In this document: piece after piece, positions 1 to 39,564 of the stretch | Layout: every line of letters starts with the position of its first letter | How positions within the stretch are numbered: position 1 is the first letter of the stretch | From: an uncultured Flavobacteriia bacterium | GTDB taxonomy: Bacteria; Bacteroidota; Bacteroidia; Flavobacteriales_D; Crocinitomicaceae | Length of the DNA stretch: 39,564 nt | NCBI GenBank assembly: GCA_903873915.1 | Contig: CAIQQH010000076.1 | Coordinates: forward strand, 1 to 39,564 | Direction of reading: 5' to 3' | Position numbers and translations under genes: made by a program | Notes under the pieces: generated by a model | What the model saw: the letters and a program-made list of their open reading frames with translations, nothing else | Told to the model about the DNA's origin: nothing | The model's database searches: none

Positions 1-678
1 GATGTTTGGAAGGCTTGTGTTCGATTCAATATTCCTCTTGTCTATGCCAGTTCGGCGGCAACCTATGGATTGGGTGAATTCGGCTACTCGGATGACCATG
101 CGAATGTTTTAAAATTAAAACCTTTAAACCCTTACGGCGATTCTAAAAACGACTTCGACAAATGGGTGCTGGAGCAGGATAAAACCCCACCATTTTGGGC
201 AGGATTGAAATTTTTCAATGTCTATGGCCCCAATGAATACCACAAAGGCAGGATGGCAAGTGTTATTTTTCATGCCTTCCGAAATATAAGCGCAACTGGC
301 GAAATGAAATTGTTCCGTTCGCACAACCCGAACTTTACGGATGGAGGACAATTGCGCGATTTTGTCTATGTGAAGGATGTCGTTGAGGTCTGTCTGTTTT
401 TAATGGAACAACAACCCGAATCAGGAATCTATAATCTGGGTTCAGGGAAAGCACGTACTTTCTTGGATCTTACCACCAATACATTTCATGCGATGCAGAA
501 AGAAGCAAAAATTTCTTTCATCGACACACCCGCAGATATTCGCGACAAATATCAATATTTTACCGAGGCTGACATGTCAAAAATGTTGAACGCGGGTTAT
601 ACTGGCGGCTTCCACTCTTTGGAAGAAGGGGTGGGGGACTATGTGACGAATTACCTACTCGGAGAAAGGTACTACTGA
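1..678 (+). CDS. hldD: ADP-L-glycero-D-manno-heptose 6-epimerase, 3' part
   Basis: The frame is open from base 1, so the 5' end lies outside the window; 225 residues are visible, about two thirds of the usual ~310-325 aa. The enzyme is a cytoplasmic NADP-dependent short-chain dehydrogenase that epimerises ADP-D-glycero-manno-heptose to the L-glycero form for LPS inner core. Visible hallmarks are YASSAATYG at window residues 15-23, the catalytic Tyr-x3-Lys in NPYGDSK (Y45, K49), and the family block FFNVYGPNEYHKGRMASV. The C-terminal substrate-binding part (FVYVKDVV, NLGSGKARTF) is intact. A TTG at base 70 is not the start, because homology continues upstream of it. Its stop overlaps the stop of the convergent transferase gene by 7 bp. 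Family identification is firm. Confidence 0.93.
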   Translation, partial: DVWKACVRFNIPLVYASSAATYGLGEFGYSDDHANVLKLKPLNPYGDSKNDFDKWVLEQDKTPPFWAGLKFFNVYGPNEYHKGRMASVIFHAFRNISATGEMKLFRSHNPNFTDGGQLRDFVYVKDVVEVCLFLMEQQPESGIYNLGSGKARTFLDLTTNTFHAMQKEAKISFIDTPADIRDKYQYFTEADMSKMLNAGYTGGFHSLEEGVGDYVTNYLLGERYY

Positions 679-1316
679 TCCATCAAATGGGGGAAATGGA
701 CTTTCCCAAAATCACTCGATGTTAAGTCCGCAAGGGTATCTATGTCTTGCTTCTCTGAAGTAAATCCGATGGACAATGACAAGCGTTCAGCAATTTGAAC
801 GGTGTTACTCAAAACGGATGAGGTGCTCCATTCTATGCCTTCAAAGAGTTCGGCATGCATCGCAGACAAGCCCAACAGGTAATAGCCCCCATCGAGAGCT
901 GGACCGACAACAAGATCTTTGACTTCGAGTTTCTTAAAAGCATGAGAAATACTTGCTTCATCGATGTCCGGACAATCGGTGCCAATCATCACAATCGATG
1001 TGTAGAAATGAGAAAATTCAGCAGTAAATGCGTTTTTCATGCGAGAACCTAAATCTGTTCCCGATTGTACTTCTTGACGAAAACCATTTTTTGAAAAAAG
1101 GTCGTGAGCATCAATGTCCTCTGAGTAATAGACAACCTTGTCGCAGGCACATTGGATTACATTTTCAATGGTCTGCTGCATCAATGCCTTGTGAACGCTC
1201 AATGCATCAGCGTCCCCGATAGAGGCAGCAAGACGCGTTTTAACCTTACCCAAGGTGGCATTTCTTGTGAAGACGAGAAGCAAAGACGTATTGTTTGACT
1301 CCACTATGGAATACAA
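672..1316 (-). CDS. DUF2064 / TIGR04282-type glycosyltransferase-like protein
   Basis: This 214-aa protein opens with VFTRNATLGKVKTRLAASIG, the signature N-terminus of the TIGR04282/DUF2064 family (nucleotidyl- or glycosyltransferase fold, GT-A like). It also carries the conserved acidic GTDCPD motif and the PALDGGYYLLGL block. Members are annotated as transferases associated with arsenosugar or radical-SAM/selenodomain contexts; no reaction is proven for this one and no such partner gene is nearby. The start overlaps the 3' end of the DUF4249 gene by 13 bp on the same strand, so it is probably the third gene of the TonB receptor operon. No signal peptide or membrane segment is seen, so it is probably cytoplasmic. 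The family call is strong; the function is open. Confidence 0.85.
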   Translation of the reverse strand: MYSIVESNNTSLLLVFTRNATLGKVKTRLAASIGDADALSVHKALMQQTIENVIQCACDKVVYYSEDIDAHDLFSKNGFRQEVQSGTDLGSRMKNAFTAEFSHFYTSIVMIGTDCPDIDEASISHAFKKLEVKDLVVGPALDGGYYLLGLSAMHAELFEGIEWSTSSVLSNTVQIAERLSLSIGFTSEKQDIDTLADLTSSDFGKVHFPHLMDQ

Positions 1317-2239
1317 ATCAAGGTATCATACCAGGGCGAATATCCCGCCCAGATGCCAAGTGCCCCTCCTACAATATTCGTCGGTAGGTTGATCGGCGTA
1401 GCAAAAGGATTTCCTGCGGAATATATTTGGGTGTATTTTTTTTCCATATACTCAAATACATCCCTTGGAAGTTTGGAAACTTTTATAACAACCGTATCCC
1501 CCAATTTATAATAGCATCGGTATTCTTCAGGTTGGTATGTCCCGTTGCAGTTGGATGAGTTTTCGTATGCGAAATCAAAGGTCTTTCCATTGAAAAACTG
1601 ATCATCGGTGAAGGGCTGAAAGGGTTTATAGAAAACAGGGTCACTGATCGGTTTTGACTCCCAGCGGTAGGCGTCGTATTGATTTGCGGGATCAGAAAGT
1701 GTCGCCCAAGAATAGCCACGATCTGTAAAGTTAGCGTCTGGCTTCCAATACAAGGTATCCATTGCCGTGGGTTGGAGAATCGAGGTGCTTGAGGTGTAAG
1801 TTTTTCCTTCGAAGTTTACGTTTAGTGTATACGTTTTTCCAACTTCTCCCCAGATGTCTGTATCAAATGATGTGTATGCGCAAATGTGTAAGAGTGCAAG
1901 CTGGTCCACGGGCAATCCAAATACGGCCGCCGCCATGGCTTCGGTACCTGGAGGTAAGTTATCCGTGCATATTTCTGTCAATTGAACTGTTTTCGTTCCA
2001 TTACTTACAGTGACGATTGCACCAGAAATAAAACCACTGAGATAGGCATCCAAATTGGTCGGAGCATAGATGTCACGTGAACGAGAAATAAGCACAATTG
2101 GAGGCATTCCTGTTTCAATATTCCCGTCGATGACGAGTTGTTCTGCATACCCGGGAATGTCTATTTTCACCTCTTTTGTACATGAGGTAAAAAGTAAGGT
2201 GATGAATCCAAAAATGAGAATTGAATGTGCTCTTTTCAT
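1304..2239 (-). CDS. DUF4249 family outer-membrane-associated lipoprotein
   Basis: This is a 311-aa lipoprotein. The ATG at 2239 (MKRAHSILIF) is preferred over an upstream TTG at 2254 because it gives a clean signal peptide ending in the lipobox LFTSC (Cys20) and lies 4 nt after the TonB receptor stop. The body fits DUF4249, a Bacteroidota-specific family: VIDGNIETG-type strand near the N-terminus, then TVSNG, GKTYTLNVNFEGKTYTS and a Cys-containing C-terminal segment (CNGTYQPEEYRCYY). DUF4249 genes typically sit directly after a TonB-dependent receptor, as here, and the protein is likely an accessory to that receptor. The substrate is unknown. It overlaps the downstream DUF2064 gene by 13 bp. 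Confidence 0.8.
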   Translation of the reverse strand: MKRAHSILIFGFITLLFTSCTKEVKIDIPGYAEQLVIDGNIETGMPPIVLISRSRDIYAPTNLDAYLSGFISGAIVTVSNGTKTVQLTEICTDNLPPGTEAMAAAVFGLPVDQLALLHICAYTSFDTDIWGEVGKTYTLNVNFEGKTYTSSTSILQPTAMDTLYWKPDANFTDRGYSWATLSDPANQYDAYRWESKPISDPVFYKPFQPFTDDQFFNGKTFDFAYENSSNCNGTYQPEEYRCYYKLGDTVVIKVSKLPRDVFEYMEKKYTQIYSAGNPFATPINLPTNIVGGALGIWAGYSPWYDTLICIP

Positions 2240-2243
2240 CGGG

Positions 2244-4643
2244 CTAAAATTCAAAGTTCCAGGTAAAACTTGGGATGATTGGGAAGAGGGTAACTTGTTT
2301 TACGGAAAGTTTAAAGTTACCGCTCAAAAAGTCACCGTCATTGTCTACATACAAGAAGAAAGGATTTGCACGGTTGTAGGCATTGTAGATGGATATGGCG
2401 CAGTTGCTTCTAAATTTCTTTTTGACCTGAATATTCTCTCCCGAATCAGGATCTTGCTTTGTTTTGTAGGCCTTGTCATATATGGTCACAGACAAATCAA
2501 GGCGGTGATAGGGTGCCATACGTGTTGAGTTGCGTGCGCCATAATTGAACAATAGATTTTGTTCTTGCACATACCATGAAGAGGGCAATGTCAATGTGTT
2601 TCCTGTCGCAAAGATAAAACAAGCTCCAAAGATAATACGTTCGTTCAACTTGTAGTTCGCAACAATAGATAGGTCGTGACGGCGGTCGTATTTTGCAGGA
2701 TAGACTTTCCCATTGTTCAAATCGGGAAATTTCCGCTCTGTTTTCGCCCAGGTATACCCAATCCAACCGGTTAACTTTCCATAGGTGCGTTTGATGAAAA
2801 ATTCAATTCCATAACTCCATCCTACACCGTATACCAATAAATTGTCAGTGTTGTCGGCAATGTTGTCGCCAGGCAATGCGCCTTCTTTGAACTCGATCAA
2901 ATTTTTCATGCCTTTGTAATACACCTCAACACTGGTCTCATAATGGTCGTTGAAGAAGTTGCGGAAATATCCCGCAGATGCTTGCCAACCTTTCTGTGGC
3001 TTAGCCAAATCGGTTGTTGGGTACCATATATCTGTTGGAAGCGATACCGCACTCAAGCTTGTGAGGTGCACATATTGGTAATTGTAGGAATATCCTACCT
3101 TGATTGAACTTTTATCGGGTAACAACCACCGCATGGAGAATCTGGGTTCTAGACCTTGATAAAATTTAATTAAATCACCGTTTGAATATTTAATCGATGT
3201 GTCGGGCTTGCTTATATCTCCTTTGATGTATCGAGTGAAGGGACCTACAAACTCATAGGTGCTATAGCGCAAGCCTGCATTGATTTTAATGTTTTCATTG
3301 ACATCAAATTCATCCATGAAGTATGCTGCATTTTCATGGCTGTAGAGCCGTTGAATTTCGCCAGTGTCAAACACAACATCTTGTGATTCGGCAGAAACAC
3401 TTGTTGGCGTGAAGGTGTGGTAGATGTAATCCAAGCCCCATTTCACGCGGTGTCTAGAATTTGGATACCATGAAAAATCAACCTTTCCACCGACATCTCG
3501 AACACCAGAACGCAACTCAAAGTTGAATTGGTCTTGTGATGATTTGAATGCAAACATGTAGTCAGAAAAGGTCCCGGTAACATTCATGAACAACTTATTG
3601 GTAAAAAGGTGATTCCAGCGCAGTGCCGCAATTCCATTTCCCCAAGGCATTTGCACATTGAAATTGTCGTCCTTGCTCTTGTAGGTGAACATATCCTTTC
3701 CGTAATACCCAGAAAGAAAAATACGGTCTTTGTCACCCAGTTTATAATTGAGTTTTAGATTGACATCGTAAAAATAATAACCTGAACCTCTAAATGGCGA
3801 CGTGTCAGGAATGAATGCTTTCATGAGTAGATCAATGTAGGTGCGACGGCCAGAAATGATAAATGAACCGCGGTCTTTTTTTATAGGGCCTTCAATGGTA
3901 AGTCGGCTGGAGATCACACCGATTCCGCCCTTCACCTTGAATTTCTTCATGTTCCCCTCATTCATGTTTACCTCCAAGACAGAAGACATGCGACCCCCAT
4001 AATTCGCGGGCATTCCACCTTTGATCAGATTCACACTTTTCACGGCATCTGCATTAAACACGGAGAAAAATCCAAACAAATGGGCCGCATTGTACACCAC
4101 ACCTTCGTCCAATAACACCAAGTTTTGGTCTGGACCACCACCACGCACATAGAATCCTTGTCCGCCCTCTGAAACTGAGGAAACTCCAGGAAGAAGTTGA
4201 ATGGTTTTAATGATGTCTACTTCACCCATGAATGCAGGAAGTGTTTTGATTTGATCCATCTGCAATTCAATCTGACCTATTTTAGTGGAATTGACATTTT
4301 CACCCTTCTTGGCATTGACCTGAACTTCTTGAAGTTCTTGAAGACTTGTGCCCAATTCTACATCAAGCTTCACATCATTGGCAAGGTTTATTTCTTTAAT
4401 TTCTGTATCCAAACCCGTTGCACGAAACTCAATGAGATAAGTTCCTGCGGGAACTGTTAGGGAGTAAAAACCATAAGTATTTGTAACCGCTCCCTTCGAA
4501 ATGGATGGAATATATACCTTGGCACCAATCATTGCCTCACCACTTCTGCCGTCTGTGATGTATCCGCTAATCGTTTGATTTTGCTGAGCAAACGACACGG
4601 CAGAAAGCAGAAAAAGAAAGGTGAATAATAGGTAGTTCTTCAT
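2244..4643 (-). CDS. TonB-dependent receptor with carboxypeptidase-like regulatory domain
   Basis: This 799-aa outer-membrane protein has a signal peptide (MKNYLLFTFLFLLSAVSFAQ). It is followed by a carboxypeptidase-D regulatory-like domain at about residues 24-105 (TISGYITDGRSGEAMIGAKV, TNTYGFYSLTVPAG), a plug domain at about 115-230 (LPAFMGEVDIIKTIQLLPGV, FYVRGGGPDQNLVLLDEGVV) and a beta-barrel rich in alternating aromatic strands that ends in the aromatic terminus TWNFEF. Such receptors import bulky ligands across the outer membrane using TonB/ExbBD energy. It is not a SusC, since no SusD gene follows; the partner is the DUF4249 lipoprotein. It reads divergently from pheT across a 173-bp gap. 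The ligand cannot be told from sequence. Confidence 0.93.
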   Translation of the reverse strand: MKNYLLFTFLFLLSAVSFAQQNQTISGYITDGRSGEAMIGAKVYIPSISKGAVTNTYGFYSLTVPAGTYLIEFRATGLDTEIKEINLANDVKLDVELGTSLQELQEVQVNAKKGENVNSTKIGQIELQMDQIKTLPAFMGEVDIIKTIQLLPGVSSVSEGGQGFYVRGGGPDQNLVLLDEGVVYNAAHLFGFFSVFNADAVKSVNLIKGGMPANYGGRMSSVLEVNMNEGNMKKFKVKGGIGVISSRLTIEGPIKKDRGSFIISGRRTYIDLLMKAFIPDTSPFRGSGYYFYDVNLKLNYKLGDKDRIFLSGYYGKDMFTYKSKDDNFNVQMPWGNGIAALRWNHLFTNKLFMNVTGTFSDYMFAFKSSQDQFNFELRSGVRDVGGKVDFSWYPNSRHRVKWGLDYIYHTFTPTSVSAESQDVVFDTGEIQRLYSHENAAYFMDEFDVNENIKINAGLRYSTYEFVGPFTRYIKGDISKPDTSIKYSNGDLIKFYQGLEPRFSMRWLLPDKSSIKVGYSYNYQYVHLTSLSAVSLPTDIWYPTTDLAKPQKGWQASAGYFRNFFNDHYETSVEVYYKGMKNLIEFKEGALPGDNIADNTDNLLVYGVGWSYGIEFFIKRTYGKLTGWIGYTWAKTERKFPDLNNGKVYPAKYDRRHDLSIVANYKLNERIIFGACFIFATGNTLTLPSSWYVQEQNLLFNYGARNSTRMAPYHRLDLSVTIYDKAYKTKQDPDSGENIQVKKKFRSNCAISIYNAYNRANPFFLYVDNDGDFLSGNFKLSVKQVTLFPIIPSFTWNFEF

Positions 4644-4755
4644 GGATTGAAGGGTGCTTTTTTATTGAGGTGCAAAGTAACAACAACTTGACGCATTTTT
4701 GGTTTGTTTTAAGTGAATTTTTCTGTGTTTTTTCTCTAGTGATCATCAGGAAACT

Positions 4756-4789
4756 TTGGATAAACGTCTCTAATTATTCCGTAAATTTG
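4756..4789 (+). promoter_or_regulatory. Putative Bacteroidota-type promoter for pheT operon
   Basis: TAAATTTG at 4782-4789 matches the -7 consensus TAnnTTTG exactly. TTG at 4756-4758 (part of TTTG) lies 23 nt upstream, inside the TTG-N17-23-TAnnTTTG spacing described for Flavobacterium. The box ends 27 nt before the pheT ATG. No comparably good box was found for the divergent TonB receptor. Confidence 0.5.
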
Positions 4790-4816
4790 TCGCGCATTGA
4801 GCATTAATTTATTCGC

Positions 4817-7252
4817 ATGAAAATCTCATACAACTGGATCAAACAATACATCAATACGGACTTAAGCCCGGATGAAATCGGTAAAACATTAACCGATACT
4901 GGTCTTGAAGTGGAAGGAATTGAGCGACTTGAATCTGTAAAAGGTGGATTGGAAGGCGTTTTTGTGGGTGAGGTGTTGACCTGTGATAAACACCCTGATG
5001 CTGATCGGTTGAAGGTGACTACAGTTTCCATCGGCGGTGAACCTTTGCAAATCGTTTGTGGAGCTGCAAATGTAGCGGTCGGACAAAAAGTAGCTGTTGC
5101 GACCGTTGGAACGACCCTATATCCTTCGTCGGGTGAGCCGATGAAAATGAAGCTTTCGAAAATTCGAGGTGTTGAATCACACGGTATGTTGTGTGCGGAG
5201 GATGAGCTCGGACTAGGGACATCACACGATGGAATCTTAGTGCTCAACGCAACAATCAAAGTGGGAACACCTGTCGCGCAAGTGTTTGAATTGGAGGATG
5301 ATTTTCAAATCGAAATCGGATTGACGCCAAATCGTGCGGATGCCATGGGACATATTGGCGTGGCGCGCGACCTTTTGGCATCCCTCAATTTTCACCACAA
5401 GTCAGCACTCACCTTAAAGTGGCCTTCGATTGCTGAATTTAAGGTTGAAGACAAGGATACGAACATAACTGTTTCGGTGGCTGAACCACTGCTGTGTCCA
5501 AGATATACAGGAACAGTAATCAAAAATGTAAAAATAGAGGCATCACCAGCTTGGTTGCAAAAGCGACTGCGTTCGGTGGGCTTGTCACCAATCAATAATG
5601 TGGTGGATGTCATCAATTTCGTCATGCGCGAGTTGGGAACTCCTTTACACGCCTTTGATGTTGCCGCTCTCAATGGTAAGATTGAGGTCAAGTTTGCAAA
5701 AGCAGGGGAGAAGTTCACCACCTTAGACGGGGTAGAACGAAGCTTGGAGGATGATCAATTGATGATTACCAATGGGATAGATAATTTGTGCATCGCTGGA
5801 GTCTTTGGCGGACAAACTTCTGGCATTACCGAACAAACAACGTCAGTATTTCTTGAATCGGCCTATTTCAACCCTGTTTCTGTTCGAAAAACAGCCCGTT
5901 TTCACGGCTTAAATACGGATGCGAGTTTCCGTTTCGAACGCGGAGTGGATCCAGAATTGACCCTTTACGCATTGAAACGTGCTGCCTTGCTTATCATAGA
6001 GATTGCTGGTGGAGTTATAGCCATGGAACCTTGCGATGTGCATGCGGAAACACCAAAGCCAGCGCGAATTGACTTCAGCTTTCACCGATGCAACCAGTTG
6101 ATTGGAACAGAAATCGATCGCGAGGGGGTGAAAAACATCTTGGCTTCCTTGGACATTAAAGTCATTTCTGAGCATGATGATACTGCAGTTCTTGAAGTGC
6201 CGGCCTACCGTGTTGATGTCCTTCGTGAAGCAGATGTCATCGAAGAGGTCTTGCGTATTTTTGGATTCAACAATGTACCACTGCCCGAAAAATTGAATTC
6301 ATCCATTGGAACATCGCGCAAACCTGATGTGGACCATTTCCGTTTTACATTGGCAGAGATGCTCGTGGGCAAGGGGTTTTACGAGGTGATGAACAATTCT
6401 TTGACAAGTTCAAGCTATGTGGCGACACTTGGAAATGACGCACTCAGAGCAGAAAACAATGTGGAAATGCTCAACCCATTGAGCCAGGAACTGGACGTGA
6501 TGCGCCAAAGTATGGTTTTTGGTATTTTGGAAGGAATTCAACACAATCAAAATAGACAGCATCCAGACTTCAAATGTTTTGAGTTCGGAACGACCTACCA
6601 TAAATATGGCGACCGCTATGTGGAAAGCAAACGTTTGATTCTCTCGATAACAGGCAGGAAAAGTCCTGAATCGTGGAACTCTAGTAGCGAGACGGTCAAT
6701 TATTTCTCCATGAAAGGTGTCGCAGAAAGCATTTTCTCGCGCTTGGGATTGAAAGGATTTTTGAATTATGCCGAATGGAAAACATCTGTTTTCGAGGAAG
6801 GTGCAGAGTTGACCCTATTGAAAAGTAAGGTAGGACAAATTGGATGGATTGGGAACAAGGTAAAGAAACACTTCGGAATCAAACAAGATGTGTTCTTTGC
6901 TGATTTGGATTGGGATGTGCTGATGGAACATGTGAAAAATGTGAAGATGCGCTCCAATGAGTTGCCGAAAACATTCGCTACTCGTCGCGATTTTTCTTTG
7001 CTCCTAAATAAAGAAGTGACTTTTGCGGAGATTGAATCTGCAGCCAAGTCATGCGATCGAAAAATCCTTCGCGAAGTTGGACTTTTTGATGTCTACGAAG
7101 GCAAAAACCTCGATGAAGGCAAAAAATCTTATGCGATTTCTTTTACGTTTCAAGATGCAGAAAATACCCTACGCGATGAGGCTGTAGATGCTGTTATGGA
7201 GAAAATTCGAAAAGAATTGGAAGTTAAGTTGGGCGCCAAATTGCGCTCGTAA
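4817..7252 (+). CDS. pheT: Phenylalanine--tRNA ligase beta subunit
   Basis: This 811-aa protein has full length for bacterial PheT and starts with the family-typical MKISYNWIKQYI. Domains run in the usual order: EMAP-type tRNA-binding domain at about 40-150 (VFVGEVLTCDKHPDADRLKV), B3/B4 editing domain at about 215-385 (NNVVDVINFVMRELGTPLHA, ASFRFERGVD), B5 at about 410-480, the catalytic-like core, and the C-terminal ferredoxin-fold anticodon-binding domain at about 715-811 (PKTFATRRDFSLLLNKEVTF). With PheS it charges tRNA-Phe in the cytoplasm; pheS is not in the window, so the two are unlinked here. It heads a tight run with bioD 12 nt downstream. Confidence 0.97.
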   Translation: MKISYNWIKQYINTDLSPDEIGKTLTDTGLEVEGIERLESVKGGLEGVFVGEVLTCDKHPDADRLKVTTVSIGGEPLQIVCGAANVAVGQKVAVATVGTTLYPSSGEPMKMKLSKIRGVESHGMLCAEDELGLGTSHDGILVLNATIKVGTPVAQVFELEDDFQIEIGLTPNRADAMGHIGVARDLLASLNFHHKSALTLKWPSIAEFKVEDKDTNITVSVAEPLLCPRYTGTVIKNVKIEASPAWLQKRLRSVGLSPINNVVDVINFVMRELGTPLHAFDVAALNGKIEVKFAKAGEKFTTLDGVERSLEDDQLMITNGIDNLCIAGVFGGQTSGITEQTTSVFLESAYFNPVSVRKTARFHGLNTDASFRFERGVDPELTLYALKRAALLIIEIAGGVIAMEPCDVHAETPKPARIDFSFHRCNQLIGTEIDREGVKNILASLDIKVISEHDDTAVLEVPAYRVDVLREADVIEEVLRIFGFNNVPLPEKLNSSIGTSRKPDVDHFRFTLAEMLVGKGFYEVMNNSLTSSSYVATLGNDALRAENNVEMLNPLSQELDVMRQSMVFGILEGIQHNQNRQHPDFKCFEFGTTYHKYGDRYVESKRLILSITGRKSPESWNSSSETVNYFSMKGVAESIFSRLGLKGFLNYAEWKTSVFEEGAELTLLKSKVGQIGWIGNKVKKHFGIKQDVFFADLDWDVLMEHVKNVKMRSNELPKTFATRRDFSLLLNKEVTFAEIESAAKSCDRKILREVGLFDVYEGKNLDEGKKSYAISFTFQDAENTLRDEAVDAVMEKIRKELEVKLGAKLRS

Positions 7253-7264
7253 TACACACAGCCA

Positions 7265-7900
7265 ATGGAATTAAAAGGATTGGTAATCACGGGTATCGGA
7301 ACGGATGTTGGTAAAACAGTGGTCAGCGCAATTGTTGCTCAGGCCTTGGAGATGGACTATTGGAAACCGGTGCAAGCCGGAGATTTGGACAATAGCGATA
7401 CGAAGAAAGTAGCCCGTCTAACGCATGGAATCAACTGCTTAACCGAACGCTATCGATTAACTGTACCTGCCTCCCCGCACTATGCTGCAAAACACGATGA
7501 ACTTACGATATCTCCCAATGATTTTCAGTTGCCATCAACGGATGATCGTCCTCTTTTGATTGAAGGTGCTGGTGGCGTATTGGTTCCTTTCAACGACCAA
7601 GGATTTGTTTTTGCCGATTTAATGCTGCAATGGAAATTTCCAGTGATTGTAGTTTCTCGTCATTATTTAGGGAGTATTAATCATACCTTGTTGACTTTGG
7701 AAGTACTAAAGTCAAGAAAAATAAACGTGGCTGGGATTGTTTTTGTTGGGGATGAAAATAGCGCTACAGAGTCGATTATTCTTTTGAATTCAGGAGTTCG
7801 ATTTATTGCCCGAATACCTCTTGCTGATGAAGTAAATCAGCAATTTATCCAAGAACAGGCACAACGAATCGCTTCGACATTAAAGGTTATTTTTTCATGA
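7265..7900 (+). CDS. bioD: Dethiobiotin synthase
   Basis: This 211-aa ATP-dependent enzyme converts 7,8-diaminopelargonate and CO2 to dethiobiotin, the penultimate step of biotin synthesis. The P-loop GIGTDVGKT is at residues 10-18, the substrate-loop motif WKPVQAG at 33-39, and EGAGGVLVP at 100-108, all diagnostic of BioD. It is slightly shorter than E. coli BioD but has no visible gap. It follows pheT by 12 nt and overlaps bioA by 4 bp (ATGA), indicating translational coupling of the two biotin genes. No bioB, bioF or BirA box is visible, so the remaining pathway genes must be elsewhere. Confidence 0.95.
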   Translation: MELKGLVITGIGTDVGKTVVSAIVAQALEMDYWKPVQAGDLDNSDTKKVARLTHGINCLTERYRLTVPASPHYAAKHDELTISPNDFQLPSTDDRPLLIEGAGGVLVPFNDQGFVFADLMLQWKFPVIVVSRHYLGSINHTLLTLEVLKSRKINVAGIVFVGDENSATESIILLNSGVRFIARIPLADEVNQQFIQEQAQRIASTLKVIFS

Positions 7901-9183
7901 GTGATCTCCTCAAGCGCGATCAGAAATATGTGTGGCACCCATTCACGCAAATGCAAACTTCGCCTGCACCGCTGCCAATTGTTCGCGCCAAGGATGCCGT
8001 TCTTTATGCAGAGGATGGCTCTGAATACATCGATTGCAATTCATCCTGGTGGGTAAATATCCATGGACATGGAAATGAGCACATTTCTAAGGCAGTCACA
8101 AAACAACTGGAAACCCTGGATCACATTATTTTTGCTGGAGTGACACATCCCGTTGGGGTTGAGCTCGCCGAAAGAATTGTGGCTGTTCTGCCTCCCAATT
8201 TAACTCGTGTTTTTTTCTCGGATGATGGTTCTACATCCGTGGAGGTCGCATTAAAAATGGTTTTTCAATATTGGTTCAATCAAGGTCTACCACGCCACCG
8301 CATTCTCGCTTTGGATGGTGCTTACCACGGGGATACTTTTGGTGCGATGTCGGTTGGACAGCGGGATTATTTTAATGCGCCATTTGAGCAGTTTTTCTTT
8401 GATGTGGATTTTTTGCAATTTCCAGTAGAATCCAACCATGTTGAATTGCTATCTAAGGCAGAGTCGCTTTTTAAAACAAATGAATTTGCAGCGCTCATTG
8501 TCGAACCACTCGTTCAAGGATCAGCAGGGATGCGCATGTATTCCGCCACTTTCTTGGATGAATTGACCACCTTGGCACATAAATACCGCGTGAAGGTGAT
8601 CTTCGATGAGGTGATGACGGGCTGGGGGAGAACAGGGACGCTCTTTGCCCTCGATCAATGTGCTGAAAAACCAGACATCGTTTGCCTGTCTAAAGGCTTG
8701 ACAGGGGGTGTTCTCCCTCTGGGTTTAACTGTTGCGAGTGATGAAATATATGAGGCCTTTTTGTCGGACGAAAAAGTAAAGGCTCTCCTTCACGGACATT
8801 CATTCACCGGAAATCCCTTGTGTTGCGCTGCAGCTTTAGCCAACTTAGATCTGTTCGAGCTTCCAGTGACGTTTGACAATATTGCACGCATTACTCAGCA
8901 ACATACTTTGTTTATCGATAAAATACAGTCGCACATTGGCGTTTTGGATGCCCGTCAACACGGGACAATTTTAGCGATTGAACTAAAAGATCCTTCAGGG
9001 CGAGCTTATTTTTCAAACATTCGAGATGTGGCCTATGCCTTTTTTCTTGAGCGTGGATTGCTGATTAGACCTTGCGGAAATGTGGTTTTTTTAAATCCCC
9101 CGTATTGCATCAGCAATGCCCAATTGGATCTGGCTTATCAGGCAATTCATGCGTTTATTGATACACTTTCAGTGGCGGATTAA
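7897..9183 (+). CDS. bioA: Adenosylmethionine-8-amino-7-oxononanoate aminotransferase
   Basis: This 428-aa class III PLP aminotransferase makes 7,8-diaminopelargonate from KAPA using S-adenosylmethionine as amino donor. BioA-specific WHPFTQM is at residues 13-19, YHGDTFGAMSVG at 143-154, the PLP-contacting Asp237 in IFDEVMTGWGRTG, and the Schiff-base Lys266 in LSKGLTGG. These separate it from acetylornithine-type relatives such as the gene at 24846-26036. It is coupled to bioD by a 4-bp overlap. The product feeds BioD, so the pair covers two consecutive steps. No clear terminator follows. Confidence 0.96.
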   Translation: MSDLLKRDQKYVWHPFTQMQTSPAPLPIVRAKDAVLYAEDGSEYIDCNSSWWVNIHGHGNEHISKAVTKQLETLDHIIFAGVTHPVGVELAERIVAVLPPNLTRVFFSDDGSTSVEVALKMVFQYWFNQGLPRHRILALDGAYHGDTFGAMSVGQRDYFNAPFEQFFFDVDFLQFPVESNHVELLSKAESLFKTNEFAALIVEPLVQGSAGMRMYSATFLDELTTLAHKYRVKVIFDEVMTGWGRTGTLFALDQCAEKPDIVCLSKGLTGGVLPLGLTVASDEIYEAFLSDEKVKALLHGHSFTGNPLCCAAALANLDLFELPVTFDNIARITQQHTLFIDKIQSHIGVLDARQHGTILAIELKDPSGRAYFSNIRDVAYAFFLERGLLIRPCGNVVFLNPPYCISNAQLDLAYQAIHAFIDTLSVAD

Positions 9184-9251
9184 CATTTTTTTTGAGTTGT
9201 TAGCGATCAAAAGCTGCTTTCATTCGTTATTCCTTCGTAAAACCCACACAC

Positions 9252-9752
9252 ATGATTAAGCCCTTCTCTCTCATTTTCGTTTTAGGCGCCTTGTTTTCCT
9301 GCACTGCACAACCGAAACAAGTCCCTGGTGCTGCCCGAACTGAACCGCGCGATACCACCCAAAAGTACAACACACTCACAGCTCAAGAGGAAAAAGTTCT
9401 TCTTGAAAAAGCCACAGATCGCGCCTTTACAGGAACGTATTTTGATAAAAAAGACAAAGGACTTTATATCTGTCGCCGCTGCAACAATCCCTTATACATT
9501 TCAGAGGACAAGTTCGAATCACATTGTGGTTGGCCAAGTTTCGACGATGAAATCGATGGGTCAGTGATTCGTGTGTCGGATGCAGATGGCATGCGCACAG
9601 AAATTATTTGTGGAAATTGTCGGGGACATTTGGGTCATGTCTTTATTGGCGAAGGTTTTACCGATAAGGATACACGTCATTGTGTCAATACGAGTTCGCT
9701 AAGATTCGTTCCCGCGGCAGAAACCAAGAGTTTAGCCCCTGTGATTGAATAA
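9252..9752 (+). CDS. msrB: Peptide-methionine (R)-S-oxide reductase, lipoprotein form
   Basis: This 166-aa protein has a lipoprotein signal (MIKPFSLIFVLGALFSC, Cys17) followed by a complete MsrB domain. It carries the two zinc-binding CxxC pairs (C74/C77 in CRRC, C120/C123 in CGNC), the HCGWPSF block and the catalytic Cys144 in RHCVNTSSLRF. MsrB reduces methionine-R-sulfoxide in proteins. The lipobox implies export and membrane anchoring, so this copy probably repairs envelope proteins rather than cytoplasmic ones. It is separated from bioA by 68 bp and probably has its own promoter, though none is convincing. The function is clear from motifs. Confidence 0.94.
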   Translation: MIKPFSLIFVLGALFSCTAQPKQVPGAARTEPRDTTQKYNTLTAQEEKVLLEKATDRAFTGTYFDKKDKGLYICRRCNNPLYISEDKFESHCGWPSFDDEIDGSVIRVSDADGMRTEIICGNCRGHLGHVFIGEGFTDKDTRHCVNTSSLRFVPAAETKSLAPVIE

Positions 9753-9758
9753 ATGTGC

Positions 9759-9766
9759 TAATTTTG
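9759..9766 (+). promoter_or_regulatory. Possible -7 box (TAATTTTG) before the 9786 gene
   Basis: TAATTTTG fits TAnnTTTG exactly and ends 19 nt before the GTG start at 9786. No well-spaced TTG is found upstream, so support is weak. Confidence 0.3.
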
Positions 9767-9785
9767 TGAGACTTAACTCAGAACT

Positions 9786-10151
9786 GTGCGCATCGACGAC
9801 CTATTTAAACAATTCACAGACATTAAATTTCAAGCCGATAAATTGCTTAAATCAGATGCCGCCGATTACGCTGCAGTTTCACGATTTGCTAAGCAATCAG
9901 AAGAAATCCGTCACTCTTTGATAAAGATGCAGTTGAATGATGAGTTATTGTCTTTGGTGCATGACATCCATGAAATCGATCCTGATTATCTACCGAAATG
10001 CTCCTTTGGGGTAAAGTTTCTCGGGCTAATCACTTTTGGAGTTTCGAAAAGAAGGCACATTCTAAAAAAGCGAAAAGACTATTTCTTGTTTCATCTTCGA
10101 AATACGCGCGACCAGTATATCTATCTGAATCTTCTATTGAAGGAAATTTAG
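9786..10151 (+). CDS. Small protein of unknown function
   Basis: This 121-aa protein has a GTG start and is not recognised. It is predicted mostly helical and has no signal peptide or clear membrane segment. The N-terminal half is acidic to neutral (DDLFKQFTDIKFQADKLL), while the C-terminal half is basic and aromatic (VSKRRHILKKRKDYFLFHL). Codon use looks like that of its neighbours, which supports a real gene. It lies 33 nt after msrB, so it could be co-transcribed or use the TAATTTTG box just upstream. Its 3' side is the heptad-repeat block. Confidence 0.6.
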   Translation: MRIDDLFKQFTDIKFQADKLLKSDAADYAAVSRFAKQSEEIRHSLIKMQLNDELLSLVHDIHEIDPDYLPKCSFGVKFLGLITFGVSKRRHILKKRKDYFLFHLRNTRDQYIYLNLLLKEI

Positions 10152-10398
10152 AAGGGATTAAGAATTACTAGTTACTAGTTACGAATTACTAGTTACGAAT
10201 TACGAATTGAATCACGAGTTTGGTGGCTCCACCGCAGCGGACACGTGAGGCTCTCGAAGCCACGAATTACGAGTTAAGGTTTTGATGACTGCGTCAAATT
10301 GCTGCCTTTGGCAATTCGGTGATTACGTCAATTCGATGACTGCGTCAATTCGCGCAGCGATCAAATTCTTAATTCTTAATTTTTCATTCTTAGTTCCC
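10152..10398. repeat. Heptanucleotide-repeat and hairpin intergenic element 1
   Basis: Between two convergent genes lies a non-coding block. At 10159-10207 there are seven 7-bp units (TAAGAAT, then TACTAGT or TACGAAT). At 10223-10263 a segment is bounded by the inverted pair GTGGCT/AGCCAC and has a CCGCAGCGGACA core at 10232-10243. The 14-mer GATGACTGCGTCAA occurs at 10284-10297 and 10335-10348, with a related unit from 10320. At 10365-10392 come four heptads of ATTCTTA type, the reverse complement of the first left-hand unit. The layout resembles a miniature mobile or REP-like element. A related copy lies at 37867-37970. Confidence 0.75.
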
Positions 10399-11661
10399 TC
10401 ACAACTCAATCTCCCCAAAGAACTTGAATTCAACGCGTCGATTTAGTGCTCGGCCTTCACGCGTTTCGTTTGGTGCAATAGGAGTAGTAAGTCCCATGTA
10501 TTCTATTTTAAATCGATCTTTAGGAATCCCTTGTTTAACGAGGTAGTTGCGCACTGCTTCAGCACGTTTGCGAGATAGGGTGTTATTGTAGGCTGCTGTT
10601 CCTGTGTTGTCGGTGTGACCAGAAATGATGACTACAACATCGGACCGTTCAATAAGGACTTTAGCCAATTCATTCAAATACGTTTTTTGAAGGCTATCAA
10701 TGTTTGATTTATCGAAATCAAATGTGACATTCTTTAGGTTGAATTTTGGTTTGACCGGTTCGACAACGGGAACAACTTCAGGCACTACTTCAACGACAAG
10801 TTTTTCTTGTTGAATCAAAAAAGTGTAGATGTCGTCTTGTTTTCCTGCGCTTGACCGGTTGGATGCAAAATAGCCTGTTGAATCGTTTAAAAAGAAGATA
10901 CTTAAATCGTCGTATTTGGAATTGATAGGTTCGCCTAGGTTTGCAATTACGCCTTCTTTCAACTCGAAGTTATCCAGTCCGCCTAGAGATTGGGTATTTG
11001 TGGAACTGAAGTACAAACGTCCATCAAAGACCATAGGGAAACATTCTGTGGAGTCTGAATTTATTTCATCCAGTGCAACAGGTGTGCTCCAATTGGCATC
11101 GGTAAACACACTGTAATAGATGTCATAGTCGTTTTTCTTTTTGCCCATGTTGGTCGCAAAATAAAGTCGCTTTGTTGCCGGGTCAAAGAAGGGATGTGTC
11201 ACATTGTATTGATCATTATTCAAAGGAAAAACGAAAGGATTTGACCATTTTCCTTCGGAGCGAAGGGAGTAATAGATACCAAGCTTGTTTTTGGCCGAAC
11301 CTGAGTTATTTGTGAAGAAGAAGATTCCGTTTTCTTGATCGATGCTTACTGGTCCGTCGTTCAGTGAAGAATTCACGGAGGTTTCAACACCTGACGCGCT
11401 TGCAAGTTTTAGTTCTTGTTTGGCAAAAGTATTTAAAATGAAAACATCAGAAAAGGGTTTTAAACTTACCTCATCTGTGGGTACATTCCCGTTGATGTCC
11501 TTCAGCGCGGCCGATACAAAAGCGATTTTCCCATTGATCAGTCGCACTCCATAATCGTCAAATGGAGTATTGAACGAAACGGTATCTATTGTTACCTTTT
11601 GCGCAAAAAGTGCAGTCGAAAAAAACAAAAGAAAGGAAATAAAAACAAAGAAAAAGCGCAT
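10399..11661 (-). CDS. OmpA family protein with PD40-type beta-propeller
   Basis: This 420-aa exported protein has the signal peptide MRFFFVFISFLLFFSTALFA. Residues of about 60-290 form WD40-like/PD40 propeller repeats (for example RLYFATNMGKKKNDYDIYYS and GRLYFSSTNTQSLGGLDNFE). They are followed by a Pro/Val-rich linker and a C-terminal OmpA/MotB peptidoglycan-binding domain at about 310-418 (FDKSNIDSL, SGHTDNTGT, LSRKRAEAVRNYL, RALNRRVEFKF). It probably sits in the periplasm bound to peptidoglycan and linked to the outer membrane. It follows the PorP/SprF gene by 15 nt in the adhesin operon, a trio (adhesin, PorP/SprF, OmpA) common in Bacteroidota surface loci. A specific role in anchoring or secretion is inferred. 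Confidence 0.9.
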   Translation of the reverse strand: MRFFFVFISFLLFFSTALFAQKVTIDTVSFNTPFDDYGVRLINGKIAFVSAALKDINGNVPTDEVSLKPFSDVFILNTFAKQELKLASASGVETSVNSSLNDGPVSIDQENGIFFFTNNSGSAKNKLGIYYSLRSEGKWSNPFVFPLNNDQYNVTHPFFDPATKRLYFATNMGKKKNDYDIYYSVFTDANWSTPVALDEINSDSTECFPMVFDGRLYFSSTNTQSLGGLDNFELKEGVIANLGEPINSKYDDLSIFFLNDSTGYFASNRSSAGKQDDIYTFLIQQEKLVVEVVPEVVPVVEPVKPKFNLKNVTFDFDKSNIDSLQKTYLNELAKVLIERSDVVVIISGHTDNTGTAAYNNTLSRKRAEAVRNYLVKQGIPKDRFKIEYMGLTTPIAPNETREGRALNRRVEFKFFGEIEL

Positions 11662-11676
11662 ATTGAATGGTTACAA

Positions 11677-12624
11677 TCAATTAAAGAAACGTGGGCTATC
11701 TGCAGTGCGAACCGCTTTATTGAACTTTAGGCGCAAGGCCAATTCGTGGGATTGAATCGACACTTTGTTCATTGCGTTCATCGGGTAAGCATAGGAGTAA
11801 CCCACATAGAAACGATCTTTGATGTTTACGCCAACAATTGCTCCGATGCTTCCTTTCAAGTGATACGTTAAACCGAAATCGATGAGTTTCTTTGCTGTAA
11901 ATACAGCATTGATGTCCATGCTTAATGGGCCACCATATCCAAACACGGCCATCACACTTGGACGCAAATCAAGGTTTTGTCCAAGTTCAAGGTTCACTCC
12001 GGCGTAGGTAATGTATCCTCCTTTCTTGTCGATGAAATTGCTCATGTCCATGCGGTTGAAGCGCAGAGAAGCAACGCGAGGAACGGAGAAGCCAACATAC
12101 ACCTTTTTGGAATAAGCTAGGAAACCAAATCCAGCATTGTACGACAATCCCGTAGTGAGGTTGTTCATCATGTCTGGGTCATTTGCAACTGTCGTTGAAA
12201 GTTCGGAGGTAATCACCGAATGGTTGATTGCCGAAAGTTTCAATCCGGCAGAGATTTTCCAGTTGTTGTTGATCTTCAAATGGTAGGCACCCACAAGATT
12301 CAAACTAGTCGATTGTACCGGACCTGTTTGATCGGAGATGAATGTAGCACCTGCACCGAAGTTGTCAAACACACGGAAGTTTCCAGAAACAGTTGCTGTC
12401 TTTGGAGCACCGGGCATACCCACCCAGTATTGTGTTCCAACTACCGAAACATCAGAGTACTCATTCGATCCCGCTTGAGCAGGATTTAGTGTAAGTGCAT
12501 TGAATCGGTACTGTCGATAACTTGGGTCCGTTTGTGCCTGTGTCTTTTCCAAGGATAGAATTCCGAGAGAAAGGATGGTCAATTGTATGGATAGTTTTTT
12601 CATAATCGTTCTGAAAAATTTCAT
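11677..12624 (-). CDS. PorP/SprF family type IX secretion-associated outer-membrane protein
   Basis: This 315-aa protein has a typical PorP/SprF opening after the signal peptide: QTDPSYRQYRFNALTLNPAQ followed by AGSNEYSDVSVVGTQYWVGM. Many amphipathic beta strands indicate an outer-membrane barrel of the FadL-like fold. The start at 12624 follows the adhesin stop by one base; an ATG at 12603 (MKKLSIQLTI) gives a tidier 23-residue signal peptide and is equally possible. In Flavobacterium johnsoniae, SprF is needed to secrete the adhesin SprB, and type B sorting domains generally work with such proteins. By context this copy most likely serves the 2341-aa adhesin immediately upstream. The partner assignment is inference. 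Confidence 0.9.
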   Translation of the reverse strand: MKFFRTIMKKLSIQLTILSLGILSLEKTQAQTDPSYRQYRFNALTLNPAQAGSNEYSDVSVVGTQYWVGMPGAPKTATVSGNFRVFDNFGAGATFISDQTGPVQSTSLNLVGAYHLKINNNWKISAGLKLSAINHSVITSELSTTVANDPDMMNNLTTGLSYNAGFGFLAYSKKVYVGFSVPRVASLRFNRMDMSNFIDKKGGYITYAGVNLELGQNLDLRPSVMAVFGYGGPLSMDINAVFTAKKLIDFGLTYHLKGSIGAIVGVNIKDRFYVGYSYAYPMNAMNKVSIQSHELALRLKFNKAVRTADSPRFFN

Positions 12625-12625
12625 G

Positions 12626-15600
12626 TTATTGTTTCACTCGGTTGATGTAGACAAATCCTTTTTTGATTTCGCCGTTCAATGTCAAGACATAGTAGTACGT
12701 TCCGTCAGGAAGCGCTTGACCATTGTCTGAGCGTGTTCCGTCCCAATCGTTGTTGTACGTTTTACTTGAATATACTTGGTTTCCGTAACGGTTGAATACG
12801 TCAATACTGCGTTCGTTGAAGAACTCAATGTTTCCAACAATAAACAAGTCATTGATGTTGTTTCCATTCGGAGTAAAGGCCTCGGGAATATCCGCTTCAA
12901 TTGGATCTGTTGTTCCATCACAAGAGTCATCAATTCCATCGTTGTCGGAGTCAATCCCATTTGTCTGTACGGTTACTTTGATTGTTGTAATTGTAGAATT
13001 TCCATTCACATCGATCAATGTTACGGTAATGGTGTTTTCACCGATGTCACCACAATCAAAGTCTGATTGATTCAGAATCGTAGAAGCCAATCCACAGTTG
13101 TCGCTTGAGCCTAAGTCAACATCAGCGAAGGTAATGCTTGCAGCACCGGCGTTGTTGAGTACGATGGTGATGTCTTGCAGCTGAGCTGTCGGATTGATGA
13201 TATCAGTTACAGTTATATTTTGTGTCGCTGTAGCGGTGTTTCCACTCGCATCCGTAGCAGTCCATGTGATGGTTGTCACACCTACAGGGAAGTCAAGTGG
13301 TGCATCGTTCACTACAGATGAGAGGCTACAGTTGTCTGTTGCGAATGGATTTCCAAGAACAAGACCTGAAGCAACACAGTTGGCTGTAGTGTTTACATTG
13401 AGTGAAGTTGGAGCAACAATTGTCGGCGCTTGAGTATCAGTTACTGTTACAGTCTGAGTAGCTGTAGCCGTATTTCCATTTGCATCGGTCACAGTCCAAG
13501 TCACAGTTGTTGTTCCCAATGGGAAGATCGCGGGTGCATTGTTCGTCACACTTGCTACGGTACAGTTGTCAGCCGTTGTTGGAGTTCCCAAAACCACGTT
13601 AAACGCTGCACAAGAGTTGTTTGCTTGAGCAGTAACATTGGCAGGCGAGGATATGGTAGGATTGATCGCATCTGTTATCGTCACGGTTTGTGTTGAGGTA
13701 GCTGTGTTTCCACTTGCATCCGTAGCAGTCCAAATAACGGTTGTTGTGCCGATAGGGAAGGATGAAGGAGCGTTGTTTGTTACAGTTACTGCCGAACAGT
13801 TATCCGCTGTTGTTGGAGTACCAAGTGTAACACCTGTTGCTGTGCAGCCAGTGTTTGTGGTTGCATTCACAGCAGCCGGAGCACTGATTGTTGGGTTCAC
13901 TTGATCAACTACTGTAACTGTTTGTGTTGCAGTTGCTGTGTTTCCACTCGCATCAGTTACTGTCCATGTCACTGATGTTGCTCCTGAAGGGAATGTTGTC
14001 GGTGCATTGTTTGTGACTGAAGCTACAGAACAGTTGTCGCTGAATTCAGGACTTCCAAGGTTCACGTTCTGAGCATTACATCCTGTTGTGGAGGAAACCG
14101 TCACATTCGCTGGTGCAGCTACTGTTGGAGCAATGACATCTGTGACAGTGACGGTTTGTACCGCCATTGTTGAATTTCCACTCGCATCTGTTGCTGTCCA
14201 TGTTACGGTTGTTGAACCAACAGGGTAGCTTGAAGGCGCATTGTTTGTTACAGTTACCGATGAACAGTTGTCGCTCGTTGTAGGTGTTCCAAGAATAACT
14301 CCTGTCGCAGCACATCCTGAAGTGGTAGTTGCTGTTACCGTTGCTGGTGCAGTGATGGAAGGAGAAACAAGGTCAATGACTGTAACCGTTTGCGTTGCTG
14401 TTGATGTATTTCCAGCCCCATCTGTTACAGTCCACGTTACGGTTGTTGTTCCGATCGGGAAAGAGCTTGGAGCATTGTTGCTTACAGTTCCCGCAGTACA
14501 GTTGTCTGCAGTAAATGCATTTCCAATGTTGCTCGCTGTAACTGAGCACGTCGCTCCTGCAGGAATGGTGATGTTCGCTGGGGCAACTAGTGAAGGTGCA
14601 CCTTGGTCAACCACCGTTACGGTTTGTGTCGCAGTGGCTGTATTTCCGCTGTTATCTGTTACCGTCCAAGTTACTGTTGTAGCTCCCAAGGGGAATACTG
14701 CAGGAGCATTATTGGTAACGGAAGCTACTCCACAGTTGTCAGCAGTGAATGGTGTTCCAAGGTTAACATTAAAGGAAGCACAACTTGCGTTGGCTTGAAC
14801 AGTCAGTGCTCCCGGAGCTGAGATCGTTGGTACAGTGTTGTCAGTGATGGTGACAGATTGCGCTGCCGTTGAACTATTTCCAGCAGCGTCGATTACCGTC
14901 CAAATTACAAGTGTTGTTCCTAATGGGAAGGTTGCAGGGGCATTGTTTGTTACACTGGCTACTGAGCAGTTATCTGCTGTTGTAGGTGTTCCTAAAAGAA
15001 TGCCAGTAGCATTGCATGCCGCATTTGCTGTGGCATTGACCGTAGAAGGAGCAACAATGGTTGGTGCACTAGTGTCAAGCACAACTACAGATTGTGTAGC
15101 AGTTGAACTGTTGCCATTTCCATCAGTGAAGTTCCAAGTGATTGTATAAGTTCCTTGTGCATTGTAAGTCAATGGATCTGTTGTCGTACCCGTTACTGTC
15201 CCAGAGCAATTGTCGTTTGCTGTCGGTGCAGTTATAGTTACGGAGCAAGCTCCTGAAACTGTCGCCAATGTTGGTGCAACAGGTGCGAGATTGTCATTCA
15301 CAGTAACTGTAAATGAACACGTCGACGTATTGCCAGCTGCATCAGTTGCCGTATAGGTCACTGTTGTTGCTCCTGTAGGGAAGAACGATCCAGGAGCATG
15401 AGTAGAAACAACAGCAACAGCCGGACAGTTGTCCGAAGTTACGGGTTCAACCCATGTCACAACAGTTCCACAACCTGTGGCTGAAGCAGTAGAAGTAACG
15501 TTTGCTGGACAGTTTGTGATTACAGGAAGTTCATCATCCGTTATCGTAATGGTAAATGAAGCATTGATAGAGTTGCCACTCGCATCTGTAAGTGTGTAAG

Positions 15601-18600
15601 TTTGCGTAGTCACTCCAACAGGGAAGATCGCTCCAGAAGTTAGACCTGAGCCGTCGGTTTGACTCAAAACAGCGCCACATGCATCAAAGAATGTCGGGAT
15701 CGCATACGTGATCACACGACCACAAAGACCATCAACAGCAGTTTGAGTAATGTTCGAAGGAACAGTTGCAAAACCTGGCGCAACATTGTCTTGAACAGTT
15801 ACAACAGCCACGCAAGTCGCTGAATTCCCGTTCACATCAGTAACAGTCAAGGTCACGTTGTTCGCACCTGTATCAAAACATCCAAAAGTTGTTTCGGACA
15901 GAGAGAAAGTAGCAATTGCACAGTTGTCTGTTGAACCATTGTTGATTTGTGCCGGGGTGATTGTTGCCACTCCTAAAGCATCTAGTTGTATCGTTATATT
16001 CTGACAAACAACCGTTGGAGCGATGATGTCTTGAACTGTAACGACCGAAAGACACGTAGAGCTATTTCCATTGACATCAGTTACCGTCATCACGATTGGA
16101 TTTGCACCAACATTGGCACAGGTGAATGCGGATTGAGAAAGTGTCATTGTCGCAATTCCACAGTTGTCTGCCGACCCATTGTCCACTTGTGCAGTTGTAA
16201 CACTCGTGTTACCCGTAGCATCCAATTGAATGCTTACGCTTTGACACAAGGCGCTCGGATTTTCGTTGTCTGTAACAGTAACGGTTTGAGTTGAGGTAGC
16301 TGTGTTTCCTGAGCCATCCGTTACAGTCCATGTCACAGTAGTCGTTCCGGTTGGGTAACTTGCGGGAGCATTGCTCACTACAGAAGCTACAGAACAGTTG
16401 TCTGCTGTTAAAGGTGTACCAAGTGCAACCGCTGATGCGCTGCAAAGTCCTGGATCCGTATTTACACTCACATTTGCAGGTGCTGTGATCGTAGGATTTT
16501 GATTGTCACTTACGGTTACAGTCTGTGTCGCTGTTGCTGTATTTCCAGAGCCGTCAGTAACTGTCCAAGTCACTGTTGTCGTTCCCAATGGGAAGGCAAC
16601 AAGACCATTGTTTATTGTGGATGCAACAGAACAGTTGTCTGCAGTTGTTGGCGTACCAAGTGCTACACCTGTAGCCGTGCACGTTCCGGCATCTGCAAAT
16701 ACACTCACATTGGCAGGTGCTGTGATCGTCGGATTTTGATTGTCACTTACGGTTACAGTTTGTGTCGCTGTGGTTGTATTTCCAGAGCCATCGGTCACTG
16801 TCCAAGTCACTGTCGTTGTTCCCAATGGATAAGTAGTCAATCCGTTATTTAAAGTTGAAGCTACTGAACAGTTATCAGCAGTTGTCGGTGCACCTAGTGC
16901 GACTCCTGTTGCCGTACATGTTCCTGCATCAGCAAACACATTGACATTTGCTGGAGCAGTAATTGTTGGGTTTTGATTGTCAATGACCGTTACTGTTTGA
17001 GTTGCTGTAGCGGTATTTCCAGAACCATCTGTTACAGTCCATGTGACTGTTGTTGCTCCCAATGGGAAGCTAGCAGGGGCATTGCTTACTACTGAGGCAA
17101 CTGAACAGTTATCCGCTGTTGTCGGTGTTCCAAGGGCAACACCTGTAGCATTGCATGATCCTGTATTCGCATTGACTGTCACTGCAGCAGGCGCTGTAAT
17201 GGTTGGATTCTGATTGTCCGTAACAGTTACTGTTTGAGTTGCTGTCGCGGTATTTCCAGAACCATCTGTTACAGTCCATGTGACTGTTGTTGCTCCCAAT
17301 GGGAAGCTAGCTGGGGCATTGCTTACAACTGAGGCAACTGAACAGTTATCCGCTGTTGTAGGTGTGCCAAGTGCAACACCTGTCGCTGCGCAAGATCCTG
17401 CATTTGCCACTACACTCACTGCGCCAGGTGCTGTAATCGTTGGATTAACAAGGTCTTGAATGGTAATCAACACATTATCTGTTGCTGTACAACCATTCAA
17501 GGTAGATGATAGGGTGAATGTCGTTGTTGTTGGAACAGTAAAAGAAGGAGTTAATGAGCTTGATGTAAATCCAGCTGGAGTTGAACTCCATGATGCTGGA
17601 GGAGCTGCTGCGCCACTGATTACGATATTGTCGATATACCAATTGTTTATATTCCAAACATCTCCGTTGAAACGGAAACGTAAATAGAAAATTTGATTGT
17701 CAACAACACCTAGGTTAACTCCACTCACTGCAGAAGCACCAATACTTGCTGTAGGATTGATTGTCCAAACTGGCGTCCATGTTATATTGTCTAAGGATAC
17801 TTCAGCACTCAGGGCATAGGTTCCCGTGAAGTGATCTACATTCTGGATGAAGGACATCGTCAATCCAGTGTAACCTGTTGCTGTAATTACAGGCGAAAAT
17901 GCACTAGCGTCTAAGAATGTTCCCACTCCACCACTTAACCATTGGAAAAATAATTCTGGGCTTGTACCTCCAGCATTTGCAGTAGTGATTACACCCCAGC
18001 GCGTTGGATCATTCGTCGTCCAGTTGATTGTGCCACCAAAATTTTCATTAAACACATTTGCTGTCATTGGGGCCACAGTGCCCGCAAGGTTGATATTACC
18101 CGGACATTGCGTTTGGTCAGGACCAGCATTCACTACTGGATTTGGATTTACTGTGATCGTGATACTTGCACAGTTCACGCTCCATTGTCCTGCGTTAAAA
18201 TTGCGGGCATAATAAGTTGTTGTCGCTGTTGGAGAAACTGTCAAGGTATTTCCTGTTCCAATTTGCCCAGTTGTAGCGCATCCCCCAGTGAACCAGTATA
18301 CTGTTCCAACGGCACCATTTGCAGTTAACACGGTACTTTGGCCGTTACAAATCGTTGAGGAACTCGCAGTAATGGAAGTCAAGTCTGCTGGTGGTGGCGT
18401 TGTACACGAAAGCGCAATGCTGAATGCACTATTTGTACTGTAACCATGCACTAAGATGTAATAGTTTTGACCGACAACCGACGTCCATGTATATGATGCG
18501 GATAAGCCGGTACAAGCCGGGCCGTTGTCATCAATTCCACCCACACAGGTCAGGGTAGAACAGTTCGGTCCTGAGAAAATTCCAATTTTACTGTCCCATA

Positions 18601-19651
18601 CCGTTCCACACAACGATGCTGTCATGATTTGACCATTTCCAGGAATCACATACCATACTCCAGGCATTGTTTGAGTGGTCGTACATGTACCATTTTCTCC
18701 TGTTCCAGAATTTGTGGCGTTGGTTGTTGTACCTGCTAAAGTCGCTCCACAGCTGATAGATGTTGCACTACATACCAAATCATTTGGTGGTGCAACAGCG
18801 GGAGTAACACATGTGAGCGCTAAACTAAATGCACTTGTTGTTGAATATCCAGAAACATTGATCCAATAGGTAGTTCCTAAGGTTGAAACCCAAGAAAAAG
18901 AGGCAGATGTACCTGCGCACGCAGGACCACCATCATCTATTCCACCAATACATGTCAAAGCGATACATAGGGCTCCTGAATAAATTTGAATTTTACTATC
19001 CCAAGCGGTAGCGCACAAAGAAGCAGTAATCGTTTGGCCTGTGCCAATAAACGTGTACCATACACCCGCACTACTTTGGGCTGTGCCACATAAAGTAGTA
19101 CCCTCGTAGGTGCCTGTTGATGTCGCATTGACAGTTGTTCCCGCTGTGGTTGAGCCACATGCAACAGTTGTTGCATTACACACCAAATCATTGGCAGGTG
19201 CAGCAGGTGCGGCTCCGATACAGCAAACGCTGCGGGTTCTTAACGCAGTTGAATTTCCACATGCCGCATTCGCATGTGTATAAAAGCGCACCGTTCCTGT
19301 AATGGTGGCTACCCATGTAATACCAGCGGCACCTCCAACACCAGAGGCATAGGACAATGTTCCTCCATTATTTGCAATGGTAATAAAGTCATTTATGTTT
19401 GAACTTCTAAATCGGTAGGTGTTTCCAGCAGTAACATTCACTTTTGAATACTCACCACCATAACCTAGTGTTGTAATAGTTTGGTAGGTACATGTTACGC
19501 CACACGTCGGGGTGAATGTCGTGGCAGGATATTGTCCGTACAAAGCCCCCAAACATTGAGCCTTCAGACTATTGCTAAAAACAACCGTGCTTACTGTTGT
19601 TAAAATGAGCAAACAGACCTTGAGTCTTGAAAGTATTTTTGTTGAAATCAT
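12626..19651 (-). CDS. Giant HYR-repeat adhesin with type B T9SS sorting domain
   Basis: This 2341-aa exported protein has a signal peptide of about 31 residues (MISTKILSRLKVCLLILTTV onward). A Cys-rich N-terminal domain (about 32-145) is followed by two NDLVC-type modules at about 155-285 and 287-418, an Ig-like Cys domain (about 420-500) and a jelly-roll-like region (about 510-690). Residues 733-2225 hold about 19 tandem repeats, mostly HYR domains of ~79 aa (NPTITAP start, TADNC, TVTWTVTDGSGNT). Three units, the 6th, 7th and last, are of a different Q-x-IxIxLDAxG type. A Ca-binding-like DSDNDGIDD stretch precedes the gliding-motility C-terminal domain at about 2253-2341 (PEAFTPNGNNINDLF, FNRYGNQVY, LPDGTYYYVL). 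It is probably a T9SS-exported surface adhesin, possibly for gliding or attachment. The ligand is unknown. Confidence 0.93.
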   Translation of the reverse strand: MISTKILSRLKVCLLILTTVSTVVFSNSLKAQCLGALYGQYPATTFTPTCGVTCTYQTITTLGYGGEYSKVNVTAGNTYRFRSSNINDFITIANNGGTLSYASGVGGAAGITWVATITGTVRFYTHANAACGNSTALRTRSVCCIGAAPAAPANDLVCNATTVACGSTTAGTTVNATSTGTYEGTTLCGTAQSSAGVWYTFIGTGQTITASLCATAWDSKIQIYSGALCIALTCIGGIDDGGPACAGTSASFSWVSTLGTTYWINVSGYSTTSAFSLALTCVTPAVAPPNDLVCSATSISCGATLAGTTTNATNSGTGENGTCTTTQTMPGVWYVIPGNGQIMTASLCGTVWDSKIGIFSGPNCSTLTCVGGIDDNGPACTGLSASYTWTSVVGQNYYILVHGYSTNSAFSIALSCTTPPPADLTSITASSSTICNGQSTVLTANGAVGTVYWFTGGCATTGQIGTGNTLTVSPTATTTYYARNFNAGQWSVNCASITITVNPNPVVNAGPDQTQCPGNINLAGTVAPMTANVFNENFGGTINWTTNDPTRWGVITTANAGGTSPELFFQWLSGGVGTFLDASAFSPVITATGYTGLTMSFIQNVDHFTGTYALSAEVSLDNITWTPVWTINPTASIGASAVSGVNLGVVDNQIFYLRFRFNGDVWNINNWYIDNIVISGAAAPPASWSSTPAGFTSSSLTPSFTVPTTTTFTLSSTLNGCTATDNVLITIQDLVNPTITAPGAVSVVANAGSCAATGVALGTPTTADNCSVASVVSNAPASFPLGATTVTWTVTDGSGNTATATQTVTVTDNQNPTITAPAAVTVNANTGSCNATGVALGTPTTADNCSVASVVSNAPASFPLGATTVTWTVTDGSGNTATATQTVTVIDNQNPTITAPANVNVFADAGTCTATGVALGAPTTADNCSVASTLNNGLTTYPLGTTTVTWTVTDGSGNTTTATQTVTVSDNQNPTITAPANVSVFADAGTCTATGVALGTPTTADNCSVASTINNGLVAFPLGTTTVTWTVTDGSGNTATATQTVTVSDNQNPTITAPANVSVNTDPGLCSASAVALGTPLTADNCSVASVVSNAPASYPTGTTTVTWTVTDGSGNTATSTQTVTVTDNENPSALCQSVSIQLDATGNTSVTTAQVDNGSADNCGIATMTLSQSAFTCANVGANPIVMTVTDVNGNSSTCLSVVTVQDIIAPTVVCQNITIQLDALGVATITPAQINNGSTDNCAIATFSLSETTFGCFDTGANNVTLTVTDVNGNSATCVAVVTVQDNVAPGFATVPSNITQTAVDGLCGRVITYAIPTFFDACGAVLSQTDGSGLTSGAIFPVGVTTQTYTLTDASGNSINASFTITITDDELPVITNCPANVTSTASATGCGTVVTWVEPVTSDNCPAVAVVSTHAPGSFFPTGATTVTYTATDAAGNTSTCSFTVTVNDNLAPVAPTLATVSGACSVTITAPTANDNCSGTVTGTTTDPLTYNAQGTYTITWNFTDGNGNSSTATQSVVVLDTSAPTIVAPSTVNATANAACNATGILLGTPTTADNCSVASVTNNAPATFPLGTTLVIWTVIDAAGNSSTAAQSVTITDNTVPTISAPGALTVQANASCASFNVNLGTPFTADNCGVASVTNNAPAVFPLGATTVTWTVTDNSGNTATATQTVTVVDQGAPSLVAPANITIPAGATCSVTASNIGNAFTADNCTAGTVSNNAPSSFPIGTTTVTWTVTDGAGNTSTATQTVTVIDLVSPSITAPATVTATTTSGCAATGVILGTPTTSDNCSSVTVTNNAPSSYPVGSTTVTWTATDASGNSTMAVQTVTVTDVIAPTVAAPANVTVSSTTGCNAQNVNLGSPEFSDNCSVASVTNNAPTTFPSGATSVTWTVTDASGNTATATQTVTVVDQVNPTISAPAAVNATTNTGCTATGVTLGTPTTADNCSAVTVTNNAPSSFPIGTTTVIWTATDASGNTATSTQTVTITDAINPTISSPANVTAQANNSCAAFNVVLGTPTTADNCTVASVTNNAPAIFPLGTTTVTWTVTDANGNTATATQTVTVTDTQAPTIVAPTSLNVNTTANCVASGLVLGNPFATDNCSLSSVVNDAPLDFPVGVTTITWTATDASGNTATATQNITVTDIINPTAQLQDITIVLNNAGAASITFADVDLGSSDNCGLASTILNQSDFDCGDIGENTITVTLIDVNGNSTITTIKVTVQTNGIDSDNDGIDDSCDGTTDPIEADIPEAFTPNGNNINDLFIVGNIEFFNERSIDVFNRYGNQVYSSKTYNNDWDGTRSDNGQALPDGTYYYVLTLNGEIKKGFVYINRVKQ
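16262..17450 (-). repeat. Tandem 237-bp DNA repeats encoding the first five HYR domains
   Basis: Within the adhesin gene the five N-terminal-most HYR units repeat with a 79-codon period. The segments starting near 17001 and near 17238 are almost identical over most of their length, differing mainly at third positions. Later units (below about 16262) are more diverged in DNA. This points to recent duplication or gene conversion at this end of the array. Confidence 0.8.
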
Positions 19652-19653
19652 GA

Positions 19654-20106
19654 TTATTGATTTGAAAGGTTAGTTAGGAACTCTTCCATGAACACGAGCA
19701 ATGTGTTCGAGTTGATTGGGTTGTTGATGTGAACGTAAACTCTTGTTGCATCTAATCGTTGATCGACGACACAATCACCACAGATGGAAGTAATTTTCAT
19801 TAAATATTGATCAATCGATGAAGATGGCACTTGATTTTGCACCATGAAACTGCGAATCTCTTGATCGAGACTCATAATCTTTGTGTACATGACGTGCAGT
19901 TCTGGATTTTCAGTTTTCTGATACTCCAATTTCGCTTTTTCAGTCGAACCACTCGTGTTAGACGATTGTATAACTGTTCGTGTCTCGGATTGTCCAAAGG
20001 ATAGATTGGAGCCACTTACTAGAAAGAACAAAATGATTGCAGGGAATGGATTTCGAAAGAATCCATTTTCCAAAAGGGTCTTTTTGACCGGCTTTTGCTT
20101 GTACAT
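19654..20106 (-). CDS. Small secreted protein preceding the HYR adhesin
   Basis: This 150-aa protein is not recognised. A basic N-terminus (MYKQKPVKKTLLENGFFRNP) leads into a hydrophobic stretch (FPAIILFFLVSGSNLSFG), consistent with a signal peptide of about 39 residues. The mature part begins with polar, Ser/Thr-rich sequence (SETRTVIQSSNTSGSTEKAK) and continues as mixed helix with a single C-x-x-C pair (SICGDCVV). It ends 2 nt before the adhesin start on the same strand, so the two are almost certainly co-transcribed. The second type B protein of the window also follows a small secreted protein (29361-29735). A role as accessory or folding partner of the adhesin is speculation. Confidence 0.65.
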   Translation of the reverse strand: MYKQKPVKKTLLENGFFRNPFPAIILFFLVSGSNLSFGQSETRTVIQSSNTSGSTEKAKLEYQKTENPELHVMYTKIMSLDQEIRSFMVQNQVPSSSIDQYLMKITSICGDCVVDQRLDATRVYVHINNPINSNTLLVFMEEFLTNLSNQ

Positions 20107-20440
20107 GAGCAGTGTAGTTTTAAAGTTTTATCGTCTTAACAAAAGGTCTTGAACATCATTATTCATGCAGTATGTTAAAACTGTGTAAACTTAGTTAATT
20201 TAAAAATCATTTACAACAGCAAATATTCATCCATAAGGCGGTTTTATTCAATCGAAGGGGCTTTTTAATCAAAATAAGGAAGGTTTTAAACCTTATCAAG
20301 AAAAATGGAAAAGGTAAGCACCGAAAATAGTTGCCTGGATTACCTAAAGAATTCATTGTCTGAAATGAACAGCTATATTTCTCGTGAAATTTGTAAGGAA
20401 ATTCATTCAGTCTTTCGACAAATTTCAATGATTCTGAACC
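20107..20440. other. Intergenic, no convincing gene
   Basis: This is the upstream region of the adhesin operon. It is AT-rich, and no exact TAnnTTTG box was found on the minus strand; TAAGTTTA is the nearest. There is a small palindrome around AAGGTTTTAAACCTT at about 20281-20295. A 47-codon plus-strand frame at 20305-20448 ends inside the neighbouring repeat and is not convincing as a gene. Confidence 0.5.
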
Positions 20441-20799
20441 GGTCATAACCAAAAGTTGGGGAGGAATTAAGATGGGGTGTTTATCCCAGCCCCGGGTTTT
20501 AACCTGGGGTTTTAGGGTTTCAACCCGAGGTATAATGAGAGCAATTGATGAAATGAATCAACCAAAGCAATGGTTTACCCTTGGGAAATTTTGGAATTGA
20601 CTTGAACGATCAAGAAGCTTAATCTATTTCGAAAAAGGATTGTTTGACCCCCGCCGCAGCGGACAGGCCGATGGGGTCATTGGTTTTCGAGAGAGCTTAA
20701 AGTTTACAGAGATTCGACCCCGATGGGGTCATAAATAAACATAATGAATGTATGGGGCGCGAGTCAAATATCATTGTGGATTATCTACTAACTTAAAGA
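20441..20799 (+). repeat. Dispersed hairpin-rich intergenic repeat, copy A
   Basis: This 359-bp non-coding segment aligns in the same orientation with 24492-24828. It starts GGTCATAACCAAAAGTTGGG and ends ACTTAAAGA. It contains a 9-bp stem at 20490-20509 (CCCCGGGTT/AACCTGGGG, one G-T pair), a second hairpin GGGTTTCAACCC at 20515-20526, and the palindrome GACCCCGATGGGGTC at 20716-20730. A second GACCCC...GATGGGGTC at 20646-20678 is split by an 18-bp insertion relative to copy B. Serial hairpins without an ORF resemble REP/BIME-type elements, but no transposase lies in the window. Confidence 0.8.
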
Positions 20800-21009
20800 T
20801 TCTGAGAGTAACATTTTTTCTTCTAAGTATCAATACCATACTATTATTTACTTTTTTCGGATACTTTCTTTTTAGATTGACGCAAGTTTGTGTGTAGTCC
20901 CCAGGTTTTGGTCTTGATCCTTTTGAACGGAAGAATTTTTTCGTTCGAGGCGGCACAGTTTACTTTAATTCATGCGTAGATCAAGACGAATGACAAGTGT
21001 TTTCATCAG
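20800..21009. other. Spacer between repeat copy A and the VanW gene
   Basis: This is a low-complexity, T-rich stretch with no supported gene. A 61-codon minus-strand frame (20771-20956, GTG start, very basic) runs into copy A and has no recognisable features. Confidence 0.4.
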
Positions 21010-21834
21010 TTATTTTGTGTTGTCAAGGAGTGGGCTGTACATCATGATGGCATTGTTTTCACTGACCAATTCATCACGAGATTTATCCGAGTTTAGCTCT
21101 TTTATCCGTTTCCAAATGCGATTATGGCGTGTGTATCCTCCCCACCATTGCTGCGAAAAGTGATGGTCGGTTTCAAAAACCTCAAAAGCAGAAGTTGGTG
21201 CTTGATTGGTGTGTATTGACCCACACAAGTGGGTGTCATCTAACCATAATTTGACTTGATAATCGGCTGATGTTGTATTGGTGAATTGCAAATCAATATA
21301 GTTGTATGAAAGCGTTGCGCCACAAGCAAAAGGAATGGTTCTGTTGATATCCGGAAATACATCATACCCATGCCGCCAGCGCTCGGTAATGGTGAGGGGG
21401 GTATGTAGAACCATCCAATAGAGTAAATTACTGAGTTGACAAAGTCCGCCACCAATGCCACTGGAAATTGTCCCATTTTCTAAAGTTAAACCGAGAACAT
21501 ACCCCTTTGATGCCCTTGTTCGACCCACATTTTTCCAAATGGAAAATGTTTCACCAGGCTTGAGAACGATACCATTCAATTGATGAATGGCAAGGCGCAG
21601 GTTGGTCACTTTGTTGTGTTGCAAATGCATGTCAACATCTTTCAATGGCCTGAGCAAGATGGATTGGTGGTCAAAGACGAGAAAGGGTAAGTCAACTTTT
21701 GGGTTTTGTTTCCCGAAGGAATTCCGCTTTAACCACCATCTTATGCGGCGCTTTAGGATAAAATACTCCTTTCCGAAAAACGTGCGAAGTTTACCTCGAT
21801 GGATGGGTTTAGGAATGGAGGGTTGCTGGATCAC
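21010..21834 (-). CDS. VanW family protein
   Basis: This 274-aa protein has the VanW core at about residues 95-215. KPGETFSIWKNVGRTRASKGYVLGLTL is present as two adjoining blocks, followed by the glycine-rich SSGIGGGLCQLSNLLYWMVL and then HGYDVFPDINRTIPFACGATLSYNYIDL. The N-terminal ~75 residues are basic with an RIRWWLKRNSFGK stretch. VanW is named from vancomycin-resistance clusters but its biochemical role is unknown; no vanRSHAX genes are here, so resistance should not be inferred. Its start overlaps the stop of the upstream secreted protein by 4 bp, indicating translational coupling. No signal peptide is obvious. Confidence 0.88.
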   Translation of the reverse strand: MIQQPSIPKPIHRGKLRTFFGKEYFILKRRIRWWLKRNSFGKQNPKVDLPFLVFDHQSILLRPLKDVDMHLQHNKVTNLRLAIHQLNGIVLKPGETFSIWKNVGRTRASKGYVLGLTLENGTISSGIGGGLCQLSNLLYWMVLHTPLTITERWRHGYDVFPDINRTIPFACGATLSYNYIDLQFTNTTSADYQVKLWLDDTHLCGSIHTNQAPTSAFEVFETDHHFSQQWWGGYTRHNRIWKRIKELNSDKSRDELVSENNAIMMYSPLLDNTK

Positions 21835-22604
21835 AATTCTACGAGGGGCAATTCAGCGAAAAAGGAACTTTTCAATGACGGATCAAGCGCGGTATAAAAG
21901 GCAATGAGTAAAGCCATTTTTTTTCGAAGAACTGGATGTTTTTTCAAGGCATTGCGAAATTCTAAGGTCGGCGCAAATAAATTTTCCGCGAAGGAATTGA
22001 TGTCATTTTCTAAGTCAGACGATGCATATTGAAACAAGAAGCCGCGCTCATTGTAGTAGGTGTCGAATGTTTGAGAATCGTTGTCGTCAATAAGGGCTTG
22101 TATCCCTCCATCACCGTAATCGATTTTGTTCAATTTTTTCCATGCCATTGTGTCAAGTAGGTCGGGATGTGCATACCACAGAATACTCGAAAACTCATGA
22201 TGAAAGGTTTGTTCGATGAACCCATCTGTGAATCCTTCATCGACCCCACCATTTGACATATAAAGCGTATTGTCGGAATAGGTGCCAGCATACCCTTGGT
22301 TAAAGAATTCCAAAACGCCGAAGAGGTAGATTTCAATCAAATGCTCTTGGATGATGGGCAGTGGATATTTATCGAGGGCGGCAAATAAAACGGCAGTGGA
22401 TCTTTTTTTCTCGCTATTGGGCAGTGAAGTTGTATGCGCATTGATTTCTTCGGAATACCAATTCTCTGGAAATGTCTCATCCGTGGCCTTGAATTTAAGT
22501 TGGATGCCTGATGAATGCTCGACCACCTGGGCATGGGTTGCAAATACGGTCGTCAGGAAGATTCCGAGGACAATTTGTTTTATGTGTCTTTTGATAAGTA
22601 GCAT
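21831..22604 (-). CDS. Secreted protein with HHEFSS motif, possible inactive metallopeptidase-like
   Basis: The ATG at 22604 is chosen (257 aa): it starts the signal peptide MLLIKRHIKQIVLGIFLTTV ending ATHAQ. The longest frame, from 22697, would begin inside the terminator hairpin of the upstream gene; an ATG at 22625 is also possible. The mature protein has EQTFHHEFSSILW, reminiscent of the HExxH region of Bacteroidota putative zinc-peptidase lipoproteins, but the second His is Ser. It is followed by YAHPDLLDTMAWKKLN, YGDGGIQALIDDNDS and FQYASSDLENDINSFAENLF, where a Glu-rich third-ligand helix could lie. It overlaps the VanW gene by 4 bp. The fold assignment is tentative. Confidence 0.6.
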   Translation of the reverse strand: MLLIKRHIKQIVLGIFLTTVFATHAQVVEHSSGIQLKFKATDETFPENWYSEEINAHTTSLPNSEKKRSTAVLFAALDKYPLPIIQEHLIEIYLFGVLEFFNQGYAGTYSDNTLYMSNGGVDEGFTDGFIEQTFHHEFSSILWYAHPDLLDTMAWKKLNKIDYGDGGIQALIDDNDSQTFDTYYNERGFLFQYASSDLENDINSFAENLFAPTLEFRNALKKHPVLRKKMALLIAFYTALDPSLKSSFFAELPLVEL

Positions 22605-22664
22605 GAACTTAAGTTGAACGATCATAAATGTACATGTTTCCTTTTGTATGGATTTTTTTTGCAT

Positions 22665-22692
22665 AAAAAAAACCGACGGGAATTCCCGCCGG
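22665..22692 (-). terminator. Rho-independent terminator after the type A SprB-repeat gene
   Basis: Read on the minus strand, an 8-bp stem (CCGGCGGG/CCCGTCGG, one G-U wobble) with an AATT loop is followed by eight T. The wobble and the U-run both favour the minus strand, so it ends transcription from 23575-22727 and separates it from the 22604 gene. Confidence 0.88.
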
Positions 22693-22726
22693 CTCATTTA
22701 TTCTGGGTCTGAAAAAAAATGACTAT

Positions 22727-23575
22727 TTATCTGATCACAATGCGCTCCGTTGCGCGATTTCCAAATTCATCGATGGAAACAAGGGTGTATACGCCAGGAT
22801 TCAAATCCACGCCAGCGAGTTTTCCTTCGTTCGTGAAATCAAGCTGCTTGAGTACAATTCCAAGGTCATTCATGATCATCGCGCTTCGAACAGATGCGTC
22901 GGCACTTAAGGTCACATGTCCTGATGATGGATTTGGATAGACACTGATGTTGCTCACTGCTGGCATTCCTGTCCCTGCTGCAATTTGCGGATTGCTCACA
23001 CCTGTTACAACTGGGGCGTTTGGCTGTGTCAGCACAAATTTTCTGTAGGTACTGCATCCTTTGTCGTTTGTGACATTTACGCCATAGGTGCCTGCACTTA
23101 ATCCGGATTGATCTTCTTGTGAAACAATCAGGTTGCTGCTGTTTCCTTCCCAAACAAAGGTAAGGCTTGGATCACTGACTATGAGGTTAATGCTTCCATT
23201 GCTGCCATGATAGGTCGATACATTGTTGACAATGGATGAGACTTGCACTGCTGCGGGGTCCACAAGGACAATATCAGCTGCCGCATAGGACACTGCATCA
23301 TCGGCGACTTCGATGCGGTAAGATCCAGCGGCAAGATTTGCCATTTGGAAGCTTGAGCCGTTGATCATTTGGTCATTCACAAAGTAAGGCGCTTGACCTC
23401 CAATGATATCGATGAGGATAGTTCCGTTTTGATCACCGTGGCAATAGGGAGAATGCTTGGTGATTTGCAGTTTGAGTGGGATTTTTGTCGATCCAACTAC
23501 GGTAGAAATTTGTGCGCTGGATTGAAATGCTGTGGCAAGAAGTCCTGCGGCGAATAATATAGTTCGTGTTTTCAT
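22727..23575 (-). CDS. SprB-repeat-like secreted protein with type A T9SS sorting domain
   Basis: This 282-aa protein has the signal peptide MKTRTILFAAGLLATAFQSS ending AQ. Two SprB-like repeat segments follow: the first begins YCHGDQNGTILIDIIGGQAP, the second lies around VSTYHGSNGSINLIVSDPSL and ends SAGTYGVNVTNDKGCSTYRK. The C-terminal ~70 residues are a type A T9SS sorting domain (SVYPNPSSGHVTLSAD, IMNDLGIVLKQLDF, LNPGVYTLVSID, RIVIR), which directs export and attachment to the cell surface. It is the second of two tandem paralogues; the upstream copy at 23617-24267 lacks this domain. A strong terminator follows. The ligand and role at the surface are unknown. Confidence 0.87.
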   Translation of the reverse strand: MKTRTILFAAGLLATAFQSSAQISTVVGSTKIPLKLQITKHSPYCHGDQNGTILIDIIGGQAPYFVNDQMINGSSFQMANLAAGSYRIEVADDAVSYAAADIVLVDPAAVQVSSIVNNVSTYHGSNGSINLIVSDPSLTFVWEGNSSNLIVSQEDQSGLSAGTYGVNVTNDKGCSTYRKFVLTQPNAPVVTGVSNPQIAAGTGMPAVSNISVYPNPSSGHVTLSADASVRSAMIMNDLGIVLKQLDFTNEGKLAGVDLNPGVYTLVSIDEFGNRATERIVIR

Positions 23576-23616
23576 GATGAGAAAATTTAAAGTGCTTTAG
23601 ATAAAATGTGTTTGTA

Positions 23617-24267
23617 TTAAAAGATAGCCGAACCATTTGAGCCATTCGCTCCATTGATATTAGGATTTACATTCGGTGTTGGTCCGCCTGTACCAAAGAC
23701 TTGGGGTGCTTGATCAACTATAAAACGTTTCATTGTTTGACATCCATTGGATTCAGTTACTGTCACCGCATAACTACCAGCGCTCAAACCGCTTTGATCT
23801 TCAAGACTTTCCACCAGTCCAGAACCATCTGGGGTCATCCAAGAATACGATACAGATTGATTGTTTACTGTTAAATCAATTGCCCCGTTGTTTCCACCAA
23901 ATAAGCTTACATTGGAAACAACTGCCTGCACATCAAGTTGCAAAGGTGAAAGAAGAATCACCTGTACTTCAGCACTTGACAATAGTGTGTCGGACACATA
24001 AATGCTATATGGTCCAGCAGACAGATTTGAAAATATAACCTGACTACCACCAATCTCAATTCCATTTACCCAGTATGGAGGGTATCCACCAAGGATGTCA
24101 ACGACGATCGATCCGTCATTACTGGCATAACAAGAGGGATTTCCTGCAGCAAGTTGCAAGGAAAGCGGCAGTTTGGTGCCTGAACTTTGTGCGCTTGATG
24201 AAAAAGTCGAATTCAAAAAGGTGAAAGCGACCAGACCAAGAGCGATAAAAATTTGTTTTGTTTTCAT
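23617..24267 (-). CDS. SprB-repeat-like secreted protein lacking a sorting domain
   Basis: This 216-aa protein has a signal peptide (MKTKQIFIALGLVAFTFLNS, through SSAQ) and two SprB-like segments (SCYASNDGSIVVDILGGYPP; SLFGGNNGAIDLTVNNQS, SAGSYAVTVTESNGCQTMKR). It is clearly paralogous to its downstream neighbour, sharing features such as LEDQSGLSAGSY versus QEDQSGLSAGTY. After the last repeat it ends in a short Gly/Asn/Ser-rich tail (NPNINGANGSNGSAIF) with no type A or type B sorting domain. No remnant of one is visible in the 41-bp spacer before the next gene. It may be periplasmic, released, or escorted by its paralogue. It is probably co-transcribed with the downstream gene. Confidence 0.8.
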   Translation of the reverse strand: MKTKQIFIALGLVAFTFLNSTFSSSAQSSGTKLPLSLQLAAGNPSCYASNDGSIVVDILGGYPPYWVNGIEIGGSQVIFSNLSAGPYSIYVSDTLLSSAEVQVILLSPLQLDVQAVVSNVSLFGGNNGAIDLTVNNQSVSYSWMTPDGSGLVESLEDQSGLSAGSYAVTVTESNGCQTMKRFIVDQAPQVFGTGGPTPNVNPNINGANGSNGSAIF

Positions 24268-24491
24268 AAGTGTGTTTTTTGCGTGTTTCGTTTGAATGTT
24301 TTAAGCCTTTCGACGAAACAAAGGTTCACACATTGCACTGGCTATGAAAGATATTGAAGGAGTAAGTCGGTTAAATTCAGCGCATCCGCTGAGTTAGACC
24401 TACGTAGTTCTACGCAATAGTGACCTGATTTTAAGGTTTTTCGATGCCACGAGGGGGATTGCGAGATGAAGAGAATAGGGTGCTTATCTCG
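24268..24491. other. Spacer upstream of the SprB-like gene, nothing recognised
   Basis: No gene or exact promoter box was seen. There is a short CTACGTAG palindrome near 24402. The transcription start of the 24267 gene must lie here. Confidence 0.4.
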
Positions 24492-24828
24492 GGTCATAAC
24501 CAAAAGTTGGGGAGGAATTAAGATGGGTTGTTTATCCCAGCCCAGGGTTTTAACCTGCGGTTTTAGGGTTTCAACCCGGGGTATAATGAGACCAATTGAA
24601 GAAATGAATCAACCAAAGCAATGGTTTACCCTTGAGAAATTTTGGAATTGACTTGATTTATTAAGAAGCTTAATCCTTTTCGATAAAGGATTGTTTGACC
24701 CCGATGGGGTCACTGGTGTTCGCGGGAGCTTAAGTTTACAGAGATTCGACCCCGATGGGGTCATAAATATAGAGACTACTATAGAGCGCAAGTTAAATAT
24801 CATCGTGGAATATCGATTAACTTAAAGA
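24492..24828 (+). repeat. Dispersed hairpin-rich intergenic repeat, copy B
   Basis: This 337-bp segment is co-linear with copy A at 20441-20799 and in the same orientation. It holds the hairpin GGGTTTCAACCC at 24566-24577, a degraded version of the preceding stem at 24541-24560, and two uninterrupted GACCCCGATGGGGTC palindromes at 24697-24711 and 24748-24762. Copies A and B bracket the four genes 21010-24267. Copy B lies just past the 3' end of the aminotransferase gene. Confidence 0.8.
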
Positions 24829-24845
24829 CCCTAATTTATTGATAC

Positions 24846-26036
24846 TCATTCTTTGGTCGATTCAATCGCTTCGCAAATGATTTTTCCGGCTTTACGAATT
24901 TCCTCCTCGCTTATGTTTAAGGGTGGAGAAAGTCTGAAGCTGTGCGGATGAGATAAGAACCAAAAACTGATCAATCCATGTTCAAGGCAACGATCAACCA
25001 CGCGCTGAACACGCTCGCTCGATTCCATGTCAAAGGCGAACATCATTCCTATGCGGCGAATTGCCATTATTTCCTTTTCTTTCCCGATCAGTTCCTCCAA
25101 TAGCTGACCTAAGCGTTCAACTTCGGCGTAATCAATTTCACTCGTCAAGACATCAATGAAGGCATCAGCGGCTGCACAAATGACGGGGTGACCTCCAAAG
25201 GTGGTGATGTGACCCAGCATAGGAGCATGGGTAAATTCCCACAAGTTTTCACGCGACGACACCAATGCTCCAGCGGGCATTCCACCCCCCAAGGCTTTTC
25301 CAAGTGTTAAAATGTCAGGAATTACGTTGAAATGTTCAAAGGCAAAGTTTTTGCCTGTTCGACCGAGACCGCATTGGATCTCGTCGAATATAAGTTGAGC
25401 GCCCACTTCTGTGCATCGTTCGCGAAGGGCGAGTAAAAATTCTTTTGACGGAATGCGCACACCGGCATCACCTTGTACCGTTTCAATTATTACCCCGGCA
25501 GTTTTTTCGGTGATGCTTGCTAAGTCTTCGATTTCATTGAATCGTAAAAAACGAACATCGGGAAGGAGGGGTCTGTATTTTTGTTTTTTAAGTTCGTTTC
25601 CCGACACGCTCAATGAACCATGCGTGCTTCCGTGGTATGATCCGCGAAAGGAGACAAGTTCGGTTCGCCCAGTTACACGCTTAGCTAATTTTAAGGCCGC
25701 CTCATTGGCTTCTGTTCCTGAATTCACCATGTAAACGGCATTCAAGCGTTCAGGCAATAGGGCAACAAGTCGTTTTGCTAAATTCAATGGCGCATCTTGA
25801 ATGTACTCGCCATAGACCATCACATGCAGGTATTGATCAACTTGCTCGTGAATGGCTTTCACCACCTTTGGATGACGGTGGCCGATATTATTCACCGCGA
25901 CACCTGAAATCATATCCATATAGGCCTTTCCGGACTTATTATAAATATAGATTCCTTCCGCACGATCGACATCGATGAGAAAGGGGTGTTGGTTGGTTTG
26001 TCCAAGCAACTGAATGAAATCATCTTCGCGAGACAT
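24846..26036 (-). CDS. Class III (acetylornithine/ornithine-type) aminotransferase
   Basis: This 396-aa PLP enzyme of the aspartate-aminotransferase superfamily, class III, shows GVAVNNIGHRHPKVVKAI, NSGTEANEAA (106-114), RGSYHGSTHGSLS (131-143), Asp218 in LIFDEIQCGLGRTG and the Schiff-base Lys247 in LTLGKALGGGMPAGA. The fold and chemistry are certain, but the substrate is not: relatives act on acetylornithine, ornithine, 4-aminobutyrate or lysine. No arginine genes are nearby. It is the last gene of the transketolase operon, 25 nt after the transketolase C half. The C-terminus ends normally, a few bases before repeat copy B. Confidence 0.88.
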   Translation of the reverse strand: MSREDDFIQLLGQTNQHPFLIDVDRAEGIYIYNKSGKAYMDMISGVAVNNIGHRHPKVVKAIHEQVDQYLHVMVYGEYIQDAPLNLAKRLVALLPERLNAVYMVNSGTEANEAALKLAKRVTGRTELVSFRGSYHGSTHGSLSVSGNELKKQKYRPLLPDVRFLRFNEIEDLASITEKTAGVIIETVQGDAGVRIPSKEFLLALRERCTEVGAQLIFDEIQCGLGRTGKNFAFEHFNVIPDILTLGKALGGGMPAGALVSSRENLWEFTHAPMLGHITTFGGHPVICAAADAFIDVLTSEIDYAEVERLGQLLEELIGKEKEIMAIRRIGMMFAFDMESSERVQRVVDRCLEHGLISFWFLSHPHSFRLSPPLNISEEEIRKAGKIICEAIESTKE

Positions 26037-26061
26037 CTGAACCTTGAATTAAAAAGAAGTA

Positions 26062-27021
26062 CTAAGCTTTTTTGCGCGCAAGAACTTTGTGAACAGCATT
26101 CACTACATCTTGAGTGTCGATGCCATATTTGGTCATCAATTCCATCGGTGTTCCGCTTTCTCCAAAGGTGTCATTGACTGCCACATACTCTTGAGGCACT
26201 GGGCTTGTGCGTGCTAGGAATTGCGCGACAGAATCGCCAAGTCCACCGTGTAGCATGTGTTCTTCAGCTGTCACCACACAACCTGTTTTACCAACTGACT
26301 TCATGATTGCGTCTGTATCGAGTGGCTTGATCGTGTGCATGTTGATCAATTCTACTGAAATCCCAGCTTCTTCTAGCGCTTTCAAGGCTTCAATAGACTT
26401 CCATACCAAATGTCCACAGGCAATAATGGTCACATCTGTTCCTTCTGTCAACACATCTGCCTTTCCGATAACGAAATTTGCATCTGGTTTCACAAAAATC
26501 GGCATAACAGGACGTCCAAAACGCAAGTAAACAGGTCCTTCGTGCGCGGCAATGGCGATTGTAGCTTGTTTCGTTTGGTTGTGGTCAGCAGGCACGATGA
26601 CTGTCATATTCGGCAGCATCTTCATCATTCCGATATCTTCCAAAATTTGATGCGTCGCTCCATCTTCACCGAGTGTCAACCCAGCATGCGAAGCACAGAT
26701 TTTTACATTTTTTCGAGAGTAGGCTACAGACTGACGAATTTGATCATACACGCGACCTGTAGAGAAGTTGGCAAAGGTTCCTGTAAATGGAATTTTTCCA
26801 CCAATGGTCATTCCGGCAGCTAGACTAATCATGTTTGCTTCAGCGATGCCTACCTGAAAAAAGCGTTCTGGATTTTCCTTTTGAAAGGCATCCATTTTCA
26901 ATGATCCAGTTAAGTCGGCACACAAGGCCACAACATTCTCGTTTGCACGACCCAGTTCAGCGAGTCCTTCACCAAACCCTGAACGGGTATCTTTATTGCC
27001 GAGAATTTCAAATTCAGTCAT
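26062..27021 (-). CDS. Transketolase, C-terminal subunit
   Basis: This 319-aa protein corresponds to the pyrimidine-binding and C-terminal domains of transketolase. It has [15 protein letters not shown] near the start, the conserved [20 protein letters not shown] with the TPP-activating Glu, and [20 protein letters not shown]. The C-terminal domain includes [16 protein letters not shown] and [20 protein letters not shown]. The ATG at 27021, 2 nt after the vWA stop, is chosen over an in-frame TTG at 27027. It must pair with the N-terminal half at 28380-29222 to form an active TPP enzyme of the non-oxidative pentose phosphate pathway. Split transketolases are common in Bacteroidota, but here the halves are separated by an unrelated gene. 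Confidence 0.94.
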
Positions 27022-27023
27022 GA

Positions 27024-28379
27024 TCAAAGGTTTAAAGTTGTTGTTTTATTGGAGTTTATACGAAAATCTTTTTGGATCGAATAGGTCGATGAATGCAAGT
27101 TTTTTTGGCGATACACCACACGGTACGAACCAGGTTGTAGCTGAGTAAAGGTGCTTTTCGACGTTTCATCTAAGTTGCACACCCATTCGATGACTCCTCC
27201 GTCCCGAAGAACAAACACTTGCGCAATGATGGTGTTTATTGACTTGCAATTTAAGGAGCCAGGAGCAGGAATGTCAATGTAGGAGGTGGAACTTTGTGTG
27301 ACATCCACCGTGACATAGGTTCGCGGCAATGTCAATACCTCAACATCGTATTTCCCTGTAAGGTACTTATCGGACACATTCATTTTCTGAACATTCAAGG
27401 TGCTTGTATTACCTTTCAGCACAATGCGCGAATCGATCTGATACGGTTTCGTCGCATTCACAAAGCGCACCTTAATATACCCTTGAGGCGCATCTACGAC
27501 GATGGTATTGTGTGTGTTTTTTGTGATGCTGATGTTCCTTTTTTCTACTGTTGGAATGGTGTTGACCACTAGGTCGTACTTGATGTTCGGGTCAATGATT
27601 AAGGTGTCGGGATTTCCAAAACGATTGATGGTGTGAACAAAGGTGTATTTCAGGTTTTTTGTTCCGGCTTCATAGAGAAACATAGTGACCTCGGTTTCTT
27701 TCGCTTGCTTGTTGGTGTCATTCAGGTTGATTTGCACCGTGGTGTTGGATAGTGCTTTTGAAACTACATTGTTCAAGACATTTCGAAAAGCGTCTTTTGT
27801 TTCTGCATCTGAATATGCACCAATACAATTGAATTTCTCCAGGTAAGACAAGTCGAGCCCCAGTCCGATGACAAAAGGTGTCACTTTCACTCCCTTGTCG
27901 TGCAGTTTTTTTGCGATGACGCAGGGATCATTGTCACAAGCTTCTTGTCCGTCAGTTATGAGGATAATGATATTTCTAGAATTCTGATCCGGAAAATCAC
28001 CAGCTGCAGCCTCCAAAGATCGAGCGATAGGTGTGGTGCCTTTTGCTTCGATGGTACGAATCCGGTTTTTAACATTGTCGAAATTATTCGGTCCAAAAGG
28101 AACTTCTAGCTTCGTATCGTTGCAATCTTGATAGGTAGCTGTAATCGGAGATTGATGGCCATAAACGCGCAGTGCAATTTCAAGATTGGCAGTGCCACGC
28201 AAACTATCTACCGCCTTTGCAAGCAGGTCTTTTGCTGCGTCGATGCGCGATTCCGTTCCACCCCAAAGGGCATTCATGCTATTCGAAGCGTCGAGAATGA
28301 AGAGAATTCTCGTCAGTTTTTCCTGCCCAAAACCTTGAGCTGATAGGAATAGAAATGCTATGAATAGGAGGCGTTTCAA
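27024..28379 (-). CDS. Secreted von Willebrand factor A domain protein
   Basis: This 451-aa protein has a clear signal peptide ([18 protein letters not shown]). A vWA domain at about 22-210 has a complete MIDAS: DASNS (D30, S32, S34), Thr in KGTTPIARS (115-116) and Asp143 in LITDGQE. Residues of about 215-451 look like two or three beta-sandwich modules, with [16 protein letters not shown] and [20 protein letters not shown] among the strands. MIDAS-type vWA domains bind metal and protein ligands. It abuts the transketolase N gene (no spacer) and is followed after 2 nt by transketolase C, so all are likely one transcript. An extracytoplasmic protein between two cytoplasmic enzyme halves is unexpected. 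Its function is unknown. Confidence 0.88.
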
Positions 28380-29222
28380 TTAATAATCACCGAGAGTTTC
28401 TTCGAGTTGTCCCAAAGCGTCTTCCAATTGAGCTGCATTTGGAGCTACGCCATGCCATTTGTGTGACCCCATCATGTAATCGACCCCTTGACCCATTTCT
28501 GTTTTCATAAGAATCACTACAGGTTTTCCATGACCACACAATGATTTTGCTTTGACCAAGGTATTTTTCATGTCGGTGAAATTGTGTCCGTCCATGGTCA
28601 AGACCTCCCAACCGAAGGCCGCCCATTTCGCATGTAGGTCTCCGAGTGAAATTACATCGTCGACATCTCCATCTATTTGGCGGCCATTGCAGTCAATTGT
28701 CGCAATCACATTGTCCACCTTGCGCGCTGCAGCATACATGGCCGCTTCCCAGATTTGTCCTTCTTGAAGTTCTCCATCACCGTGCAAACAATATACAAGG
28801 TGATTGTCTTTATTCAATCGCTTCACTTGAGCTGCACCAATGGCTACGGACAGTCCTTGTCCGAGCGAACCAGATGCCATGCGGATTCCAGGTAATTTTT
28901 TATCTGTTGAAGGGTGGCCTTGTAGGCGTGTCGACAATTTTCTAAATGTTCCCAATTCATTGACAGGAAAGTATCCAGCGCGCGCCAGAACACTATACCA
29001 GACTGGCGAGATGTGTCCGTTTGAAAGAAAAAATAAATCCTGACCAATACCGTCCATGGTAAAGTTTTCAGCATCGTGATGCAATTGATCAAAATACAAG
29101 AGCGTAAGGAAGTCTGCGCACCCTAAAGATCCACCCGGATGTCCTGAATTTACGCCCGCTACCATGCGAACGATGTCTCTTCTCACTTGAGATGCTATAT
29201 GTTGCAATGCTGTTGTTTCCAT
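28380..29222 (-). CDS. Transketolase, N-terminal subunit
   Basis: This 280-aa protein is the thiamine-diphosphate-binding half of transketolase. It shows SGHPGGSLGCAD (His28), LSNGHISPVWYSVLA, the GSLGQGLSVAIGAA block and the TPP/Mg motif starting GDGELQEGQIWEA at 148 and reaching IDCNG. It is cytoplasmic and interconverts sugar phosphates together with the C-terminal half. It is the first gene of the operon; the only promoter-like feature is TAAATTTC at 29225-29232 (one mismatch to TAnnTTTG), only 2 nt from the ATG. The stop codon directly abuts the start of the vWA gene. Confidence 0.95.
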   Translation of the reverse strand: METTALQHIASQVRRDIVRMVAGVNSGHPGGSLGCADFLTLLYFDQLHHDAENFTMDGIGQDLFFLSNGHISPVWYSVLARAGYFPVNELGTFRKLSTRLQGHPSTDKKLPGIRMASGSLGQGLSVAIGAAQVKRLNKDNHLVYCLHGDGELQEGQIWEAAMYAAARKVDNVIATIDCNGRQIDGDVDDVISLGDLHAKWAAFGWEVLTMDGHNFTDMKNTLVKAKSLCGHGKPVVILMKTEMGQGVDYMMGSHKWHGVAPNAAQLEDALGQLEETLGDY

Positions 29223-29224
29223 CC

Positions 29225-29232
29225 GAAATTTA
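29225..29232 (-). promoter_or_regulatory. Start-proximal -7-like box upstream of transketolase N
   Basis: TAAATTTC on the minus strand differs from TAnnTTTG at one base and ends 2 nt before the ATG at 29222. No TTG is found at the expected distance upstream. If used, the transcript would be leaderless or nearly so. Confidence 0.22.
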
Positions 29233-29360
29233 GAAAGGATTGATTAGTTAGTTTGTAAAATTAGGCTTATTTATTTACTTTAGGGGCGCCTTAAAAGGAA
29301 CTTTATCCCCAAATGCAACCATTTTTCAACATTTGAGGTCTTAAAGTTCACAACTCTAAA

Positions 29361-29735
29361 ATGATGAAACAAATACTGCTGTTTACCATCTTCTTGTCAG
29401 CCGTCAATATGGCTTTTTCGCAAGAAGTTGATGCGCGCCTCACCACGCGATATTCCTCAACTGAACTTGCTGAATTGAAGCAGAATGATCCTGAAAAATT
29501 GACCTTGCTCACTTATGCTTTAGACCATGCGTGTTATATTACAGATTTTCCAAAGGGAAAAGAAAGTGGATTGAATGGAGTGATTGAAATGAATACCAAT
29601 GAACCCATTGATTTTATCGCTTTGGGTCTAGAAATTCAGAAAACAAACCAATACCTGCGCATCACTGGAACTGACAAAATTCTTGTGGTAAAATCAGAAT
29701 GGGTATTGACGAATGAAATGCAAAATAATAAGTAA
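29361..29735 (+). CDS. Small secreted protein preceding the 966-aa type B protein
   Basis: This 124-aa protein of unknown function has the signal peptide MMKQILLFTIFLSAVNMAFS followed by QEVDARLTTRYSSTELAELK. The mature part is about 100 residues, mixed helix and strand, with one Cys (HACYITDF). It ends 2 nt before the start of the large type B T9SS protein on the same strand, mirroring the arrangement at 19654-20106. Both small proteins share a loose SST/ST-E-x-A-x-L-x-x-x-x-x-x-P-E-x-L-type stretch after the signal peptide, too weak to prove homology. Translational coupling with the downstream gene is likely. Confidence 0.68.
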   Translation: MMKQILLFTIFLSAVNMAFSQEVDARLTTRYSSTELAELKQNDPEKLTLLTYALDHACYITDFPKGKESGLNGVIEMNTNEPIDFIALGLEIQKTNQYLRITGTDKILVVKSEWVLTNEMQNNK

Positions 29736-29737
29736 TC

Positions 29738-32638
29738 ATGAAGACAAGAATACTACTTTCCTTTTCTGCCTTGATGCTTGCTGTATCAGGTGCTTTCGCG
29801 CAAATGGTGAATATGGGTGACGCAGGGTATCCGTTAACGAATACCGCAAACTGCAATACTTTCGGAACAAGCTCAACCAATTTCCAAGATCCAGGAGGCG
29901 CAGGAAACTATCCTCCAAACTACAACGATACGATTGTCTTCTGTCCAGATTTGACGACAGGAACGAAGATGTCCATGACTATGGCAACCAACGCTGGTTA
30001 TACGTGGAATGTTGATGGTTCTGATTTCGTATACGTCTATGATGGACCAAATGCATCTTCACCTTTGCTGGGTGTTCACAATTCTGTTTCAGATCCTACG
30101 GGTTTTACACACCAAGCAACTTGGAACAACCCAAGTGGATGTTTGACGGTTGTATTCATTTCCAACGGAACTGTTGAAGGAACTGGATGGTTAGGAAATG
30201 TGCAATGTGGGTATCAGTTTCAGCCATTCGAACCGCACATTGAGGCGTTCGTGAACGGTGTTGGGCCAAACGCATTGAATCCAATTGATACAGGATTTGT
30301 AGATGTGTGTTTTGGCGATTCCATCCTTTTTGTGACTAAACCACTATTTCCTTACAGCTTGGAAACGACTGGTTACGGGTATTCTCAAAACGTAAATTCA
30401 ACCATTATTTTTGATTGGACAGTATCTGATGGTGGGATTTATCCTGCCAATGACTCCATTTGGTTTACGCCACCTGCGCGTTCAGGATATTTAGTAGAAG
30501 TAAAAGTTACAGACCAATTCCCTCAGTTTGAGCGAATGCTCTGCAAGGTTAGGGTCTCTCAGCTCCCGATTTTTGCGGGAACTGGTCCATTGGAAGACAC
30601 TGTTTGTATGGGTCAAACCACCGAGCTCATTGGTGGTGTCACTGCAACAGATACAGTTGGGGTAAACATTCCTGGTGGAACCTTCCAATTGGGTGGAGCC
30701 TACGCAGGAACAACCTATTTGCCGGATGGTGCCGGATTACAATACCAAACAAGTATTCCAATCAGTGGTTTCCCACCAACAGCTACAATCGTAAATGTTC
30801 AGGATTTGAACCAAGTGTGTATTACGATGGAGCACTCCTACGCAGGTGACTTGGAAATTTGGCTGCAATGTCCAACCGGTCAAATCGTACAGTTGGTGAA
30901 CTCCTATTCTCCCGGTTTCTTGCCTGGTGGAACAAGCGGCGGTGGAACTTACATTGGTGACCCCATCGACGACAGTGGAGGTGGCGGCCCGGGTGATGGC
31001 TGGGAATATTGCTTTAGCTCCGTGTTCAATACAATTGGTGCCATGAATGCCAACTGGACGAATACAGTTCCAATTACCAATCCTCCAAATAATGCTACCG
31101 GCAACTCAATGGATCCATCTGACGTGTATGCGCCAAATACATCATTCACGAATTTGGTGGGATGCCCAATCAATGGAAACTGGACGATTCACGTGCAAGA
31201 TAACTTAGGGATTGACGACGGGTATATCTTCGAATGGGGCTTGTTCTTTGATGGTTCATTCTTCCCAGGTCTAGGTGGATACCAGAATACGATTTCTTCT
31301 GATTATTGGGTAAATGACCCAACGATTATTTCAGGACAAAGTGATACAGCCATTGTAGTTCAACCAAATGCACCAGGTGCTCACGACTATATATATCACG
31401 TTACAGATAACTTTGGATGCGATTACGATACAACTGTTACCCTATATGCCTTGGCGTTGCCAACCATCTTCCCCGATACAATTGGTTGTGATTTGACATT
31501 CACGGCATCAGGTACTGTTTCTGTTTCTGGTGGTGTGTGGACAACTACTGATCCGCAAGTGTCTATTCTGCCAAATGCAACCGCCAATAATCCAACCTTC
31601 GTCGCCTCGAGTCCAGGAACCTATACCGTCAGTTTTACGGACAACTCTTGTAATCAGACGGTGACTTCGGATATCATTTATCCGCCTTATCCTGTGATGT
31701 TTGACGATACACTGTTTTGTAGTTTAACATATCAGGTAGCTGGAACCCAAGCATATTCCACAGGAGGTGTGTGGTCGGCATCGTCACCGAATGCTTCTTT
31801 CAGTCCATCGACGAGTACATTGAACCCACTGATTACGGCATCGACATCAGGAAACTATATCATTACATTTACAGACAATGTGTGTAACAATTCGGTATCA
31901 GCGAACTTAACGACAATTGTTCCACCATCCATCTTTACTGATGACATTGGGTGTTATGGAATTTATCAAATCGAGAACACGATTGCTTTTGATGGTGGTG
32001 TGTGGACTGCTTCGGATACTGCGATTCATTACAATCCGGTAAATACAGTAGACAATCCTTTGATCTACACATCAACACCTGGAACTTACCAGATGTCCTA
32101 CACCGACAATACATGTAACATTACATTAACAGCTTTGGTCACCTTCCCTCCAAATGCCTATACTGATGTTTTGGATACAGTGATATGTCAGGGTACCTCA
32201 TACACGGTAAATGCACAAGAAAATTACACGGTCGATAATTTTGTCTGGAACACGGGTGCAACGGGTCCAAGCATTGTGATCGATCAACCGGGTGAGTACA
32301 TTGTTACTGCATCGAATATTTGTCATACGTACACGGATACAGCGACAATTGGCGTGAAAATTTGTGACATCGAAGTGCCAAACATCATTGTGCTTTCATC
32401 CTTAGCAGGTAATGCCGCATTCTTTGTCACCTTTGACGGAGTCGCAGATTTCAACTGTGTCATTCTAAACCGTTGGGGTAACAAAATCTACGAATACAAC
32501 GACCCACTAGGAAAATGGGACGGTAAAACGAGTGGTGGAACCCTTGTGGAAGAAGGAACCTACTTCTACATCATTAAAGCGACCTTCGAAGGTGGCAATG
32601 ATGTGATCAAGCAAGGTATGGTGCAAGTGAAGTATTAA
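29738..32638 (+). CDS. Large secreted protein: CUB-like, P-domain, divergent type B sorting domain
   Basis: This 966-aa protein has the signal peptide MKTRILLSFSALMLAVSGAF (AQ). A CUB-like domain at about 40-155 (DGSDFVYVYDGPN, CLTVVFISNGTVEGTGWLGN) is followed by a PKD/Ig-like segment at about 165-275. A proprotein-convertase P-like domain covers about 340-505 (SYAGDLEIWLQCPTGQIVQL; NWTIHVQDNLGIDDGYIFEW). Three ~75-aa Cys-containing repeats start near 578, 653 and 731 (GGVW core, SPGTYTVSFTDNSC type). The C-terminus (about 881-966) matches gliding-type sorting domains (ILNRWGNKIYEYND, GKWDGKTSGG, EEGTYFYIIKA) but lacks the usual FTPNGDGxND motif. No protease catalytic domain is present, so it is probably a surface adhesin or binding protein. 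A terminator follows. Confidence 0.88.
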   Translation: MKTRILLSFSALMLAVSGAFAQMVNMGDAGYPLTNTANCNTFGTSSTNFQDPGGAGNYPPNYNDTIVFCPDLTTGTKMSMTMATNAGYTWNVDGSDFVYVYDGPNASSPLLGVHNSVSDPTGFTHQATWNNPSGCLTVVFISNGTVEGTGWLGNVQCGYQFQPFEPHIEAFVNGVGPNALNPIDTGFVDVCFGDSILFVTKPLFPYSLETTGYGYSQNVNSTIIFDWTVSDGGIYPANDSIWFTPPARSGYLVEVKVTDQFPQFERMLCKVRVSQLPIFAGTGPLEDTVCMGQTTELIGGVTATDTVGVNIPGGTFQLGGAYAGTTYLPDGAGLQYQTSIPISGFPPTATIVNVQDLNQVCITMEHSYAGDLEIWLQCPTGQIVQLVNSYSPGFLPGGTSGGGTYIGDPIDDSGGGGPGDGWEYCFSSVFNTIGAMNANWTNTVPITNPPNNATGNSMDPSDVYAPNTSFTNLVGCPINGNWTIHVQDNLGIDDGYIFEWGLFFDGSFFPGLGGYQNTISSDYWVNDPTIISGQSDTAIVVQPNAPGAHDYIYHVTDNFGCDYDTTVTLYALALPTIFPDTIGCDLTFTASGTVSVSGGVWTTTDPQVSILPNATANNPTFVASSPGTYTVSFTDNSCNQTVTSDIIYPPYPVMFDDTLFCSLTYQVAGTQAYSTGGVWSASSPNASFSPSTSTLNPLITASTSGNYIITFTDNVCNNSVSANLTTIVPPSIFTDDIGCYGIYQIENTIAFDGGVWTASDTAIHYNPVNTVDNPLIYTSTPGTYQMSYTDNTCNITLTALVTFPPNAYTDVLDTVICQGTSYTVNAQENYTVDNFVWNTGATGPSIVIDQPGEYIVTASNICHTYTDTATIGVKICDIEVPNIIVLSSLAGNAAFFVTFDGVADFNCVILNRWGNKIYEYNDPLGKWDGKTSGGTLVEEGTYFYIIKATFEGGNDVIKQGMVQVKY

Positions 32639-32662
32639 AGTTCTTACATCTTAAAAATAGCG

Positions 32663-32702
32663 CATGGGGCATGGATGAATTCTATGCCCCATGTTTTTTT
32701 TT
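32663..32702 (+). terminator. Rho-independent terminator after the 966-aa gene
   Basis: A perfect 10-bp stem, CATGGGGCAT (32663-32672) with ATGCCCCATG (32684-32693), encloses an 11-nt loop and is followed by nine T (32694-32702). It lies 25 nt after the stop codon. Confidence 0.93.
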
Positions 32703-32712
32703 AGAGAATCCG

Positions 32713-32720
32713 TAAATTAG
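32713..32720 (+). promoter_or_regulatory. Start-proximal -7-like box upstream of GAPDH
   Basis: TAAATTAG has one mismatch to TAnnTTTG and ends 4 nt before the ATG. It lies just past the terminator, where a promoter for the GAPDH gene is needed. Confidence 0.28.
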
Positions 32721-32724
32721 CACC

Positions 32725-33723
32725 ATGAAAAATATCGGAGTGAATGGTTTTGGACGCATCGGCAGGTATTTTACCCGCTTGGCACTTCTTTCTGATGACA
32801 TCAATGTCGCTATCGTCAATGACCTCTCTGATATCCATACCTTAATGCATTTGCTGAAGTACGATAGCATTCACCGAGGTTTTTCACTCGGATTTCACAT
32901 CGAAGGCAATTCGGCTGTTTTCGAAAATGGAAAACGCATTGTCTTTAGTCAAGAATCAAATCCCGCTGACATTCCTTGGGGAATGTATGGCGTTGATACG
33001 GTCATTGAATCTACCGGTCAGTTTTTAACGAAGGTCTTGGCCTCTGCACATTTAGAAGGTGGTGCAAAACGAGTGATCATCTCAGCGCCAGCGATAGGAG
33101 AGGACATCCAAACCATTGTTCTTGGTGTGAATGAAGATTCTATTGATTTCTCTGAACCCATCATTTCAAATGCCTCGTGTACTACAAACAATGCTGCACC
33201 CATGCTCAAGGTCATGCGTGAATTGTGCGAGATCGAAAGCGCATACATCACAACGATACACAGTTACACGACTGATCAGCGATTGCACGATGCGCCACAC
33301 CGCGATTTGCGCCGCGCTCGAGCAGCAGCAACATCTATCGTTCCGACAACAACCGGCGCAGCCAAAGCACTGACACGGATTTTTCCTGATTTGGAAGGAT
33401 GCATTGGTGGATGTGGGGTTCGCGTCCCTGTACCAGATGGATCATTTACGGATTTGACCATGGTCGTGAAAAATCCTCCGAATGTGGAAGCCATCAATGC
33501 TGCAATGAAGCGTGCAGCTGAAACTTCACTGAAAGGAATTCTTTCCTATACGGAAGATCCCATCGTTTCGGTGGATGTGATTGGGAATCCAAACAGCTGT
33601 TTGTTCGACGCCCAATTGACGAGCGTAGTTCATTCGATGGTGAAGGTCGTTGGCTGGTACGACAATGAAGCAGGGTATTCCAATCGCTTGATTGATCTCG
33701 TTCGTAAAGTGAGTAATTCCTAA
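32725..33723 (+). CDS. gap: Glyceraldehyde-3-phosphate dehydrogenase, type I
   Basis: This 332-aa cytoplasmic glycolytic/gluconeogenic enzyme is of full length. The Rossmann motif GFGRIGR is at 9-15 and VNDLSD at 31-36, with the Asp expected for NAD. The catalytic Cys152 is in SNASCTTNN and His179 in TTIHSYT. The substrate-binding RRARAAATSIVPTTTGAAKA and the C-terminal WYDNEAGYSNRL are all present. The widely conserved second Cys of the CTTNC motif is Asn (residue 156), which does not remove a catalytic group. The gene follows a terminator, so it has its own promoter, and its stop overlaps that of the convergent MBL gene. Confidence 0.95.
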   Translation: MKNIGVNGFGRIGRYFTRLALLSDDINVAIVNDLSDIHTLMHLLKYDSIHRGFSLGFHIEGNSAVFENGKRIVFSQESNPADIPWGMYGVDTVIESTGQFLTKVLASAHLEGGAKRVIISAPAIGEDIQTIVLGVNEDSIDFSEPIISNASCTTNNAAPMLKVMRELCEIESAYITTIHSYTTDQRLHDAPHRDLRRARAAATSIVPTTTGAAKALTRIFPDLEGCIGGCGVRVPVPDGSFTDLTMVVKNPPNVEAINAAMKRAAETSLKGILSYTEDPIVSVDVIGNPNSCLFDAQLTSVVHSMVKVVGWYDNEAGYSNRLIDLVRKVSNS

Positions 33724-34577
33724 GAAAAGATCTCGCTGAAACGCATCGTTTCTTTCAACCGAATGCCTTTTTCAGTGCGCTCTAAGGTGCAACATTCATT
33801 GACACTGTCGTGCTCTAGGAATAAGATATACTCGTTGTCGCAAGCGGTATTTAAGAATTTTGCTTTTTCATCTAAAGTGATCAAAGGTCGCGTATCGTAG
33901 CCCATCACAAATGGCAATGGAATGTGTCCAACGCTAGGTAAAAGATCCGCCATGAAAACGATCGTTTTTCCTTGATACCGGATGTGCGGAATCATCATGC
34001 TTTCAGTATGACCGTCAACGAACAAGACATCCATGTCTGAAAATGCATTGGAAGTATAGTTTCCATTACGCTCAATAAATTTCAGTTGCCCACTATCGTG
34101 AATGGGTTGAATGTTCTCCGTCAGGAACGATGCTTTTTCGCGTGCGTTTGGCTCTGTTGCCCATTCCCAATGATTTTCCGTACTCCAAAACTGCGCGTTT
34201 TTGAAAACAGGTTCAAATCCTGTGTGGTCCTTGTTCCATTGAATGGCGCCTCCACAATGGTCAAAGTGCAAATGCGTCAAGAATACATCAGTAACATCAT
34301 CTTGACCAAAACCTAGCGCATTCAGGTTTCCTTCTAAACTATCCGTTCCGTGCAAATAATAGTGCGAAAAAAACTTTTCCGTTTGCTTGTCGCCAATTCC
34401 CGCATCAATGAGCATCAAACGATTTCCATCCTCAATCAAGAGACAGCGCATGGACCAATTGCACATGTTGTTTTCATCTGCAGGATTGGTTTTTGACCAC
34501 ATGGTTTTTGGAACGACACCAAACATGGCGCCTCCATCGAGTTTAAAATCTCCTGTGTTGAGTGGGTAAATTTTCAT
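33720..34577 (-). CDS. MBL-fold metallo-hydrolase
   Basis: This is 285 aa from the ATG at 34577 (MKIYPLNTGDFKLDGG). The upstream frame to 34646 would run through the EamA stop and has no homology-like sequence. It carries the metallo-beta-lactamase-fold metal motif THLHFDHCGG at about 100-109, then FVDGHTESMMIPHI (third His), an Asp in FMADLLPSVGHIPL, and a C-terminal His in LEHDS. It binds two metals and hydrolyses an ester, lactone or similar bond. The layout resembles lactonase-like MBL proteins, but the substrate cannot be assigned. No signal peptide is seen. It is the last gene of a ribD-EamA-MBL run, 10 nt after EamA. Confidence 0.85.
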   Translation of the reverse strand: MKIYPLNTGDFKLDGGAMFGVVPKTMWSKTNPADENNMCNWSMRCLLIEDGNRLMLIDAGIGDKQTEKFFSHYYLHGTDSLEGNLNALGFGQDDVTDVFLTHLHFDHCGGAIQWNKDHTGFEPVFKNAQFWSTENHWEWATEPNAREKASFLTENIQPIHDSGQLKFIERNGNYTSNAFSDMDVLFVDGHTESMMIPHIRYQGKTIVFMADLLPSVGHIPLPFVMGYDTRPLITLDEKAKFLNTACDNEYILFLEHDSVNECCTLERTEKGIRLKETMRFSEIFS

Positions 34578-34587
34578 AAGATCGAGA

Positions 34588-35463
34588 TTAGGATTGACTG
34601 GCGAAATAAAGTACAACAATGGCCGCGATTGCTGCTGCGAGCCCAATTATTTTTTTAACGGTGACATGTTCTTTGAAGGCAATAAAACCGATGACCGATG
34701 ACACCAAGACGATGGACACATTGATGACGGCCAAAACGGTTGAATCATTCCATCCTGTGGAACGGTATGATTCCATCAAGAGGTAAATCGAAAAGTAATT
34801 TGGTATCCCCAGAGCGACACCTGCAACAACATTTTTTAGCGTTAGCGATGCTTGTTTTCTAAGCACCTGTGTCATGAGAATGGCAAAGCCAATGAGTCCC
34901 GCGCCGCCAAAACCAAAAGCCGAATAGAGGGAAGGGGTGAGGTGCTCGAGGTGATGCTTTTGGACATAATTCAGTAAGAAATCGAGAATCCCACTACCGA
35001 TAAACAAGGTCGCTAGCATCCACACTTGATTTTTCGCTGTTCCCGATTCTGATTTTCCCGTGTAGGAAACGAGGAAAACTCCTATAAATGCGAGTGCGAT
35101 TCCAGTAAGCTTTAACCATCCGACGGGCTCATTATACAGCACAATCATTAAAATCAAAGAAATGGCCATGCTCATTTTTACGGCGATGGAAGTCATGGCA
35201 ACACCATTCTTTTGGGAGCTGACGCCCATCAAGATGAAAAGGGAGATGAACAAAGCGGCGGCGAGTAACACGAAGATTGGCCAATTGCCAGATTCTAGGG
35301 CCTGTGGATTCCAATCGTGACCGAAGAACAGGATCCCACACAAAAAAGCAGTGAAGTAATTGAATACAATGGCTTGAAAAGTATCTACGCCAAAGCGAGG
35401 AAACAATTTAAACAGCACAAAGATGATGCTGGAGCAAAGGATCGAGAGAATTAAAGGGGCCAT
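34588..35463 (-). CDS. EamA/DMT family transporter
   Basis: This 291-aa inner-membrane protein has about ten hydrophobic helices in two EamA halves. These include ILSILCSSIIFVLFKLFPRF at the N-terminus, the mid-protein LTGIALAFIGVFLVSYTGKS, and near the C-terminus VIGFIAFKEHVTVKKIIGLA. EamA proteins are drug/metabolite-type permeases; the substrate is unknown. The start overlaps the end of ribD by 13 bp, so the genes are coupled. Linkage to ribD might hint at a riboflavin-related or precursor compound, but that is speculation. Confidence 0.85.
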   Translation of the reverse strand: MAPLILSILCSSIIFVLFKLFPRFGVDTFQAIVFNYFTAFLCGILFFGHDWNPQALESGNWPIFVLLAAALFISLFILMGVSSQKNGVAMTSIAVKMSMAISLILMIVLYNEPVGWLKLTGIALAFIGVFLVSYTGKSESGTAKNQVWMLATLFIGSGILDFLLNYVQKHHLEHLTPSLYSAFGFGGAGLIGFAILMTQVLRKQASLTLKNVVAGVALGIPNYFSIYLLMESYRSTGWNDSTVLAVINVSIVLVSSVIGFIAFKEHVTVKKIIGLAAAIAAIVVLYFASQS

Positions 35464-36494
35464 CTGCGAAAATAATGGTGGACAGTATCCGTCGAAAAGG
35501 AATAACTGCGCGATGGCACTTTTCCAATGGCGGGTGCTTTAACTCCCTCGCCAAATGTGGTATTTCCAACGATCACGCGGGCTTCATCCCAGTGGTTGTC
35601 GATGATGAAATACTGTAAGGTGCGACTTCCTCCTTCTACGAAAACGGAAAGGATGTTTCGTTTGTACAACTCGTCCAAGATATGCTTGGTATTCGTTTCA
35701 GGAATCCGAATCCATTCAATGTTTCCGCGCACTTCATTTTTGATGCGATTGAAAACTATCGTTGGCGCATCCTCAGAAAAGATATTGAGTTCATCACCAC
35801 TTTGAAGCTGGCTATCAATGACAATGCGGGTAGGATTTGATCCGCTGAATTCGCGCACCGTCAACATGGGATTGTCATTCTGAATGGTTCGCCGTCCAAC
35901 AAGGATACTTTGCTCTTGCGATCGCCACTTGTGCACCAAGGATTTTGTCTCGGGGGAGGTAATCCAGTTGATGCCAACTTCTTCATCGTGACGAATGCGG
36001 TCGAGGAATCCATCCTTGGTCTGCGCCCATTTCAAAATCACATAAGGTCGTTGACGTTCGTGAAAGGTGATAAAGCGGCGGTTCAATTCGCGGCATTCCG
36101 ACTGCAAGACACCTAGAGTTACCTCGATACCTGCCTTTTTAAGCAGTTCAATACCCTTACCACTGACCTTGCTGTGCGGATCAGGACAGCCAATCACCAC
36201 GCGCTTGAGTTTCTTTTCTACCAGTAAATTCGCACAAGGCGGTGTTTTTCCATGGTGTGCGCAGGGCTCTAAATTCACATAAATCGTGCACTCAGATAAA
36301 ATCGATTGGTCCTTAACATCCGCGATGGCATTAACCTCAGCATGGGCCTCACCGAAACGACGGTGATAGCCTTCACCTACAATTTTTCCTTCGTGCACAA
36401 GCACAGCGCCAACCATGGGATTGGGAGAAACAAAGCCTTGTCCCATGCGGGCAAGATCGATGCAGCGTTGCATGTATGTTTCATCGGAAAGCAT
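35451..36494 (-). CDS. ribD: Bifunctional riboflavin deaminase/reductase
   Basis: This is 347 aa from the ATG at 36494 (MLSDETYMQRCIDLA); the longer frame to 36545 adds 17 unrelated residues. The N-terminal deaminase domain has the zinc site HAE (51-53) with PCAHHGKTPPC (Cys78, Cys87). The C-terminal reductase domain has KWAQTKDGFLDR, WRSQEQSILVGRRTIQNDNP, TRIVIDSQL and the typical VFVEGGSRTLQYFI. It catalyses two consecutive steps of riboflavin synthesis in the cytoplasm. The gene overlaps EamA by 13 bp at its end. The start faces the divergent MFS gene across 76 bp. No FMN riboswitch is seen. Confidence 0.95.
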   Translation of the reverse strand: MLSDETYMQRCIDLARMGQGFVSPNPMVGAVLVHEGKIVGEGYHRRFGEAHAEVNAIADVKDQSILSECTIYVNLEPCAHHGKTPPCANLLVEKKLKRVVIGCPDPHSKVSGKGIELLKKAGIEVTLGVLQSECRELNRRFITFHERQRPYVILKWAQTKDGFLDRIRHDEEVGINWITSPETKSLVHKWRSQEQSILVGRRTIQNDNPMLTVREFSGSNPTRIVIDSQLQSGDELNIFSEDAPTIVFNRIKNEVRGNIEWIRIPETNTKHILDELYKRNILSVFVEGGSRTLQYFIIDNHWDEARVIVGNTTFGEGVKAPAIGKVPSRSYSFSTDTVHHYFRRWPL

Positions 36495-36570
36495 GGCACG
36501 AAGATACAAAGTGCAGCGGACATTTGGAGGGATGGTGCTTGGCATTCAAGAATATTCTATTTTCGTAGCC
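36495..36570. promoter_or_regulatory. Divergent promoter region ribD / MFS
   Basis: In this 76-bp gap both start codons are preceded by a TAnnTTCG box, one mismatch from TAnnTTTG. TATCTTCG on the minus strand (36499-36506) lies 4 nt before the ribD ATG. TATTTTCG on the plus strand (36558-36565) lies 5 nt before the MFS ATG, with a TTG 16 nt further upstream. Such short distances would give leaderless mRNAs. Confidence 0.35.
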
Positions 36571-37866
36571 ATGATACCTGCAGAAAATAAAAAGAACCGC
36601 CAGATTGCATTATTGATCATCGTTGCTGCGCTCGGCTATTTTGTTGACATCTATGATTTAGTCCTATTCGGTGTGGTGAAGGCGGAGAGTTTGGATCAAA
36701 TCATGACCAATGCCAGTCCAGATGCCAAAGCAGCGATGGGGAAATTTCTCTTCAACATGCAGATGCTCGGTATGCTCATCGGGGGATTGCTTTGGGGAAT
36801 TCTCGGAGATAAAAAAGGCCGATTGAAAGTGCTTTTCGGGTCCATTTTGTTGTATTCTGTGGCCAATATTGCCAACGCTTTTGTTACAGACACAAATACG
36901 TATACATTCGTACGCATCATCGCAGGAATTGGCTTGGCGGGCGAACTCGGCGCCGGAATTACCTTAGTCTCTGAAATGATGTCCAAAGAAAAACGGGGTT
37001 ACGGCACCATGATTATAGTGACCTTTGGAGCATTGGGTGCAGTGGTAGCTTCTTTGGTGGGAATGAATGGCGATGCGATTGGACATTTTATCAAAGGCTT
37101 AACAGGTCTTCAGCTCGCGAATTGGCAAGTAGCTTATGTACTTGGTGGAACCATGGGATTGGTTCTTTTACTGATGCGTGTTGGTACCATCGAATCTGCT
37201 TTTTTCAAAGAGATCAAGCAGGAAGGAGCAGTGAAAAAAGGCGATTTGCGTCTCATCTTCGGGGACAAATCCAACCGAATCAAATACTTGCATTGCATCT
37301 TGATTGGGATCCCCATATGGTACGTTATAGGTTTGCTCATCATGAACTCCAAAGATCACTTCGGACCTTGGTTGGGTGTAGAAAATGTTGAAAATGGACT
37401 CGCCGTAATGTATGCCTACATCGGACTTTCCTTTGGAGACTTGTTGTCTGGATTGCTAAGTCAGATTCTGAAAAGTCGTAAAAAGGTGGTGTATCTCTAT
37501 TTGTTTTTCACATTCACCACGACTCTTATCTTCTTATTTGTGCTCAAGGACATCACTGCAAACATGTATTACCTCATGTGTTTTCTTTTGGGAACAGGAA
37601 CAGGTTATTGGGCCATCTTCGTGACTATCGCTGCAGAACAGTTTGGAACGAATATCCGTTCAACCGCGGCCAATACCATTCCCAACTTCGTGCGTGGTTC
37701 GGTGAACATTGTCGTCTTGCTTTTTGGCTTGTTGTTGTCTTTTCACCTCTCCGACGGACTTGCAGCACTGCTGGTTGGATTGCTGTTTATTGCATTGGCA
37801 TTTTACAGTATTTCGAGGTTGACAGAAACTTTTGGGAAGGACCTTGATTATTTGGAAGGGAAATAG
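36571..37866 (+). CDS. Major facilitator superfamily transporter
   Basis: This is 431 aa from the ATG at 36571 (MIPAENKKNRQIALLIIVAA). The longer frame back to 36415 runs antisense through ribD and is rejected. About 12 hydrophobic helices are visible, with the MFS loop motif after TM2, GGLLWGILGDKKGRLKVL, and GIGLAGELGAGITLVSEMM in the region resembling sugar/metabolite:H+ symporters of the MHS type. The first helix carries acidic residues (FVDIYDLVLFGVV) that could couple protons. It is in the inner membrane and its substrate is unknown. It stands alone and is followed by repeat element 2. Confidence 0.9.
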   Translation: MIPAENKKNRQIALLIIVAALGYFVDIYDLVLFGVVKAESLDQIMTNASPDAKAAMGKFLFNMQMLGMLIGGLLWGILGDKKGRLKVLFGSILLYSVANIANAFVTDTNTYTFVRIIAGIGLAGELGAGITLVSEMMSKEKRGYGTMIIVTFGALGAVVASLVGMNGDAIGHFIKGLTGLQLANWQVAYVLGGTMGLVLLLMRVGTIESAFFKEIKQEGAVKKGDLRLIFGDKSNRIKYLHCILIGIPIWYVIGLLIMNSKDHFGPWLGVENVENGLAVMYAYIGLSFGDLLSGLLSQILKSRKKVVYLYLFFTFTTTLIFLFVLKDITANMYYLMCFLLGTGTGYWAIFVTIAAEQFGTNIRSTAANTIPNFVRGSVNIVVLLFGLLLSFHLSDGLAALLVGLLFIALAFYSISRLTETFGKDLDYLEGK

Positions 37867-37970
37867 AATTAGTTACTAATTACTAATTACGAGTTACGAA
37901 TTCGGTGGCTCCGCCGAAGCGGACACGTGAGGTGCGCAGCATTATCGAAGCCACGAATTACGAATTAACT
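37867..37970. repeat. Heptanucleotide-repeat and hairpin intergenic element 2
   Basis: Directly after the MFS stop come heptads (AATTAGT, TACTAAT twice, TACGAGT, TACGAAT) at 37867-37901. A block bounded by GTGGCT/AGCCAC follows at 37905-37954 with core CCGAAGCGGACA at 37914-37925, then GAATTACGAATTAA. It is the same architecture as the element at 10152-10398, with one mismatch in the 12-bp core and a longer hairpin interior. Confidence 0.75.
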
Positions 37971-38194
37971 TTGATGCGTTCACCTTTCGTCATTTTAATC
38001 TGTAAATGAGGTGCTTTGTCTTTCTGTGATCATGATATCATGGTGAAAAGGTGCATCGATGTGTTTTTGTAGTTTCTAAACGGATCGATTGCCTTACAGG
38101 TTAAAGTTTACCAAGGAAAAATGTGAATGTAAAGCACTCGAGATAATTTATATTGTGGGTTAGGTTTAGAACAAATTCGAATCAATATAAATTT
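37971..38194. other. Intergenic spacer between repeat element 2 and the TIR gene
   Basis: No gene was found. It holds the perfect 12-bp palindrome CATGATATCATG at 38031-38042. Base composition becomes increasingly AT-rich toward the TIR gene. No T-tract terminator is obvious. Confidence 0.45.
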
Positions 38195-39130
38195 TTAATA
38201 TTCAATAGCAATAGTAGTATCTGCCGCACTCCCTGTAGCCTCGAGATTATTGGTTGATAGTCCACATTCAGATAAAATTTTTGCAATTTTCGCAAATTCT
38301 GTTGTATCAGTCATTGAATTCAAATTCAATGTTGAATAATTAGGAAATAAAGGCATTATTTTTTCGAGCGCGCAATCACAAATTATTGTAGGTGAAATTT
38401 CTTTTATTTCATCACAAAAAACGTTTTTATCCTCAATAGTCCATCCTGTTTTAGGATCCTCTATTTTCTCATTATTTCTAAACACACCATCCCAATTGAT
38501 ATTAGGGATTATGATTAAACTCAAAAGTAAAACTATTATAGAACCAATTAAAACTTTGTTTTTAAATATATTTAAGTTTAAAATGGGTGTTACATTACTA
38601 TTTGGCTCAACTCTTTTTTCATCCTTCAGTGAGGTTGTTTGAACGACATTTTTTTGTTCACTTGTGATTTTGTGATTTGTCGAAGGTTTTATTTCATTTG
38701 TAGGATCTAATTTCTTTAAATCTATTCCTAGAGACCGCCCACAATTTTGATATAATAAATCAAAATAATCTTCAGCGTTACCATTGACGGCATCCAACCA
38801 GTGCACAGAACTAAGAAACAACTCCAATGTAGCACTTGGAATAATGTCCTCTACCTTAAGCGGAATGATTATGGATTTATAATTAAAAGCACGTTCAACC
38901 TCATTTTTTACAAAAAGAGAATTATTAGCGTTTTCACTGAAAACAACAACCATCACCTTACAAGATCGAATACCATTAATAATGGATTCAGCATATTCCA
39001 TTCCGCCCTGTACATCTCTTGGGGCAATCCAGCAGCGAATACCTCTTTCTTCTAGGTAATGACAAATTGCATAAGCTAATTTACTGTCAGTACTGGAATG
39101 GCTGATAAAAACGTCGTGATTTGTTTCCAT
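38195..39130 (-). CDS. TIR-domain protein with single transmembrane segment
   Basis: This 311-aa protein has an N-terminal TIR domain at about 5-135, with HDVFISHSSTDSKLAYAICH, CWIAPRDVQGGMEYAESI and the alpha-C-type motif FSENANNSLFVKNEVERAF. In the last motif Glu77 sits where bacterial TIR NADases carry their catalytic Glu. A polar linker (about 140-190) leads to one TM helix at about 192-210 (KVLIGSIIVLLLSLIIIPNI). A C-terminal domain follows with a Cys cluster (CDEIK, IICDCALEK, SECG). Bacterial TIR proteins often deplete NAD+ or make cADPR-type signals in antiphage defence; activity here is inferred. The start is 3 nt after the stop of the upstream two-TM gene. The region is very AT-rich. 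Confidence 0.85.
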   Translation of the reverse strand: METNHDVFISHSSTDSKLAYAICHYLEERGIRCWIAPRDVQGGMEYAESIINGIRSCKVMVVVFSENANNSLFVKNEVERAFNYKSIIIPLKVEDIIPSATLELFLSSVHWLDAVNGNAEDYFDLLYQNCGRSLGIDLKKLDPTNEIKPSTNHKITSEQKNVVQTTSLKDEKRVEPNSNVTPILNLNIFKNKVLIGSIIVLLLSLIIIPNINWDGVFRNNEKIEDPKTGWTIEDKNVFCDEIKEISPTIICDCALEKIMPLFPNYSTLNLNSMTDTTEFAKIAKILSECGLSTNNLEATGSAADTTIAIEY

Positions 39131-39133
39131 TAA

Positions 39134-39564
39134 TTAAATTTTTACTTCTAAATTTTTATTTTTTTCATCCTCAACCCATTTTGAAATTTCGAAAGTAAAA
39201 GATGAAACAAGTTTTTTTTCAATGTAACTTAATGCTTCAATTTGTGTGCACTCTTTTATTTCACTCTGTAACATTATGTACAAATTTACTGTTTCTATGG
39301 AGATTTGTTTGTTTTTACTCCATTCATTGAAATGTATTACACCTTCAATTGAAGCATAAATAGGCGGAATGGCCATACATAGGATACCGAATAAAACATT
39401 TAAAAACTCAGATTCTCTCGTATTTAGATAAAAACAAATACCATAATAGATAATCATGCTGAATAAATTTGAAAGTAAAATCAGTCTGAGTAAAAATAAA
39501 ATTTTTGAATATTGCGATAGTTTTCTTGTAAATGGATTTATCCTTTTCTCTTTTTGATAATTAA
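39134..39564 (-). CDS. Two-TM membrane protein, 5'-truncated by window edge
   Basis: The frame stays open from the stop at 39134 to the window end, giving 142 visible residues; an internal ATG at 39457 would cut through the first hydrophobic helix, so the gene almost certainly begins outside. It shows a basic start (QKEKRINPFTRKLSQYSK), TM1 ILFLLRLILLSNLFSMIIYY, TM2 FLNVLFGILCMAIPPIYASI, then a soluble helical tail ending FEISKWVEDEKNKNLEVKI. The two-TM hairpin plus helical tail resembles SLATT-type 2TM effectors of bacterial conflict systems, but I cannot confirm this. It is coupled to the TIR gene, 3 nt apart. Confidence 0.6.
   Translation of the reverse strand, partial: NYQKEKRINPFTRKLSQYSKILFLLRLILLSNLFSMIIYYGICFYLNTRESEFLNVLFGILCMAIPPIYASIEGVIHFNEWSKNKQISIETVNLYIMLQSEIKECTQIEALSYIEKKLVSSFTFEISKWVEDEKNKNLEVKI

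Follow-up and report, generated by a model that had tools for sequence, protein, structure and literature searches.

A membrane TIR gene pair, probably acquired, at a variable site beside an integron-like array in Bacteroidota

Introduction

The protein examined here can be compared with the bacterial TIR_2 domains (PF13676) and with TIRs that act as NADases or make signals, AbTir and TIR-APAZ among them, with which it shares the fold and the position of the catalytic glutamate; its TIR domain also matches the AbTir and SPARTA TIR structures. Unlike AbTir and TIR-APAZ, it carries one transmembrane (TM) helix and a C-terminal extracytoplasmic cysteine domain. To our knowledge, most described bacterial TIR defence proteins are soluble. 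Its gene lies in the window, by which we mean the whole stretch of DNA analysed (39564 bp), next to a gene for a protein with two TM segments (2TM).

Defence systems with TIR proteins offer further points of comparison. Against the model for the TIR effectors of Pycsar and CBASS (CAP12-PCTIR TIR, PF10137), the window TIR scored 24.4 bits, just below the cut-off of 24.7; in contrast to those systems, the visible part of the locus holds no cyclase or nucleotidyltransferase, and no cyclic-nucleotide-binding domain was matched. As in Thoeris (ThsB/ThcB), the TIR gene is part of a two-gene unit, and Thoeris-type models gave weak matches of up to 25 bits, short of the thresholds for ThcB4 (19.2 of 220 bits) and for Pfam ThsB_TIR (20 of 21.2). 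In contrast to Thoeris, the visible partner is a small 2TM protein in which no SIR2, SLOG or macro domain was matched, and the contig ends within this gene adjoining the TIR gene, where a ThsA-type effector was sought.

SLATT proteins combine two TM helices with a helical tail, and the part of a survey used here reports SLATT genes adjoining TIR-type effectors in other conflict systems (PMC7159879). There, and at locus L011 of genome G050, a 2TM protein is found with TIR or nucleotide enzymes; the arrangement in the window, with a 2TM gene directly upstream of the TIR gene, is the same, whereas the window fragment lacks its 5' end, a SLATT model match and similarity to the L011 protein. Defence-type genes also occur in attC arrays behind an integrase in Vibrio integrons; integron cassettes, in the part of the source drawn on here, typically hold one ORF and occasionally more (PMC12409362). 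The arrays described below differ from these in lying in Bacteroidota-type genomes and in having an integrase that scores below the integron cut-off and apparently has no IntI domain.

Results

The window is the entire contig C76 of the source genome (G000), which is fragmented (2.8 Mb in 137 contigs, 87.5% complete), and the truncation of the 2TM gene is the contig end: the ORF has its stop at 39134 and is still open at 39562. The initial annotation described two minus-strand genes lying 3 nt apart, the second encoding a truncated 2TM protein. Both the positions and the spacing are as claimed, with the 2TM gene upstream of the TIR gene, and hydropathy gives two TM helices in the visible fragment (Table 1). 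The GC content is 30.3% in the pair region compared to 43.8% for bases 1-37866, and the lowest value of any 1370-bp stretch before 38195 is 36.7%. The sharp contrast in composition noted previously therefore holds, as does the count of 30 G+C for 37021-37080, but 38521-38580 contains 9 G+C rather than 10. Acquisition by transfer, as originally proposed, is likely in view of the AT-rich composition, the variable site and the lack of any relative of the TIR protein at E <= 1e-10 in the 239 other genomes of the family. Weaker TIR matches were found in three of these 239 genomes.

Table 1. Coordinates of the gene pair, its predicted domains and its flank in the window
Feature	Position	Strand	Basis or remark
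MFS-type transporter bordering variable site	36565..37866	+	Label read from sequence, no family search
Spacer, MFS gene to TIR stop	37867..38194	.	No significant attC-like site found
TIR-TM-Cys-domain protein	38195..39130	-	ORF, 311 aa, ATG start
Outer GW...CDC...FPN domain, Cys 239, 251, 253, 289	38261..38446	-	Profile of 26 homologues
Single TM helix, residues 193-211	38498..38554	-	Hydropathy 2.7 over 19 residues
TIR domain, residues 7-121	38768..39112	-	Pfam TIR_2, AlphaFold model, solved-structure matches
Glu77 codon, catalytic-Glu position	38900..38902	-	4/4 aligned TIRs; Roq1 alignment
2TM protein, 5' end missing	39134..39564	-	142 aa visible; TM 21-39 and 54-72; helical tail

The assignment of a TIR domain with Glu77 at the NADase position was confirmed. 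The proposed family search returned Pfam TIR_2 at 81.4 bits (E 9.4e-23), well above the cut-off of 28, and the AlphaFold model of residues 1-143, made with a four-sequence alignment, reached a pLDDT of 87.3 and a pTM of 0.85. Foldseek gave 123 matches to solved structures at E <= 0.001, of which the best 50, ranging over SARM1, RUN1, AbTir and SPARTA, are TIR domains or TIR-holding complexes (as judged by title for all but 8fex). Glu77 is kept in all four aligned TIRs and aligns, by manual count of positions on the alignment, with Glu86 of Roq1 chain 7jlu_A, presumably the catalytic residue of Roq1. Judged from its sequence, the protein is likely to have NADase activity, and we infer that its TIR domain faces the cytoplasm.

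The single TM helix and the cysteine-containing extracytoplasmic tail of the initial annotation are likewise supported, by hydropathy and by a profile match to lipoproteins, respectively. The tail after the helix is about 100 residues long and resembles a 78-aa lipoprotein of the same genome (E 0.066); 54 of the family's 240 genomes contain relatives of this lipoprotein (E <= 0.01). A profile of these lipoproteins, made from 26 of the 30 loci returned (four were dropped as wrong-frame ORFs and three trimmed), matched the tail with 32.8 bits (E 3.5e-9 among 1035 sequences), compared to 9.0 bits for the best of 1000 shuffles. The shared signature is GW...C...CDC...YPN...C (loci L109-L137; window 38261-38446), for which we found no covering Pfam family, and the same domain ends two multi-TM proteins (L122 and L126). 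The tail is thus a predicted extracytoplasmic domain common to small lipoproteins and newly recognised here. Since the relatives, from a reading of their sequences, look like exported lipoproteins, the most likely predicted topology is N-in, C-out, with the TIR domain inside and the cysteine domain outside. The occurrence in 54 of 240 genomes and in the two multi-TM proteins argues that this domain is widespread and not specific to defence.

The 2TM protein had been called SLATT-like, and this part of the annotation was not supported. The fragment gave no Pfam match at E <= 10 in the proposed search for SLATT families, no PADLOC, NCBIfam or PHROGs match at E <= 1, and no plasmid match at E <= 1; pattern scans of genome contigs and viral contigs for the protein found none. 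A genuine SLATT protein of 175 aa in G050 (DUF4231, 75.8 bits; SLATT_1, 53.9 bits, with the same Pfam library) has its gene 59 bp upstream of, and in the same orientation as, that for an 1811-aa TIR protein (L011). The window fragment has no detectable similarity to the SLATT protein, its score being equalled or exceeded by 507 of 1000 local shuffles. The fragment does have two TM helices; its helical tail is read from a weak model (AlphaFold of the fragment alone, pLDDT 54). With neither a profile match nor similarity to the G050 protein, SLATT membership of the 5'-truncated fragment was rejected. The pairing of TIR with SLATT as such has a precedent in G050, and the original idea is reasonable for this pair, although SLATT membership of its 2TM protein was not supported. 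In G050:C1 (L145 505-6527), the SLATT_1/DUF4231 and 1811-aa TIR genes adjoin repeated 390-aa proteins of no assigned type.

Two apparent relatives of the 2TM protein, in G228 and G155 (E 4e-4 and 1e-3, about 30% identity), were judged to be chance matches; they fall on the upstream region and signal peptide of a conserved 385-aa protein and lie in its frame, and one spans two stops. Six further marginal matches among 395 genomes of the phylum had E values of 0.002-0.008, three of them with internal stops. The coupling of TIR and 2TM is drawn from a single locus and its gene spacing, since no homologous pair was found in the genomes, plasmids and viral contigs searched.

Other TIR proteins show how far the architecture extends. 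Three relatives found by pattern (L006-L008) are of a type read as TIR-SUMF1 and have no 2TM partner. Eight others were checked for TM helices (L009-L015 and L142), and two of them, L010 and L142, consist of a TIR domain, one TM helix and a C-terminal domain. That of L142 is DUF6273, and neither C terminus matches the tail in the window. L142 comes from an unannotated human-gut contig and has no 2TM neighbour within the 5 kb visible. Upstream of the seven genome TIR loci checked, L011 has the SLATT gene and L012 a different protein with two TM segments directly adjacent, and the remaining five have no 2TM gene directly upstream. Plasmid matches were TIR proteins of Priestia and Gloeothece plasmids (by annotation only), and a scan of viral contigs with the TIR alignment found none. 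These cases suggest that the TIR-TM layout recurs with different outer domains, and this recurrence lowers the novelty of the architecture in the window. No description of a TIR-TM-Cys architecture was found in the open-licence literature searched.

The pair lies at a site of variable content. The MFS gene is present in 22 of 26 genomes of the genus. Twelve stretches downstream of it were fetched, and one was left out (L049, whose contig ends 0.6 kb after the gene). In 10 of the remaining 11, the MFS gene is followed, directly or after an insert, by a gene for an AhpC-type peroxiredoxin, a label read from sequence. In G079, the closest relative (MFS 95% identical), the insert consists of genes for a tyrosine recombinase and for a Ser/Thr kinase that has a TM at its C terminus. 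The AhpC gene of the source genome lies on another contig, C124, and its product is 97% identical to that of G079; it is followed by the ortholog of the G079 recombinase, a Bro-N gene, a pair of genes for proteins of 194 and 732 aa, and the contig end. The Bro-N gene (L055 8821-9648), a candidate defence gene, matches PADLOC PDC-S13 with 405 bits. It sits between the integrase and an attI-like motif and may move together with the integrase instead of being a cassette.

Contig C124 runs on for 5.6 kb after AhpC and stops in array DNA, and C76 runs on for 1.7 kb after the MFS gene and stops in AT-rich DNA; both flanks are homologous to G079, and no overlap or read link between the two contigs was found. 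The pair would accordingly be placed in the MFS-AhpC interval, with C76 and C124 linked by synteny only. If the two contigs are one locus, the C124 genes and the 2TM-TIR pair share an orientation. An Rfam search of both sides gave nothing at the gathering score. A GC-rich repeat of the type ggtggctccgccgaagcggacacgtgaggtgcg...tcgaagccacgagtta stands beside the MFS gene (window 37900-37970) and beside AhpC (L055 7150-7240), that is, on both sides of the variable site. In G099, AT-rich ORFs follow the MFS gene (L051 427-5270), among them one that matches Abi_2 below the threshold (21 of 25.6 bits), and AhpC is absent within the 5.7 kb available after that gene.

The C124 integrase resembles a Xer-type recombinase more closely than an integron integrase. 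It matched TIGR02249 in two pieces with 193.3 of 265 bits, below the integron-integrase cut-off, and matched the XerA model NF040815 end to end with 218.2 of 220 bits (224.5 for the G079 ortholog). On account of these two results, it appears to lack the IntI-specific extra domain, by which IntegronFinder 2.0, in the part of its description used here, tells integron integrases; the same part names Salinibacter ruber as the sole Bacteroidetes genome with a complete integron (PMC9024848). The C124 array does not have an integrase above the cut-off, and apparently none with the extra domain, by which an integron would be identified. Two Chryseobacterium plasmids carry an integrase 66% identical over residues 106-374. 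They agree at about 90% over the integrase and a further 107 bp, as far as ATATAAACAAG^TT, and part there (AACAAG^TT), diverging beyond as expected of an attI site. Insertion at G^TT beside the integrase is thus seen for these relatives, and C124 itself has only a similar motif. By eye, attI-like motifs read ...ATAGAAG^TTAGTGG in G079 and ...ATATAAG^TTAGCG after the Bro-N gene in C124. Near a contig end, L093 (G090:C62) has an apparent decayed integrase remnant, after which come a G^TTAGCGG motif and then two ORFs and an attC-like site. The open-licence literature searched yielded no description of integrons with such a Xer-type integrase.

Contig C124 ends within an inverted repeat, TAACAGCGTGTAAGC...GCCTACACGC. 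Matches to this repeat at E <= 1 occur in 17 of 26 genomes of the genus (the source genome included), many of them short. In seven other genomes, ten places are 77-98% identical to it over at least 62 bases and run on with ...AAACCGTTAGCGG or similar, giving two arms like those of attC, whose names we take to be R and L. A model of these attC-like sites finds clusters of two or three. The sites counted were 21, comprising 20 of the 22 model rows (two were dropped as reverse-strand copies) and the C124 site itself, a single attC-like site that follows a gene and is truncated at the contig end. Of the 21, 18 begin no more than 20 bp from a codirectional stop, against a mean of 0.61 and a maximum of 5 in 1000 random draws, and 20 begin within 150 bp (random mean 2.22); the model had itself been built from 11 of the 20 model sites and the C124 site, and some of the cassettes duplicate one another (L086/L095 and L085/L087).

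A Pfam scan of 17 of the 20 genes preceding attC-like sites identified five of conflict type, namely, type IIG restriction, type II restriction, GmrSD, ParE and a caspase-like gene. Most of the 17 are not defence genes (GDPD, nitroreductase, esterase, methyltransferase, others and unmatched). One caspase-like cassette occurs, together with its attC-like site, in both G092 and G096 (L086 8532-9359; L095 2730-3557). Integron-like arrays, in which attI-like and attC-like sites lie beside a Xer-type tyrosine recombinase, are found in the genus and on the Chryseobacterium plasmids (L055 7671-12598, G000:C124; L040 13938-16026; L139 and L140 7770-9100). The C124 side of the variable site seems to be such an array, newly described here.

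In G079, the kinase gene is followed by a long attC-like stem with a score of 21.0, which none of 200 shuffles equalled (maximum, 19.5). After the TIR gene, no attC-like site was found with the attC model R1, and the score of the best stem candidate was reached by 45 of 200 shuffles. An attC of its own after the last gene, as expected of a cassette, was thus not detected for the pair, by methods that both miss some real sites. On three plasmid loci the attC model had no hits, though attC-like sites are recognisable there by eye, which indicates that the model is narrow. Of seven regions given to the stem scorer, two yielded no candidate, and since one of these is L076, a site of the attC model, its negative result on the TIR gene is not strong.

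Discussion

The TIR and 2TM genes probably constitute a sporadic membrane TIR module that was acquired at a variable site beside an integron-like array. Our preferred reading, to which we give a probability of roughly 45%, is that this is an accessory two-gene module directed against phages or other invaders, with the 2TM protein as the membrane effector, so that a role in defence is plausible. It rests on the TIR fold with its glutamate, the low GC content, the variable site, the PDC-S13 Bro-N gene, the conflict-type cassettes and the TIR-SLATT pairing in G050. The outer domain or the membrane environment would sense an event at the envelope, the TIR domain would then cleave NAD+, for depletion or as a signal, and the 2TM partner, which the TIR protein would open or recruit, would damage the membrane and halt the infected cell. 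Against a defence module speak the lack of a homologous pair and of a 2TM family, the absence of a detected attC after the TIR gene and the unjoined state of C76 and C124, as well as the mostly non-defence cassette genes, the TIR-SUMF1-type relatives that lack such a partner and the wide spread of the outer domain. From the antiphage reading of the initial annotation, the TIR domain with its glutamate, the membrane anchor and the defence-leaning setting are retained, but not the SLATT partner.

The strongest competitor, though doubtful, assigns the same locus a different division of labour, in which the TIR protein would be the only effector, acting through NAD+ depletion, and the 2TM protein a regulator, anchor or immunity partner. 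A TIR domain with an intact glutamate can be an NADase effector on its own, and both the tight spacing with the 2TM gene first and the failure of the 2TM fragment to match an effector family fit this arrangement; against it stands the missing 5' end of the 2TM gene.

Somewhat less probable is a membrane TIR that serves envelope signalling or a stress response instead of defence, its outer domain sensing a periplasmic cue. The breadth of the outer domain family, at E <= 0.01 and as far as the multi-TM ends of L122 and L126, would suit such a function, whereas the sporadic, AT-rich nature of the pair and its place at a variable site would not. Equally unlikely, in our estimate, is that the two genes have decayed or been orphaned from a larger system of CBASS, Pycsar or Thoeris type, whose signal-making or sensing gene would lie beyond the contig end. 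The contig does end inside the 2TM gene, and the TIR protein matches the ThsB, CAP12 and ThcB4 models weakly, but no partner is visible, and integron cassettes, in the part of PMC12409362 used here, typically have one ORF, occasionally more. That C76 and C124 are not one locus, which would make the integron context inapplicable to the TIR gene, is quite improbable, since against the missing overlap or read link and the missing attC stand the MFS and AhpC neighbours in 10 of 11 stretches, the G079 homology on both flanks and the way in which C124 breaks off in array DNA 5.6 kb past AhpC and C76 in AT-rich DNA 1.7 kb past the MFS gene.

A TIR protein with an extracytoplasmic domain has the layout of a receptor and might detect phage at the envelope. 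A more elaborate proposal, which we hold to be unlikely, is that a receptor-like TIR protein (a lipoprotein-derived outer disulfide domain, TM helix and NADase TIR) and its 2TM effector form a cassette that has spread through Bacteroidota in integrons with a Xer-type integrase without the IntI domain. If this is true, the protein would be a minimal transmembrane TIR immune receptor that watches the envelope and not the cytoplasm. The setting points to integron-like arrays of a Bacteroidota type, with a recombinase without the IntI domain, that are stocked partly with conflict genes. Such arrays may be missed, because IntegronFinder 2.0, according to the part of its description used here, identifies integron integrases by the extra domain (PMC9024848).

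A type-9 secretion tail domain was found in one relative of the source genome. Within the window itself, an ORF of 2341 aa (12626-19651) is very long for the contig.
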